A stretch of DNA of 64,000 bases from Nitrososphaerota archaeon (GTDB taxonomy: Archaea; Thermoproteota; Nitrososphaeria; Nitrososphaerales; Gagatemarchaeaceae): the NCBI GenBank assembly GCA_029785085.1, contig JAFMAI010000002.1:1-64000 (forward strand). Reading direction: 5' to 3'. A program made the position numbers and the translations under genes. This document shows positions 1-64,000 of this stretch, in pieces. Position 1 is the stretch's first letter, and every line of letters starts with the position of its first letter. The notes beneath the pieces are model-generated. The model worked only from the letters and a program-made list of their open reading frames with translations, made no database searches and had not been told where the DNA came from.

Positions 1-861
1 AGTAGTTCCCATAGTTGGGGATGCATACGCCGAACTTCATCAGCCCCGGGGGGTCTCAATCGGATAAAACATTACCTGCAGGCCAGTAGAAATCGAAGCC
101 ATCTCAACTCCGCCCCGGTTGCCGGGATCGCGGCTGGCGAAAACACCTAGGCTGCCTCCTAACAACCGAGTGAAAGGGTCAGTCGTCCTACCCGTCGTTG
201 AGAAAGAGGAACGGGGACCGAGGACTTTTCCGACGACACGGTTGAAGCACCCTGGCTGTGGGAGTGGTTTGATTGCAAGCTCGACGTCGTATCGTATCTA
301 GTACACACTGCAGACAATGTGCCAATAATCAACTCCGGCGGCAGAACATGCCGCCCCGCCGCTCAAGAAGAAAAGGTCTCGGACGAGGATTCGCCTAGAC
401 AAATACGGGGAGCCGCGGAAGGTGGCTCATGTGAAGTAAGATGCCAGAAAACCCCCCAAAGAAGACAGCGCCGAGGCACACATCTTCGAGCTTTCCATGT
501 TCTTGATCACTACGGCGATATGGCGCGTCCATGAGCCGAAGATGTATGGCCCGCCGAGGCTGAGAGAAGCGATAAACAGGCCGGCCGAAGTCTACGACAA
601 GTCAGATAGGCCCAAGTCAGATCCGTTGATGGCGTGGGCAAAAGCGGGGATAGACTCACCCGAACAAATTTCAGGTAACAGCGTCCTACGAGGCATTCAC
701 CGTATTCCTCGACAGGATGGTCATCGAATTCATAGACGAGATGGAGCGCTGATACCTGCATCCCACCCCAAGGTACCTAACCCTCTGTCAAGCCTGGCCA
801 GGGAGTTTTCAGGGCCCGTCCAGTTCAACCCTTAAGACAGTCACGCGCGAAATATTGAACG

Positions 862-1800
862 TTGGCCTCTCACCGCGTAGGACGACAGACATTCCACTAT
901 AAGTGGGACAGGGCGCACAAACCGGCACTGACTATCCGACCTGGGGACACGGTCACTTTTGACGCCAACGACGTCCTGAGCTGGCAGTTGACGTCGAAGT
1001 CCACGTCTTCAGACTTGGAGAAACTCGACAACGAGAAGCTATACCCACTGGCTGGGCCGGTCTATGTGGAAGGGGCGGAGCCTGGCGACGCCCTGGTCCT
1101 TGACATATTGGATGTGAAGGTAGATGACTTCGGTTGGACAGCCATACTCCCTGGCCTAGGTCTGCTGGAGGAGTTCAAGAGGCCGTTCCTCTACAAATGG
1201 AACCTAGGCGGCGAAAGGTACGCCCGCTTCGAGAGGGGGATCAGGATTCCAATCAGGCCTTTCTGTGGCGTCCTGGGAGTGGCCCCTGCAGAGGCGGGCT
1301 CTTTCGAAGTCATGCCTCCCGGAAGGCACGGCGGGAACATGGACATCAGGCACACAACCGCAGGGAGCAGGGTGAGACTACCGGTCCAAGTGGAGGGGGC
1401 CTTGTTCTCGGCTGGTGACCTCCATGCGGCCATGGGGGATGGGGAGATTTGCGTATGCGCGATCGAATGCGCAGGCTCGGCGAAGATACGCTTCGGCCTA
1501 GAGAAAGAGGCGGGTCTGAACTATCCTGACTTCCAATCGAGGAGGGAGCCTACGTCGAGTGCGGGGTGGTACACGACTACAGGGATTGCGAGCGACCTTA
1601 TGGCGGCGGCCAAGGAGTCGGCCAGAGGCATGATTGACCACCTAACCAGAACCTACAAGCTCTCGAAAGAAGAGGCTTATGTCCTCTGCAGCGTGGCGGC
1701 CGATCTCAGAATCCACGAAGTCGTAGACTCACCCAACTGGGTGGTTGGAACAATGATTCCTCTCGATATCTTTCCTAGTCTTCACGGCAAGGGTCTATGA
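862..1800 (+). CDS. Acetamidase/formamidase family protein
   Basis: 312 aa ORF; FmdA/AmdA-like N-terminus (PALTIRPGDTVTFDANDV), 'GPVYVEGAEPGDALVLDIL', 'GGNMDIRHTTAGSRVRLPVQVEGALFSAGDLHAAMGDGE'. Confidence 0.9.
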   Translation: MASHRVGRQTFHYKWDRAHKPALTIRPGDTVTFDANDVLSWQLTSKSTSSDLEKLDNEKLYPLAGPVYVEGAEPGDALVLDILDVKVDDFGWTAILPGLGLLEEFKRPFLYKWNLGGERYARFERGIRIPIRPFCGVLGVAPAEAGSFEVMPPGRHGGNMDIRHTTAGSRVRLPVQVEGALFSAGDLHAAMGDGEICVCAIECAGSAKIRFGLEKEAGLNYPDFQSRREPTSSAGWYTTTGIASDLMAAAKESARGMIDHLTRTYKLSKEEAYVLCSVAADLRIHEVVDSPNWVVGTMIPLDIFPSLHGKGL

Positions 1801-2097
1801 TTACAAAAGGAGACATCGAAGCGTCTGGTCGCGCATACGCCAGACCTGCCGCGTCATCGTTTCACGCGTAGAAATCGCCGTTGGCGTCGGCACCTGCGGC
1901 TACGCGTCCAACGCAAACAGCGCAGTGGACGCGCCGAATGCGGCTGGACAGGTCTGAATGGACGCGAGTTGGGGGATGTCGCATGCCATCTTGCAGCGGT
2001 GCGCCAGGCGGGTTGTGCGAGCGTTCCACGGGGGTTCGCAGAATCTTAGCGTATCAGAAGCAAACGGTTCGCGGAAAACGTCGCCCCGCGGCTTTGG

Positions 2098-2106
2098 TTA
2101 TATAAT
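2098..2106 (+). promoter_or_regulatory. Candidate TATA box for pheA
   Basis: TTATATAAT; expected start site about 25 nt downstream (~2127), which favours ATG 2134 over 2113. Confidence 0.55.
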
Positions 2107-2133
2107 CACGTCATGGGCTTCGGTGGGAAAGCA

Positions 2134-2970
2134 ATGAAGACCCGTGGAATCGCGTTCCAAGGAGAGCACGGGGCTTACAGCGAGGAAGCGGTCCACCAGC
2201 ACTTCGGAACCGAGACAGACACAGTGCCCTGCAAGACCATCTCGGAAGTGTTCAACCTGACTGAGACAGGCGAAGTGCAGCACGGGGTGGTCCCGGTGGA
2301 GAATTCAATCGAGGGGAGCGTCCACGAGACCTACGACTCCTTGATAACGAGCAACACGAAGATAACCGGCGAGATAGTGCTAAGGGTGGTTCACTGCCTC
2401 ATCGCCCTGCCTTCAACCACAATAAGCGACGTAAAAGTGATCTATTCGCACCCTCAAGCCCTCGCTCAATGCAGGGGGTATCTCGCCACCCTCGGCGTGG
2501 AAGTGAAGGTATCCTACGACACTGCAGGGAGCGTCAAGATGATCAGAGACGGCCGCATGAAAGATGCAGCGGCTGTCGCGAGCATGGGCGCGGCTCAAAT
2601 CTATGAGATGAACGTGTTGAGACAGGGTATAGAAGACTACGGACACAACTACACCAGATTCTTGGTGATGTCGGCCAAAGAAAGCGAAAGGGCACCTATG
2701 TGCAAGACATCCGTCATCTTCTCAGTACCGCACGTGCCCGGCTCTCTGTACGCTTCACTCGAGACTTTCGCGACTCACGGGGTCAACCTGACCAAGATAG
2801 AGTCCAGACCCACCAGACAGCGCCCATGGGAATACTACTTCTTTCTAGATTCCGAAGGGCACAGGGACGAGGCGGCCCAGAAGGAAGCGCTGCGGGAATT
2901 GGTAAAGAGGACGACGTTCCTGAAAGTACTGGGTTCGTACCCTCGAGCACGGCCCGAACCGCCGCAATGA
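2134..2970 (+). CDS. pheA: Prephenate dehydratase
   Basis: ORF 2113..2970; 'AFQGEHGAYSEEAV', 'GVVPVENSIEGSV', 'NYTRFLV', ACT-like C-terminus 'LTKIESRPTRQRPWEYYFFLD'. Confidence 0.93.
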   Translation: MKTRGIAFQGEHGAYSEEAVHQHFGTETDTVPCKTISEVFNLTETGEVQHGVVPVENSIEGSVHETYDSLITSNTKITGEIVLRVVHCLIALPSTTISDVKVIYSHPQALAQCRGYLATLGVEVKVSYDTAGSVKMIRDGRMKDAAAVASMGAAQIYEMNVLRQGIEDYGHNYTRFLVMSAKESERAPMCKTSVIFSVPHVPGSLYASLETFATHGVNLTKIESRPTRQRPWEYYFFLDSEGHRDEAAQKEALRELVKRTTFLKVLGSYPRARPEPPQ

Positions 2971-3088
2971 CAGCCTGGTAGCCCTTGTAGGCATTCCGCG
3001 GTGCACCGGAACTTGTAGGTGCAGGCTTGTGGGCCCGCTACGGTCCATGCCTGGACTGGCGCTGGCGAGACGTGCTATGCGAATTTGC

Positions 3089-4048
3089 TCAGAGGTCATA
3101 GACGACCCCAGGAACCTTGGGGAACGGCTGCACCTCGCCGATATGTTTCGCCCCTACTATCCAGCCGACGATTCGTTCGATACCGATGCCAGCTCCAGCA
3201 GACGGTTTGATTCTTCCTTCTTCGGAGAGCCTGAGGAGGAGTGAGAAGTTTTTCTGGTCGATTCCATCCCTCTCCATCTTCGACACTATCCTGTCGTGCT
3301 CCCACTCGCGTCTGGCACCTGAGAGTATCTCCCCGTAATAGGGGACGAAGAGGTCGTAGTTGTCCCACCTTCCGGTGGCGGGGTCCTCGTAGTCGTAGAA
3401 CTCTCTGGGGATGTTTGTGACCCAAACGGGGCGACTTGTCTGCTGAGGCAGGACCAGCTCCCACTCTTGTCCATGCCTGGCTATCAGGTCCCGTCTATCG
3501 AGGACTTCGAACGGGGTCTTCATCGCTTCGCGCCCGAAGGAGACAGGAAGATCCGAAGTCGTCTTCAGGTGAGCGACCAGGCCCGCGACGACGGCCTCCA
3601 CCAACTCCCGGACATCCTCGGAGCCGGCACCGCGCAACTCGAAATCAAACTGAGTGAACTCATAGGCATGCCGTCCGGTGTCCTTCCTTTCTCTCCTCTC
3701 AATCCTGACGTTCGGAGATAGGACGAAGAGCTTCGGGTACGCCGTCGAGGAGGCGACCAGCTTGTGGATGATCATGCTGTGCGTAGTCCTGACGGGCTCT
3801 CCATAGATTTCCGTCTCCACCCTCTTCTCGATGGAAGCCCCCGGGTCCGGCCAGAGGGGGTCTGTGGACTTCGAGAAGACCACAGGCAATAGCCAATCGA
3901 AACCTCGGCTCTCAAATTCACCAGTAAGGTATCTGAGAACCCTCGTGGTGACCTTCGCAACCTGCTCTTTCCTCTCCAACTCGTGGTCAGTAAGCAGATG
4001 GAGCGGCTTCGGGATTACAGTGGCGCCGGGCTCAAACGTTTCACTCAC
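3089..4048 (-). CDS. AsnRS-related archaeal asparagine synthetase (class II aaRS catalytic core without anticodon-binding domain)
   Basis: 319 aa; motif-2-like 'RIERRERKDTGRHAYEFTQFDFE', motif-3-like 'GAGIGIERIV'; no N-terminal OB-fold; GTG start. Confidence 0.8.
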   Translation of the reverse strand: MSETFEPGATVIPKPLHLLTDHELERKEQVAKVTTRVLRYLTGEFESRGFDWLLPVVFSKSTDPLWPDPGASIEKRVETEIYGEPVRTTHSMIIHKLVASSTAYPKLFVLSPNVRIERRERKDTGRHAYEFTQFDFELRGAGSEDVRELVEAVVAGLVAHLKTTSDLPVSFGREAMKTPFEVLDRRDLIARHGQEWELVLPQQTSRPVWVTNIPREFYDYEDPATGRWDNYDLFVPYYGEILSGARREWEHDRIVSKMERDGIDQKNFSLLLRLSEEGRIKPSAGAGIGIERIVGWIVGAKHIGEVQPFPKVPGVVYDL

Positions 4049-4089
4049 AAAGTTACATAGCTGCGATGAAATATAATCATTAAGCTAAA

Positions 4090-4112
4090 TTTTCTGGCAT
4101 CTTGCCGGAAAA
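4090..4112. promoter_or_regulatory. Inverted repeat (candidate operator) between divergent promoters
   Basis: TTTTCTGGCA-TCT-TGCCGGAAAA; 9/10 arm match; lies between TATA-like ATATAAT (minus, ~4071-4077) and TTTAATT (plus, ~4120-4126). Confidence 0.6.
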
Positions 4113-4150
4113 CAAATGGTTTAATTCCAATTCCACGGCATACTGACAGT

Positions 4151-4594
4151 ATGATGGACGCTAAGGACTCGAAGATACTCGCTGAGTTGGTATGCGACGG
4201 CCGGAGACCCATCGTTGATATTGCTAGCCACTTAGGGTTGCCTCGGGCCACAGTCCAGGATAGGTTGAGGAGGATGATGGAGTCAGGGGTGATAAGGAAA
4301 TTCGTCGCAATCCCGGACTACTCCAAAATCGGGAAGCGGGTGATGGCCTACGTCTTCGTCGCCTTCGGAGGCGAAGGGAGGCTCTCACAGAGGACGCTCG
4401 CAGAGGCGATATCGAAGATGCCGGGGGTCTACGAGGTGTCAGTGATTTCGGGGGAGTGGGACATTCTACTGAAGGTCAGGGCAAACACGTTAGAGGAGAT
4501 TGGAAACCTCGTCGTTGACAGGTTGAGGTCCATGAGCGGGGTCGAAAAGACAGAGACCTGCGTCTCATTCCAAACTATCAAGGAGAGCTTCTAG
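4151..4594 (+). CDS. Lrp/AsnC family transcriptional regulator
   Basis: 147 aa; N-terminal HTH 'LAELVCDGRRPIVDIASHLGLPRATVQDRLRRM' and C-terminal RAM-like domain. Confidence 0.92.
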   Translation: MMDAKDSKILAELVCDGRRPIVDIASHLGLPRATVQDRLRRMMESGVIRKFVAIPDYSKIGKRVMAYVFVAFGGEGRLSQRTLAEAISKMPGVYEVSVISGEWDILLKVRANTLEEIGNLVVDRLRSMSGVEKTETCVSFQTIKESF

Positions 4595-4862
4595 TCTAGG
4601 ATTCTGTAGTCTTGTGTTTTGGATCCCAGGAAGCTCCTTCCAGGCCCAAGACCGAATTACGCCGGCCGGCCCGAAGAGGCACGTTCGTCGAGCAGGGCAA
4701 GGGGCGATGTACATCTTCGTGCACCAATTCATAAATAGGTCACGGGTAGCCATCTGGTTCGCGAGAAACTTGGATGCCATGACACGGGCTGACCGTCCCG
4801 ACCACTGGACCGTGTTTGGCTTTTTCGGCTATAGCTGGTAAGAATCCCTTCCAGCTTTCAAC

Positions 4863-6104
4863 TTGGGGGATTCTAGTTCAATGAGCAAGAGCAGGTTTCA
4901 TGAAATCGTCATAATCAAGTTCGGAGGGTCTGTGCTGGACGACGGACAAGCCATCGTTCAGGCTGTCGAGCTCATCGCCCGCACTCTCAGGAAGGGGGTG
5001 GGGGTTGTCGTCGTGGTCTCGGCGATGAAGGGGGTCACCGACGGCCTCCTCACCCTTTCCAAGGGAGTAAATCCCAACATGGAGGCATCTCTCGTAGACG
5101 AGCTCCTCTCGTCAGGGGAGAAGACTAGCGCCAGGCTTGTGGCTGCGTCCATGGCGCACCATGGGCTCAAGCCTGTTGTGATAGACACAGACACCCCTGG
5201 CTGGCCAATCATCACCGACGACAGGCATCAGGACGCCAACCCTATCATGGATGTCACACGACAGCGGAGCAGGGAGACCCTGCTCCCTATAATCGAGCGC
5301 GGCGAAGTCCCCATTGTGTGCGGTTTCCTGGGGCGGACCGAGACAGGGAAGGTGACCACCCTGGGGCGCGGTGGGAGCGACACCACTGCGGTCCTCCTGG
5401 GGAGCTGCCTCGGGTCAAAGGAGGTCGTGCTCATAAAGGACGTCGACGGAGTCTTCTCGAGCGATCCTGGGAGAGTGAAGAACCCCCAGCTGATCGAGAG
5501 TCTGAACGGCGAAGAGGCCGAGCTGCTCGCAGCGGGCGGGGCCAAGTTCCTGCATCTGAAGGCCCTCAGCTATCAGGCGCAGGGGCTTAAGATTAGGGTG
5601 ACCAGTCTGGAGAAACTCGACGCAGGGACGGTCATAGAAGGGGACATACCAGAGACCAAGGTAGAGGTGACCAACGTGGAGACCTCAATGATGACCATCG
5701 TCGGAATAGACCCTGCGCGCTTCGAGTCCGTTCAGGCGGTCGCCGACGCGATAAGTGGGTGCGACGCCAAGATTCTGGCCCTCTCCCTGGAGTCGACCTC
5801 AGCTATCTTCTACATCTCAGGGGGCCGAGAGGTACTCGACCGAGTCCATCATGTCCTAGTCGGGGAGAGGATCGGCAAGGCGGTGTCGTCCTACGACGGC
5901 CTGGCCATGATTTCGATTCGAGGGAGGGCCCTCGAGACCCAGCCAGGCATAGTCCAGCGGGTGACCCAGCCGCTGGCGAGTTCTGGAATCAACCTATTCG
6001 GGATCGTAACAATCCAGTCGTCTGTCCGGGTGTTCGTATCCGCGGACCAGGCGCAGCGGGCGTCTAAGCTGGTCAAGGAATCGATGATGGTGGGGGTGCA
6101 GTGA
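4863..6104 (+). CDS. lysC: Aspartate kinase (start may be ATG 4881)
   Basis: 'IIKFGGSVLDDGQAI', 'TTLGRGGSDTTAVLLGSCLG', ACT domains at C-terminus. Confidence 0.93.
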   Translation: MGDSSSMSKSRFHEIVIIKFGGSVLDDGQAIVQAVELIARTLRKGVGVVVVVSAMKGVTDGLLTLSKGVNPNMEASLVDELLSSGEKTSARLVAASMAHHGLKPVVIDTDTPGWPIITDDRHQDANPIMDVTRQRSRETLLPIIERGEVPIVCGFLGRTETGKVTTLGRGGSDTTAVLLGSCLGSKEVVLIKDVDGVFSSDPGRVKNPQLIESLNGEEAELLAAGGAKFLHLKALSYQAQGLKIRVTSLEKLDAGTVIEGDIPETKVEVTNVETSMMTIVGIDPARFESVQAVADAISGCDAKILALSLESTSAIFYISGGREVLDRVHHVLVGERIGKAVSSYDGLAMISIRGRALETQPGIVQRVTQPLASSGINLFGIVTIQSSVRVFVSADQAQRASKLVKESMMVGVQ

Positions 6105-7165
6105 GCAAGCTCCGGGCTGCGCTGCTGGGCGCGACGGGAGCGGTGGGCCAGAGATACCTCATGATGCTGAGCCGCCACCCTACCATCGAGCTCGAAGTGC
6201 TCATGGGAGGAGACTCAGCTGGCAGAGCTTACGGCGAAGCTGCCCGCTGGCTCGTCTCTGAGGACATCCCGGATAGATTCGCGGATAGGAAGGTACTCCC
6301 AACCGACCCGCGCAACGCGGAAGGGTGCGACGTTGTCTTCTCAGCGCTCCCCGCCGAGGCGGCTTCCACAGTCGAACCGGAGTTCGTCAAGGCTGGCCTC
6401 ACGGTGATAAGCGAAGCTAGCGCTCATAGGCTCGAGGAGGACGTCCCCCTAGTGATTCCGGAGGTCAACCCTGACCACCTCGGGCTCTTGGACTTGCAAA
6501 GGAAGAGGAGGGGATGGAGCGGTTCCCTGGTCGCCACCCCCAACTGTACTGTCACAGGACTAGCCATGGTCCTCAAGCCTCTATCGGACAGCTTCGCGCT
6601 AAGGCGCGCCATCGTAACGACAATGCAGGCGGTGTCAGGGGCGGGCTTCCCCGGCGTCCCTTCCATGTTGATCATGGAGAACGTCGTGCCATACATCAAG
6701 GGCGAGGAGGAGAAAGTCTCTGATGAGTCCCGGAAGATCCTTGGGACCCAATCGGAAATCGGGATTCGCAGCGCCAATCTGCAGATTGCTATTTCGTGCA
6801 ACAGGGTCCCGGTCATAGACGGCCACGTCGAGACGCTGTACGCTGAGCTTGGGAAGGACATCGAGCCGGAGGAGGCGGTGGACTGCCTGAATAGGTTCCG
6901 GGGTGCGCCTCAGGAACTGGGTCTCCCTTCGGCGCCCATGCAGCCAATCATCGTCAGGCCTGAGCCAGACAGGCCTCAGCCCCGCCTGGACCGCCTCTCT
7001 GGCTCGGTCCCAGGCATGAGCGTAGCGGTGGGGAGGGTACGGAGGGGGCTAGGCCGCGACTCGATTCAGCTAACACTCGTTTCTCACAACACAATCAGGG
7101 GCGCCGCAGGCACAGCGATACTCACGGCCGAACTTATGGATAACAAGGGGCAGCTCGGGAGATAG
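6101..7165 (+). CDS. asd: Aspartate-semialdehyde dehydrogenase
   Basis: 'LLGATGAVGQRYLMML', catalytic 'ATPNCTVTGLAMVLKPL'; GTGA overlap with lysC. Confidence 0.93.
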   Translation: MSKLRAALLGATGAVGQRYLMMLSRHPTIELEVLMGGDSAGRAYGEAARWLVSEDIPDRFADRKVLPTDPRNAEGCDVVFSALPAEAASTVEPEFVKAGLTVISEASAHRLEEDVPLVIPEVNPDHLGLLDLQRKRRGWSGSLVATPNCTVTGLAMVLKPLSDSFALRRAIVTTMQAVSGAGFPGVPSMLIMENVVPYIKGEEEKVSDESRKILGTQSEIGIRSANLQIAISCNRVPVIDGHVETLYAELGKDIEPEEAVDCLNRFRGAPQELGLPSAPMQPIIVRPEPDRPQPRLDRLSGSVPGMSVAVGRVRRGLGRDSIQLTLVSHNTIRGAAGTAILTAELMDNKGQLGR

Positions 7166-7168
7166 GGT

Positions 7169-7960
7169 TTGGTCTCAGGCAAGACGTTCAGGATTTCAAG
7201 AATCGTCGACCGCGGCAGGATGCTCTGCGTCCCAATGGATCACTCCATCACCAACGGCCCTATCAGAGGCCTCGAGGAGCCTGAGTTGATGATAAAATCT
7301 GTCGCCGAGGGCGGCGCGACTGCTTTCCTAGCCCACAAAGGCGTCCTGAAAGCCCTCAAGGAGGCGCCCCCGATCGGCATGATACTCCAACTCTCGGCGA
7401 GCACCGTCCTCGGACCAGCTCCCAACCGGAAGGTCCTGATATCGTCAGTCGAGGAGGGGGTCAGGCTCGGAGCCGACGCCGTCTCCGTCCACATCAACAT
7501 AGGCGCCAGGGAGGAGTCCGAGATGCTGGGCCAGCTTGGTATGGTTGCAGACGAGTGCGACAGCCTGCAGGTCCCGCTTATAGCCATGATGTACCCTCGC
7601 GGAGAAGGAATCAAGGACCCGAACGACCCAGACACCATCGCCCACGTGGCCCGCATCGGCGCCGAAGCTGGGGCTGACATTGTCAAGACGGTCTACACCG
7701 GAAGCATCGAGACGTTCAGGGAGGTCGTGAGGAAATGCCCCGCCCCCGTGGTGCTTGCGGGGGGCTCTAAGGTCGACTCCGACAGGGCCCTGCTCGAAAT
7801 GGCAGGCTCCGTCATGAGAGCGGGGGCGATGGGAGTGACCTTCGGGAGAAACGTCTTCGGGCACAGCGATCCTGTTGGCATTGTCAGGGCGCTGCGCAGC
7901 GTGGTGGTGGAAGGACAGTCCGCCGACAGAGCCATGGAGTCCCTCAGCCATGCTGACTGA
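7169..7960 (+). CDS. 2-amino-3,7-dideoxy-D-threo-hept-6-ulosonate (ADH) synthase, MJ0400-type class I aldolase
   Basis: 'RMLCVPMDHSITNGPIRGLE', 'ADIVKTVYTGS', 'GGSKVDSDRALLEMAG'; adjacent to type II DHQ synthase; TTG start. Confidence 0.88.
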   Translation: MVSGKTFRISRIVDRGRMLCVPMDHSITNGPIRGLEEPELMIKSVAEGGATAFLAHKGVLKALKEAPPIGMILQLSASTVLGPAPNRKVLISSVEEGVRLGADAVSVHINIGAREESEMLGQLGMVADECDSLQVPLIAMMYPRGEGIKDPNDPDTIAHVARIGAEAGADIVKTVYTGSIETFREVVRKCPAPVVLAGGSKVDSDRALLEMAGSVMRAGAMGVTFGRNVFGHSDPVGIVRALRSVVVEGQSADRAMESLSHAD

Positions 7961-8963
7961 AGACAAGGCGCTGCTCCTCCATATTTCAGGGCCCGAGATG
8001 TCCGAGGTCATCCTTAACGACGCCGTAGCAGCCGGGGTGAGAGGGCTGGTCGTAGACCGGCCACTTTCGACATCAGTCCCACTGAACGGGCTCGATGTCT
8101 TCGAGGTCTCCGAAGGCGAAGGGGAGAACAAGGCTAGGTGGATTAAGGTAGCCGGGGCAGGCGACGTCGAAAGGGCGTTGACCGCAAGCACGTTGAGCCT
8201 GGCCTTCGTTGTCGTCGAGTGCTCCGACTGGCGCATCATCCCACTGGAGAACCTCATCGCGGAGTTCAGGCGCCGTGGACGCAAACTCTACGCCTACGCC
8301 GAATCGAAGGAACAGATTGAGACGGCTTTCTCCGTCCTTGAGCTAGGGGTCGACGGCGTCGTAATCCCATACTCTTCTATCGTCGAGGCCAAGAGGCTCT
8401 CCGTCAGAAGGGCAGAGCTCCCCCTCGAACCTGCCGAGGTGACAAGAGTAATGGATGCAGGGGTCGGAGACCGCGCATGCGTCGACACAACGTCGCTGCT
8501 GGAGGTAGGGGAAGGAATGCTCGTCGGGAGCAGGGGTGGGTTCTTCTTCCTCGTGCACGGAGAGACGATACCGTCGGAGTACATCGCCACCCGGCCCTTC
8601 AGGGTGAACGCAGGCGCGGTGCACAGCTATACTCTAGCCTCGGACGGGAAGACGAGGTACCTGTCGGAGCTCAAGCCCCCAGACACGGTCACCATCGTGA
8701 GCAGCGGTGGAGGCAGCCGGGAGGCGTCGGTGGGAAGGGTCAAGATAGAGCGGCGGCCACTGGTGCTTGTGGATGCTAGGTCGAAGGCCGGTTCTGGGAC
8801 GGTGATACTCCAGAAAGCCGAGACTATCCGTCTGGTGCGCCCCGGCGGGGGTGCGGTCTCAGTGACAGAACTAAAGACGGGAGACGCGGTCTTGGTTCAC
8901 GTCGAGACAGCCAAAGCTAGGCACTTCGGGTTAGAGGTGGATGAGCATATCAACGAAAAGTAG
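7950..8963 (+). CDS. 3-dehydroquinate synthase type II (MJ1249-type)
   Basis: 'GVDGVVIPYSSIVEAKRL', 'DTTSLLEVGEGMLVGSRGGFFFLVHGET', 'RPFRVNAGAVHSYTL'. Confidence 0.92.
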   Translation: MLTEDKALLLHISGPEMSEVILNDAVAAGVRGLVVDRPLSTSVPLNGLDVFEVSEGEGENKARWIKVAGAGDVERALTASTLSLAFVVVECSDWRIIPLENLIAEFRRRGRKLYAYAESKEQIETAFSVLELGVDGVVIPYSSIVEAKRLSVRRAELPLEPAEVTRVMDAGVGDRACVDTTSLLEVGEGMLVGSRGGFFFLVHGETIPSEYIATRPFRVNAGAVHSYTLASDGKTRYLSELKPPDTVTIVSSGGGSREASVGRVKIERRPLVLVDARSKAGSGTVILQKAETIRLVRPGGGAVSVTELKTGDAVLVHVETAKARHFGLEVDEHINEK

Positions 8964-9666
8964 CGCGGTAGAGCTCGTCGCTCCCCCTATGGAGGGCCAG
9001 AAGACATTGGTGTGCACGTCCGTGTCGGCAAGAACACCAGCCGAACTGAGGGCCAAGGCGCAGAGGGCGTTCAACTCGGGGACAGATCTAGTCGAGTTCA
9101 GGCTGGACTCACTCAGGCCGTTCAGGTCTAAGGCGCAGGAAATCACAGAATTCTTGAGCAGGGCGATACTTACCGTAAGATCTCAGGGCGAGGGGGGAGA
9201 CTTCGAGGGGAGGGAGCCAGACCGCCTGAACGCCATCAGGGCCTCCTGCGAACTGGGACCCGCCTATGTAGACGTCGAGCTCCGGACCCTCAGGGCTAAT
9301 CACGACTTGGTCTCCGAACTGGCCGGCCAGAAACTCATCGTCTCTTGGCACGACAGTCTCCAGACTCCTCCCAAGGCCCGCCTAGCTTCTATCCTAGCGG
9401 CCGCAAAGGCCTTCGGGGGCCTCGCGAAGCTGGTCCCCACCGCCAGAGAGGCATCAGACAACCTCGCTGTCCTGTCCCTGTATGGCTGTCGGGCCCCGGC
9501 GCCGATAGCATTCTGCATGGGTGAAGCGGGCGTGCTTTCAAGGGTCATGGCGATCGAACTGCGGACCCCCATCGTCTACGCTTCTCTCCCCGGGGAGCAG
9601 ACCGCCCCCGGACAGCTCACCTTGTCCAAACTCCTGGCGCTGCGGAGGAAGCTGGGATGTGACTGA
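8941..9666 (+). CDS. aroD: 3-dehydroquinate dehydratase type I
   Basis: 'DLVEFRLDSLRPF', 'KLIVSWHDSLQTP', 'AFCMGEAGVLSRV'. Confidence 0.9.
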   Translation: MSISTKSSAVELVAPPMEGQKTLVCTSVSARTPAELRAKAQRAFNSGTDLVEFRLDSLRPFRSKAQEITEFLSRAILTVRSQGEGGDFEGREPDRLNAIRASCELGPAYVDVELRTLRANHDLVSELAGQKLIVSWHDSLQTPPKARLASILAAAKAFGGLAKLVPTAREASDNLAVLSLYGCRAPAPIAFCMGEAGVLSRVMAIELRTPIVYASLPGEQTAPGQLTLSKLLALRRKLGCD

Positions 9667-10495
9667 CCGGTACCTACTGCTGGGCGAGGACGTCAACGCC
9701 TCGCCTTCTCCCACAATGATGAACGCGGCCTTTGTTGCCATTGGCGTGGACGCGACATACGACGCCATCAGCGTTCCGCCCTCAGGCCTGGACGACGCCT
9801 TCGGCAGGGTCAAGGATGACGGAGTCCAGGGCCTGAACGTCACCATGCCCCACAAGGCAGCAGTGATGCATCTGCTCGATTCGCTAGACGAAGTCTCGGC
9901 TAGCGTGGGCGCGGTGAATACGGTGAACGCCGAGCGAGGGGAGTATCGTGGGTACAACACTGATGTCGACGGAATCATCGAGCCGCTCGTGGCCCGCAAT
10001 CTCCCGCCATTCCGCCACGCAGTCGCCCTAGGGACAGGTGGGGCGGCCAGGGCTTTCTGTGCTGCTGTGCACCAGACTGGGTCCCGCTCGCTGACGTTCT
10101 TGTCGAGAGACCCCAAGAAACGACAAATCTTCTTGGAGAGCCTGACGGCGGCTTTTCCTAGCATGAACCTGCGCGTCCTTTCGTACCACGACGCCAAGTC
10201 CCAGCGCCCCGACCTGCTCTTCAACGCGTCGCCAGCCGGCTCAGGAGGGAGGCCCCTCCCGGGCGAAGTCTCGCTTCTGATGGATTCGAGACCTGTCGTG
10301 TTCGACGCGGTCTACTCCCCGGTGGAGACCGAGCTGATGCGACTAGCTTCGGCCAGGGGCTGCACAGCAATTCACGGGTACGAGATGCTCCTTGCCCAGG
10401 CCATCAAGGCGCTGAAGATATGGACGGGGAGACAATGTCCAGCAGAACCTGTTAGGGAAGCGCTTCTTGCCTCCTTGGGGGTGGCGGCGATCTGA
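9659..10495 (+). CDS. aroE: Shikimate dehydrogenase
   Basis: ORF 9521..10495; GTG start at 9659 (VTDRYLLLGEDVNASPSPTMMNAAF); 'GLNVTMPHKAAVM', 'GAVNTVN', 'GYNTDVDGI', 'ALGTGGAARAF'. Confidence 0.92.
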   Translation: MTDRYLLLGEDVNASPSPTMMNAAFVAIGVDATYDAISVPPSGLDDAFGRVKDDGVQGLNVTMPHKAAVMHLLDSLDEVSASVGAVNTVNAERGEYRGYNTDVDGIIEPLVARNLPPFRHAVALGTGGAARAFCAAVHQTGSRSLTFLSRDPKKRQIFLESLTAAFPSMNLRVLSYHDAKSQRPDLLFNASPAGSGGRPLPGEVSLLMDSRPVVFDAVYSPVETELMRLASARGCTAIHGYEMLLAQAIKALKIWTGRQCPAEPVREALLASLGVAAI

Positions 10496-11364
10496 TCGGA
10501 AGAGCCACCGCCATGGGTGCGGTCAGCATCGTCAACGCGATAGCGAGCGGCCGCGGAGCCTCATTCGCAGTGGACCTCCCCACGACAGCCACGGTCGCGG
10601 TCCGCGAAGGGCGCGGCAGGTGGACGGGTTTGACGAACGGCAGGCCTGCTACCTCCACTCTGCTTCAGCAGACTGTGAGGAAGGCAATCGGGACTCTGGG
10701 AAAGGACCCCAACAGATACTCCGGCCGGATAGAGACTGAGACATCAGCCCCAGTGGGCGTAGGCCTCAAGACCTCCTCCTCTTCATCCGTCGCGGCCGCC
10801 CTAGCAACCTTCTCCGCGTTCGGAAGGCATAACTATGAACCTGAACAAATCCTCGAATGCAGCGTTTCGGCTTCCCTCGCCAGCGGGACAAGCGTCACCG
10901 GGGCGATGGACGACGCAGCGGCATGCCTCCTCGGCGGCGGGGTTCTCACTGACAACCGTTCGAACAGCGTCGTAGCCAGGGTAAGACTGGGAAGACCACT
11001 TGTTGTCATCATCAGAATCCCAGACGACGGGAGCAGGAGGGCCTCCGTCCCCACGTCCGAGGTAAGACGCTTCGCAAAACTAGCGGACTCCATCTTCGAC
11101 CAGGCCAGACGGGGGAGAATTTGGAAGGCCATGATTTTGAACGGGTCACTTTACAGCGCAATCTACGGCTATCCGAACTCTGATGCCCTCGAAGCACTTG
11201 AGAACGGAGCACTAGGCGCCGGCCTCTCGGGGACCGGCCCCGCCGTGGCTTGCGTGTTCGACGACGTCGCCGCGGCAGAGAACCTCGAAAGCAACTGGAA
11301 GGAGATCGGGGGCATGACGGTCAGGACGAAGACCTCCGATGGAGGGGCCACGATTGGTCGCTAG
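10492..11364 (+). CDS. aroK: Shikimate kinase, archaeal GHMP type
   Basis: Reading (M)IGRATAMGAVSIVNAIASGRGASF from CTG 10492; 'APVGVGLKTSSSSSVAAA' GHMP motif. Track ORF starts at ATG 10513. Confidence 0.9.
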   Translation: MIGRATAMGAVSIVNAIASGRGASFAVDLPTTATVAVREGRGRWTGLTNGRPATSTLLQQTVRKAIGTLGKDPNRYSGRIETETSAPVGVGLKTSSSSSVAAALATFSAFGRHNYEPEQILECSVSASLASGTSVTGAMDDAAACLLGGGVLTDNRSNSVVARVRLGRPLVVIIRIPDDGSRRASVPTSEVRRFAKLADSIFDQARRGRIWKAMILNGSLYSAIYGYPNSDALEALENGALGAGLSGTGPAVACVFDDVAAAENLESNWKEIGGMTVRTKTSDGGATIGR

Positions 11365-12643
11365 GGCGACTCTGGTGTCACGCGGGCCGCTCGACGGGAG
11401 CGTCAGGGTCCCTCCCAGCAAGAGCTATACTCACAGGTCAGTGCTCATGGCCAGCCTTTCGCCTGGGGTGAGCAGGGTCAAGAACCCCCTCCGCTCCAGG
11501 GACACTATCGCCACCGTCGAGGCGTGCAGGGCTATGGGCGCTGATGTAGCAGACTCGGGGTCCGATCTCGCCATAACCGGAGCAGAACCCAGGGCGGCGG
11601 TGAAGGATGTGAATGTCGAGAACTCAGGGACAACACTCAGGTTCATGACCTCAGCCTTCGCCCTCCCACTTCGAGGGAGGACAGTGCTCACGGGGGATGC
11701 GAGCGTTCGCATGAGGCCGATGCAAGGCCTCCTAGACGCGCTAGCTCAGCTCGGGGCAGAGGCGCACTCTGTCGCTGGGAACGGCTGCGCCCCCGTCGTC
11801 GTCGGAGAGGGAGGCATGCGAGGAGGGCAGGCCACCCTCCGTGGGGACGTTTCGTCGCAGTTCGTCTCCTCGATTCTCATATCCGCGCCGCTAGCGAGAG
11901 AGGACTCCTATCTGACGGTCGTCGACGCAGTCTCAAGGCCCTACATCGATGCGACCCTAAATCTCTCTGAGCTGCACGGCATACGCATCGAACGAAACGG
12001 CTATGAGCGCTTTGTAATCCAGGCGGCCCAACAGTACCGCCTCGCCGACTTCGCCGTCCCCGCTGACTTCAGTTCCGCAGCCTTCGTCATGGCTGCGACC
12101 GCTCTGGCAGGGGGCAGAGTCGAACTCTTGGGCCTCGGGGGTGGGCTCCCCCAGGCAGACTCTGCGATTCTGAAGATACTCGGGGACCTGGGTGCAAGGA
12201 TTGAACTCAGGTCTGACTCGGTGATGGTGTGCGCACAAGGCGATGGGCTCAAGGGAGGGTCTTTCTACCTTGGCGACTGTCCCGATCTACTGCCCGTGCT
12301 TGCCGCCTTGGCCCTGAAGTGCGAAGAGCCGCTGCGGATGTACGGTGTCGCCCACGCTCGGCTGAAAGAGACTGACAGGCTCAGTGTCCTAGCGCGGGAG
12401 CTCTCCAAGATAGGGGCGAGGGTCGAAGAACACTCCGATGGGTTGACGGTAACGAGGCCTCGCGAGTTCACCCATTCTAATCTGGACGCCCACGGCGACC
12501 ACAGGATGTTCATGGCTTTCGCTCTGGCCTCGCTCCTCGTACCGGGGGGAGTCCCAGTGATAGGTGTGGAGAGCCTCGATGTGTCATATCCGGGTTTCCT
12601 CTCCGACATGGAGCAGATCGGAGTCGGGGTCGCTGTGGGTTGA
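11339..12643 (+). CDS. aroA: 5-enolpyruvylshikimate-3-phosphate synthase
   Basis: 'VPPSKSYTHRSVLMASL', 'NSGTTLRFM', 'LKETDRLSVLARELSKIGA', 'DHRMFMAFALAS'. Confidence 0.95.
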   Translation: MEGPRLVARATLVSRGPLDGSVRVPPSKSYTHRSVLMASLSPGVSRVKNPLRSRDTIATVEACRAMGADVADSGSDLAITGAEPRAAVKDVNVENSGTTLRFMTSAFALPLRGRTVLTGDASVRMRPMQGLLDALAQLGAEAHSVAGNGCAPVVVGEGGMRGGQATLRGDVSSQFVSSILISAPLAREDSYLTVVDAVSRPYIDATLNLSELHGIRIERNGYERFVIQAAQQYRLADFAVPADFSSAAFVMAATALAGGRVELLGLGGGLPQADSAILKILGDLGARIELRSDSVMVCAQGDGLKGGSFYLGDCPDLLPVLAALALKCEEPLRMYGVAHARLKETDRLSVLARELSKIGARVEEHSDGLTVTRPREFTHSNLDAHGDHRMFMAFALASLLVPGGVPVIGVESLDVSYPGFLSDMEQIGVGVAVG

Positions 12644-13743
12644 GCGGGAACATCATAGGCGAAAGGTTCCTGCTGGTCACCTTCGGCGAAAGCCATGGGA
12701 AGGTAGTCGGCGCGGTCTTGGACGGATGCCCTGCGGGCCTGGCTCTGAGGGAAGAAGACATCCAGGCGGAACTCGACCTGAGAAGGCCGGGCCAGTCGAT
12801 AGTCACTTCCCAGAGGAAGGAGGAGGACAGAGTGGAGATAATGTCCGGGGTCTTCAACGGCCGCACCACCGGCGCTCCGATAATGATGCTCATCAGGAAC
12901 GGGGACAAGGACTCAAGGCCCTACGACGCGATGGTGAACTCCCCCCGCCCAGGCCATGCAGACCTAGTCGCGAGGCTGAAGTACGGAGGATTCAACGACT
13001 ATCGGGGGGGAGGCAGGTTCTCCGGAAGGATCACGGCGTCCTTCGTGATGGGCGGAGCCGTGGCGAAGAAGCTCCTGCACGAGGTGCTGGGGGTGGAGGT
13101 CATCGCCTATTCGCTGGAGATCGGCGGGGTTCGCGCCGAGAGGTTTGACGTGGACACAGCCAGGAAGAACCGATATGAGAACGATGCCCGAGCTCCCACG
13201 ACCGAAGCCGCGGTCCTGATGAAGAAGAAGATAATCGAGGCCCGCGGGAGAGGGAACAGCCTCGGCGGCATCGTCGAATGCGTGGCGCTTAACGTTCCGC
13301 CCGGCTTAGGCGAACCTGTCTTCGCATCCTTGGACTCTGACCTCGCACGGATGGCCCTCTCAATCCCCGCCGTCAAGGGCGTGGAGTTTGGCTCCGGGTT
13401 CGCTTCGGTCAGACTCAGGGGGACTGAGAACAACGACGAGTATTACTTCCAAGGCGACAGGGTCGTGACGAAAACGAACAACTCCGGGGGAATCCTCGGG
13501 GGGCTTTCGAATGGGATGCCCGTCGTGTACAGGGTCGCCTTCAAACCGGCATCGTCCGTTGCATCCAAGCAGACGACGGTCGACCTAGCCTCCAGGAAGG
13601 AGGTGGAGCTCATAGTGCCGGGGCGCCACGATCCGACGGTGGTCCCCAGGGCTGTCCCGGTGGTTGAAAATGCGACTGCACTCGTGCTCGCAGACCATGC
13701 AATCAGAGCGGGGAAGATTCCCCCGGTGCTCAGGGGACCATGA
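12640..13743 (+). CDS. aroC: Chorismate synthase
   Basis: 'VTFGESHGKVVGAVLDGCPAGL', 'RPGHADLVARLKYGGFNDYRGGGRFSGR', 'GRHDPTVVPRAVPVVEN'; TTGA overlap. Confidence 0.95.
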   Translation: MSGNIIGERFLLVTFGESHGKVVGAVLDGCPAGLALREEDIQAELDLRRPGQSIVTSQRKEEDRVEIMSGVFNGRTTGAPIMMLIRNGDKDSRPYDAMVNSPRPGHADLVARLKYGGFNDYRGGGRFSGRITASFVMGGAVAKKLLHEVLGVEVIAYSLEIGGVRAERFDVDTARKNRYENDARAPTTEAAVLMKKKIIEARGRGNSLGGIVECVALNVPPGLGEPVFASLDSDLARMALSIPAVKGVEFGSGFASVRLRGTENNDEYYFQGDRVVTKTNNSGGILGGLSNGMPVVYRVAFKPASSVASKQTTVDLASRKEVELIVPGRHDPTVVPRAVPVVENATALVLADHAIRAGKIPPVLRGP

Positions 13744-15140
13744 CAGAGACGAAGCCGGAGCCTGGAATAGACGACCTCCGCGCCAAGATATCCGAGACCA
13801 CCAGAGAGGTCATCAGGCTTGTCGGCCGCAGGAACAGCCTGGCCCGCGAAGTAGGGAGGCTGAAGGCCATGGGGTCCATCCCCATCGAGGACGACGCCGT
13901 CGAGGACTCCCTGCTCAGGGATGTGACAGAGGAGTGCGACCGCGCCGGAGTGGAAAGGAGCGCAGGCCTGAAGATGCTCGCCCTTCTCCTCGCCGAGTCC
14001 AAGAAGGCCCAGGGGGTACAGGCACGGCAATCTGGGCCGAGCCCCATGTCGGTCTTCGCCAAAGCCATCGAGCTGCAGAGAGGAGGGGCGAGACTGATAC
14101 GCCTCGACGTGGGCGAGCCTGACTTCAAGCCGCCCCCGGCTGTCATCGAAGCGTGTTCAGAGGCCCTGTTCGGCTTCAAGACGCACTACACCGAAGCGAA
14201 GGGTATCCCGGAGCTCCTATCCGCACTCAGGGGTTACCTGCGAAGGAAGAGCGGCTTCACAGCAGATGAGGACGAGGTCGCGGTGACCCCTAGCGGAAGG
14301 TTCGCCGTATACGCAAGCCTCTCCGCGTTAGTTTCTGAAGGGGACAGCGCCATCGTCCCAGAGCCCAACTGGCCCGCCTACCGCGAAGCCCTTCAGCACC
14401 TGGGAGTGAAGCCCATCATAGTCCGAAGCAGGCTTGAGAACGGCTGGTCGCTCTCACCCAGCGAAGTGGAGGGGGCAATCCGCCCCAACACCAAGGCGAT
14501 AATCCTGAGCTACCCCAACAACCCGACTGGCAAGGTGTTATCCCCAGAGGCCTTCAGGGAGGTGGTCCAGATCGCTGACGATCGCGGCCTCACGGTGGTA
14601 AGCGACGAGATATACAACGAGTACTCGTCAAAGCCCTGTCCAAGCGTCCTCCGTACGGTCCCTAGGAAATTCGTGATGACCTCGTCCTTCTCGAAGACCT
14701 GGGCGATGACCGGGTTCAGGATAGGCTACGTCGTCTCCAGCAAAGACATCGTCGCCAGGGTAACAAGCATGATCTCGTTGATGTTTTCTTCGGTCCCCGA
14801 GTTCATTCAATACGGGGCCATCAGGGCTCTCGACTCGGACGCCGAAGTCAAGACGAACGTGACGGAGATGAAGGAAAGGATTGAAGCCGTCTCAAAGGAG
14901 CTGGACAGGATTGAATCATTGGAGTACTTCAAGCCCGACGGCGCCATGTACTTCTTCCCGCGGCTAAGGAAACGGGGACTGACGGGAAGGAAGTTCGTCG
15001 AACGCCTCCTCCAGAAGGGGGTCACCGTAACCCCTGGCGCCGCCTTCGGGGCCTATGAAGACTTCTTCCGAATCTCCTTAGGCCAACCCAAGGAGACTAT
15101 CATCGAAGGAGTGAGGAGGATGGGTGACCTACTCGCTTGA
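13740..15140 (+). CDS. Chorismate mutase (AroQ)-class I aminotransferase fusion
   Basis: N-terminus 'IDDLRAKISETTREVIRLVGRRNSLAREVGRLKAM' (AroQ helix 1); residues ~100-466 fold-type I PLP aminotransferase ('LSYPNNPTGKV', 'SDEIYNEY', 'SSFSKTWAMTGFRIGY'). Confidence 0.9.
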   Translation: MTETKPEPGIDDLRAKISETTREVIRLVGRRNSLAREVGRLKAMGSIPIEDDAVEDSLLRDVTEECDRAGVERSAGLKMLALLLAESKKAQGVQARQSGPSPMSVFAKAIELQRGGARLIRLDVGEPDFKPPPAVIEACSEALFGFKTHYTEAKGIPELLSALRGYLRRKSGFTADEDEVAVTPSGRFAVYASLSALVSEGDSAIVPEPNWPAYREALQHLGVKPIIVRSRLENGWSLSPSEVEGAIRPNTKAIILSYPNNPTGKVLSPEAFREVVQIADDRGLTVVSDEIYNEYSSKPCPSVLRTVPRKFVMTSSFSKTWAMTGFRIGYVVSSKDIVARVTSMISLMFSSVPEFIQYGAIRALDSDAEVKTNVTEMKERIEAVSKELDRIESLEYFKPDGAMYFFPRLRKRGLTGRKFVERLLQKGVTVTPGAAFGAYEDFFRISLGQPKETIIEGVRRMGDLLA

Positions 15141-15964
15141 GGGTCGCCGTCCTAGGCTCCGCCGGAGCCATGGGCTCATATTTCGTAGAATACTTCCGAC
15201 GCCTAGGTCACACGGTCGCGGGATCTGATGTACAACGAACAGGCTCCCTGCTTCAGGCCGGTACTGTCTCTTCCAACCTAGGTGCCGTCAGACAGGCCGA
15301 CCTCGTCCTCCTCGCCGTCCCTCTCTGGGACACCCTCAAAGTAGCCAGGGAGATTAAACCTGCCCTGAAGCGCGGCTGCACGCTCGTCGAAATCACGTCA
15401 ATCAAAGGGACGACGCTGGCCCAGCTCGAGAAGATCGCGTCTTCCTGCGATGCCTCCCTGCTCTCTCTCCACCCAATGTTCGGACCATCATCGAGGTCGA
15501 AGGCACCTAGGATACTGGTGGTGGGAAAGGGCAGAGACCTGGAGACCGCAAGGGGGATTTTCAAGGGGGCGGAACTTACCTTGGTCGGGGCAGAAGATCA
15601 CGACCGGCTTGTGGCATACGCACTCTCGCTAGTGCACCTTACCAACCTGGCCTTCGCCATGGCGGTGGCGAATGGTCCAGGTCTGAAAAAGCTCCAGAAG
15701 TCCGCCCCGCCTTTCGCCTCAGCCCAGCTGGACCTCGTTAAGGCAGTCCTCCTGCAGGGCCCTGAACTCTACTTCTACATCGATACCATGAACAGGTCAG
15801 TCACGGACGCCCTCTCCTCGACCATCAACGAGCTCTCTACACTGAGGGCCATCATCGCGAAGAAAGACTCGAAGGCCTTCGTCAGCGAATTCTCAAGGCT
15901 CCTGCGCCAGTTCAGGAAGTCGGAGTTGGAGGCTTCCCTCGCCAAGGTCTATGCGAAATCCTAG
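15137..15964 (+). CDS. tyrA: Prephenate/arogenate dehydrogenase
   Basis: 'VAVLGSAGAMGSYFVEYFRRLGHTVAGSD', 'LVEITSIKGTTL', 'SLHPMFGPS'; TTGA overlap with upstream gene. Confidence 0.88.
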   Translation: MRVAVLGSAGAMGSYFVEYFRRLGHTVAGSDVQRTGSLLQAGTVSSNLGAVRQADLVLLAVPLWDTLKVAREIKPALKRGCTLVEITSIKGTTLAQLEKIASSCDASLLSLHPMFGPSSRSKAPRILVVGKGRDLETARGIFKGAELTLVGAEDHDRLVAYALSLVHLTNLAFAMAVANGPGLKKLQKSAPPFASAQLDLVKAVLLQGPELYFYIDTMNRSVTDALSSTINELSTLRAIIAKKDSKAFVSEFSRLLRQFRKSELEASLAKVYAKS

Positions 15965-16764
15965 GCGGACCTTGCAGCGAGTTTCATGGATCTGACGTAG
16001 GCTTCAATCCTGCCAAGAGCCTCATCCTCGCCGCTGTCGACTGAGGCCACCATGTCAACTATCGCGCTTCCTACTATGGCCGCGTCAGCACCGGCTCCTA
16101 TCACAGCTCTGACGTGCTCAGGCTTGGAGATGCCAAAACCGACCCCCAAGGGGACCTTCCCTCGCGTAAACCCGTTCGCGAACTTGACAAGCCTGATCGC
16201 GTTGTCCTTCAGTTGCTCTCTCGCCCCTGTGACTCCGAGCACCGAAACCAGATATAGGAATCCGGACGTGTTCGCGACTATCTCCTTCATGCGCTCCTCA
16301 CCGGTGGTGGGGGCAGCGAGCAGGACAGAGTCAATCCCTCTAGCGCGCGCCACATCGCCGAACTTTTTGGCCTCGTCTAGGGGGAGGTCGGGCACAATCA
16401 CCCCGTCGACCCCACTTCTTCTGGCAGCATCGAGGAAGGCGGCTGGGCCCTTAGCGAGTATCGGGTTGAAGTATGTCATCACCACCACTGGGACGTCGCG
16501 AGTCTTCTTCACATATGACGCAATACGAAGCACATCCGCTGGCTTCGTACCAGATTTGAGCGCTCGAACCCCTGCAGCCTGAATCGACCTGCCATCGGCT
16601 ATGGGATCAGAGAACGGGATGCCTAGCTCGATGATGTCCGCCCCGCCCCTCAGGACCGCTTCCGCGACCCCCACCGAAGCCTCCAGGTCTGGATCTCCGC
16701 CCATTACATAGGCCACAAGGGCTCCACCATCGATCGAGTCGAACATCTCTCGTATTCTGCTCAT
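15961..16764 (-). CDS. trpA: Tryptophan synthase alpha chain
   Basis: '[24 protein letters not shown]', '[14 protein letters not shown]', '[12 protein letters not shown]'. Confidence 0.94.
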
Positions 16765-17936
16765 GACTCGAATCCCTTTCTCTCCCCGATAATCTGCACG
16801 TCCTTGTCTCCTCTCCCCGATAAGGTGACCACCACGCATTCGTCGGGCTTCATCGAGGCTGCCAGCTTCATCGCATACGCGACCGCGTGGGCGGACTCGA
16901 GGGCCGGAAGTATCCCCTCTTCTTTCGCCAGCAGGTGGAAAGCCTCGACCGCCTCCTCGTCGTTGGCTGTTACATAGGCGACCCGTTTGGTATCTTTCAG
17001 ATAGGCGTGCTCAGGGCCGACCCCCGGGTAGTCCAACCCAGCAGCTATGCTGTGCGTCTGGCCTATCTGCCCATACTCATCCTGCAGGATATACGTCATC
17101 ATTCCGTGGACCACGCCTATCCTCCCATAGGATAGGGTGGCCGCGTTGTGGTCCTCCCCAGTTCCGCCAGCCTCGACCCCATACAAGTCCACGTCCCTCT
17201 TCCGCAGGAAGGGATAGAATGTCCCAATCGAGTTGCTCCCTCCACCGACGCAGGCGACCAGGGCGTCGGGGAAGGCTCCCTGGGCTGACAGTGCCTGCCT
17301 CGCAATCTCTCTCCCTATGACACTCTGGAAATCCCTGACTATCACCGGGTAAGGATGTGGCCCGACGACGGAGCCGATGAGGTAGTAAGTGTCTGCGAGG
17401 TTGGTGACCCAATCCCTAAGCGCTTCGTTGATGGCGTCTTTGAGTGTCCGCGAGCCAGCATCCACAGGATGGACTTCGGTTCCGAGCAACTCCATCCTGA
17501 ACACATTGAGCTTCTGCCTTTCCACGTCTTCTGCCCCCATATAGACCTCTGACTTCAGGCCGAGGGCAGCACAGGCCATCGCCGTCGCGACTCCATGTTG
17601 CCCCGCCCCCGTCTCGGCGATGACCCTTCTCTTCCCCATCCTCTTCGCCAGCAACCCCTGTCCCAACGTGTTGTTGATTTTGTGCGCCCCCCCGTGCAAC
17701 AGGTCTTCGCGCTTCAGGTAAATCTTCGCGCCTCCTGCTTTCTTCGTCATGTTGCCCGCGAAATAGAGTGAGGTAGGTCTCCCGGCGTAGTTCTTCAGGA
17801 GCCCGGCCAAATCTGATTTGAACTCATCGTCCGCTCTGAATCGTCGGTAAGCCTCCTCTAGCTCTTTCACGGCGGCCACGAGCGCCTCAGGGACATACTG
17901 CCCGCCGTACCTCCCGAACCTCCCTCCCTCAGGCAA
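16761..17936 (-). CDS. trpB: Tryptophan synthase beta chain
   Basis: '[15 protein letters not shown]', '[28 protein letters not shown]', '[16 protein letters not shown]'. Confidence 0.96.
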
Positions 17937-18564
17937 CTTGATGACTCCTCACCGTGGCGACGAACGCTTTCACCCTGGATGGATCCTTTACACCTGGGGC
18001 TACCTCAACTCCGGACGACACGTCGACGGCGTAAGGATTCACCATTGAAATCGCCTCCGCGATATTCTCAGGCTTCAGGCCCCCAGAAAGGATGAAAGGC
18101 AGAGGGAAGACAAGATCCCTTAGTTTCCTGCATTCGTCCCAATCTGAAGCCCGGCCTGTCCCACCAGCGGCTCCTTCCACAAAGGTATCTGCAAGCAGGG
18201 CGTCATAACCGACGGCGCTTCCGGCTCCAATCTCATGATTGTCTATCAGGTGTGGTAGTATCAGCTTCACTTTCAGTTTCTCCTTCAAAGCTATGGAATC
18301 TGGGATACGACCGTAGAGTTGGATGGCCGAAGGCCCAATCCGAAAGATTTTCTCAATGTTTGACTCCACCACCTCGGCCCGCGCGACCAAGACGGAGTCG
18401 ACGAACGGGGGCACCCTCCTGATGAGGTCTCCTGCCCGCTCGATGGAAATATTCCGAGGGGACTCGGCGAAGCCGCTGACGAACCCCACTGCATCGGCGC
18501 CAGCCTCAACCGCAATGTCGACGTCCTCTTCCCTAGTCAGCCCGCATATCTTGACTCTGGTCAC
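17929..18564 (-). CDS. trpF: Phosphoribosylanthranilate isomerase
   Basis: '[26 protein letters not shown]', '[16 protein letters not shown]', '[10 protein letters not shown]'. Confidence 0.93.
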
Positions 18565-19361
18565 GGTTTCGCCCTCGACAGGGCCCTGAGGGACCCTGCA
18601 GGGTCCCTGGACCTCATCAATTCCGAACCAATCAGGAAGCCGCCAGCACCTAGGGCCGCCAGAGACTCGACTTGGTCTCTGGTCCTAATACCACTCTCGC
18701 AGATTATGGGCTTCACGAAAGGCCCCTTGCGGAGGAGCTCTCTGGAGACGTCGAGGGAGACTGAAAGATTGCCCAGATTTCTGTTGTTTATCCCGACAAT
18801 GTCTGCAGCGCTCGAAAGGGCGATGGCAAGCTCGCTTTCGTCATGCACCTCGACCAATGCCTCCATCCCACTGGCATGAACGCTGGCGAGCATTCTATCC
18901 AGTCCGGCTGCGGCGTCTCCATTCTCGAAGATGCCTACAATCAGCAGGACTGCGTCAGCACCCAGGCGGTCGGCTGCTTCCACCTGTGCTTCGTCCACAA
19001 AGATGTCCTTCATCAAGACCGGGATCCCTACAGCCTGCTTGACAATCGGGATGTAGTCAAGGCGTCCATCGAAGTGCTCAGGCTCGGTCAAGACGGATAT
19101 CCCTGACGCCCCGCCCTCTTCGTAGGCTTCGGCCACTTCTCTGACGCTTCTCGGTTCAGCGAGCCTCCCATCAACCGGGGAACGAAATTTTACCTCGGCG
19201 ATGATCGGCGTCCTGCCTTCCCTCCTGAGTGACCTCCTAAGGCTGAGTCGCTGGCGTCTCTCTTCTGCCCTGACATCGTAATAGCCATTGGCGACCCGAG
19301 CCCTGGCCGACACGGCTAGCTGCTCGAGAAAGTTCTCATCTGCTTGCTGCATGGGCCTCAA
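18561..19361 (-). CDS. trpC: Indole-3-glycerol-phosphate synthase (start may be slightly downstream)
   Basis: 'PIIAEVKFRSPVDGRL', 'VLTEPEHFDGRLDYI', 'VGINNRNLGNLSVSLD', 'CESGIRTRDQVESL'. Confidence 0.93.
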   Translation of the reverse strand: MRPMQQADENFLEQLAVSARARVANGYYDVRAEERRQRLSLRRSLRREGRTPIIAEVKFRSPVDGRLAEPRSVREVAEAYEEGGASGISVLTEPEHFDGRLDYIPIVKQAVGIPVLMKDIFVDEAQVEAADRLGADAVLLIVGIFENGDAAAGLDRMLASVHASGMEALVEVHDESELAIALSSAADIVGINNRNLGNLSVSLDVSRELLRKGPFVKPIICESGIRTRDQVESLAALGAGGFLIGSELMRSRDPAGSLRALSRAKP

Positions 19362-20391
19362 TCCTCGAAACGTCTCCGCCGCTCCCTTCGACGAGCCTCT
19401 TCAACTTAGTAAGCGCGGCGCCGCTTGCCAGCGACTTCCTGGCCAACTCGACCCCTCCGGGGAAGTCGTCCGCTCTTCCTGCAACCACCAGCGCCGCGGC
19501 GGAGTTCAACAGCACCATGTCAATCAGGGGGGCCATTCTGCCATCGCCTCCGAGTATAGAGAGCACCGCCCCTGCAGCCTCCTCTGCCCCGCCTACCGCA
19601 CGGATTTGCGTCCTCGTCTCTCCGACTCCGAAGTCCGATGGAGACAGCTCGAGGGTCTCGATCTCGCCTTCCTTGAGCCATGCTGCCAACGTCTTCCCGG
19701 ACGTCGAAATCTCGTCCATACCCTCCCGCGCATGGACGACCATCGCCTCCTCGCACCCCAGCATCCTAAGCACGACTGCCACCCTCTCCACCAGATCCGG
19801 CGAATACACGCCTACGAGTTGGGTGCTGGCCCCGGCGGGGTTGATGAGTGGGCCCATCAGGTTGAACACAGTCTTCATCCCAAGTTCCCTCCTGACTGGA
19901 GCGACGTATCTCATAGCAGGATGGAACGTCGGCGCGAACATAAAGCCGATTCCAAATCTCTCTATGCTCTCCTTCACCGCTGCGGGAGATGCGTCCACGT
20001 TGAACCCCAAGCGTTCAAGGACGTCGGCACTGCCGCAACTGCTTGTGACAGACCTATTACCATGCTTGGCTACCGACACCCCTGCCCCAGCCGCGACGAG
20101 AGCAGCGACTGTGCTGACGTTGAAGGTCTTGGCCCTGTCCCCGCCTGTCCCGCAGGTGTCCACCAGTCTGCCGCTGACTTTGGGGTCTATCCTGACGCTA
20201 TACTCTCTGAGCGTAGACGCGAACAAGGCGATCTCTTCGGTGGTCTCTCCTTTCTTCCCAAGCGCCACGAGGAATCCCCCCATCTGCGCTTGGGTCGCCC
20301 TCCCCTCGGCGATTTCTCTGACTGTTCCTTCTATCTCGTCCCTGGTCAGCGGGGCCCCATCAACAATCTTCTGTATGGCCAGCTGAATCAC
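19336..20391 (-). CDS. trpD: Anthranilate phosphoribosyltransferase
   Basis: 'VDTCGTGGDRAKTFNVSTVAALVAAGAGVSVAKHGNRSVTSSCGSADVLE'. Confidence 0.95.
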   Translation of the reverse strand: MIQLAIQKIVDGAPLTRDEIEGTVREIAEGRATQAQMGGFLVALGKKGETTEEIALFASTLREYSVRIDPKVSGRLVDTCGTGGDRAKTFNVSTVAALVAAGAGVSVAKHGNRSVTSSCGSADVLERLGFNVDASPAAVKESIERFGIGFMFAPTFHPAMRYVAPVRRELGMKTVFNLMGPLINPAGASTQLVGVYSPDLVERVAVVLRMLGCEEAMVVHAREGMDEISTSGKTLAAWLKEGEIETLELSPSDFGVGETRTQIRAVGGAEEAAGAVLSILGGDGRMAPLIDMVLLNSAAALVVAGRADDFPGGVELARKSLASGAALTKLKRLVEGSGGDVSRIEAHAASR

Positions 20392-20978
20392 TTTTCGACC
20401 CCTTTCTGGACAAAGTTCCTTACAATCTTCATGCCCTCGGGGGTCATTATCGACTCAGGATGGAACTGCACTCCCTCGATTGGGTACTGTGAATGCCTCA
20501 GGCCCATGATCTCCGCATCGTCTAGGGCCAGGGCGGTAACCTTCAGCTCAGGAGGGAGCCCCTCCTTCTGTACGACCAGCGAATGATACCTAGTCGCCTG
20601 GAGGGGGCTGGCGACCCCCTGCAGCACCCCTTTGCCATCGTGCACTATTCTGCTGGTCTTCCCATGCATGATTCTCGACGCCCGGCCGACCTTGGCGCCG
20701 AACGCATACCCGATTCCCTGATGCCCCAGACAGACCCCGAGGGTGGGTACATCCTTGCTGATCCCTCTCAGCACGCTGGTACAGACGCCGAATGATCGTT
20801 CGTCCGCAGGACTCCCAGGTCCAGGCGAGACTATGATTCTCTCGGGAGAGAGCTCCTCGACCTCGTCTATGGTGACCCCGTCGTTCCTTAGGACGAGGGG
20901 CTCGGCTCCCAGGGCCCCGACATACTGGGCCAGATTGTAGACGAAGGAGTCGTAGTTGTCCAATATCAGTACCTTCAT
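20388..20978 (-). CDS. trpG: Anthranilate synthase component II (glutamine amidotransferase)
   Basis: 'LILDNYDSFVYNLAQYVG', 'ISPGPGSP', 'LGVCLGHQGIGYAFG', 'GVQFHPESIMTPEG'. Confidence 0.95.
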   Translation of the reverse strand: MKVLILDNYDSFVYNLAQYVGALGAEPLVLRNDGVTIDEVEELSPERIIVSPGPGSPADERSFGVCTSVLRGISKDVPTLGVCLGHQGIGYAFGAKVGRASRIMHGKTSRIVHDGKGVLQGVASPLQATRYHSLVVQKEGLPPELKVTALALDDAEIMGLRHSQYPIEGVQFHPESIMTPEGMKIVRNFVQKGVEK

Positions 20979-22399
20979 GCTTTCTTCTCCGCCAGCTCTA
21001 GAGCCTCCAGCAGACCTCTCGCCTTCGCCTCGGTTTCATCCCATTCTTTCTCCGGGGACGAGTCTGCAACGATGCCCGCGCCGGCTTGTATAGAACATGT
21101 CCTCCCGCGGGAGACCAGGGTCCGTATAGTTATCGCGAAGTCGGCGTTTCCATTGAATGAGAAATACCCGACCGCTCCAGCGTAGGGGCCTCTCGTAGAC
21201 GGTTCGAGCTGCTCGATTATTTCCATGGTCCTGACTTTTGGTGCGCCAGACACGGTGCCTGCGGGAAAGACCGCTCTCAGGGCGTCATACGAGTCGAGGC
21301 CTTCCCTCAACTCGCCGACCACGTGGGAGACCATGTGCTGAACATGGCTGAACCGTTCGACCGCCATGAACTCGGGGACTTTGACCGACCCGTACTTTGC
21401 AATCTTCCCAATGTCGTTCCTAGCCAGGTCTACGAGCATCACATGTTCGGCTTTCTCTTTTGGGTCGTCGACGAGCTCTCTCGCGAGCCTCGAGTTCTCT
21501 TTGCTGTCAGCCCGCGCAGGACGCGTCCCGGCAATCGGATATGTCTCCACCCTCCGGTCTTCTACCCTGACCAGCATCTCTGGGCTTGATCCGACGACCT
21601 TCGTACCTCCGAACTTGAGGAAGTACATATACGGCGACGGGTTGACTCGGCTCAGAGACTCGTAGAACGTTGAAAGCTCCCCTTCTACCTCCACATCGAT
21701 ACGCTTGGAGAGCACAGCCTGGAATATGTCGCCGGCCGAAATGTACTCCTTCACTCGAAGGACTCGGTCCTCGAACTCTTGTCTGTTCATGGACAGTCTC
21801 GGCTCAGAGGCCCTGACCGCGGTGTCTCCCTCTCCTCTCCCAGCCGTGGCGAGCACTTCGTTCACCCTATTCTCTCCGAGGGTGTAGTAGTAGGTCTCCC
21901 CTCTCACATGGTCGTAGACAACCCCGTCTCTGTAAATCCCAAACTGCAGGTCTGGAAATTGCGCCTGGACTCCGTCCCTGTGAGGCAGTCTTTCCCAGTA
22001 TCTCACGGCGTCGTATGATATGTACCCGACTGCGCCTCCAATGAACCTGAAGAGTCCACTGACGGAGTCCGGGGGGACGATGCGCCTCAACTCCTTTAAC
22101 GGGTCCGTAGTCTTGACCCGCTCCTTCGACCCTGTTGCTGCGTGGGTTACTTCCAGCACGCCTGACTTGGCTTCTACAAGTATCGAAGGCTCAAACCCGA
22201 TGAATGAATACTCAGCCAGTTTCGAATGGTCGCTGGCAGACTCTAACAGGAATGCGTTCTCATATCTGTCCAGAAATCTCGCGAAGAGCTCTCTTGGTCG
22301 TTGTGTGAGGTCCAGCTTCTTGGCTGACAGTTCAAGCTCCGAGGCTACGACAGCAGGGCCAAAGGTGACCACCCAATTTCCCTTCCGACTCAGTTTCAA
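20975..22399 (-). CDS. trpE: Anthranilate synthase component I
   Basis: 'YISAGDIFQAVLSKRI', 'PIAGTRPARADSKENSRLARELVDDPKEKAEHVMLVDLARNDIG', 'FPAGTVSGAPKVRTMEII'. Confidence 0.95.
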   Translation of the reverse strand: MKLSRKGNWVVTFGPAVVASELELSAKKLDLTQRPRELFARFLDRYENAFLLESASDHSKLAEYSFIGFEPSILVEAKSGVLEVTHAATGSKERVKTTDPLKELRRIVPPDSVSGLFRFIGGAVGYISYDAVRYWERLPHRDGVQAQFPDLQFGIYRDGVVYDHVRGETYYYTLGENRVNEVLATAGRGEGDTAVRASEPRLSMNRQEFEDRVLRVKEYISAGDIFQAVLSKRIDVEVEGELSTFYESLSRVNPSPYMYFLKFGGTKVVGSSPEMLVRVEDRRVETYPIAGTRPARADSKENSRLARELVDDPKEKAEHVMLVDLARNDIGKIAKYGSVKVPEFMAVERFSHVQHMVSHVVGELREGLDSYDALRAVFPAGTVSGAPKVRTMEIIEQLEPSTRGPYAGAVGYFSFNGNADFAITIRTLVSRGRTCSIQAGAGIVADSSPEKEWDETEAKARGLLEALELAEKKA

Positions 22400-22707
22400 A
22401 GCGCTTATAGTGATTCGTGCTCAGAAAAGTACACAACCAGAGCTAGCAGGGAGCCCATGGCCGAGATGGACTAGGCGCCTTCAAACTCCTAGAGGAGCTT
22501 TCTAGAGCTGATTATGCCGAGAACCTCCTTAAGCCACTCGAGCATCACTGGTCGAGAAAGGCACGCAGCTGTTCGACAGCTGACCCACCTGACTGGGCTC
22601 ACCTTTGGGGGCGTACGTGGACTATGAGCTCAACCAATCGCTTTCTTAGTGACGGCGTGGACTTTTCAAAGGATGGAGTAGCAACGGTGCTTCCCATGGC
22701 GCCTGAG

Positions 22708-23112
22708 CTAGGCTTGGCCCTCCGGGGCGGCCAGCCTCTCCAACGCGTGCACGGTCCCCGACCTGAAATGGCCCTCGTTCCAGTTCGAAACGATGCGGAA
22801 GGCCCCCTTGAACTTCACGTCCCACACGGCGACCACCTGTCCGCCGTCCACCATTACAGTCTGCTTCCCAGTGAACGGACCCGACGTGTAGTTGATTGTC
22901 AGCCGTCGTTTGGCGTCGTCCTTAGAGATGTCCGCCTCTCCCGACCCACCGAATGCGAACTTTATCTTCACGTGGGCCACGCCGTTGTCTTCTTTCACGA
23001 CCTCGAGGGTTCTGGTTCCGTGCCAGTATTTCGGAATCTCATTGATGGCTGACGCTCTCTTCCAGACCTCAGAGGCGTCGACCTCGAACTTCTTCGTCTC
23101 CTCGAAACGCAT
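22708..23112 (-). CDS. SRPBCC (START-like) superfamily protein
   Basis: ORF 22708..23169, likely start ATG 23112 (MRFEETKKFEVDASEVWKRASAINEIPKYWHG...). Confidence 0.6.
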   Translation of the reverse strand: MRFEETKKFEVDASEVWKRASAINEIPKYWHGTRTLEVVKEDNGVAHVKIKFAFGGSGEADISKDDAKRRLTINYTSGPFTGKQTVMVDGGQVVAVWDVKFKGAFRIVSNWNEGHFRSGTVHALERLAAPEGQA

Positions 23113-23624
23113 GTCGAAGGCAGAGGCGCCCGGATAGAAAAAGTGAACGCAAACCCACCGAAACAACATTCAGCACTTACAGGTTCCGAGATTGCATTAC
23201 ATCCTGGAACCTGGGTTCTTTTTGGATGTGCTTGGCCGTTGAGGACCTGCGAGCAAGAGATCCCGTGAGAAACTCATTTCACCATGTTATCCGTGGACTA
23301 ATTCAAAAGACTGGTTTGCGGTGAAAGACCGAGTCTCGAATCGCGGTCTGAGGTGCCCTCGAAGAGAACACACCTCGCTTCGACACCCGCAGGAAACTCG
23401 AAGCTCTCCTTGCATCCACAGGCATGCGCAAGGGACACCTAGACGCCATGGCCAAAGGACACCGAGTTCAAGGAGGTGAGAGGGGTGGACTCAGATTGGA
23501 CCAGCAGGCTTCGCGACCGACCCTGATGGGAACGACATGATGTTCGATTAGCACGTCTAGCCTGACCGCACTCGGGGCAAGGGCGTGCCGACAGCGGCAC
23601 TCGACACAGACTGGTTCTTCCAGA

Positions 23625-24221
23625 CTATGGCAGGGCATAGTCCTCCCTCCTTCTCCGTCCCCCTATGGCATACCCAAGGGCGAGGCCGAGCAGTGCCCCT
23701 CCCACATGGGCCAACCAATCCACGGAGGCGAACAGAAAGCTGCTGACCACGAAGACGACAACGAACCAGGCGACCAGGGTGAAATCGACCCTCCTACTTG
23801 TCGCCACGTCGAACGATATGACCCCAGCGAGGAGGCCGAAGATCCCCCCAGACGCTCCGAAGCTCGCTGCATCCGGCCCGGCAGCTAGGCTCATGATGTT
23901 GCCTGCGATGGCGGTAAGAACGAAGACCAGGTAATACTGGTTCCTACTGTACGCAAGGGTGAAGAAACTATCGAGCCAGACCAATGCCATGGCGTTGAAC
24001 CCAACGTCGAACACACCCGACAGCGTCGGAGGGGCGACGACCACCGAGGTGGCAAGCTGCCACACCCATCCCATCGCAACCAGACTGTTGAACTGGAGGA
24101 GCAGGTAGGTCAGAGGTACACCGTCCACTCTCACCGATGCGAGGGCTGTCCCGGCTACCAGGCCCCCGACGACGACGAGGGTCAGGTTTCTTCCCTGTTT
24201 GGAGAGTTCCAAGGATGGCAA
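23625..24221 (-). CDS. Rhomboid family intramembrane serine protease
   Basis: Multi-TM; catalytic-type 'FGASGGIFGLLAG' and C-terminal 'DWLAHVGGALLGLALGY'. Confidence 0.82.
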   Translation of the reverse strand: MPSLELSKQGRNLTLVVVGGLVAGTALASVRVDGVPLTYLLLQFNSLVAMGWVWQLATSVVVAPPTLSGVFDVGFNAMALVWLDSFFTLAYSRNQYYLVFVLTAIAGNIMSLAAGPDAASFGASGGIFGLLAGVISFDVATSRRVDFTLVAWFVVVFVVSSFLFASVDWLAHVGGALLGLALGYAIGGRRRREDYALP

Positions 24222-24336
24222 CCCTGCTTGGGCCAGTGTTGAAAATCTGTTTCTTCAGGCAGCGAGGTTGGGCTACAGGCGTCAGTAATATGATTCGGGT
24301 CATCCCAAGGGGAGGATGGTACTACGCCGAGGCACG

Positions 24337-24765
24337 TCACAGTCTCTCGAACTTTCCGATTACATCGGAGACCACTTCCTGCACGCGCTCCGTCGTTTCC
24401 GCGTGCTCTGCATGCGTCATGCTCACATGGTCTTGGACTCCATAGGGCAACAGCGTCCTGCACTTCTTGAGGTATGAAGGAACGTGCTCCGTTTCACCGA
24501 GATAGACGATTAGGTCTGCTCGCCTGACCATCTCCTCGGTCAACCGCTTCGACACTGCATCGGAAACGTCTATGCCGACGTCTCTAGTCATGACGACTTC
24601 GGGACGCACTTCCACAAGTCGGCGTCCTTCGATGCCCGCATATCTTGCGGCGACGCCCGCGCTCGAAGCTCTATGTGGGGTTCCACGCCGGTTGAATATT
24701 GCTTCGGCCATCCGGTTCCCACAGACGTTCCACACGGGACGAAGAGCATTTCCAAATTCAGGCAT
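24337..24765 (-). pseudogene. Low-molecular-weight protein tyrosine phosphatase/arsenate-reductase-like gene with damaged P-loop
   Basis: 'MAEAIFNRRGTPHRASSAGVAARYAG' matches LMW-PTP after the P-loop, but the loop reads V-C-G-N-R-M-A-E-A instead of C-X5-R-S. Confidence 0.6.
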
Positions 24766-25112
24766 CAGTAGTCCCGGTGTAAGATCTCACCTGAACATAT
24801 CAGAGTGGTCGGGGGCGGCGGAGGACGCACGGCCCGAGTCAACAGACACATCTCAACGACAAAAGAACTGGGCGGCAAGCAGCACGAGGTGCGGCCTGAC
24901 GCTGACGCTCCGAGCGGGCAGGCTTAGGCGGGTTCGAAGGAATCGGCTCTGCCCACAAAAAGAGGAAGCGAATCGTCTGACCAAGGATAAGAAATGATGG
25001 AGGGTCCGGCTCGAGACTTGCTACGAGGGGTGCGCTCGCCACTCCGTCGTCGGGCCGCGCGATTACATGCTAATGTTCTGCAGGATGAGCCGACCGCAGG
25101 CGAGAGACTAGC

Positions 25113-26096
25113 CTAGGTGAAACCCACGACCGGCTGCGGGATGTAGGGCTCCTCCAGTCGCTTCGCCTCTTCGTCCGACAGCTTCACGTCTATCGCACCT
25201 ACCATCTCCACGAGATGCTCGACTTTTGAGGTGCCGATGATAGGGGCAGTCACTCCTTTCTTTAGCAGCCACGCGAGAGAAACCTGGTTGGGAGTCGCCC
25301 CTTTTTGCTTCGCGAGCTCGACCAACCTCCTACCTATCTCATCATTCTGGGGCTTCCCGACATAGCGCGTGTGCCCCATGGAGCCGGGGCTGACCCGCTT
25401 GCTGTCCCCTTCCCTGGTCACCAGTTTCCCATTCTCGAGATACTTTCCTGAGAGTATGCCTCCAGCCGTAGGGCTCCAAGGGATGAGACCGATCCCCTCA
25501 GCCTTGCAGAGTGGAATCATCTCCCTCTCTTCCTCACGGTAGAGGAGGTTGTAGAGGTCTTGCATGGTTGCGAACCGCGCGAACCCCTTCAAATCACTGG
25601 TGTAGAGGGCCTTGGCGAACTGCCACGCCCACATGCTGGACGCGCCGATATAGTGCACTCTCCCCTGTCTGATCAGGTCGGTCATCGCCGAGAGCGTCTC
25701 CTCGATGGGCGTCTCGTAGTCCCACCTGTGAATCTGATAGAGGTCGATGTGGTCGGTCTTCAGCCTCCGAAGCGACTGGCTCACTTGCCACATGATGTGC
25801 ACCCTCGACAGACCCTGCTGGTTCGGCCCCGGGCCCATCTCTCCGCGGACCTTGGTGGCCAGCACAGCGTCGTTCCGGCGCCCCTCGAGGAATTCCCCGA
25901 CTATCTCCTCCGACTTGCCACTCGAGTACACATTTGCGGTGTCGTAGAAGTTAATCCCAAGGTCCCATGCGCGCGCGAGCACTCGTTTCGCATCCTCGCC
26001 TTCGACCTTCCAATCGTCCTCTGTCCCGAAAGACATGCACCCCAGGCAGATCCGCGACACCTTGAGGCCCGTCTGGCCAAGTCTGACGTACTCCAT
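25113..26096 (-). CDS. Aldo/keto reductase
   Basis: 'MEYVRLGQTGLKVSRICLGCMSFG', 'NFYDTANVYSSGKSEEIVGEFL', 'DHIDLYQIHRWD'. Confidence 0.95.
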   Translation of the reverse strand: MEYVRLGQTGLKVSRICLGCMSFGTEDDWKVEGEDAKRVLARAWDLGINFYDTANVYSSGKSEEIVGEFLEGRRNDAVLATKVRGEMGPGPNQQGLSRVHIMWQVSQSLRRLKTDHIDLYQIHRWDYETPIEETLSAMTDLIRQGRVHYIGASSMWAWQFAKALYTSDLKGFARFATMQDLYNLLYREEEREMIPLCKAEGIGLIPWSPTAGGILSGKYLENGKLVTREGDSKRVSPGSMGHTRYVGKPQNDEIGRRLVELAKQKGATPNQVSLAWLLKKGVTAPIIGTSKVEHLVEMVGAIDVKLSDEEAKRLEEPYIPQPVVGFT

Positions 26097-26157
26097 GGTC
26101 AGAATCAGGGATTCGAGTTTATAGACGTTCTCCGATGTGACGAATCCCAGCCATTTG

Positions 26158-27888
26158 CTATCTGAAGAGGTTGGTCCGTGCCAGGTCGAGGACCTCGTCC
26201 CCGCGACCGTTGAGGACGGCCTTGACCATGTAGAGGGTCATCCCCCTGACCTCTTCGAGCTTCAGGCTCGGAGGGAGAGAGAGCTCCTGTCTGTTGACCA
26301 CGACATCGAGGAGGGCGGGGCCTGGGTGCTGCAGCACCTGCCTTAACATAGGCTCCACCTGCTCCGGAAGTTCGGCCCGTAGGCCAAGAAGGCCGACTGC
26401 GTCGGCGAGCCTCGAAAAGTCTGGGTTGAGGAGGTCTGTGCCGTGCTCCAGTATGCCTGCCGCCTTCATTTCGAGCTCGACGAAAGCTAGGGCACCATTG
26501 TTGAAGACCACCACCTTCACTGGTAGATCCTGTTGCCTGAGGGTGAGCATGTCGCCCAAGAGCATCGTAAGCCCCCCGTCACCAGAGAAGGAGATCACCT
26601 GCCTCTCGGGGAACACCTTCTGGGCGCCGATTGCCAGGGGAAGCGCCCCGGCCATAGAACCATGTGAAAAAGATCCCAGCAGCCTGCGCTTCCCGTTCAT
26701 CTTCAGGTACCGCGCCGCCCAGATTGTGGGGGTACCCACATCGCAGGTGAATATGGCGTCATCTGTTGCGACGTCGTTTGTCACTTTTGCTACAAACTGC
26801 GGGTGTATCGGGATCTTCCCCGGCGTACCCATCGCCAGCGAATCAAGCTCGGCCCTGGTCTTCCGGTAGTGGTCCACACTCGCTTTCAGGTGGCCGCCTC
26901 CACGTTTGTTCGGGGACAGCAGCGGCATCAACGCCGCAAGGGTCGTCCTGACATCCCCTACCATGCCGAGGTCGACCTTCGTCCTCCTGCCGATCTGCCC
27001 TCCCCTCACGTCGATCTGAATCACCTTCGCATCTGGAGGGTAGAACTGCTGGTATGGGAAATCAGTCCCCAGCATGAGGAGGACGTCGGAGTCCATCATA
27101 GCGTAGTATCCGGACGAGAACCCCAGGAGCCCAGTCATCCCTACATCGTACGGATTATCATACTCGATAAACTCCTTCCCTCTCATGGCATGCACTATCG
27201 GGGCTTTCAGGATCCCAGCGATGCCGATCAGTTCAGAATGGGCTCCTTCGCACCCGGCCCCACCAAGGATTGTGATCTTCGTGCCAGAATTGAGGATTTT
27301 CACTGCTCTCTGGAGCTCCGCTTCAGATGGGCACACCGACGGAGACGGCCTCTCGAAGGAAGGGACAGGGCGCTGGGTGGTCGAGTCGAGGAGGGCCACA
27401 TCACCAGGAATCACCAGCACCGAGACGCCCCCTTCGGCGACTGCCTTCCGCATCGCAATCTCGAGCACCCTGCAGATTTGCTCGGGGTGGGAAACCAGTT
27501 CACAGTACAGAGAACACTCCTTGAACAGCAACTCCGGGTGGGTTTCCTGGAAGTAACCACTGCCAATCTCCCTGCTCGGGATGTGGGATGCTATGGCAAG
27601 GACGGGCACCCTGTTCCTGTAGCAGTCGTAGAGACCGTTGATTAGATGCATGTTCCCCGGCCCGCAGCTCCCCGCGCAGACCGCGAGCTTCCTTGTCAGG
27701 TGTGCCTCTGCGCCGGCTGCGAAGGCGGCGCACTCCTCGTGGCGGACGCCGACCCACTCAATCTCGTCGCCCCTTGACCGGATTGCACTGACTATTCCGT
27801 TGAGGGAATCGCCTACGACACCGTACACCCGCTCCACCCCTTGAGAAACAAACGAGTCAACTATGATGTCAGCCACCCTCTTTGCCAT
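26158..27888 (-). CDS. Thiamine-diphosphate enzyme, pyruvate oxidase / pyruvate dehydrogenase (quinone)-like
   Basis: 'VERVYGVVGDSLNGIVSAI', 'GVRHEECAAFAAGAEA', 'ISFSGDGGLTMLLGDMLTLRQQDLPVKVVVFNN' (ThDP motif). Confidence 0.88.
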   Translation of the reverse strand: MAKRVADIIVDSFVSQGVERVYGVVGDSLNGIVSAIRSRGDEIEWVGVRHEECAAFAAGAEAHLTRKLAVCAGSCGPGNMHLINGLYDCYRNRVPVLAIASHIPSREIGSGYFQETHPELLFKECSLYCELVSHPEQICRVLEIAMRKAVAEGGVSVLVIPGDVALLDSTTQRPVPSFERPSPSVCPSEAELQRAVKILNSGTKITILGGAGCEGAHSELIGIAGILKAPIVHAMRGKEFIEYDNPYDVGMTGLLGFSSGYYAMMDSDVLLMLGTDFPYQQFYPPDAKVIQIDVRGGQIGRRTKVDLGMVGDVRTTLAALMPLLSPNKRGGGHLKASVDHYRKTRAELDSLAMGTPGKIPIHPQFVAKVTNDVATDDAIFTCDVGTPTIWAARYLKMNGKRRLLGSFSHGSMAGALPLAIGAQKVFPERQVISFSGDGGLTMLLGDMLTLRQQDLPVKVVVFNNGALAFVELEMKAAGILEHGTDLLNPDFSRLADAVGLLGLRAELPEQVEPMLRQVLQHPGPALLDVVVNRQELSLPPSLKLEEVRGMTLYMVKAVLNGRGDEVLDLARTNLFR

Positions 27889-28145
27889 ACCATCTTTTGC
27901 CTGTATGGGGGCATTTATGCCATTTGGCTCGCTGCGCGGTCTTGGTCCGAGCCCTTACGGAAACATCGAGCCGCTTTTTCCCAAGCCGAACACAGGGTTG
28001 GTTCCATACCTGTTGGGTCCTCGACGTGGGCGTGGGTCCGCCGCAAAGGCGTCAGCTCCAGCAGATGGGCGAGCAGAGATAACATGGCGACGCAGCCCAT
28101 AAGCTGCGAGCGGCCCCAAGGCGCTTTCTTATAGTGACGTGACCT

Positions 28146-28757
28146 TTGACAAGAGGGATGAGCTCCGGACCGCAGCATCCCCTGTCCTTCTTTCAGCCAC
28201 TCGCAGGGAAGACCTCCACGTTCCTGATGGGGAGCAGGCAGGACAACCTCGCGTTCGCGCGGGCCGTCATAGGGCTGCTGAGAGCTTCAGGGAGAACATG
28301 TACTTTCATGGATTTAGACGCTCTCTACTCCTCCTACGCCGACGTGGTCTTCGCCCCCACGTCAGTCGGGGACGACTCGTGGACTCTGAGGGTCCCCTAC
28401 CCTGGCTCTGACATCGAAGCTGAGATGTCTCAACTCTTCGAAGCCCCCCAACGCACCATAGTTTTAGACAGCCTCAACACACTCTATCACCTGTTCTCCC
28501 TTGAGGACGGCAGCTCCCGCGGCAGAAGGATGGGATTCGCGCTGGCGAGCCTTTCATATCTGGCAAGGACGAATTCCAAGGCAGTAATCCTGTGTATGTA
28601 CAAACGTGAGGGCTTCGGAAGGCTTGGAACCGCCAGGTCGATTTCTGGGCTTTCAGACATAACGGCGTCCGTGGAAGTGAGGGAATCCGAACTGACTGTT
28701 AGAGCGGAGAGAGGCTCAGCCTGGCCGGGAGGAGTGTTCTCTACCCGAATCCCTTGA
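28146..28757 (+). CDS. Hypothetical protein, possibly RecA/KaiC-like fold
   Basis: 203 aa; 'RTIVLDSLNTLYHLF' resembles Walker B; no clear Walker A. Confidence 0.5.
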   Translation: MTRGMSSGPQHPLSFFQPLAGKTSTFLMGSRQDNLAFARAVIGLLRASGRTCTFMDLDALYSSYADVVFAPTSVGDDSWTLRVPYPGSDIEAEMSQLFEAPQRTIVLDSLNTLYHLFSLEDGSSRGRRMGFALASLSYLARTNSKAVILCMYKREGFGRLGTARSISGLSDITASVEVRESELTVRAERGSAWPGGVFSTRIP

Positions 28758-29148
28758 GGATCGCGAGGTTGAATCCTATGAACAGCGAAACTATGAGCAG
28801 CAACAGGGCGATGCCGAGATAGAAGTTTACGGCCCTAGACCTGACCGTCTGCCTTCCGCTCATGTAGGTCAGGTAAATGCCCGCCCCCCCCATGACGATC
28901 ACCATGGCGTCGACCACGGCTTCGGGCACCGTCTCGTTCGAGCCGCTGGGGTAAGGAATCAGTGTCTCGTTGGCTACAGGGTAGGTAATTGCACTAACAA
29001 ACCCTGCCATGAGGCCGATTATGACTATGACGTAGAGCAGCTGGATGAGGCCCCCCCCTCTGGTCGCGGAGGATACGGTGCCCACTAGCCAGTCTTTCAG
29101 GGCACCTACGCTCTTCTTGTAGGCCGACTGGATTGCTTGTCTGATCAT
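28741..29148 (-). CDS. Conserved membrane protein, three predicted TM helices
   Basis: Hydrophobic segments LIQLLYVIVIIGLMAGFVSAI, VVDAMVIVMGGAGIYLTYM, FYLGIALLLLIVSLFIGFNLAIL. Confidence 0.6.
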   Translation of the reverse strand: MIRQAIQSAYKKSVGALKDWLVGTVSSATRGGGLIQLLYVIVIIGLMAGFVSAITYPVANETLIPYPSGSNETVPEAVVDAMVIVMGGAGIYLTYMSGRQTVRSRAVNFYLGIALLLLIVSLFIGFNLAILKGFG

Positions 29149-29355
29149 CTAACTACCACGCAGGGCTTCTGCTACCTCTTTTGCCCAGGGGCCCGTCTGG
29201 GCGTTGCGTATAACGTTATCCAAGAAGTCTTCCCAACTAATCCCTCCATAGGCCATGACCCACCGAGGAAATGCCGCCTCCAGCCTCTCTTTCGCACTTT
29301 CGTGGCGCCTACAGAGGCTTTCCTGCCCCTGCCTGCCACAGATGGCACACCTCAT
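29149..29355 (-). CDS. Small zinc-binding-like hypothetical protein
   Basis: 68 aa with 'CAICGRQGQESLCRRH'; overlaps topA start (ATGA-type). Confidence 0.55.
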   Translation of the reverse strand: MRCAICGRQGQESLCRRHESAKERLEAAFPRWVMAYGGISWEDFLDNVIRNAQTGPWAKEVAEALRGS

Positions 29356-31418
29356 GGTTTCTTCCGTCCGGGGCAGTCAGGGTTGACGCAGAGCGTCCAT
29401 GGTCGCTTCCCCACTGAGATGTACACCAAAGGCCAAGAGCACTTCCCACAAGCCTTCGCGGTCGGCCTGAGGGTCCCTTTCTGAGGTAGAGGAGCGGACG
29501 CCCTACACCCATTAGAGTAATTCGAGCAGCCCACGAACCTCTTCTTCGTGGCCTTCGAGCGTACGACACTAAGGTGTCCGCTCTTGCAGATTGGGCACTT
29601 CCCTAGAATGCCAGACCTGGCCGCCTCAGCAGCCAGTGTCCCATCTATCTCCTTCCCCACCTCCTCCTCGTTAGCGATGAGCTTCATGAGTTGCTCGGAG
29701 GCCGCGCGTATCGTCTCTCTGACGATGCCCGACTCTCCTTCTGTCCCATCCTCGATGCACTCGAGCCTCTCTTCGACTTTCCGGGTGAGGTCGGTGCTCA
29801 CCACCGAGGGGGAGTACTTCTCCATCGTCTCGATCACCGCGAACCCGAGGTCCGTCACCTCCAAGCTTTCCCCCGACACGTAACCCCTCGACAGCAGGGT
29901 CGAGATTATGTCTGCCCTGGTCGCCTTCGTTCCAATCCCCTCGCTCTCCATCTTCCCAAGCAGGCTGCCCTGGTTGTACCTCTGAGGCCTCTGTTCGAAC
30001 TTCTCTGCGACGGTCACCCCGGCGACCTCTACTATGTCACTTTCCGCGGCTGGGAAAGGCTCCGTGTCCCTGCGTCCTGCATAACTGCCATAGTACTCCA
30101 TCCATCCATGGAATGAGGTCCTGCTCCCCATCGCCCTGAACTGGTATCCCTCCACCTCGAGCAAGGTGTCGACCAGCTCACTTCTTGCCGGTGGCCCGAA
30201 TCCAGCGAGGAACCTCCGGACGATGAGTTCGAACAGCGAGTGTGTCAGCGCGCCGAGAGAGGTCCGGGGCCTCTCGCCGGTGGGGTGGATGGCGGGGTGA
30301 GCAGGGTCAGACTTCGTCCCCTGTGTGGTTCTGGTCCCGTGCTTCAATATCTTTTGAACCGCGTCGGAGTACGCTGGCATCTTCCCAATGCCGTCGAGTA
30401 TTCTCCGGAAATCCAGAGAGGCAGGCAGCATCTGGCTGCTGGTTCGAGGATAGGAGATCAGGGCAGTCAGGTATAGGCTCTCGGCTATCTGGAGTGTCCT
30501 GCTCGGAGGGATTCTGAGCGCTCTGTATGCCTCCCTCTGGAGGTCTCCGAGATTGAATGGTGTGGGCGGGCTCACTTGGACCGTGCTCCTCCGCACCGCT
30601 GCGACCACTGCCATGCCACCTCTGCACGCGAGACGAATCCCCTCAGCCTTCACTCTAGTCTTAACCTTCTCTTCGATGTACCCAGCCGAGAACTCTTTGC
30701 CGTCTTTCCGAAAGAGCCCGGTCACCTTCCAATAGGGGATGGGGACGAACTCGCGTATCTCTCGTTCCCTCTTTGCCAAGAATCCTAAGGTGGGCCCTTG
30801 GACCCTGCCTACGCTCATCGTCCTGTATCTGCGCCCTGAGGCGAGCGGGGACTGCGATAGTGCTCTTGACAGGTTGATCCCCCACAAGAAATCAATCGCG
30901 TGTCTCGTCCGCCCGACCCTCGCAAGGCCGTCGGTTTCCTGAGGTTTCAAATCGCCGAAGGACCTCCTCAGATCATCCTTTGTCAGCGTCGAGAACCTGG
31001 CCCTGAGCGCTCCCTTCTCCTTCCCTCCGCAGGCATATCTCAATAGATTGAATCCAATGGTTTCCCCTTCGACGTCGAGGTCGCAGGCGTTGACGAATTT
31101 GGCAGCCCCAGCTGCTAGCTTCCTTATGGCCGCAATTCGACTCCTCGCCGTCGTGCTCCCCTTGTCCACTTCGTTCAAGGGGTACCACTCCACATCGAAG
31201 ACAGGATAGACTGTCCTTTCCCGTGATGGGTCTGACACGCCGTATAGGTGCCCCAGGGCGGAGCAGACAACGAACTCCTCTCCTTCCCTCATGAACCTGA
31301 ACACGGGGGCACCCTCCACCTGCGAGACAGCGCACTTCCCATCCGAAAGGGCGTCGGATACCCTCCTTGCCGCATCCGGCTTCTCGCAGATGACTAGGGT
31401 GTAACCGTCGGCTGCCAT
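29352..31418 (-). CDS. topA: DNA topoisomerase I (type IA) with C-terminal zinc fingers
   Basis: 'LVICEKPDAARRVSDAL', 'DLDVEGETIGFNLL', 'YPRTSSQMLP', 'KATRADIISTLLSRGYV', 'CPICKSGHL...FVGCSNYSNGC'. Confidence 0.93.
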   Translation of the reverse strand: MAADGYTLVICEKPDAARRVSDALSDGKCAVSQVEGAPVFRFMREGEEFVVCSALGHLYGVSDPSRERTVYPVFDVEWYPLNEVDKGSTTARSRIAAIRKLAAGAAKFVNACDLDVEGETIGFNLLRYACGGKEKGALRARFSTLTKDDLRRSFGDLKPQETDGLARVGRTRHAIDFLWGINLSRALSQSPLASGRRYRTMSVGRVQGPTLGFLAKREREIREFVPIPYWKVTGLFRKDGKEFSAGYIEEKVKTRVKAEGIRLACRGGMAVVAAVRRSTVQVSPPTPFNLGDLQREAYRALRIPPSRTLQIAESLYLTALISYPRTSSQMLPASLDFRRILDGIGKMPAYSDAVQKILKHGTRTTQGTKSDPAHPAIHPTGERPRTSLGALTHSLFELIVRRFLAGFGPPARSELVDTLLEVEGYQFRAMGSRTSFHGWMEYYGSYAGRRDTEPFPAAESDIVEVAGVTVAEKFEQRPQRYNQGSLLGKMESEGIGTKATRADIISTLLSRGYVSGESLEVTDLGFAVIETMEKYSPSVVSTDLTRKVEERLECIEDGTEGESGIVRETIRAASEQLMKLIANEEEVGKEIDGTLAAEAARSGILGKCPICKSGHLSVVRSKATKKRFVGCSNYSNGCRASAPLPQKGTLRPTAKACGKCSWPLVYISVGKRPWTLCVNPDCPGRKKP

Positions 31419-31464
31419 GGGTACTTCCAGGTGCGCGGACCTATGACCTCCCTATCCGCCAACT

Positions 31465-31644
31465 CTAGTCGAAAGAGCCGTCAATCTTCCTGACTTCGAC
31501 CTGGAACCTGCTCAGAGCGAGCTTGACACCGCACTTCCTGCACCGGTAGTCTGCTGCCTTCAACACGTCGCCCGGAGACCGTAGGTCAAACCCAGAATAC
31601 AACGGGGCGCCACAGGAGTTGCAAACAATCTCATAGGTCAACAT
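31465..31644 (-). CDS. 59-aa double CxxC zinc-ribbon protein (below the ORF-track cutoff)
   Basis: Read by hand: MLTYEIVCNSCGAPLYSGFDLRSPGDVLKAADYRCRKCGVKLALSRFQVEVRKIDGSFD*. Confidence 0.75.
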   Translation of the reverse strand: MLTYEIVCNSCGAPLYSGFDLRSPGDVLKAADYRCRKCGVKLALSRFQVEVRKIDGSFD

Positions 31645-31673
31645 CGAAGCCAGCTCGGCGCGGGCATTTAGGC

Positions 31674-32441
31674 CTATACGCGACCAGCAAATCCGAGGCT
31701 CCTGAGGTAGACATCTTCCTCTATCCTTACTGCGAACCTCCTTGGACCGTACTCCAATCCATCCCGAAGAGCTCTCTTCAGCCCCCTGACCAACACGATG
31801 GGCGTGGACTCGTCCGACTCGCCCATCAGCACCTCTGCCGCCGAGCTAAGGTCATCGGCTATCGCCTGAGAGGTGACCTTGAGCACGTTGCCGAAGAGGT
31901 CCCTCCTGCCTCTCATATCCCGTACTGCGTCTATCCCCGACGCCCCTATCGCCACCCCCGTGGTCCCCTTCCGAGTGGGAGAGAGCCTGCTGTCGCAAAC
32001 CACAACACCCACGGAGACGCCCCTGGAAAACATCAGGGCCTCTCTGATCATATGGGCGGCGACATCGGCTTTCCTGGGGTAGAGGATTACTGCCCCATGT
32101 CTGACGTTCGACTTGTCTATGCCCGCGTTGGGCGTCAGGAGCCCTTCCTTGCTGGCTAGCAGGAACCCTGGTATCCCGCCTATCACATGGTCGGACTCGC
32201 GGAGGACAAGCTCGCAGAGCTTCGAGTCCATGTGGTACTCCACCCCCAGCGCCTTCGCCTTGGCCGTCGCCTTCACACTCCCGAGTCTTATCACTCTCCC
32301 TTCTGACATGGCGATGAACTTGCTCGAAATTACGAGCACGTCACCGTCTCTCAGTCCGGCGCCAATCTTCTTTTCGATGGCCGCGACGATGTCGAACCTC
32401 GTGACCTTCACAGGGACTCGCACCGGGCGCAGGATGAGCAA
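31674..32441 (-). CDS. cofE: Coenzyme F420-0:L-glutamate ligase
   Basis: 'RDGDVLVISSKFIAMSEGRVI', 'GIDKSNVRHGAVILYPRKAD', 'VVVCDSRLSPTRKGTTGVAIGASGIDAVRDMRGRRDLFGN'; TTG 32441 start. The ORF-track N-terminal extension overlaps gcvT and is rejected. Confidence 0.88.
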   Translation of the reverse strand: MLILRPVRVPVKVTRFDIVAAIEKKIGAGLRDGDVLVISSKFIAMSEGRVIRLGSVKATAKAKALGVEYHMDSKLCELVLRESDHVIGGIPGFLLASKEGLLTPNAGIDKSNVRHGAVILYPRKADVAAHMIREALMFSRGVSVGVVVCDSRLSPTRKGTTGVAIGASGIDAVRDMRGRRDLFGNVLKVTSQAIADDLSSAAEVLMGESDESTPIVLVRGLKRALRDGLEYGPRRFAVRIEEDVYLRSLGFAGRV

Positions 32442-32495
32442 CGATTTCCGCCAGTGCGTCGTCCACTTAAATAATATCGGGGCCAGTTCTACGTC

Positions 32496-33608
32496 GTGCT
32501 CAAGACCACCCAGCTCTTCGGCTACCATTCTACGCACGCAAAGCTCACGGAGTTCGCGGGTTACGAGATGCCGCTCTGGTATACCACCACCATGGCAGAG
32601 CACATGGCAGTCAGGAACGCATCGGGGGTCTTCGACGTCTCGCACATGGGGAGGTTCGGTGTAGAGGGTCCGAATGCCACAGACTTCTTGGAGAGCCTGG
32701 TCCCGACTGCGGTAAAGACTCAGCCCCCGGGGAAGGTATTCTACACTCTCCTCCTCAACTCGAATGGCGGGATAATTGACGACGTGATAATTGAGAAGCT
32801 CAGGGAGGACGCGTATATGGTCGTAGTCAACGCGGCCAACACCAAGGCCGACATGGACCACATGCTCGCCCATTCTCCTGAGGGCTTGAGTGTCGACGAT
32901 AGGACTGCCTCTACTGCCATGATTGCAGTGCAGGGTCCAGGTGCTATCACCTCCCTCCAAAGCCTGACCGACCTAGACCTGGGCCAGCTCAAGCGGTTCA
33001 GGTGCGCCGAGGCCAGGGTGGCAGGCGGGAATGCCTTGATTTCAAGGACTGGGTATACAGGCGAAGACGGTTTTGAAGTGACCGTCTACGATGCGACCAA
33101 CGAGCATCCAGGTGGGGCGGTGAATGTTTGGGAGAAGCTGGCAGAGACATCGACGCCCTGCGGCCTAGGCGCCAGGGATTCCCTGAGGCTTGAAGCGGGT
33201 TTCCCGCTCCACGGCGCCGACATAGACCAAACCACGAACCCGTTCGAGGCGGACCTCGCATGGGTAGTTGCCGCAGGAAAACGGGACTTTGTAGGTTCGG
33301 ATGCGATGGAAGCGTTGGCGGCCCAACCTCCGTCTAGAATCAGACGAGGGTTGGTGCTGGACTCGGGAATACCCCGGCACGGCTTCGAAGTAATAGGTGA
33401 CGCTGGGCCGATTGGCGTAGTAACCAGTGGCACCTTCTCTCCCATCCTTCGGAAGGGAATCGCTCTCTGCTACTTGGCGTACTCCAGTTCCGAACCAGGC
33501 TCAAGGGTCGGCGTGACTATCAGGGGTGACAACCAGCCGGGAGCGGTCACGAGACCCCCGTTCTATGAAGAGCGGTCATACGGGTGGAAGAGACAGAAGG
33601 GTAATTAG
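32496..33608 (+). CDS. gcvT: Aminomethyltransferase (glycine cleavage T protein)
   Basis: 'EFAGYEMPLWYTTTMAEHMAVRNASGVFDVSHMGRFGVEGPNATDFLESLVP', 'ISRTGYTGEDGFEV'; GTG start. Confidence 0.94.
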   Translation: MLKTTQLFGYHSTHAKLTEFAGYEMPLWYTTTMAEHMAVRNASGVFDVSHMGRFGVEGPNATDFLESLVPTAVKTQPPGKVFYTLLLNSNGGIIDDVIIEKLREDAYMVVVNAANTKADMDHMLAHSPEGLSVDDRTASTAMIAVQGPGAITSLQSLTDLDLGQLKRFRCAEARVAGGNALISRTGYTGEDGFEVTVYDATNEHPGGAVNVWEKLAETSTPCGLGARDSLRLEAGFPLHGADIDQTTNPFEADLAWVVAAGKRDFVGSDAMEALAAQPPSRIRRGLVLDSGIPRHGFEVIGDAGPIGVVTSGTFSPILRKGIALCYLAYSSSEPGSRVGVTIRGDNQPGAVTRPPFYEERSYGWKRQKGN

Positions 33609-33631
33609 CCACACAGTGCGGCGTGGGCCCA

Positions 33632-34042
33632 ATGGAGATTCAAGGATATCAGATTCCAGACGACTTGATGTACACGGAGGAGCACGAGTGGGCCAAACAG
33701 GAGGGGAAGACGATAAGGATCGGGATCACAGACTACGCGGCCAAAACCCTCAACGACGTGGTCTACGTCAGTGCACCAAAGGTGAGCGTCACGGTTGAGC
33801 AGTCGAAGCCAATGGGTACGGTGGAATCCATCAAAGCAGTCTCAGAGGTCTACGCACCCCTTTCAGGCAGAGTGGTGGAAACCAACGGCGCCCTTGACTT
33901 TCACCCTGAGCTAATCAACAAATCGCCCTATGTGGAAGGATGGCTCATAGTGGTCGAGCCGTTGAACCTGTCCACCGAGCGGAAGTCCCTCCTCGATGCG
34001 AAGGCCTACACTGCGTACCTGGAAACCCTGCTCCAGAAGTAG
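33632..34042 (+). CDS. gcvH: Glycine cleavage H protein (lipoyl-Lys present)
   Basis: 'YTEEHEWAKQEGKTIRIGITDYAAKTLNDVVYVSAP', 'MGTVESIKAVSEVYAPLSGRVVETN'. Confidence 0.94.
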   Translation: MEIQGYQIPDDLMYTEEHEWAKQEGKTIRIGITDYAAKTLNDVVYVSAPKVSVTVEQSKPMGTVESIKAVSEVYAPLSGRVVETNGALDFHPELINKSPYVEGWLIVVEPLNLSTERKSLLDAKAYTAYLETLLQK

Positions 34043-34090
34043 CCTAAAAGAGCACGGTTAAAATAGGCCGCAGAAAGTCGAAGTCAAGAC

Positions 34091-36544
34091 TTGGGCGCGC
34101 TCGACACCCTACGGTCTTCCATCAGGCGGCCAACCCTTTCACGCCGTTCCGTAATGCTGACGATGGCGCTGGCGATAATCTTCTCCATCGCGGTCTTGAT
34201 GAGATCCTATGCCGCGAAGTATGGTTTCTACCTCAATGAGTTCGACCCCTATTATGACTACTATGCGGCCCAGCACATCGTGAACCTCGCTCACGAAGAG
34301 GGTTTGTACGCGGCCTTCTTCGCTAACCCAGCAGGGTGCGGCCCGACCATCCTCACAAGTTGTCACAACCTGCAGGGCTATTTCTTCTGGCATGACATCC
34401 AGACATGGTTCCCAGTTGGGCGGAACGTAGCCGCGACTTCCCAGGACGGCCTCCAAATCGGCGGGGCGATGATTTACCTGCTGGTCCACGATATCTTCGG
34501 CGTTCAGATAACCCTCTATGACCTCCTGATTGTACTGCCTGTGTTCTTCGGAGCGTTGACTTCAGTCCTATTCTACTTCGTAGTGAGGAAGATAGCCGGC
34601 GACGCGGCTGGTCTGTTCGCTGCGCTCGTCTTCGCGGTCTCTCCCCCCCTCATTGAAAGAGGGAACCTGGGATGGTACAAGTCAGAGCCCTTCACCATAC
34701 TCCTCTTCGTAGCTGCGAGCTACATGTTGCTCACCGTCTTCGACAAAGAGAGGCCCGCGAGAGGACGGGTCCTCCGAGCCCTCGCAGGTGGGATTATGAT
34801 GGGGTATGGCAACACCGCGTGGGGCGGTGGGAACTACTTCACCGCGGCGTTCGGCGTAGTCTTCCTTATCCTTCCATTCTTGAACATCGACCTCAGCGGT
34901 TACTCGCCTGCGATTGTCACATTCACCTCGGCCACCCTCTTCATGAGCGCTGTCTTCCCCTTCCCCGGCGTCCACTTGATCACCGACCCTGTGGGTCTTG
35001 CGCTGATCGGAGGGACCGTGTTCTTCCTTATCGCACAATGGGTTAAGGGCTGGGCGAAGCCGACCGAGTTCAGGCCTACTCTCTTCAAACTCCTTTTCGG
35101 CTTCGGTCTCGGCGGGCTCGCCCTACTGAGCTTCGGCCTGGTCGGAGGGCTGTCACTGAGATACCTCACCGTCTTGGACCCAGGGATAGTCGCATCAGGT
35201 ACAACCGCTTCTGACGAACTCGTGAAGTCTGTCGCAGAGCAGGTGGTGCCTACGGGAGCTGACTATTTCACTTCCTATGCGATTCTCATGTCCTTTGGGA
35301 TAGTGGGGGCTCTGGTGGCCTTCAAACGCAGAGGTATTCCGATGATCTACGCCCTTGTGTTCGGCCTGACGGGCCTATACTTCTCAGCTTCGTTCTCTCG
35401 CCTGCTGGTCTATTCCTCTCTCGCGCTAGGAATCTTGGGAGGGATTGGTTTCGCCGAGCTCGTCTTTGCCCTGGTAAAGCCGAACGCTACCGCTCTGGTC
35501 AAGAAAAAACAGGTGCCGACTTCACGCAACGAGATGAAAGTCGTCTTCTCGATAGCTGTCATAGCCCTGCTCGTACTACCGGCAGGTACCTACTGGATTC
35601 CCAATCCTGTCCAGTGCACCTCCAGCGGGCAGCTCTTCTGCGACAACAGTCCTGCCGACTCTGGGGTGAGCATCACCAACGGGGCGACCATCTACTCTCG
35701 GGGCGGGTTCCCTGACTGGATAGACACACTCCAGTGGATGAGACAAAACACGCCGACTAACTCCGTAATCATCGCCTGGTGGGATTACGGCTACTGGATT
35801 GCGGTCATGGGAAACAGGACCACTTTGATAGATAACGCCACCATCAACAGCTCCAGGATTGCGCAGGTGGGTCGGCTTTTAATGTCCAACTCCACGCAGG
35901 CAGCGGCCATGGCTCAGAGCATGACAGACGGCAGGCCGACCTATGTCGCCATATTCATCACGGGCAGCATAATGCCCGTCTCCTCGTCTACAACTGGCAC
36001 GTCCTACTACTACATATTGCAGGTCCCGAGCGGGGGCGGGTTCACCGCAGGCGGCGGGGACGAGAGCAAGAAGCAGTGGTTTATACGCATCGGCGGGCTG
36101 AACGAGTCAACTTACTTAGAGTGCCCCACAGCCGGCGCTCCACCATGCACCGGCGTCGATGACTTCAACCTGACCCCCTACGGAGCAGATAGCTCACTCT
36201 TCGGCCAGCTCCTCCCATTCCGTTACGCAGGATGGCTCGTCCCCTCGTCGTCGAACACCGGCACCGTCTGTGCCAACTTATTCTACTGCTCCTTCTCTTC
36301 GACCTACCAGCAAGCGAGTAACGGTGCTCCGCCCTACCAGGCGTTCGCCTATCCGGGCACCCTCACCTATCCGTCTAACAGCACCGGTCCGTTCAGGCTC
36401 GCGTACATATCTCCCAGTTTCTCCCTGGCACAGCAGGGCATCTCGGGGACTTCTGCAGGCAACCCATGCCCAGGTGACACGTCTCTCCAGTGCTTCAACA
36501 CAATTCTGGTCTATCAATTGGTCCCAGGCAACTACACCGCCTGA
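34091..36544 (+). CDS. aglB: Oligosaccharyltransferase Stt3/AglB
   Basis: 817 aa, multi-TM N-terminus, 'IIAWWDYGYWIAVMGNRTTLIDNATINSSRI' (WWDYG motif). Confidence 0.93.
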   Translation: MGALDTLRSSIRRPTLSRRSVMLTMALAIIFSIAVLMRSYAAKYGFYLNEFDPYYDYYAAQHIVNLAHEEGLYAAFFANPAGCGPTILTSCHNLQGYFFWHDIQTWFPVGRNVAATSQDGLQIGGAMIYLLVHDIFGVQITLYDLLIVLPVFFGALTSVLFYFVVRKIAGDAAGLFAALVFAVSPPLIERGNLGWYKSEPFTILLFVAASYMLLTVFDKERPARGRVLRALAGGIMMGYGNTAWGGGNYFTAAFGVVFLILPFLNIDLSGYSPAIVTFTSATLFMSAVFPFPGVHLITDPVGLALIGGTVFFLIAQWVKGWAKPTEFRPTLFKLLFGFGLGGLALLSFGLVGGLSLRYLTVLDPGIVASGTTASDELVKSVAEQVVPTGADYFTSYAILMSFGIVGALVAFKRRGIPMIYALVFGLTGLYFSASFSRLLVYSSLALGILGGIGFAELVFALVKPNATALVKKKQVPTSRNEMKVVFSIAVIALLVLPAGTYWIPNPVQCTSSGQLFCDNSPADSGVSITNGATIYSRGGFPDWIDTLQWMRQNTPTNSVIIAWWDYGYWIAVMGNRTTLIDNATINSSRIAQVGRLLMSNSTQAAAMAQSMTDGRPTYVAIFITGSIMPVSSSTTGTSYYYILQVPSGGGFTAGGGDESKKQWFIRIGGLNESTYLECPTAGAPPCTGVDDFNLTPYGADSSLFGQLLPFRYAGWLVPSSSNTGTVCANLFYCSFSSTYQQASNGAPPYQAFAYPGTLTYPSNSTGPFRLAYISPSFSLAQQGISGTSAGNPCPGDTSLQCFNTILVYQLVPGNYTA

Positions 36545-36624
36545 GTCCTCTCAGCCTTATTTCAGTTAGGCTCTGCGGACAGGTCATGGTCAAGTGGCGT
36601 ATGTTCAGGTGCGGGTTCGGAGAT

Positions 36625-36819
36625 TCAGGCGCTCGCGGCATCTGTCGGCTTTTCCGACCGTCCTTCTTCGTAAGCCAGCGGGCTCCGATACCTCGCGTAT
36701 CTGTCGTCAGGCGAGTAGCGAGCGGGATGGACCGTGACGGCCTTTGCCCCACAGATGGGGCAGCTATCAGCCAGCGTGTATCTGCCACACTGGGTGCACT
36801 TCAACATCAGGCCCCTCAA
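36625..36819 (-). CDS. nop10: H/ACA RNP protein Nop10
   Basis: 'MLKCTQCGRYTLADSCPICGAKAVTVHPARYSPDDRYARYR'. Confidence 0.92.
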   Translation of the reverse strand: MRGLMLKCTQCGRYTLADSCPICGAKAVTVHPARYSPDDRYARYRSPLAYEEGRSEKPTDAASA

Positions 36820-37616
36820 GACGACCCGCCATACTTCCTCGATATCTCTCGTTTGAAGCTGAAGGCGTCATGCTTACCCACGCCGTCCTTGATCTTCTCG
36901 AGTACTGCGTCCATCGCCTTTTCGGCCTGTTTGTAATCGTCGGCTGTTATCCTCACCCTGTAGTGCGGAGCCCCTGCATAGGTGATGCGGACATCCGCAG
37001 ACGGAGTGGATGCAGCCGCCAGGAGGGTCTTCTTCACTTGCTCTATCCCCTCAGGGGACCTTGAAGACACCTCCACCAGCGCTCCAACCTCGTACCTGGG
37101 GGGTATGATCTTCTCTGATGCGATTTCGGCTATGGCCTTTGTCTCCCTATCCATGAGCCCAGCCCCCGAGAGCCCTTCGGCGCCTCTCCTAGCAGCTGTC
37201 TCCAGAGAGGCGTACAATGTTCCGAACTCCCCCTCGAGTTTCTGTTTCAGTTCCCTTACATGGACTTCATCAATCCCAATCTTCTTGCTCACGGCGTCGA
37301 TGATAGTCAGCGCCCTCTCCTCACGCTTCCACTCAATCACCTTCTGGCGCCTCTCCTCATTGGTCACCTGTCTAAGTGAAAGGTCGATCTCCCTGCGCAC
37401 CCTGTTCACCCTGATTACCTTCAGGATGAGTTTCTGTGAGACTTTGGCCACCCTGTCGATGTTCCTGACCCAGCCGGTGGAAATCTCAGAGACGTGCAAG
37501 AACCCGTTAGTCCCATCGTATTGGTCCAGGTTGACATAGATGCCGTGTGACGTAATCTCTCTGACTGTGCAGACTACAATCTCGCCCGGGTCGGGGAGTG
37601 ACCTATCTTCGCCCAC
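36816..37616 (-). CDS. Translation initiation factor aIF2 alpha
   Basis: 'DPGEIVVCTVREITSHGIYVNLDQYDGTNGFLHVSEISTGWVRNI' S1 domain; C-terminal aIF2a-type domain. Confidence 0.94.
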   Translation of the reverse strand: MGEDRSLPDPGEIVVCTVREITSHGIYVNLDQYDGTNGFLHVSEISTGWVRNIDRVAKVSQKLILKVIRVNRVRREIDLSLRQVTNEERRQKVIEWKREERALTIIDAVSKKIGIDEVHVRELKQKLEGEFGTLYASLETAARRGAEGLSGAGLMDRETKAIAEIASEKIIPPRYEVGALVEVSSRSPEGIEQVKKTLLAAASTPSADVRITYAGAPHYRVRITADDYKQAEKAMDAVLEKIKDGVGKHDAFSFKREISRKYGGSS

Positions 37617-37650
37617 GTCTTCATCGGCCTTTCAGGTGGTATTTCTCGGT

Positions 37651-37848
37651 TTAGCCAAGCCGCTTGACCACAGTGGCCAGGACCACCGACTTGCCGCCCT
37701 TGCTCTCGGCGAGCTTCCTCCCACACCCTCTGCATCCGATGTCCTTGGCCGAGTTCGTGAAGAGTATCCTCTCCTCGCCGCAATCGGGGCACTTGACGAG
37801 CAGAAATGAACTCCTTGTCTTGGGTATCGGCTCCCGGTCGCGTTTCAT
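37651..37848 (-). CDS. rps27e: 30S ribosomal protein S27e
   Basis: 'FLLVKCPDCGEERILFTNSAKDIGCRGCGRKLAESKGGKSVV'. Confidence 0.92.
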   Translation of the reverse strand: MKRDREPIPKTRSSFLLVKCPDCGEERILFTNSAKDIGCRGCGRKLAESKGGKSVVLATVVKRLG

Positions 37849-38123
37849 GCAGCTATCTCCGCTTTCCGCAGTCTGATGCCGTCGCGCATGCTTTCACGAT
37901 TGCATTCTTTGCACTTCAAACGTAGGGTCGCCTTCTTGGTAGTCTTTGCTGTTCGAATCAGTTCGGGGAACTTTTGGCCGCCATACCCGCGCTTCCTTCC
38001 CGCCTGTCTTCTGGCTCCCCACGACCCCGCGCGTTCTTTCCCTCTCTTGTAAAGCCCGACAGAGTGGCTGGTATGATGTTTACACCAACGGCAGTAGGTG
38101 CTCATTTCCTTTGGGAATTTCAT
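37845..38123 (-). CDS. rpl44e: 50S ribosomal protein L44e
   Basis: 'MKFPKEMSTYCRWCKHHTSHSVGLYKRGKE...RLKCKECNRESMRDGIRLRKAEI'. Confidence 0.93.
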   Translation of the reverse strand: MKFPKEMSTYCRWCKHHTSHSVGLYKRGKERAGSWGARRQAGRKRGYGGQKFPELIRTAKTTKKATLRLKCKECNRESMRDGIRLRKAEIAA

Positions 38124-38327
38124 ATTCTCACCGAAGCGGATTGGCCCCGGTCTCGCTCATGCATTTAAGTTTGGCTCGTTCTCCGTTCTCTGGTCATTCG
38201 CCTCAGATTATGCCATGAGGCTGTTGATGGGTCTTCAGTTTCAGGCGGTGTATGTTCGCTTCGAAGTATTCCTGCCAACGCTTATTATCCAATCCCAGTT
38301 GACTAAGACGAAGGAACCCGACACACC

Positions 38328-39083
38328 TTGTTTCTAGCAAGGACATCCAGCTCTGTTGAATGGCGGGCGGTAGCTGCAGCAGTCAAGACACTGGTCGAGG
38401 AAGCGACTTTTGACGCGAATTCAGAGGGGATCACCTTCCGGGCCATGGACCCCTCACACGTCGCACTAGTCGATCTCGCATGGCCGGTCTCTGCATGGGC
38501 TGCCTATGAGTGTGACAAGCCGTTCCGGTTCTCCATACGCGTCGAAGACTTGGTCCGGACCATCGGGCGGGCTGAGAACAAGGACAGCGTAGAGATTTCA
38601 TCAGGAGAGGACGACAGCATCATGATAAAATTCACCAACGGTTACAAGCGTGAGTTCAACATACACCTGATAGAGAGCACCGCAGCCTCCGCCCCGCTCC
38701 CCAAGCTCGAGTTTGACACAAAGATGACACTGACAAAGAGCATATTGGAGAAAGTTCTCGGAGACGTGTCAGTCGTCTCCGACCAGATTACACTCACAGC
38801 GACGAAGGACAAGCTGACGTTTTCAGGCAAGAGCGACATCGGAAAGGCCGAAATCTCGCTCGCGAAGAACGACGCAGATGTCCTCGAACTGCAGTCCAAT
38901 GCCGAAAGCAAGGCTACTTACTCCACTGACTACATCTCGGGGATTCTAAAGGCCCTGGGCGGGGTCGTAGACACGGTCGAACTGGAGTATTCTACCAAGA
39001 AGCCAGTCCGCCTGATGCTGAAGTTGAACGATCAGGGTGCTAAGATGGCGTACTTCCTCGCGCCTAGGGTCTCATCCGACTGA
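38328..39083 (+). CDS. pcn: DNA polymerase sliding clamp (PCNA)
   Basis: 'ATFDANSEGITFRAMDPSHVALVDLAW', 'TSDYISGILK'-like region, 'LKLNDQGAKMAYFLAPRV'; TTG start. Confidence 0.93.
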   Translation: MFLARTSSSVEWRAVAAAVKTLVEEATFDANSEGITFRAMDPSHVALVDLAWPVSAWAAYECDKPFRFSIRVEDLVRTIGRAENKDSVEISSGEDDSIMIKFTNGYKREFNIHLIESTAASAPLPKLEFDTKMTLTKSILEKVLGDVSVVSDQITLTATKDKLTFSGKSDIGKAEISLAKNDADVLELQSNAESKATYSTDYISGILKALGGVVDTVELEYSTKKPVRLMLKLNDQGAKMAYFLAPRVSSD

Positions 39084-39186
39084 GGTCGCTGCCGACCCTG
39101 TATACTTGGACTCGCATGATGCTTGTGGCTCCGCATCATGGGGGTTTCGCGAAAACTAGCCCGGTCGCCCGCGCATATTCGACAAT

Positions 39187-40749
39187 ATGGCATCCTTCTG
39201 CAAACGGTTTTACCTTTCACAATCGTACCTTCACAGGTCGTTGATCAGCCGCCTCGAAGAAGCGACGATACTAGAACTGCAAGCAGCCATGGAGGCTGGG
39301 AAACTCACTTCGAGAGCCTTGGTCCAAGAATATCTCGACCGGATTGCCAAACTAGACAAGGCTGGACCTAGGCTGAACTCGATTGCCGAAGTAAACCCTG
39401 ACGCTCTAGTGATAGCCCGACGCTTGGACGAAGAGAGGGTGAAGACAGGCCCGCGAGGGCCGCTGCATGGTATCCCTGTGCTTCTGAAGGACAATATCGC
39501 CACTACTGACAAGATGGAGACCACCGCAGGTTCACTAGCCCTGATAGGCTCCAGGCCTAGTCGGGAAGCATATGTCGTGAAGAAGCTCCGTGAGGCGGGA
39601 GCAGTGATACTCGGGAAGACCAACCTCAGCGAGTGGGCCAACTTCCGCTCCAGCAACTCTTCCAGCGGATGGAGTGCCCGCGGAGGACAGGTACGCAACC
39701 CATATGCCCTGGATCGGTCCCCCTGTGGTTCAAGCTCAGGCTCGGCAGTGGCCGCGGCTGCCAACCTAGCTGCGGCTGCCGTCGGCACGGAGACCGACGG
39801 CTCGGTGCTCTGCCCTTCCTCGGTCAATGGTATCGTAGGCATCAAGACCACCTTGGGACTCATTTCGCGCGCAGGGGTGGTACCAATAGCCCACAGTCAG
39901 GACACAGTTGGCCCGATGGCGAGGACGGTCGAAGACGCCGCCGTCCTTCTGGGTGCGATGGCGGGCGAAGACAGAATGGACCCGTCAACCCGGTCAGGCA
40001 TCGGAAAGTCGCATCGCGACTATACCAAGTTCCTCGATTGCGATGGGATGAGGGGGGTGCGGCTTGGAGTCCCACGTGAGGTATATTTTGGGTACAGTGA
40101 CAAAGCCGACGCCATAGCGGAAGCTGCGATAGGTGTGATGCGGAGGATGGGTGCCACAATCGTTGACCCAGCCGACATCCCTTCGGCGAAGCATATGGAC
40201 GAAGGCGAGATGACCGTCCTCTTGCACGAGTTCAAGGCCGATCTGAACCGATATCTTTCACGGCTCGCGTCCTCGAAGGTGCGGTCGCTGAAAGATGTCA
40301 TTGCGTTCAACGAGAAGCACAAGGAGAAGGAATTGAAATATTTCGGCCAGGATTTGTTCCTCAAGGCGGAGGCGACCATCGGCCTGAAGGACAGAGTGTA
40401 TCAGACTGCGCTGAAAAAGAACCACAGATTGTCAAGGAAGGAGGGGATTGATTATGTCATGGACAAGCACCACCTGGACGCCCTGGTGGCCCTGACAGGG
40501 GCGCCTGCATGGGTGATAGATCACGTCGACGGTGACCACGGCATAGGGGGTTCGTCCCAGCCCACCGCCCTGGCAGGCTACCCCGCAATCACCGTTCCTG
40601 CTGGGTTCGTGTTCGGTCTCCCTGTGGGTATCACTTTTATGGGTCGGGCTTACAGCGAGCCTATCCTGATCAGGCTCGCTTATGCATTCGAGCAGGCGAG
40701 CCGCCACCGGACCCCTCCAAAGTACCCTCCAACAACGGCTTCTGAGTAG
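39187..40749 (+). CDS. Amidase (amidase signature family); start may be downstream
   Basis: 'GIPVLLKDNIATTDKMETTAGSLAL', 'GSSSGSAVAAAANLAAAAVGTETDGS'. Confidence 0.92.
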   Translation: MASFCKRFYLSQSYLHRSLISRLEEATILELQAAMEAGKLTSRALVQEYLDRIAKLDKAGPRLNSIAEVNPDALVIARRLDEERVKTGPRGPLHGIPVLLKDNIATTDKMETTAGSLALIGSRPSREAYVVKKLREAGAVILGKTNLSEWANFRSSNSSSGWSARGGQVRNPYALDRSPCGSSSGSAVAAAANLAAAAVGTETDGSVLCPSSVNGIVGIKTTLGLISRAGVVPIAHSQDTVGPMARTVEDAAVLLGAMAGEDRMDPSTRSGIGKSHRDYTKFLDCDGMRGVRLGVPREVYFGYSDKADAIAEAAIGVMRRMGATIVDPADIPSAKHMDEGEMTVLLHEFKADLNRYLSRLASSKVRSLKDVIAFNEKHKEKELKYFGQDLFLKAEATIGLKDRVYQTALKKNHRLSRKEGIDYVMDKHHLDALVALTGAPAWVIDHVDGDHGIGGSSQPTALAGYPAITVPAGFVFGLPVGITFMGRAYSEPILIRLAYAFEQASRHRTPPKYPPTTASE

Positions 40750-40846
40750 AGATGCCGTACCACCTGCTGTCCCCCCATGGTCTTCGCTGCGGCACCAAAT
40801 CCTCCACGAGGAACCCTTAAATCAGGATTATTACATATGTTATAGT

Positions 40847-41698
40847 GTGGGTGAAAGCTACTCGCATCCGGAGGTCATCGTATCCACACAGTGGGTCTTC
40901 GAACACCTGCACGACCCAAAGGTAAGGGTCGCCGAGGTCGACTATGACCCGGCGGCGAACTACAACCAGGGGCACGCCCTCGGCGCCGTCCTATTCGACT
41001 GGAAGAAGGACATGAACGACTCTCTGAAAAGGGATATACTCTCCAAGGAGCAGTTGGAGGAGCTCTTCCAACGTAACGGCATCTCCAACGACACCACCTT
41101 GGTCCTCTACGGTGACTTCAACAACTGGTTCGCTGCATACGCGTTCTGGGACCTCAAATACTACAAGGTCGACAAGGTGAAGCTGATGGACGGAGGGAGG
41201 AAGAAGTGGTTGTTGGAAGACAGGCCGATATCCAAGGACATCCCATCGTACCCGCGCGCCAAGTTCAGTGTCGCCGGGCCAGACACGGCGGTCAGGATAT
41301 ACCGGGACGAAGTAAGGGCGGCGGTGGGGAAGCCTGACAAGGTCCTAGTCGATGTCAGGGGTCCGAAGGAGTTCACAGGCGAGATAACCGCGCCGCCGGA
41401 ATATCCCAACGAGGCAGCCCAGAGAGGGGGCCATATCCCCGGCGCGAAGAACATCCCGTGGGGGATGGCGGTAAACGATGCTGATGGGACCTTCAAGCCA
41501 AGGCAGGAACTTGAAGCGCTGTACACAGCCAAAGGTGTCACCAGAGACAAGGGGGTGATCACCTACTGCAGGATAGGAGAGCGCTCCTCACACAGCTGGT
41601 TCGTTCTGAAGTACCTGCTTGGGTATCCAGACGTGAAGAACTATGACGGCTCTTGGACTGAGTGGGGTAACTCCATACTCTATCCTGTAGAGAAGTGA
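40847..41698 (+). CDS. Thiosulfate sulfurtransferase (two-domain rhodanese)
   Basis: 'VIVSTQWVFEHLHDPKVRVAEVDYDPAANYNQGHALGAVLFDW', active site 'VITYCRIGERSSHSWFVLKYLLGY'. Confidence 0.92.
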   Translation: MGESYSHPEVIVSTQWVFEHLHDPKVRVAEVDYDPAANYNQGHALGAVLFDWKKDMNDSLKRDILSKEQLEELFQRNGISNDTTLVLYGDFNNWFAAYAFWDLKYYKVDKVKLMDGGRKKWLLEDRPISKDIPSYPRAKFSVAGPDTAVRIYRDEVRAAVGKPDKVLVDVRGPKEFTGEITAPPEYPNEAAQRGGHIPGAKNIPWGMAVNDADGTFKPRQELEALYTAKGVTRDKGVITYCRIGERSSHSWFVLKYLLGYPDVKNYDGSWTEWGNSILYPVEK

Positions 41699-41701
41699 TA
41701 T

Positions 41702-42352
41702 TCAGCCTTTCTTCACTATGAAGTGACTGAGCGCGCCTTCTGGGCGCACCTCTAGGAGGAAGTTTCCAGTCTGGTCCTGCCACCTGGCCATCTCGATTTC
41801 AGCAGTGGGGTCATCGGAGACCAAATGGATAACCGTTCCCCTGGCTGACTTGGCCAGTTCCTCGTCCAGCCGCGCGAGGACGACAGAACACTCTGCTCCT
41901 ACTTCGTAAAGCTCGACATCAGGGAAGGCGGCGAAGCAACGGACCCCCATGGAACGGTGTCTCTCTTCAAGTGTCGGGGTGGCGACTTCGAGAGAGCGAA
42001 GCCTACACCGTCCCCCCACGTTCTCCACCAGAGCCAGCCACCCGTCGCCGAAGGGGTCCCTGTTGACGATGCGCGGATTCTTCCCGAGCGTCTCATTTGG
42101 CTTCTTCACGACACATTCAAACGGCGCCCGGACCACGTCGAAGTGTCTGGGGCCTTCCACAGCGGCCAGCGAATGTCCCTCAGCAATCCTGGATTCCTCA
42201 GGTTTCACCGAGACAGCAGTGAACCCCCCCGAAAGCCAGGAGACTAGAGGCGTGACACCAACTCTCCATAGGCTCCCCTCGAGGCGCCCCCACGTCCCGA
42301 ACTCGGGATCATACAGCATGTCATCCCTGTATTCGCAACCGCCAACTTTCAT
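41702..42352 (-). CDS. GcvH-like domain (Lys to Arg at lipoyl site) fused to TusA-like domain
   Basis: N-terminus aligns gap-free with window GcvH around the lipoyl site ('AAVEGPRHFDVVRAPFECVVKKPN' vs 'GTVESIKAVSEVYAPLSGRVVETN'); C-terminus 'GAECSVVLARLDEEL...GTVIHLVSDDPTAEIEMARWQDQTGNFLLEVRPEGALSHFIVKK' is TusA-like. Confidence 0.78.
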   Translation of the reverse strand: MKVGGCEYRDDMLYDPEFGTWGRLEGSLWRVGVTPLVSWLSGGFTAVSVKPEESRIAEGHSLAAVEGPRHFDVVRAPFECVVKKPNETLGKNPRIVNRDPFGDGWLALVENVGGRCRLRSLEVATPTLEERHRSMGVRCFAAFPDVELYEVGAECSVVLARLDEELAKSARGTVIHLVSDDPTAEIEMARWQDQTGNFLLEVRPEGALSHFIVKKG

Positions 42353-42485
42353 GCTCAAAAGGGTGGACCGGGGGGTCTTAGAGCATTTGCGGCCAGTGCA
42401 GGCGAACACCGGCTTCAGTGGTCTATCTCCGGCACGGAATGGCTCGTTGAATTCCTGAAATAGCGGCTCGCGATAGTAGACAGCC

Positions 42486-42953
42486 TTGTTTCACGATGGC
42501 CCCCGCCTAGTTGTAATCCGTAGTGCTTCTGTGCTCTTCGGATTCTTCCTCGGACTGGTGGGCGCCTCCCTGGACCTGTATTCAGCATATCAATTCATGG
42601 TCGGGCCTTCTCAGAATCCCATGCCCGCGCCCGCTGCGGGGATGCTGACTATCCAATTCGTCGGGCCTGGGTTCCTCTTTGGGGTCGGTGGCGCTGCATT
42701 GGGGATTTTTGTACTTGCATCCGCTGCGGCGAGCATATCGGCCTTCGGGGCCGCCCACATGAGAGCGTTCGGGGGATTGATGATTGTCTATGGACTCCTC
42801 ATGGTATTGACAGGGTCATCCATGGGAGGGATGGCGTCAGCCAAGGGGCCGGAGTCCTTTCTTGGCTTCGGAATGTTGCTGGTGGGAGGACTCATGGCGA
42901 TCAACGGTTTCATGATGCTGAGGGAAGCCGCGCTCTCGCCCAACTCGATGTAG
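42486..42953 (+). CDS. Small membrane protein, about four TM helices
   Basis: 155 aa, repeated hydrophobic segments. Confidence 0.5.
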   Translation: MFHDGPRLVVIRSASVLFGFFLGLVGASLDLYSAYQFMVGPSQNPMPAPAAGMLTIQFVGPGFLFGVGGAALGIFVLASAAASISAFGAAHMRAFGGLMIVYGLLMVLTGSSMGGMASAKGPESFLGFGMLLVGGLMAINGFMMLREAALSPNSM

Positions 42954-43009
42954 TAGACTGTGCCCAGGGGCGCTTATCTTAAAGCGGACCGTGCGGGTGA
43001 CCACGCACA

Positions 43010-43378
43010 ATGACGGTGAAGCCAGATGGGTCAGTGAGGCGTCAGCCTGTCGAGAACGCCGTCGATACAGAGATCGAGTGGCTGGTCGACAGACACGATG
43101 GCGCGCCAAACTTCGAGATGAGGAGATTCAGGATCAGACCGGGAGGGAGCATCCCGAAGCACCTCCATCCGGCGATAGAGCACGAACAGTATGTGCTGCA
43201 GGGGCGGTACAAAGTGGGGATCGGTGACCAGATCCACGAAGTGAAGAAGGGAGACTCCATCTACATCCCCAAAGGCACTCTGCACTGGTACCAGAACACG
43301 GGGGACCAGGACGCGGAGTTCCTCTGTATAGTCCCCAAGACAGAGAAGTACGACTCAGTCTATCCGAAAGTAGAATGA
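43010..43378 (+). CDS. Cupin-domain protein
   Basis: 'IRPGGSIPKHLHPAIEHEQYVLQGRYKVGIGDQIHEVKKGDSIYIPKGTLHWYQN'. Confidence 0.9.
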   Translation: MTVKPDGSVRRQPVENAVDTEIEWLVDRHDGAPNFEMRRFRIRPGGSIPKHLHPAIEHEQYVLQGRYKVGIGDQIHEVKKGDSIYIPKGTLHWYQNTGDQDAEFLCIVPKTEKYDSVYPKVE

Positions 43379-43524
43379 CGGCAGTCCTAGCACAGACAGC
43401 CGAATCAGACGTAGCACATCCTGCACCAGAGGAGCAGGATTAGACGTGGGTGCTGCTCTCCGGATTAATCTAGGACAACGGGCTCAGAGTTCTTATCTCC
43501 CATGTCTGAGGTTGCAACGCCGAG

Positions 43525-44610
43525 ATGAACGAATTCACGAAGAGCTTCCTCAGGTCAGCTTACAAGGAGTACTACTTCCGCTGGGCCAGTTCTATCGAGT
43601 TCCCAGTTGACATCGAGGGAAGGGAATTCGGATACATCCCGTTCGGCGCCGGGATGGTCCGTCACCTGTCGTTCAAGAACGAAGGGGTGGCGGTCGCAGA
43701 GATTCTAAGACAGTCGCCGTCATCTGTGTATTGTTCCAACGCCCGCTATGAACGCCCCACTATGCCCATTGATGAGAAAGGGTGGCTGGGCGCCGAACTA
43801 ATCTTCGACATAGATGCCACCGACATCCCCACTCCGTGCAAAAAGGAACACGACCTCTGGTACTGCGAGAAATGCCACGCCTCGGGGAAACTCCCCAGGC
43901 CGGCCAAATGCTCCAAGTGCGGGGGGCCCACCACGGAGTTCCACGGAATCTGCGAAACCTGCTTGGACGCGGCATGGGAACACACTATGAGAGTGGTCTG
44001 CTTCCTTACTGACGACTTCGGGGTCGAACGAGAAGCGATTAGGATTTATTTCTCGGGCAACAGAGGATATCATCTCCAAGTATACGATGATAGGTTCGAA
44101 CAACTGGATCAGCTCGCCCGCGGTGAGATAGCGGAGTACGTCCGTGGGACCTCTCTCCCACCCAGCCAAAGCATAACTTCGACTCTCAGGCGAAGGACGC
44201 AGACCGGCGCCATCGGCGCAGGATGGACCAGGCGCATAACTGCATACATCGAACAGCGCAGGGAAGGCTACAGCGGCACCACACAGAAGCTCGTCTCCGA
44301 GGCGATTGCCTCCCAGCGTGCTCTGGTCGATTCTTCGGTGACCACAGATATCCATCGGGTGTTCAGGCTAGCAGGGACGCTGCACGGGACAACTGGGATG
44401 TCCAAGACGCGGGTGATGTCCAAGGATAGATTCGATCCCCAAGAGGATCCATACGTCTTGGCCGCGAAGGCGGTGAATGTCGCAGTATCTTTTTACCCCC
44501 AATTCAGGGCCAGGCACAGGGACTTTGGCCCGTACAAATCAGTCACAGTCGAGTTGCCCGCCTTTGCGGCGGTACAAATCCTGACTAGAGGTCTAGGCGA
44601 AGTGGTTTGA
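43525..44610 (+). CDS. priS: DNA primase small subunit
   Basis: 'SAYKEYYFRW', 'ELIFDIDATDI', zinc knuckle, 'IYFSGNRGYHLQVYD', 'RLAGTLHGTTG'. Confidence 0.94.
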   Translation: MNEFTKSFLRSAYKEYYFRWASSIEFPVDIEGREFGYIPFGAGMVRHLSFKNEGVAVAEILRQSPSSVYCSNARYERPTMPIDEKGWLGAELIFDIDATDIPTPCKKEHDLWYCEKCHASGKLPRPAKCSKCGGPTTEFHGICETCLDAAWEHTMRVVCFLTDDFGVEREAIRIYFSGNRGYHLQVYDDRFEQLDQLARGEIAEYVRGTSLPPSQSITSTLRRRTQTGAIGAGWTRRITAYIEQRREGYSGTTQKLVSEAIASQRALVDSSVTTDIHRVFRLAGTLHGTTGMSKTRVMSKDRFDPQEDPYVLAAKAVNVAVSFYPQFRARHRDFGPYKSVTVELPAFAAVQILTRGLGEVV

Positions 44611-45168
44611 ATGCCTGAAGCGACGCTCGAACACCTGAAGCGTAGGCTCGAGTTGGAGACGCAGTCAGGAGGACTACTCCAGCTCCCGGCTGACTTCTAT
44701 GCGGGCATGTCAGCGTACACCCAGAAACTGAAGAGGTCCGCAGGCGCAGGGGCGTCAGAGATGACCGTCCGATTAGCTGCCGTCCAGGCGAGGATGATTG
44801 AGTCCATGGTCAGGGAGCTGCTGCAACTCAGGGTTGCGAAGGCGATGCGACAGGGCGCCATCCTACAACTTCTCCCGGAAGAAAGGTACGTGTGCTCCGC
44901 AGAGCAGAAGTTCGAGAAGCGCTTCCAGACCTTAGTAGAGGCGATTTCAGGGGGTCAACCATCCTTCCTAGAGTTCGCCCACATGACCGAGAGCCAGAGA
45001 AACATCACAGTGCGATTCGTGAAACACGTCAACGAGCTGGTGGGACTCGACCTGAGGCGTTACGGCCCATTCGAGCCCGAGGACGTGGCATCCATTCCTG
45101 CCGCCAGCGCAGATATCCTAATAGCGGGTGGTGATGCAATCGAAGTCACCACCAGAGACGACGTCTAG
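44611..45168 (+). CDS. GINS complex subunit (Gins51-like)
   Basis: Directly follows priS; 'LPADFYAGMSAYTQKL', C-terminal small domain 'YGPFEPEDVASIPAASADILIAGGDAIEV'. Confidence 0.8.
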   Translation: MPEATLEHLKRRLELETQSGGLLQLPADFYAGMSAYTQKLKRSAGAGASEMTVRLAAVQARMIESMVRELLQLRVAKAMRQGAILQLLPEERYVCSAEQKFEKRFQTLVEAISGGQPSFLEFAHMTESQRNITVRFVKHVNELVGLDLRRYGPFEPEDVASIPAASADILIAGGDAIEVTTRDDV

Positions 45169-45186
45169 GTGGGTCTCGCACACAGG

Positions 45187-45531
45187 CTAGCTATATGACC
45201 GCCAGGTGTGGCTGCACTTAGCACACCTGTAGAACTGCGTAGGCGGTTCGTCCCCGCTCCTTGTCTGCAGAAACCACCAGAAGGCCTCGTTATGACCACA
45301 CTTGGGGCACTCAGTCTTCGTCGTCGGGAGTGAATTGAGTTTCTCCTCTTTCTCCCCTACCACCTTTATTTGTGGAGTGTTGGAGAGTTCCTCCTCAGTC
45401 TTCTGGACCAACGCGTTCGCTTCCTTCTTAGAATAGCCACAGTTGTCGCAAATATATGTGACTGACACCTCCCTAACTCCCTTCACCTGTTTCAGCTTGA
45501 GTCGAGTCCCACACTTTGGGCAGAACTTCAG
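45187..45531 (-). CDS. Transcription factor S (TFIIS/Rpb9-like)
   Basis: C-terminal 'TECPKCGHNEAFWWFLQTRSGDEPPTQFYRCAKCSHTWR'; N-terminal ribbon '(M)KFCPKCGTRLKLKQVKGVREVSVTYICDNCGY' needs a CTG start at 45531. Confidence 0.9.
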   Translation of the reverse strand: MKFCPKCGTRLKLKQVKGVREVSVTYICDNCGYSKKEANALVQKTEEELSNTPQIKVVGEKEEKLNSLPTTKTECPKCGHNEAFWWFLQTRSGDEPPTQFYRCAKCSHTWRSYS

Positions 45532-45815
45532 CTTGACCCACCACTGAGCGCTTTCTTTACGCCGTCGTAGAGCTCCTTGGTGGTCTCCATGGCCCTGTCG
45601 ACACTGATAGCGAACGCCTTCTCCGGCCTTGCCCGTTGGGATCTGACCTTCAACACGAGCTTCTTAATCAAGGGGTGAGGCGGGAGTACTCCAGCGAAAG
45701 TGACGCTCTTCTCCTCCAGCAGTTCATGATGTACGATTTCAGCGAGGGAGTAATCTTCCCCTGTGATCTCCACCGTGAGGCCCTTTTCGTCTTCACTCGT
45801 GGTCTGAACCTGCAT
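45528..45815 (-). CDS. rpoL: RNA polymerase subunit L (Rpb11-like)
   Basis: 'LAEIVHHELLEEKSVTFAGVLPPHPLIKKLVLKVRS'. Confidence 0.9.
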   Translation of the reverse strand: MQVQTTSEDEKGLTVEITGEDYSLAEIVHHELLEEKSVTFAGVLPPHPLIKKLVLKVRSQRARPEKAFAISVDRAMETTKELYDGVKKALSGGSS

Positions 45816-45888
45816 ATTTTGTCTGGCCGCCCCCCGACTTGTTATTAAACAGATAGCAGCTTGTCAAGCAATGTTCCGAGTTCGGTGG

Positions 45889-46464
45889 CTACGGCTCGAT
45901 GGGGGTTGTCCCGAAGTCCCTGGCCAGTTTCCTCTCCTCTACATTGCCACATTCATCACACTTCAGCTTGGTCGCGCTCCCCTTTAGAAGGGGCCTTCCG
46001 CAGTTCCCGCACAGTGCAGCGACGACTCCCATGTCAGGCTCGTCAACGGTCAGGTGTATTATCCCATTTACCAGACTGAAGACCCTGCATCTGACGATGT
46101 CGCCAGGTTTGACCGGGGTGGTCCTTCTAGCCCCCCTCCCGCCTCCAGAGAGGCCTCTCAGAGAGAGCATGCCAGAGAAGTCCTTGTGAGTGGGTTTTCC
46201 GTTGAGGAAGAAGATATGGACGTTCGCGGAGTTCGCCTGAGACCCTTCGACTTGGCCTGTGACCCAGTCGTCCACGCGGAACAACTCAGGCTCCGTAGCA
46301 GGCTGCACTGAAATTTCCATATTCTTTATGTCCCTCACCACGGAGCCCGCCCTCAAGGCCCTGATTAGTCCGGAGGCGTCGTATGTGTGCATGCCGGGGA
46401 GGAACTCCTCTGATACTGCAAGTTTGTCCCCTGGGAGGGCAATCGGCACTTTCCGCTCTTTCAT
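45889..46464 (-). CDS. csl4: Exosome RNA-binding protein Csl4
   Basis: 'PGDKLAVSEEFLPGMHTYDASGLIRALRAGSVVRD', S1 domain, C-terminal 'CGNCGRPLLKGSATKLKCDECGNVEERK'. Confidence 0.92.
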   Translation of the reverse strand: MKERKVPIALPGDKLAVSEEFLPGMHTYDASGLIRALRAGSVVRDIKNMEISVQPATEPELFRVDDWVTGQVEGSQANSANVHIFFLNGKPTHKDFSGMLSLRGLSGGGRGARRTTPVKPGDIVRCRVFSLVNGIIHLTVDEPDMGVVAALCGNCGRPLLKGSATKLKCDECGNVEERKLARDFGTTPIEP

Positions 46465-47561
46465 TGCTTTATGAGCCCCACTGTGAGCTCGATCCATTTC
46501 GCGCGCTCAAGGAACTCCCCCGGATCCCTCCCCTCAATAAGTGCGACTAATGCGTCCGCCTGGGGGATGGATAGCACCGGCCTATCGAAGGTAAACCCAT
46601 CCACCGATATCCTGGGGCAGGCTGTCTGGACGAAAGCTTCGATTTCTCTATGGGGGGCGAGCCGCTCCGTGGTAATGTCCCTCATTGCCAACCGAACCAC
46701 TTTCTTCCCATTCATTTCTAGGCGCTTTGTTATCCAGTTGCTCCTTCCGAGCATCTTCTGACCTTCCTTCAGCCCTGTGATGACGCCGAACACCCGAGCA
46801 TCCCTGGCCTTGTAGACAGCGAGTATGGCCCTCTTCTTCCTCTCGTTGGCGGCAGCCTGCATATCGGTCACCTCATTGGTGTAGGGGTCGAGCATGAACG
46901 TGGGTTTCCCCATGGACAGGGCGAGCCCTACGGCGTGGAATTCGCTCTCTCCAAGGAAGACAAAGGCGTCTACCTCGCTCCTTGTGGGGAAGGGCGCGGA
47001 GAAGTCGCAACCGAACACCTGCCCCTCGAGCATCAAATTGTTCCTCCTGCCGACCACAACATGGAACCCCTTGGCTTCAAGCTTCTCTTTCACTGGGCCG
47101 AGCTGATGGAGGTGCTGGCTGAACGTCGCGAGCCCAATCCGCTTGTAGGGGGCGAGGCCTTTCACCGCGGTCTCAACCACCTCCCCGAACTCCACATCGT
47201 CAACGGCGTCAATCAGATACGTGTAATTCCCTACCTCTCTGATAGCCGCATTGTGCCCGATATGAAGGGCAAGGTCTGCCTGTAACTTCTCGACGTCGTC
47301 ATCGATGGTATCGCAAACCCCGAAGCAGCTGTCTCCTGACATTATCACAGTCACTCCGTACCTCTCTTTCACCTTCTCCATCAGCTCCTTGGTCTGCCTA
47401 AGCAGGCCCCCGGGGGCATTGACCAGGACAACCCTGGGCCTTTTGTCTTCGATTATCCTGAATACCTCGTTTTCATCTATTTTCACGGTCATGGAACATT
47501 CCTCGGGTGCGGTCTCAAGGAATGGCTCTCCGAGGCCAGTTATATAGTTGGAGGGAGGCAA
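46461..47561 (-). CDS. dph2: Diphthamide biosynthesis protein Dph2
   Basis: 'VVLVNAPGGLLRQTKELMEKVKERYGVTVIMSGDSCFGVCD', 'VVGRRNNLMLEGQVFGCDFSA', 'VQTACPRISVDGFTFDRPVLSIPQADAL'. Confidence 0.92.
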   Translation of the reverse strand: MPPSNYITGLGEPFLETAPEECSMTVKIDENEVFRIIEDKRPRVVLVNAPGGLLRQTKELMEKVKERYGVTVIMSGDSCFGVCDTIDDDVEKLQADLALHIGHNAAIREVGNYTYLIDAVDDVEFGEVVETAVKGLAPYKRIGLATFSQHLHQLGPVKEKLEAKGFHVVVGRRNNLMLEGQVFGCDFSAPFPTRSEVDAFVFLGESEFHAVGLALSMGKPTFMLDPYTNEVTDMQAAANERKKRAILAVYKARDARVFGVITGLKEGQKMLGRSNWITKRLEMNGKKVVRLAMRDITTERLAPHREIEAFVQTACPRISVDGFTFDRPVLSIPQADALVALIEGRDPGEFLERAKWIELTVGLIKQ

Positions 47562-47622
47562 CCGGTTTCGTGCTGGGCGTCAATGGAAGGAGCAGAGCCC
47601 TCGGGCGTCGGAGTGACCCGCC

Positions 47623-47915
47623 GTGTCTACGGTGATTGACGCCAAGAGTATCGTCAAGCTCTACAAGGGAAGCCAGACCCTGCCCTGAACAGTCTGGACC
47701 TCAACGCGAGCCAGGGGAAGATATTCACACCGTCAGGGAGGACGGAGCGGAAGACCACGTTCCTCAGGATGGCGAGCATCCATCTTGCCCCCACCTCCGA
47801 CACGGTCAGCGTGTTCGGGATGGATGCGATGTCGGAGGCGAGGAGGATCAGGCGCAGGGTCGCAATCACATCTCATGAGGGGGCATCTTCAGAGCGCGAT
47901 AATCCTACCCTCTAA
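47623..47915 (+). pseudogene. Decayed ABC-transporter ATP-binding subunit
   Basis: Frame 1 'VSTVIDAKSIVKLYKGSQTLP*', then shifted frame 'ALNSLDLNASQGKIFTPSGRTERKTTFLRMASIHLAPTSDTVSVFGMDAMSEARRIRRRVAITSHEGAS...*'; Walker A degraded, frameshift and early stop. Confidence 0.8.
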
Positions 47916-48034
47916 GAGAGCTGGTTCCACCCACGAGGAACAGCCCCGCCATCCCGGCGCATCCTTGGACCCGAACGCACGTGCCTGGCCCATGCCACCT
48001 GGTTGCCGCCGCTAGACCACTGTTTCCGTGCTTG

Positions 48035-48736
48035 CTACCCTGACCCCTGCCCATCCAAGGAACCGGCCCCGGTCTGTGCCCGACCCCTCAGCATCGCAAC
48101 TGACACCCACCCCATCCAGAGAAGCATGGAAGCCAAGAACGCTCTCTCCGCGAGCCCTCCGTAATGGGCGAAGACGCCAGGAACGACGAAGCCGCCGAGG
48201 AGATCCACCAAGCAAAGGACGACTGCGGCATAGGCGATGGGGAGAGCCACGCCTCGGACCCTCGACAGGTGCCTGTTCCCTTCCATGCCTAGCGAAAGGT
48301 ACACGGCCCCGAAGGCCCCCCCGAGGAAGGCGACGACGGCCACGGCTAGGTGTATCGCGCCGTGCCAGGAGATGGGGGTTGCAGGGACATCAGTGGGGAA
48401 TGCTGCCAAGACCAGGGCCCCAACCGACCAGACGGCGAAGAGGTAGCCTCCTCTCCTGAATCGACGCCCCATGACGTCGCCGGCGGTCGCGGCCAAGGCG
48501 AGGGCGAACAGGAAGCAAAGGGAAAAGGCTCCTCTGTTGATGAAGTTCAGCGTCATGACGTAGCCGAACGGACCTACGGCGAGGTCGCTTTCCGCCTGGC
48601 TGACCGGACTGTAATGGGGCGGGAGGGCCTGGGCGGCCGAATCTAGGACGAGATAGAGGACCAGGCCTACCAGCGTGGCAGCGAAAAGGAGGCGCGTCCG
48701 TCTTGCCTGGGCGTCTTCTTCAGAGACGGCTACCAA
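48035..48736 (-). CDS. DUF998-like membrane protein
   Basis: 233 aa, ~6 TM; 'HYSPVSQAESDLAVGPFGYVMTLNFINRGAFSLCF'. Confidence 0.7.
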   Translation of the reverse strand: MVAVSEEDAQARRTRLLFAATLVGLVLYLVLDSAAQALPPHYSPVSQAESDLAVGPFGYVMTLNFINRGAFSLCFLFALALAATAGDVMGRRFRRGGYLFAVWSVGALVLAAFPTDVPATPISWHGAIHLAVAVVAFLGGAFGAVYLSLGMEGNRHLSRVRGVALPIAYAAVVLCLVDLLGGFVVPGVFAHYGGLAERAFLASMLLWMGWVSVAMLRGRAQTGAGSLDGQGSG

Positions 48737-48997
48737 GGACTGGTTCTGCTTTCCACCGGCAATTTAAGCTCGTAACGTAAGTCAACCGAGGCCAACCCAC
48801 ACCAAATTCGTGTCCATTACAACACAGGCGGATCCGGCGGCGAGGATCAGGCGCCAAAGCCATACCAGGTAGATGCCAGTCCGACCTTCATTACTCCACC
48901 TCGCAGATGCCACAGCACGGAATCGCCCTGGGCGTCTTGCGCATTTAAAACTGCAAAGGATAATCCAGCCTCCTGGTCGGACCTCGCGGCGGCTCAA

Positions 48998-50257
48998 ATG
49001 GGCAACCAGGGTAAAGGCGTCTTCGCCGTCTCTCGCACGCTGCTGCTGAACAGGAATATCCGAGCGATTGCGGTCACCGGCCTGATCTCCGGGGTCTACA
49101 TTGGCATGCTCAACTTCGCCCTTCAGCTCTTCCCTCTGTCTATTGGCCTCGGGATCCCTGCCATTGGGATCCTTCAGGCCGTGGGGAGCCGCTTCTCAGG
49201 CGCGGCGGGAACTCTCATACAGCCTCTCGCGGGCCATTACTCCGACCTCCACAGCAGGAAGGGTTCGATCATGCTGGGAAGCGCGACTACGATCGCGTCC
49301 ATGCTCTGCTTCGTGGGGTCAGCGCTTACCGGGGACTGGTATCTGGTTATCATCGCATTTGTCCTCTATGGCTTGTCAGTACTGGGAAGCCCAGCATCCC
49401 AAGCCATGGTCGCCGAGTCGGTCGCGCTCGACCCTCACAAGATGGATGTCGCTTACAGCCTTGTGTTCTTCCTGGGGACCGTCCCCGGCGTGGTGTCTCC
49501 TGCCCTGGCGGGCTCCGCGGTGGGGACCACCGGCTACTTGGCTATCTTCGCTGCGGCCGCGCTCCTGGAGTCATTCGACCTCATCCTCTACTGGAGGGAA
49601 CTCTCCGAGACGGAGCATGTCATGCCCGTCGAGCCAGAGCAGGGTCCGAAGTTCTCGTTGAGAGAGGCGTTCGCCTTTCCGAGGTCGGCATGGGGGTTCT
49701 ACGGTGCGCTAGCCGCCGACGCCTTCGCCTTCGGCATCAGCTCCAACATCATCTATGCAATGGCCCAGGACCAGTTCCATTTCTCCGCTCAGGAGATTGG
49801 TCTACTTGTCGCAGTGTGGTACCTGGCCATGCTAGTCTCTCAGTACCCTGCGACCCGGCTCCTGATCCGATTCGGGCCGAAGAAGACCCTGATAGCCTCC
49901 GAAGCCCTTGGGACGGCGCTGATGACAGGTTGGGCCCTCTCAAACAGCCTCCCCGAGTTCTTGGTCTTCTCCGTCGTCTTCGGAGCCTCGGTCACCACTT
50001 GGGTCCCAGGTGTCTCCTCGCTCCTCATGACCCACGCCCCCCCGAAGACACGAGGAGGTGTAGGGGGTAAAGTGGCGGCCTTCAGAGGTCTGGTCGCGTT
50101 CCCAGCCCCGATACTCGGAGGGTACCTCTACCAGTATCTAGGCTATGATGCCCCCATCCTGGCCAGCCTCGCAGGGACCCTGGCCTGCGTCGCGCTGATG
50201 ATCCGGTTCCTCCCCGAGCGCCCGACGGCGACCACCAGAGGAGGGAGCGGTACCTGA
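48998..50257 (+). CDS. MFS transporter
   Basis: 419 aa, 12 TM-like; 'PLAGHYSDLHSRKGSIMLG'. Confidence 0.9.
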   Translation: MGNQGKGVFAVSRTLLLNRNIRAIAVTGLISGVYIGMLNFALQLFPLSIGLGIPAIGILQAVGSRFSGAAGTLIQPLAGHYSDLHSRKGSIMLGSATTIASMLCFVGSALTGDWYLVIIAFVLYGLSVLGSPASQAMVAESVALDPHKMDVAYSLVFFLGTVPGVVSPALAGSAVGTTGYLAIFAAAALLESFDLILYWRELSETEHVMPVEPEQGPKFSLREAFAFPRSAWGFYGALAADAFAFGISSNIIYAMAQDQFHFSAQEIGLLVAVWYLAMLVSQYPATRLLIRFGPKKTLIASEALGTALMTGWALSNSLPEFLVFSVVFGASVTTWVPGVSSLLMTHAPPKTRGGVGGKVAAFRGLVAFPAPILGGYLYQYLGYDAPILASLAGTLACVALMIRFLPERPTATTRGGSGT

Positions 50258-50724
50258 CGCGCTTCAGGGTAGGAGATGCAGGGCCCAAAGGGAAGGGGGT
50301 GTTCGCGGACAGGGCAATCAGGGCTTCGGACGTGGTGGTCAGATTCCAAGGGAAGGCGAAGTGGATCTGGGACATCCCACGCGACGTGTGGCCATACACC
50401 ATACAGGTCGACTACGACAGTTATGTTGTGCCAAAGAGGTACGGACTCGGCTGGTACCTCAACCATTCATGTGACCCCAACTGTGTGGTCTCAGGCATGT
50501 CTGTCGTAGCCGCGAGAGGTATCCGAAAGGGGGAGGAACTGACCTTCGACTACTCCACCGACGTGGACTGGCCCGGTTTCAGGATGCGGTGTAGTTGTGG
50601 CGCGCCGCAGTGCAGGAAGGTGATCAAAGCATATCGATTTCTTCCGGAGGGGCTGAAGAAGAAATACGGGACACATGTGGCTCCCTATCTCCGGCGGAAG
50701 CAGGAACCATCGAATACTGTCTGA
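50254..50724 (+). CDS. SET-domain protein with post-SET-like cysteines
   Basis: 'GPKGKGVFADRAI', 'YLNHSCDPNCVVSGMSVVAARGIRKGEELTFDYSTD', 'MRCSCGAPQCRKVI'; CTG start overlapping upstream TGA. Confidence 0.88.
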   Translation: MTRFRVGDAGPKGKGVFADRAIRASDVVVRFQGKAKWIWDIPRDVWPYTIQVDYDSYVVPKRYGLGWYLNHSCDPNCVVSGMSVVAARGIRKGEELTFDYSTDVDWPGFRMRCSCGAPQCRKVIKAYRFLPEGLKKKYGTHVAPYLRRKQEPSNTV

Positions 50725-50765
50725 CTGTCAGGATAGAGTCGCGAAGGGCCTTCCGGCGTATCTCA

Positions 50766-51953
50766 TCACTGTCCCGGGACTGACGCCACCATCTTCGGCT
50801 TAGGAATCAGAACTGCCCCTATGGCGGAAACCAGCGCCAAGACGGCCATGTACTCGAAGGAGGCGCCGAGCCTACCGTAGTCGTTGAGCACAAACGCGTA
50901 GACCATCAGGGGTCCCAGGGCGTTCCCTCCAGTCGTCCCCAGACCCCAGACCAGCGAGTTGCCTAGGTTCGATGCCCCGACAGGGGCGTAGTCCGCTGCG
51001 AGGGACAGCAGTACCGGAAACCCAGTGTACGCGAAGAATCCGAATAGCGATAGGCAGGCGTAGCTCTCCGCTCCGCCCAAGCTGACGAAGCCCACAATGG
51101 ATGCGGAGGCGCCGGCTGCTGAGAGGGCCATCACAAGCCTATGGTCGACCCTATCCACAAGCCATCCGAAAAGAGGCTGCCCCACGATAGCGGGTGCGAA
51201 GTAGACTGTGGTCAGGATACCGAGCAGGGACCCTACTCCCGCTCCCCTTTGGGTGGTGAGAAAGATCTGAACGTACGCCGCGACTCCGAATATCGCCGCC
51301 GACCTGACGAAGGTGATTATCATCAGGATTATCATCGGCCTGGTGAGCGACCTCCGGAGAGACTCCCCTTCGCGTCTATCAGGCTTCCTGCCCGTTCTGG
51401 CCTCCCCTAGTCCGACCCAGATGAGAACCGCTGCTACCGCGCCCACCAATCCGAAGGCCGCCAGGGAGTCGGGTATCGTAACCACCAGGACTGCCGCCCC
51501 GTAAATCAGCGGGTACACCGCCCTGCCAACGCTCCCCAGGGCGCCGTTCAGGCCTAGCGCCCTTCCGGTATTGCTACGCTCGAACGAAGCCTGCAATATG
51601 CTCCCGCCCAGAGGATGGTAGAATGCGCTCCCAAACCCCATGACGAAGTCGAAGAAGAACGCAAGTGCGAAGAGCTCGGTGCCGGCCGTGTAGACCATCG
51701 TAGCGAAGAAGCCGATCAGCCCCATCGCCAAGAAAGCTATCCCTACGGCCATCAGCCTCCCAGATGCCCCCGTCCTATCTGCCCGCCTGCCGACAAAGAC
51801 GCTGGACACCATCGAGCTGAAGTAGAAGAAGAAGAGAAGAATCGACTGTTCGAAGTGCGTGGTTCCGTACCGGCTCCCAAGAAGGTCTACGACCAGAGGA
51901 AGGAGGAAGACCGAGCCGTCGTTGGTGAAGTGCCCGAGGGAAGTGAACGCCAG
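50766..51953 (-). CDS. MFS transporter
   Basis: Track ORF starts at 51812; reading upstream adds '(M)AFTSLGHFTNDGSVFLLPLVVDLLGSRYGTTHFEQSILLFFFYFSS' from CTG 51953, a typical MFS TM1. Confidence 0.87.
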   Translation of the reverse strand: MAFTSLGHFTNDGSVFLLPLVVDLLGSRYGTTHFEQSILLFFFYFSSMVSSVFVGRRADRTGASGRLMAVGIAFLAMGLIGFFATMVYTAGTELFALAFFFDFVMGFGSAFYHPLGGSILQASFERSNTGRALGLNGALGSVGRAVYPLIYGAAVLVVTIPDSLAAFGLVGAVAAVLIWVGLGEARTGRKPDRREGESLRRSLTRPMIILMIITFVRSAAIFGVAAYVQIFLTTQRGAGVGSLLGILTTVYFAPAIVGQPLFGWLVDRVDHRLVMALSAAGASASIVGFVSLGGAESYACLSLFGFFAYTGFPVLLSLAADYAPVGASNLGNSLVWGLGTTGGNALGPLMVYAFVLNDYGRLGASFEYMAVLALVSAIGAVLIPKPKMVASVPGQ

Positions 51954-51996
51954 CCCCCTGGCCCTTCCAAGGCTGGAAGCATCGACATCGGCTTGG

Positions 51997-52626
51997 CTAT
52001 TCGCGGCCGTACGCCTCTCTGATCCGCCTCTGCTCCGCCTCGCTCAGTCCGGTGACGCTCCCGGCCAGCCTCCCGGCCAGGTATATCTTGGAGCTCTCTT
52101 CAAGCACCTCCAGTCTGGACGCCGCCTCGTGCAAGTCCTTCCCCATCGAAAAGAATCCGTGGTTCCTTATTCCGACTAGGTCGCATCTCTTCAGCTTGGT
52201 CGCTATCGCCATGGCTCCGTCTTCTCCAGGAACAACGAAATCTACCACCTCCATCTTCTCGATCATGACAGCATGCTCAGGAGTCATGACAGGTATCTTC
52301 ATCCCCACACTGACAAGCTCTACGGCGTTTGGTGGATGGCCATGGACAACTGCGTTCACGTCTTCCCTATTCCTGTAGGCCACAAGGTGAGTGGGGAGCT
52401 CGCTAGAAGGCCTCCCTCTGGTGATTACCTCTCCCTCGAGGCTAACCCTGACCAAGTCGCCCTGAACCGCTCCACCCTTGAAATAGCCCGCAGGGGTAAT
52501 CAAGATTTGGCTCTTCATACGGAGGCGGGCGCTGGCGTTACCTCCTACACCAGAGACCAGCCCCCGCTTGTACATCCTCCTGATGGTGCGGGCGAGGTCT
52601 TCTTTCAGGGATAGCGTCCCGTCCAT
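51997..52626 (-). CDS. Class II aldolase/adducin family (fuculose-phosphate aldolase-like)
   Basis: 'LVSGVGGNASARL', 'SSELPTHLVAYRNREDVNAVVHGHPPNAVEL', 'LVGIRNHGFFSMGKDLHEA'. Confidence 0.88.
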   Translation of the reverse strand: MDGTLSLKEDLARTIRRMYKRGLVSGVGGNASARLRMKSQILITPAGYFKGGAVQGDLVRVSLEGEVITRGRPSSELPTHLVAYRNREDVNAVVHGHPPNAVELVSVGMKIPVMTPEHAVMIEKMEVVDFVVPGEDGAMAIATKLKRCDLVGIRNHGFFSMGKDLHEAASRLEVLEESSKIYLAGRLAGSVTGLSEAEQRRIREAYGRE

Positions 52627-52778
52627 ATCCTCCCCAAAGCCGGCGCCAGGTGCTTATTATGGTGCGTTTGCGGCGCCGACTACTGGCGGCGGGCGGCGCT
52701 CACGTATCCTGCCTCACTTTAGCATCTTGTCCAATGCGCTCAACTCAGTAGGACGTCCCAGAGGATAGGAACCGCACT

Positions 52779-53777
52779 CTAGTAGTATCTTGCAGCCAGG
52801 TATTCGGTCAGGCTATCGAGGCGGGCCGTGGCAGGTCCAGTTGGCACCGATGCCAGTACGGCCCTAGCTTTGTCTGTGTGCAACCTGACCTTCTTGCGTA
52901 CGTAATCCAGTGAACCTTTCTCAAGCATCAGCCCGCGCAGTCTCTGAACTTCGTCCTGGGTGTAGGCGCCCCTGCGATTCGTAAGCCCCACCACGAACTT
53001 CCGTTCCTCGGCCGAGCAACGGCCGAGGCAGTGCATCAGGACGAGGCTCTTCTTCCCTCCCCTCAGGTCCGTGAATATCGGCTTTCCGAGCTCAGACGCT
53101 TCGCCCATGATGTCCAACGTATCATCCTGAATCTGATAGGCCAGCCCTGCCTCCTCGCCGTACTTGCCCGCCGCCGCTGCCTCGTCGTCTGATGCCCCGC
53201 CAACTAGGGCTCCACTGGCGCATGGAGCGCTCAGCAAGCTTGAAGTCTTCAACCTGATCATCTCTTCGTACCGCTCTTCAGTCCCTTCTTCGTCGTAGGC
53301 CATCTCCATATCTATGAACTCTCCCCACGTAGTGGCTCTGCATGCGTCGCCCAGCAGGTCCAGGGCCCTTGCGAGCCTACGGCTCTCCAGATTTTCGTAC
53401 TTCGCAATCATTTTGGGGACGTTGAAGAGGAGCAGATCGGAAGCCAGCAACGCTGTTGTTGAGCCATACTTCACTCCAATCGAGCTCTCCCCCCTACGCA
53501 TCTCGGACCCATCGATTATATCGTCCTGGATCAGCGCGCTCGCGTGGGCAAGTTCGTATGCCACGGCCAGGGGTATTGCTGGCCTGTAGTCTCCAGAGAA
53601 GACCTCGCACCAGAGCAGGGCGAGCACGGCGCGCACCCGCTTCCCTCCCGCCACTACCGCGTCGTGCGCCGCTCTTTCCAGCGGGGTGGACGCGAGTTGC
53701 GGGGCAAGATCCTCCAGGGCTGAGTTCACCGGAACTATGTACTCCGTCAGCCACGAAGCCAGTCCTGGAGTCTGCAC
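52779..53777 (-). CDS. Polyprenyl (geranylgeranyl-type) diphosphate synthase
   Basis: FARM 'ALIQDDIIDGSEMRRG', SARM 'YQIQDDTLDIMGE', 'GGKRVRAVLALLWCE'. Confidence 0.92.
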   Translation of the reverse strand: MQTPGLASWLTEYIVPVNSALEDLAPQLASTPLERAAHDAVVAGGKRVRAVLALLWCEVFSGDYRPAIPLAVAYELAHASALIQDDIIDGSEMRRGESSIGVKYGSTTALLASDLLLFNVPKMIAKYENLESRRLARALDLLGDACRATTWGEFIDMEMAYDEEGTEERYEEMIRLKTSSLLSAPCASGALVGGASDDEAAAAGKYGEEAGLAYQIQDDTLDIMGEASELGKPIFTDLRGGKKSLVLMHCLGRCSAEERKFVVGLTNRRGAYTQDEVQRLRGLMLEKGSLDYVRKKVRLHTDKARAVLASVPTGPATARLDSLTEYLAARYY

Positions 53778-54019
53778 GGCACCAGTCTAGATCAGGCATT
53801 ATGTAACAGGTGTGCCCTGCACACCCGACCGCGTGGATGGGCGGTCAGCGGCGCGCAAAAGCCCAAAATCTACTTTCATGACACTCATATCCTCGACCGC
53901 AGCCTGCATTCTATCAATGATGGATGACTCACCAATCCACCTAGGAGGGTGTCGCACCCGCTCCTTCCAGCCACCATGAAGCTATTCATAGCAATCAGGG
54001 GATGTGGCACAGCACATTC

Positions 54020-54730
54020 CGTCACAAAATCGGATGCGGCTAGTCCGCAGGGCACACCGCCGACCTGTACAAGAGATTTACGCACTGTCGCAAGTACTGC
54101 AATGCGCCGTCCGTGACGCATGATGACAGGTCCTAGGAGATATACCTAGACACCAGGGTAATGCTTCGAACGTCCTCGAACAGAAACTCAGGAAGCTAAA
54201 AGACGAAGTGTTGTTGTCGAGCGCATCCGACCCGCACAAGCCAGTCGAGTCCAGATGCCAGTTGACGCGAAGCTGCCTCGTAGGGCTCTTACGGCACGGA
54301 TCCCCTGTATCCTGAAGTCGCTTCCGGTTCTGAGGGAGCTGAATCTGAAGGGAGTTCGAATGGAGCAGGGTCGGTCTGTCGATAGCCATTGTAGCATTCA
54401 GGAAGTTCGAACCTAGGGTCCAGCCGCTGGAAAAGAGGGTGGCGATTCTGAAGAGGCTTCTCGTCTCTAGGGTCAAGATCTGGGTGTCGTTCACTCCCGC
54501 GGTGCCGGAATCATAATGGTAGGCCTTGAGCGCCTCTTCGCCGAACTGAGCGACGCCGAGAAGGATTGGGCCATCTCTGCACAACGAGGTTCGTGGGTTA
54601 TGAATCGAAACCCACGTTCAAAACTGCGACGAGGATGAGCGCGAGTCAGGTCCTCGCCGGGGAAGAATATGTCATTACCACCCTGACCAGGCTGGTCAGG
54701 AAGTATGGACGGAACTCAAGGGCCACATAG
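54020..54730 (+). pseudogene. Decayed radical SAM protein (spore photoproduct lyase/SPL-like family)
   Basis: Frame-broken but continuous homology-like reading: 'SPQGTPP', 'LYKRFTHCRKYCNAPSVTHDDRS*', 'NVLEQKLRKLKDEVLLSSASDPHKPVESRCQLTRSCLVGLLRHGSPVS*', 'LKSLPVLRELNL', 'VGLSIAIVAFRKFEPRVQPLEKRVAILKRLLVSRVKIWVSFTPAVPES*', 'ERLFAELSDAEKDWAISAQR', 'RFVGYESKPTFKTATRMSASQVLAGEEYVITTLTRLVRKYGRNSRAT*'. Confidence 0.75.
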
Positions 54731-54782
54731 ACGACCTGAAGTAGGCGCGCAAAGCACATCTGGCGTTGGACGGCTTGGCCTA

Positions 54783-55637
54783 TTAGACCGCCCCAACCAA
54801 GCCTGCGCTCGTATCCCAGAGGCGCCGAGCAAGGGCCCTGTCATAGGACGCGGCAGCCGGTTCCTTCTCCCGCTTACGATCGAAGTACTTACCGGTCACG
54901 CCTTCGAGCCCAGGAGACGAAGCGAGGAACACCGGGGACTCCGCCCCTTCTTCAGCGCTGGCGAGGAAGAGCCTGGTGACCTTAGTCAAGAACGAAAACC
55001 GCCCGAGAGGCCTCCCCCAGATATTCGTTGCCACGGCGCCAGGATGAAGGGAGTTCACCGTGACCCCTGTACCTTTGATCCTCTCAGCGAGCTCGCAGCT
55101 GAAAATGACCTGGGCCAGCTTCGCCCTCGAGTATGCCTTCATCACGCTGTACCCTTCAGCCATCTGCAGGTCGTCAAAGTCGATGCGTCCGTCGTAGTGG
55201 GCGACAGACGACACGAATACGACGCGCGAAGGAGCGCTCTTCTTCAGCACTTCCAGGAGCAAATTGGTCAGCAGGAACTGCGATAGGTAGTCGACCTGGA
55301 ACGTGGTCTCGAGACCGTCGACTGTCACTGACCGCGTCAGCTTGGCTATTCCAGCGTTGTTTATGAGGACATGCAGTGAGTCGTGGCTCTCGAGGTACGT
55401 CCTGGCGAGCTCCCTGACCGATTCTAGAGAGCTGAAATCTGCGAGGAGGAGCTCCATGGCGCCGGTTGCTCCCTTCTGCCTGATGCGGGTGATTGTCCTT
55501 TCACCCTTGGCCCTGTCCCTGCAGACGAAGATCACAGTCGCACCGAGCATGGCGAGCCTTTCGGCCGTTGCCCTGCCGATACCTGAGCTCGCTCCAGTTA
55601 CCATGCAGACCCTGCCACCCATCGGTCCGGAATCCAA
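54783..55637 (-). CDS. Short-chain dehydrogenase/reductase
   Basis: 'VCMVTGASSGIGRATAERLA', 'LINNAGIA', 'YSRAKLAQV' (YxxxK). Confidence 0.94.
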   Translation of the reverse strand: MDSGPMGGRVCMVTGASSGIGRATAERLAMLGATVIFVCRDRAKGERTITRIRQKGATGAMELLLADFSSLESVRELARTYLESHDSLHVLINNAGIAKLTRSVTVDGLETTFQVDYLSQFLLTNLLLEVLKKSAPSRVVFVSSVAHYDGRIDFDDLQMAEGYSVMKAYSRAKLAQVIFSCELAERIKGTGVTVNSLHPGAVATNIWGRPLGRFSFLTKVTRLFLASAEEGAESPVFLASSPGLEGVTGKYFDRKREKEPAAASYDRALARRLWDTSAGLVGAV

Positions 55638-55703
55638 AGCTACGTCCCAACGCTCCGGAACGGGGGGCCTCCTAAGTCTTCGTGCAAGGTATGACGACCC
55701 GGC

Positions 55704-56015
55704 CTATCTAGTCTCTTCGCCGAAGTGGCCCAGTTCCTGCTCCCTCTGCTCGACCTCAATGATGGCTCCCACCATAGAATATGCTCTCAGAAACTCGTAC
55801 CCTCGGGGCGTCATCATGTAGTCTACTCCGTCATCACCTTCCTCGGCTCGTAGCAACCCTTTGTCTGCAAGGAACTGCAGGTACTTCCTCGTCCTATCCA
55901 GGGGCGTGTTGGACGCGTACGAGAGGTGGGTTATCCTCCCTGAGCCGCCGTATGAGTCTATGGCGCGAAGCAGAGAATTGTAGATATCCAGCTTCGACCG
56001 CTTGACTTTCTTCAT
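55704..56015 (-). CDS. Winged-helix transcriptional regulator (archaeal, short)
   Basis: 103 aa; 'KLDIYNSLLRAIDSYGGSGRITHLSYASNTPLDRTRKYLQFLADKGLL...YMMTPRGYEFLRAY'. Confidence 0.85.
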   Translation of the reverse strand: MKKVKRSKLDIYNSLLRAIDSYGGSGRITHLSYASNTPLDRTRKYLQFLADKGLLRAEEGDDGVDYMMTPRGYEFLRAYSMVGAIIEVEQREQELGHFGEETR

Positions 56016-57226
56016 ACTGGAGGGCTTGGAAGGCCAGAGACCTTCTCGGGCTGGCTGGCGAGGCTGACGTCCTTGCCCAGGTGGAGGGCTTCAGTGTACT
56101 GCAGCGGTCCAGATATCCTGCACCCCCTGCCGACCTCGGCCCTTCTGACGTAGACGCTCCTGAGAGAACAGCCAGCTTCGGCCCAGAGGCTTTCTGCATA
56201 GACATCCTCAGCCTCGGCATTTTCCTTGATCCTGACAGTCTCCCCTACAATCGGTCCTCTCACCCTGGCCCTCCTTGCTATGTCAACCTCTCGGGCCTTG
56301 GACCCCGCCGAAGTAGTAAGTCCTCCACCAATTTCCAGCTTTTCATCCGCCAACACCTTCGTTGCCTCTAGATTCCCACCTACGCCTATGGATCCAGCTT
56401 CCAAAGCTCCTCCGATCTTCGCATCCCCTCCGACCGAAAGCTTGTCTTCGAGTTTCAGGTCCTTGACTACCTCCAGAATCCCCCCAATCGAGACTTTCTC
56501 TCCTTTCCCCGAGCCAATGGTGAGCTGCCCTCCGACACGTATCTCTTCGAAGGTTAGCTCTCCCACGGACCTGAAAATCCCACCGACGCGGACGTCTTCA
56601 ACCTTTCCGCCACCCACCGCGGCAGTCCCTCCCACGGTAAGATCCCCAATATTCACGTCACCGGAGACTTCGACCGTCCCCCCTACGTCCACGTCTTCCG
56701 CTTTGATGGTCTCCGCCCTGAGGTTTCCGCCTACTCGGACGTCATGGGAAATCAGTACCTTAACTTGGAGAGTCCCTCCCACTCTCACGTCATCCGACTC
56801 AAGCTTCGCCCTCGCTTCCAGCGTCCCTCCGACCTTGACGTCTTCCAATTTGGCGTCGCCAGCCAACACTGCAGTCCCCCCCACTCGCATATCATCCACT
56901 TCGGCTCTCCCGCCCACCCTGACGGCATTAGGCACGTCCACATCGCCGGCCCTGAAATCGCCTTTCACATCGAGGCTCGCTCCGTCGTCGAGCCTCACGT
57001 CGCTGGCTTCTAGGCCACCCTCCACCAGAAGATCTCCGTCCCCCCTCACCTCTTCCGCCTTTAGGCTCCCCTTGACGGTAGACCGGCCCCTGACAACGAG
57101 TGTTCCGTGTACCACCACCTGCATCCCTAAGGGGATCACCGTGGAACCTTCGAGGAGCAGGTCGCCATCCGCCTCCGAGATGGTAGCCGTCTTCCCGCGT
57201 TCTACCCTCTCTTCGAATCCGCTCAT
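56012..57226 (-). CDS. Polymer-forming/bactofilin-like beta-solenoid protein with VxVGGT repeats
   Basis: 404 aa; a dozen or so ~16-17-aa units ending in (V/I)xVGG(T/N/I). Confidence 0.75.
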   Translation of the reverse strand: MSGFEERVERGKTATISEADGDLLLEGSTVIPLGMQVVVHGTLVVRGRSTVKGSLKAEEVRGDGDLLVEGGLEASDVRLDDGASLDVKGDFRAGDVDVPNAVRVGGRAEVDDMRVGGTAVLAGDAKLEDVKVGGTLEARAKLESDDVRVGGTLQVKVLISHDVRVGGNLRAETIKAEDVDVGGTVEVSGDVNIGDLTVGGTAAVGGGKVEDVRVGGIFRSVGELTFEEIRVGGQLTIGSGKGEKVSIGGILEVVKDLKLEDKLSVGGDAKIGGALEAGSIGVGGNLEATKVLADEKLEIGGGLTTSAGSKAREVDIARRARVRGPIVGETVRIKENAEAEDVYAESLWAEAGCSLRSVYVRRAEVGRGCRISGPLQYTEALHLGKDVSLASQPEKVSGLPSPPV

Positions 57227-57558
57227 TCGGTCTTCGCCAACTTGGCGGTGATATATCGGCGACTCACATAAAGTGATTACCTCGCGCGCCGTGAATATTT
57301 AGAATAATGAACCCAATCCGTGTCCATGTCAGAAGAAAACGCGAAGAGGAAAAGAGAATCTGAGCGTAACGCGGAGACAACCCACGCGTCAGGTTACGCC
57401 CTGTTCCTCCGCCGATGAAGCCTGAGCCTTCCAGGGGCTCCCGGTCTGGGTCGGGATGACGCACGCGCCGCCGATGATGCAGCTCACCCAGGCGAGCCGG
57501 CTGGGACCGGCCGAACACTTTTACTCTAGAAAGGCGGCATGCCGGGACAGAAGAAGAC

Positions 57559-57828
57559 TTGACGACATACGCATCCAAGTGCAAAGACATCGGCATGCAG
57601 TGTGGATTCGAGGTGCATGGAGCCTCGCCGAGAGACAAGGTAATGCAATTGGCTGTCGTGCACGCCAAGTCTGCACACAACATGCAGACCGTCTCCCCAG
57701 ACGTACCCAACAAGGCCAGTTCAGCGATAACAAACCGAGCTGGCCCTCCAACGTTCTTCGTCTCTCCTTATCGAGCTGTTTGCGACCCTTCGAGTTCCAA
57801 GGCAAGCGCAGAAGGCGCACAAGCCTAA
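57559..57828 (+). CDS. DUF1059-like small protein, possibly with altered C-terminus
   Basis: 'YASKCKDIGMQCGFEVHGASPRDKVMQLAVVHAKSAHNMQTVSPDVPNKASSAI'; low-complexity tail after that; TTG start. Confidence 0.6.
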   Translation: MTTYASKCKDIGMQCGFEVHGASPRDKVMQLAVVHAKSAHNMQTVSPDVPNKASSAITNRAGPPTFFVSPYRAVCDPSSSKASAEGAQA

Positions 57829-57947
57829 GCCTCACTCACAGCCGGCAGTTAGCGGGCCGTTGCGAGACGCCAGTTCAGTTTTTCTAACACTTTGTTCAAA
57901 TCAATCACGCACCTGACCCTATAGGTTCCGGCCTCGCCCAGAAGGGC

Positions 57948-58202
57948 GTGTCTCTGCTGGCAACGACCGAAGACGCCGAGCAAGTGGCGAAGTCCTGGTT
58001 GCAGAGAAAGTACGGGAAGAGGCTCGGCAAGATAAAGTTCGTCGAGGTTATGAGAGAAAGCGACCACTGGATGGTAAAGGCGAACGTCAAACTCGCATCC
58101 GGAGTGCTGCTGGTCAAACCTCACATGGTCCAGATTAAGATAGACTCCAACTCTACCCACGTCCTCGGCTACTCTGAGGTCGAAATCGAAAAGTCCTATT
58201 GA
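57948..58202 (+). CDS. Small hypothetical protein
   Basis: 84 aa, well-formed ORF: MSLLATTEDAEQVAKSWLQRKYGKRLGKIKFVEVMRESDHWMVKANVKL... Confidence 0.6.
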   Translation: MSLLATTEDAEQVAKSWLQRKYGKRLGKIKFVEVMRESDHWMVKANVKLASGVLLVKPHMVQIKIDSNSTHVLGYSEVEIEKSY

Positions 58203-58280
58203 GAACCCTCAATAGCCTATCAGACCAAAGGCGGTCAGTCTGATGGAGAAATATGGTGCGATTGGCACCGTCTCCGGACG

Positions 58281-59258
58281 GTGGGCGGCCAGGTGACTCA
58301 CAGCATGGGCCAAGAGGAACTTCCTGACATCAAGGAAATCGAGGACGCCTCCAGGCAGATTGCTGGAGTGGTGAGCCGGACGCCCTTAGTCGAATCTGTT
58401 CCCCTGTCCAGGCTGACTGGGAAGCAGGTCTTCCTCAAACTGGAGTGCTTCCAGCCCATCAAAGTCTTCAAGATTAGGGGAGCCTACAACAAGGTGTCCA
58501 AGGTGAAAGAAAGGGGCGTGGTCGCGGCGTCCTCCGGGAATCATGGGATCGCGGTGGCATACAGTTCCAGACTATTGGGCAAGAAGTGTACGATAGTCGT
58601 GCCTGAGACTGTTGTTCAGGAGAAGGTAGAGGCGATAGAGGACTACGGGGCCATCGTGGTCAAGGCCGGACGATTCAGCGAAGAGCGCGAAGCCAGGGCG
58701 AGGGAGATTGCGCGCGCAGGCGACTCAGCCTTCATACACCCTTTCAACGACCGCGACGTGATTGCGGGTCAGGGGACCTGCGGGCTCGAAATCAACCAGC
58801 AGCTAGCCGACTTCGATGCCGTACTGGTCCCCGTGGGGGGAGGGGGGCTGATATCAGGGGTTTCGATAGCACTAAAAGGAACAAGGGCCCCTGTAAGGGT
58901 GTTCGGAGTAGAACCAGCTGTTGCCCCGAAGCTGACCGCCGCCCTCTCCGCGAAGAGGGTAGTCCGAATCGAGCCAGCTGGCTCAGTAGCCGATGGCCTA
59001 ATCCCTTCCGCTCTAGGCAATCTCACATATCTGGCCTGTTCGAAATACATCGACGGCGCTCTGACGGTCTCCGAGGAGGAGATAATGGGCGCCACTAGGG
59101 CCATGGTGAACATGGCAAGAGTCTTCGCCGAGCCTTCGGGGGCCACCCCACTAGCGCCGCTTCTGTCAAAGAAGGAAGGACTGGGTGACCGGGTCGTCCT
59201 CGTGGTCTCTGGAGGGAATATCTCCAAGGACGTCCTCAGAAAGGTTCTGGTTTGGTAA
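58281..59258 (+). CDS. Threonine dehydratase / serine racemase family PLP enzyme
   Basis: 'LKLECFQPIKVFKIRGAYNKV', 'SSGNHGIAVAYSSRLLG', 'VPVGGGGLISGVS'. Confidence 0.92.
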   Translation: MGGQVTHSMGQEELPDIKEIEDASRQIAGVVSRTPLVESVPLSRLTGKQVFLKLECFQPIKVFKIRGAYNKVSKVKERGVVAASSGNHGIAVAYSSRLLGKKCTIVVPETVVQEKVEAIEDYGAIVVKAGRFSEEREARAREIARAGDSAFIHPFNDRDVIAGQGTCGLEINQQLADFDAVLVPVGGGGLISGVSIALKGTRAPVRVFGVEPAVAPKLTAALSAKRVVRIEPAGSVADGLIPSALGNLTYLACSKYIDGALTVSEEEIMGATRAMVNMARVFAEPSGATPLAPLLSKKEGLGDRVVLVVSGGNISKDVLRKVLVW

Positions 59259-59385
59259 AGTCGCTCTGAGGCACGGCCGTGGAGCGCCCGCAGCGACGAA
59301 TCGTGTTGTACAAGGAGGTTGAACAGGGCCCGCCACGACTTTCAAAATTGCCGTTTCAAAAACCTGGCAGACTATACCACACGCT

Positions 59386-59826
59386 ATGATTGGAGGACTA
59401 AGGCGAAGGCTTTCGGGGAACGTCGAACACATTTGGAGTACAGACCAGGAACTCAAGCCCGAGGTCTCAGTTGACTCCGAATTCCATAGTGGAGCGGCAG
59501 TCCTGCTGACTACTGCGAAACCAACCAGCGAGAGGGAGACGAACGACGTCAGGATGAAAGAATACTACAAAGCCGTCCTAGGGACCGCCATAGAGAGAGG
59601 CGGCTGGTATCAGGGGCAGATAATGCCTCTCGCCTGGCTCAGGATGACACTCGCTGGCCTAGAATCCCGGCCTCTCCCGCCCGAAGCTTTGTGGGATGAG
59701 CAGGCAGCTGCTACAGGTGAGCCTGGCAGAGCCATCCCTTCCCGCGCAGACCTGTTTCCTGAAGAGAGGAGAGCCTGGCTAAGCCAAGTTAAGGCTGGAC
59801 ACAGCGCCTCTGGTGCCGGGGCCTAG
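59386..59826 (+). CDS. Hypothetical protein
   Basis: 146 aa ORF; no recognised family. Confidence 0.4.
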   Translation: MIGGLRRRLSGNVEHIWSTDQELKPEVSVDSEFHSGAAVLLTTAKPTSERETNDVRMKEYYKAVLGTAIERGGWYQGQIMPLAWLRMTLAGLESRPLPPEALWDEQAAATGEPGRAIPSRADLFPEERRAWLSQVKAGHSASGAGA

Positions 59827-59929
59827 TAGGTGACGGCGCGCACTGTGAATCGAGCGTACAAACCGGCCCTTCGCTAGCGCGGTTTGCGTCAATGGAAACC
59901 ATTTAGCGCACCCTTACTGAAGCACCAGT

Positions 59930-60631
59930 GTGTTCGACGTATCACTAAGGCTGGACCATTCACTCCCCTTTTCCAATTTCTCTAAACTCTTCCCCACAGT
60001 TGGGATTCAAAGGTGGTGCAACTTGCAGGTAGACATCTTGGAGCTCCAGGTTTCCAAAGAAGAGGACGCTGAGAAACTTGAGCCCGCCCTGGGCGCAATG
60101 CTGAAGTCGTTGGGCGCCCGCCTGATACGGTTCAACCGATACTCTTCCAAGAACATGGAAGCGGTGGTGGGATGCAAATGCGCCACTGATAACTCCACGG
60201 TCGCATTAATCGAGTGGGCGGAGTGCATACCGGTCATGCCAGTCACCTATCGCGGAGGGTTTGAACACTGCCGCTTGCTGGCCTTCACCAAAGATACTCT
60301 AAGTGGTGCCCTAAGCGCCCTCTCGAAGGTTTCTAAGGTCGAGATTGAGAGCAAGTCAGTGGTGCCAAGGGAATCAGCGAGAGGGGCCATCACCATCCCA
60401 GTCGATGAGTTCTTGGGGGCACTGACGAAAAAGCAGCTCGAAGCGTTCATCGCCGCGCTGCAACTGGGCTACTATGGGATGCCCAAAGAGGTGACCTTGG
60501 ATCAAATCGCAGCGAAGCAGGGGATGAGGAGGTCAACCTATGAAGAGCACCTCAGAAAAGCGGAGTTGAAGATATTGCAGGCCGTCAGGCCGTACGCCAG
60601 GCTTGCCTATGTGACGTCCCAGGAATCATAG
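59930..60631 (+). CDS. HTH DNA-binding protein, bacterioopsin-activator (HTH_10) type
   Basis: C-terminal 'LTKKQLEAFIAALQLGYYGMPKEVTLDQIAAKQGMRRSTYEEHLRKAELKIL'. Start may be downstream (~60024). Confidence 0.85.
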   Translation: MFDVSLRLDHSLPFSNFSKLFPTVGIQRWCNLQVDILELQVSKEEDAEKLEPALGAMLKSLGARLIRFNRYSSKNMEAVVGCKCATDNSTVALIEWAECIPVMPVTYRGGFEHCRLLAFTKDTLSGALSALSKVSKVEIESKSVVPRESARGAITIPVDEFLGALTKKQLEAFIAALQLGYYGMPKEVTLDQIAAKQGMRRSTYEEHLRKAELKILQAVRPYARLAYVTSQES

Positions 60632-60638
60632 CCCACAT

Positions 60639-61079
60639 TCACTGATAGGGAGAGCCCTTTGCCTCAGAGACATAGGGTCTGATTCTGGCCTCAATCATCT
60701 GCTTTGGCGCGGCGCCGACGAGGCCGTCCACAGGTTCGCCGTCTTTGAAGACCATAATTGTTGGGATTCCTTGGATGCCGAACTGCTGGGAAGTCAGCGG
60801 GTTGTCGTCAACGTTCAGCTTCCCAAAAGTGGCTTTGCCCGCCATCTCCAACGCAAGTTCCTCCAGCACCGGGGACACCACCCGGCACGGACCACACCAG
60901 GGTGCCCAGAAGTCAACGACCACCACCTGATGTCTGCTCAACTCTTCTCTGAAGTTGGTGTCTGTCAGTTCGATTGGTCTTCCATCGCCAATGGCGTCGC
61001 CTGATTGGGGTTTCGCGCGTCTCAGCATCTCTTCGAACTTCTTCTCGTTGATTTTCCGCACTTCATCGTCGAACGTCAT
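60639..61079 (-). CDS. Thioredoxin
   Basis: 'VVVDFWAPWCGPCRVVSPVLEELA', 'FGIQGIPTIMVFKDGEPV'. Confidence 0.94.
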   Translation of the reverse strand: MTFDDEVRKINEKKFEEMLRRAKPQSGDAIGDGRPIELTDTNFREELSRHQVVVVDFWAPWCGPCRVVSPVLEELALEMAGKATFGKLNVDDNPLTSQQFGIQGIPTIMVFKDGEPVDGLVGAAPKQMIEARIRPYVSEAKGSPYQ

Positions 61080-61302
61080 ACATCAATCACTTCGTAACAC
61101 ATCGAAAGGAGGTTGATTTAGGCTTACAGCCGGCAGCCGCCGGCCGCTCTAGCCCTATCTTGGACGCTGTTCCGCTCGGCTCCGTCGACTCTTCACCTCA
61201 TCCGAGACAATGAACCAGAATGCATGAACCAGTAAACTAAAAGAACCCATTTGCTCTGGTGAGGAGGTCCGCCCCCCGATGGGAGCTCGGTTTTCCCCTA
61301 GG

Positions 61303-62784
61303 TCAGTAGAGGAATTTCTGATTCAGATAAGCCAACAGCCTTTCTGCATTGTACGACTCACCGAACACTTTCTCCTGAAGCTCTTTGGGCGGGTATATCG
61401 CCCCAAACCGATGGATCTTGGACCCAAGCCACTTCTTGAGCGTTCCGATGTCTCCTCCATCCAGCACCTCCTTTACTAGCGTACCTCTCCCCATCGCGTG
61501 CCATATCATGGCAGCCACAATGTTCCCAAGGGTATATGTGGCAAAGTAGCCGAATGAACCTCCGCTCCAGTGCACGTCCTGGAGCGCGCCCTCGGCGTCA
61601 TTCTTGGGTCGAATCCCCAAGTAGCTCTCGAAGGTGTCGTTCCAGACCTCTGGGATTTCAGCAACAGCCACCTCGCCTCCGATTATCTTCTTCTCGACTT
61701 CGTACCTCACTGCAGTGTGGAAGTTGTAGGTCAGCTCATCCGCATCCACCCTGATGACGCTCTTCCTGACTGTGTTGAAATACAGGTAGAGCTGTTCTGC
61801 GTCGTACCCCTCTACGAAAGAAAGGTTCTGTTTCAGCATGGGGTGGATCAGTTTGACGAATCCTCTGCTCCTCCCTACGACGTTCTCCCAGAACCTAGAC
61901 TGAGACTCATGCATCCCATATGATGCCCCGTCGGCGACTGGCGTGTATGCAAGCTTCGCACCCAGCCCTAGACCATAGATAGCATGACCACTCTCATGGA
62001 TTGTCGAGTAGAGGGACGCCTTGAAGTCTTTCCCCTCATACCTGGTAGTAATCCTCACGTCGTCCGGTGCGATTTGCGTCGTGAACGGATGGGTCGAGAC
62101 GTCCATCCGGAATCTGGCCATGGGCATCTGCAGGAGCTTGAGGACCTCTTCGTTCACCTTTCCCATGGCTGCAGTGTCATAGGTGACCGCCTCCAGCGGG
62201 TGCTTCGAAGGGTACATGCCGTTGGCTGCCACCTTCTTGAGGAGTCTCTTGCTCTCCGGTATCAGTACCGCGTAGACCCTGTCTGCGTCGTTCACCGTGA
62301 ACCCTTCTTCATAAAGATCGAGCAGGGCATTGTATGGGTGCTTCTCATAGCCCAGCTTGTCGGCCACCCTCCTCTCGAGCTCGACAATCCTCTCAAGGTG
62401 AGGCTTGAAGATTCGGAAGTCGGACTTCTCGCGGGCGGTCCGCCATACGACGGTCGCTTCCGTGGTCTCTCTCTGGATTGCGTCTACCAGCTCCGGTGGA
62501 ATCTTCAAGAAATAGTCTATGCTCCTCGTTAGTACCCGCACAACTCCTTTCTCCACGTCATCTAAGTCCCTTGCTTTCTCCGCCTTCTTCACCAGGGCTT
62601 CCAGCCCAACGGTTGAATTCTGGACCATCATGGCAAGCTGACCAGACGCAATCCCTCTTGCCTTCGCCCCGGCTTCGGGCATGTGAGTCTCCGTGTCCCA
62701 TCCGAGGACGGCCATAGAGTGACCCAGAGCCCACACCTTATGGTATTTCTCCAAGATTTCTCTGACTACAGGATTCTGAGCCAA
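61303..62784 (-). CDS. Thermostable carboxypeptidase 1 (M32, Taq-type)
   Basis: 'STIHESGHAIYGLGLG' (HExxH), 'GMHESQSRFWENVVGRSRGF', 'VDADELTYNFHTAVRYEVEKKI'. Confidence 0.93.
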   Translation of the reverse strand: MAQNPVVREILEKYHKVWALGHSMAVLGWDTETHMPEAGAKARGIASGQLAMMVQNSTVGLEALVKKAEKARDLDDVEKGVVRVLTRSIDYFLKIPPELVDAIQRETTEATVVWRTAREKSDFRIFKPHLERIVELERRVADKLGYEKHPYNALLDLYEEGFTVNDADRVYAVLIPESKRLLKKVAANGMYPSKHPLEAVTYDTAAMGKVNEEVLKLLQMPMARFRMDVSTHPFTTQIAPDDVRITTRYEGKDFKASLYSTIHESGHAIYGLGLGAKLAYTPVADGASYGMHESQSRFWENVVGRSRGFVKLIHPMLKQNLSFVEGYDAEQLYLYFNTVRKSVIRVDADELTYNFHTAVRYEVEKKIIGGEVAVAEIPEVWNDTFESYLGIRPKNDAEGALQDVHWSGGSFGYFATYTLGNIVAAMIWHAMGRGTLVKEVLDGGDIGTLKKWLGSKIHRFGAIYPPKELQEKVFGESYNAERLLAYLNQKFLY

Positions 62785-62868
62785 AGTTGTTCCAACGGTC
62801 CGTCTCCCAGGCTTTTATGTTTGCCAGGTCTGGAAAGGTTCTAGTCAAGGCAGGAGTAATGTGCTGGT

Positions 62869-63414
62869 ATGACACCTGAAGACCAGGAGACTTGGAAGAG
62901 AGCGCTCATTCGGTTCAGGCAAGAGAAGGATGAATTTTTCAGGTCAGATCCTAGCTCGCCCTTGCCCCAAGAGACTAGGCTCGTCTTTCCTGGCCTAAAC
63001 CACTTCGACCCTGACTATCGATATCGATTCGAAGTGAGGCTGCAGAGGTCCCACAGCCCCGAGGGGGTGATTATGGGAACCAGCAAGGGGACCCGCCAGC
63101 TCTTCAACAAGGTGGGACACTTCGACCTGTCGATGGGAGGAGAGAACTTCAGGGTCAGCGCTTACCAGTCTGCTGAGCGCCTTGAATCCACCCTGTTCAT
63201 CCCATTCAGAGATGCGACCTCGGGGAAGGAGAGCTATGCGGCTGCCCGCTATCTGGACCTGGATGTTGAGCACGATGATGAGTACGTGGTCGACTTTAAC
63301 TACGCGTACAACCCATATTGCGCTTATTCCGACGGCTACGTCTGCCCCCTCCCACCGCAGGAGAACTGGCTCAAGATCGCAGTGAAAGCAGGCGAGCGGA
63401 AGCTCCACGGCTGA
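62869..63414 (+). CDS. DUF1684-like protein
   Basis: 'FRQEKDEFFRSDPSSPLPQ', 'LFIPFRDATSGKESYAAARYLDLD', 'DFNYAYNPYCAYSDGYVCPLPPQENWL'. Confidence 0.87.
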   Translation: MTPEDQETWKRALIRFRQEKDEFFRSDPSSPLPQETRLVFPGLNHFDPDYRYRFEVRLQRSHSPEGVIMGTSKGTRQLFNKVGHFDLSMGGENFRVSAYQSAERLESTLFIPFRDATSGKESYAAARYLDLDVEHDDEYVVDFNYAYNPYCAYSDGYVCPLPPQENWLKIAVKAGERKLHG

Positions 63415-63491
63415 CTATCCGTGGCTTCGCTCGGTTCCGCCAAGATGCGCCGACCAGTGGGCCTGCCCGCCATGCCCTGCGGACTCTCGCA

Positions 63492-63983
63492 TCAGTAGAT
63501 CATCATGTCACTGATGCGCAGCTTCTTCCCCTGATCCAGGAAGCGGGGTCTTTGGAGCCCTGCCATTCTCGCTTGCCCGACCGACCAGAGCTGAGCCAGG
63601 AACACGCAGTGGAAGAAGAGTTCTGTACTCGTCCTTCCCTGCGCAGGGGCGACACGGGCAACGTACCCGTTATTACGAAGCGCCGTTGCGAGTTTCGTCG
63701 ACATTCCTGAACCGTCAAAATGGCCGAACACGTTGACAGCGTCGCCCTTCCTGAGTGAGAAGAGCTCCAAATGGCTGAACTCTTCGAGCAACTCGCCGTG
63801 AGCGCAGGCGCCGAGGAGCTCGTATACCTTGGCTGCGGCATAGAGGGCAGCTGGATATGCCAGTGAGTTGCCGAGGAGATATGTGACGCCTCCCCCTAGT
63901 GAGAACTCAACGTTCTCCTCTTTCGCCGCCCTTAGGACCCTTGCGAAGTCACAGGGTAGGCGCCCCCCAACCATGACCAGCAC
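63492..63983 (-). CDS. SIS-domain (sugar isomerase-like) protein, possibly truncated by the window edge
   Basis: 'AAKVYELLGACAHGELLEEFSHLELFSLRKGDAVNVFG' resembles the second half of SIS domains. Confidence 0.5.
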   Translation of the reverse strand: MLVMVGGRLPCDFARVLRAAKEENVEFSLGGGVTYLLGNSLAYPAALYAAAKVYELLGACAHGELLEEFSHLELFSLRKGDAVNVFGHFDGSGMSTKLATALRNNGYVARVAPAQGRTSTELFFHCVFLAQLWSVGQARMAGLQRPRFLDQGKKLRISDMMIY

Positions 63984-64000
63984 CGCAAGGGCGGAGAGGC

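Follow-up and report, generated by a model that had tools for sequence, protein, structure and literature searches.

The regulator AsnC of E. coli activates asnA and represses its own gene, and its action is countered by Asn (PMC8707732). The two genes, asnC on the minus strand and asnA on the plus strand, are divergent and 151 bp apart, a comparison drawn in the earlier note on the locus described here and confirmed by us. AsnA is an ammonia-dependent asparagine synthetase of the aaRS fold and matches PF03590 at 1e-92. In archaea, asparagine synthetases of the AS-AR family are represented by the Pyrococcus abyssi and Pyrococcus furiosus structures 3p8t, 3reu, 3rex, 3rl6, and 1nnh. A divergent arrangement of an Lrp regulator and the enzyme it controls is also described in Sulfolobus acidocaldarius, where the BarR/Saci_2137 divergon has multiple operators and a small regulon; there the enzyme is a beta-alanine aminotransferase and the ligand is beta-alanine (PMC4977709). 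A search of the open-access literature found no description of an archaeal Lrp beside AS-AR.

The window, which is the whole stretch of 64,000 nucleotides analysed here, contains an AS-AR gene and an lrp gene that are divergently oriented. The spacing of about 100 bp given previously corresponds to 102 bp between the two open reading frames. Archaeal Lrp divergons are already a known kind, and there is good support for seeing the AS-AR/Lrp pair, with its predicted operator, as the archaeal equivalent of asnC-asnA. In both systems, a regulator of the Lrp/AsnC family is transcribed divergently from an asparagine synthetase that has the aaRS fold and depends on ammonia. They differ in the gap (151 bp in E. 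coli versus 102 bp), in the synthetase family (PF03590 versus PF00152), and in the promoters, which are of the TATA/BRE type in the archaeal pair, unlike those of E. coli; autoregulation is predicted for the archaeal pair. The features are as follows.

3089-4048, minus strand: AS-AR, an archaeal protein of the asparagine synthetase A type, 319 aa, with its GTG start codon at 4048
4049-4150, no strand: shared control region, 102 bp between AS-AR and lrp
4070-4077, minus strand: TATA-like box for AS-AR, about 25 nt before the GTG; transcript predicted to be leaderless
4090-4112, no strand: predicted operator 1, TTTTCTGGCA-TCT-TGCCGGAAAA, 10-bp arms, 9/10 complementary
4095-4110, no strand: conserved core of operator 1, TGGCAnnnTGYCGGAA
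4120-4126, plus strand: TATA-like box for lrp, TTTAATT, about 28 nt before the ATG; transcript predicted to be leaderless
4139-4153, no strand: predicted operator 2, CATACTGACAGTATG, perfect 6-3-6 palindrome over the lrp start codon
4151-4594, plus strand: lrp, Lrp/AsnC-family regulator, 147 aa, divergent to AS-AR
4863-6104, plus strand: aspartokinase downstream of lrp, a competing use of aspartate, outside the core pair

The synthetase and the supply of asparagine

The 319-aa protein had been read as an AsnRS-like core lacking an anticodon-binding domain and as an asparagine synthetase of the archaeal type, and both descriptions hold. PF00152, the class II aaRS core, is its only Pfam match, and it has no OB-fold, unlike the true AsnRS of the same genome, which carries the anticodon OB-fold PF01336. 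It scores 368.8 bits with the NCBIfam equivalog model NF005054 'asparagine synthetase A' (cut-off 309) and far below both the AsnRS and AspRS family models, and its top PDB matches are 1nnh (6e-85) and 3p8t (1.3e-84). A structure search with its AlphaFold2 model (mean pLDDT 77.8) places the five AS-AR structures 3p8t, 3reu, 3rex, 3rl6, and 1nnh at ranks 1-5 (E about 1e-30, 45-47% identity), whereas AsnRS structures match the model only at 1e-20. The protein shares family, length class, and active-site motifs with the Pyrococcus enzymes, to which it is about 46-47% identical in structural alignment. The residues of class II motifs 2 and 3 are present (R115, E117, H127, E130, G285, G287, G289, E291, R292), and all five near-invariant AS-AR residues that differ in AsnRS (I93, K96, N113, Q133, E248) are kept. 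By its sequence, the product of 3089-4048 belongs to the AS-AR family of archaeal asparagine synthetases, with an enzymatic activity predicted from that family; it would convert aspartate, ATP, and ammonia to free asparagine.

The protein could instead be an AsnRS-like paralogue with another activity, such as charging tRNA or a non-tRNA acceptor. The assignment of AS-AR activity comes from family membership alone, and in the related lineages G033, G034, G028, and G032 there are additional short proteins resembling AsnRS (348-365 aa), which would fit such a paralogue. It is nevertheless a highly improbable reading, given about 46% identity over the core to the crystallised archaeal asparagine synthetase, the retention of every AS-AR residue that differs from AsnRS, and the missing anticodon domain. 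The short AsnRS-like proteins (G033:C4:31702-32757, G034:C1:41694-42632, G028:C61:9459-10385, and G032:C1:244926-245849) are a further type beside AS-AR and full-length AsnRS.

The true AsnRS of the genome is encoded at C15:94848-96089 (369.6 bits, cut-off 342.6) and has the OB-fold. GatB was found in none of the 31 sampled members of the genus, so that tRNA-dependent asparagine synthesis looks unavailable there. Since AsnRS is present and GatB is absent throughout the genus, free asparagine must be made or imported, and the lineage would need the AS-AR product because tRNA-Asn is charged directly by AsnRS. AsnB was not found in this genome. As the assembly is only 66% complete, genes missing from it say little, and the lack of GatB across the whole genus carries more weight. 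Six members of the genus have AsnB, and AS-AR occurs in none of these six. AS-AR and AsnB are found in 12 and 6 of 37 family members, respectively, and both in none, but at p ~0.08 a significant mutual exclusion is not claimed. Neither AS-AR nor AsnB nor GatB was detected, at the thresholds used, in nine family members that are at least 90% complete and have AsnRS; one of them, G005, is 100% complete and a single contig. These nine may be asparagine auxotrophs or may use an unknown route to asparagine.

The regulator and its linkage to AS-AR

The 147-aa protein is a full-length Lrp/AsnC (FFRP) protein, with the AsnC-type HTH PF13404 and the AsnC/RAM ligand-binding domain PF01037 both above cut-off. 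It does not qualify as an orthologue of E. coli AsnC by the equivalog model NF008384, with 51 bits against a cut-off of 227. Its closest solved relative by sequence is PH1519 (2e-22), which we take to be FL11 of Pyrococcus horikoshii. The ligands given for FL11 are Lys, Arg, and Gln, and the review does not mention a link of FL11 to AS-AR (PMC2995911). Members of the AS-AR-linked subfamily score at least 140 bits against the window Lrp and all other Lrps at most 72 bits, with the exception of one contig-edge fragment.

AS-AR loci were drawn from relatives, from the phylum, from public genomes, and from the phylum of the Methanofastidiosia locus. The comparison across related archaea that had been proposed as a check recovered 35 non-redundant pairs of AS-AR and Lrp in divergent orientation. 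They come from Nitrososphaerota, Bathyarchaeota, Methanofastidiosia, and a single Thermoplasmata MAG, and the linkage is ancient within archaea. Among 61 related genomes, 11 have both AS-AR and the Lrp subfamily (one of these 11, G028, holds AS-AR fragments only), 2 have AS-AR only, 1 has the Lrp only, and 47 have neither (Fisher p 2e-9). The adjacency is far from chance. No adjacent Lrp was found at the sampled AS-AR loci of Thermococci, in which the window differs from Pyrococcus, or at those of most other sampled Thermoproteota families. The many AS-AR genes without an adjacent Lrp indicate that the regulator is dispensable to the enzyme.

In a tree that combines the pair Lrps with further Lrps of archaea and with AsnC of E. 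coli, the 34 pair Lrps that could be used are all gathered in one clade (support 89/80). Four non-pair Lrps lie inside this clade. L215 is at a contig edge, L204 is divergent and one gene away from AS-AR, and L218 and L223 have no AS-AR at hand. At L204 (G473), the gene between AS-AR and the divergent linked Lrp is PEPCK-like and apparently co-operonic with AS-AR. In several genomes, DNA similarity is confined to about 1.5 kb and ends at the borders of the pair, and the flanks differ; L028 and L064, for example, are 86.7% identical over 1529 bp, with similarity in the pair only. This pattern of sequence similarity suggests that the pair may have been transferred as a unit. The pair also suggests that the lineage acquires and loses asparagine prototrophy in the form of a small unit that regulates itself.

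The trees of enzyme and regulator disagree. The Lrps that accompany window-type AS-AR genes do not form a clade (AU p 0.0003), and Methanofastidiosia, which join the window family in the Lrp tree, do not do so in the AS-AR tree (AU p 2.6e-5). These two tests rule out simple co-inheritance of AS-AR and Lrp, the tested groups having been named after the trees had been viewed. The arrangement thus seems to have outlived the exchange of one partner. Across archaea, the linkage is old, with repeated loss of the regulator and exchange of partners.

Some copies of the pair were set aside. Three copies in one genome are not accepted, since over 16.7 kb its C18 contig matches contigs of G018 and G029 at 99.98% identity and is mis-binned or shared. 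G000:C18 (L028), G018:C3 (L061), and G029:C1 (L062) are 99.97-99.98% identical over 10.9-16.7 kb in three species-level MAGs, and this common DNA is a binning artefact or a very recent transfer. The C6 pair, found on a contig of 15.6 kb, is likewise unsure and is not claimed as an extra copy.

The control region and its predicted regulation

With predicted TATA boxes about 25-28 nt upstream of both start codons, both mRNAs would be leaderless. Operator 1 lies between the two boxes, a few bp upstream of each BRE/TATA. Its core, TGGCAnnnTGYCGGAA, occurs in three perfect copies in the 908-kb assembly, each in AS-AR/lrp intergenic DNA, and no copy with one mismatch was found in that assembly. A leave-one-out PWM finds operator 1 in 9/9 family loci (p <= 0.007), at a fixed distance of -54 to -60 from the lrp start. 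The element is also found in Bathyarchaeota L025 and L026, at -58 to -64 (p 0.004 and 0.006). A TGGCA-type operator general to all pairs is rejected, as the element is limited to the window family and these two Bathyarchaeota; Methanofastidiosia and others are without a match. In G031, where AS-AR is kept and the Lrp is gone, the operator has decayed to a weak match, and in G052, which has no adjacent Lrp, a weak operator-like element is retained.

Operator 2 contains GGCATACTGAC, which begins at 4137. Palindromes like operator 2 occur at the same location in other pairs, for example CCAGCATCTTGCTGG and TTGTAATAATTACAA. Over all pairs, 42 perfect 5-3-5 palindromes were observed, where shuffled sequences would give 10.5. 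An autoregulated Lrp divergon is marked structurally by a divergent target gene together with conserved operator-like palindromes between the two genes, and both are found here. The window Lrp very probably binds these operators, and specific binding at 4049-4150 would depend on TGGCAnnnTGCC.

The locus is probably a dedicated, autoregulated asparagine-synthesis divergon that works like E. coli asnC-asnA with a different synthetase family. This reading draws on the identities found for both genes, on their conserved linkage and their co-occurrence, on operators that are conserved and specific to the locus, and on a genus in which AsnRS occurs without GatB. The divergent Lrp would act as the local regulator of one locus and would occupy both operator 1, in the stretch that separates the promoters, and operator 2, which covers the start codon of lrp. 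In archaea, Lrp proteins that activate bind immediately upstream of the BRE; LrpA of P. furiosus, a repressor, binds downstream of the TATA box and keeps RNAP out (PMC2995911). As operators 1 and 2 are placed like these activator and repressor sites, respectively, activation via operator 1 and autorepression via operator 2 are favoured. Occupied operator 1 would activate AS-AR when asparagine is low, occupied operator 2 would block RNA polymerase at lrp, and asparagine in the ligand domain of the Lrp would switch the activation off. By analogy with the described systems, we favour with modest confidence that the Lrp activates rather than represses AS-AR, and we lean slightly towards asparagine as its effector.

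With the same enzyme and the same sites, the Lrp might instead repress AS-AR, with asparagine (or aspartate or glutamine) as co-repressor and the whole 102 bp wrapped. At least two palindromes across both promoters fit cooperative Lrp wrapping, by which operator 1, although outside the promoter cores, could serve as a repressor site; several archaeal Lrps repress via promoter occlusion or RNAP exclusion (PMC2995911). Yet no palindrome like operator 2 lies downstream of the AS-AR TATA box in the window, and operator 1 is located where archaeal Lrp activators sit, so repression of AS-AR is the rather unlikely alternative to activation.

A second alternative concerns the target. Synteny between the window and G014:C2 extends over 9.7 kb, and downstream of lrp the window carries, at 4863-9666, a row of genes for aspartokinase, aspartate-semialdehyde dehydrogenase (ASADH), 2-amino-3,7-dideoxy-D-threo-hept-6-ulosonate synthase, 3-dehydroquinate synthase II, and type I dehydroquinase. 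Judged from its gene content, this row is the archaeal aspartate-derived route to aromatic precursors in one cluster, and a prephenate dehydratase is encoded at 2113-2970, on the opposite side of the AS-AR/Lrp pair. If this aspartokinase-ASADH-aromatic cluster were the main target of the Lrp, the adjacency to AS-AR would be passive. Aspartokinase does follow lrp in the window and in G014, and the C18-type pair has genes for aspartokinase and homoserine dehydrogenase about 1 kb away. However, the pair keeps its arrangement and its operator in unrelated contexts, where homology ends at its borders, and the best operator match in the window is intergenic, with none upstream of 4863, which makes the downstream cluster a very unlikely main target. 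Across the window, the intergenic site scores 24.0 bits with the operator PWM and the runner-up 13.8 bits. The homoserine dehydrogenase and aspartokinase genes near the C18-type pair (L028:10114-12582) are a second aspartate-family association in an otherwise unrelated context.

On the preferred reading, in which the Lrp controls AS-AR and its own gene, an uncharacterised archaeal Lrp subfamily gains a concrete function, a target, and a predicted binding site.

Relation to E. coli asnC-asnA

The earlier note had assigned the two synthetases to different lineages, and this is borne out. E. coli AsnA belongs to PF03590, the PF03590 model does not match the 319-aa protein, and hhalign of AsnA to the AS-AR profile aligns the motif-3 stretch only. 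Its further suggestion of a convergent or ancient regulatory linkage stands for the ancient linkage within archaea; with respect to E. coli, convergence is favoured. E. coli AsnC lies outside the archaeal pair-Lrp clade in the best tree, yet the AU test does not reject a tree in which it is forced inside that clade (p 0.184), and a firm claim of convergence was dropped for this reason.

The opposite view is that E. coli asnC-asnA goes back to an AS-AR/Lrp pair of archaea that was transferred whole. A 2022 review, after Roy et al. 2003, proposes that bacteria received AS-A from archaea (PMC9437257), the archaeal pair seems to travel as a unit, and AsnC within the archaeal clade survives the AU test. 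The proteins themselves argue for separate origins. AsnA is a separate Pfam family whose likeness to AS-AR is detectable at motif 3 only, and AsnC is 22% identical to the window Lrp and reaches 32 bits, versus 56-73 bits for most other archaeal Lrps. Separate origins of archaeal and bacterial AsnA have also been inferred from their different aspartate-anchoring residues (PMC3532385). A common origin by transfer of the whole pair is improbable on this evidence, and an independent rise of the archaeal pair and E. coli asnC-asnA is favoured.

Archaea and bacteria offer a testable case of the same circuit, an Lrp/AsnC regulator divergent from an aaRS-derived asparagine synthetase, built from different parts. 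A wider proposal, for which we see the chances as evenly balanced, is that the Lrp subfamily would be a dedicated asparagine sensor archaea-wide, co-inherited and co-transferred with AS-AR as a portable unit of asparagine prototrophy, that a divergent autoregulated circuit matching that of E. coli AsnC-AsnA evolved independently, and that the arrangement survived the exchange of either partner.

In two other lineages, an Lrp of a different subfamily lies directly downstream of AS-AR on the same strand (L152:4041-4601 and L153:4029-4559), which is possibly an independent linkage of AS-AR and Lrp.
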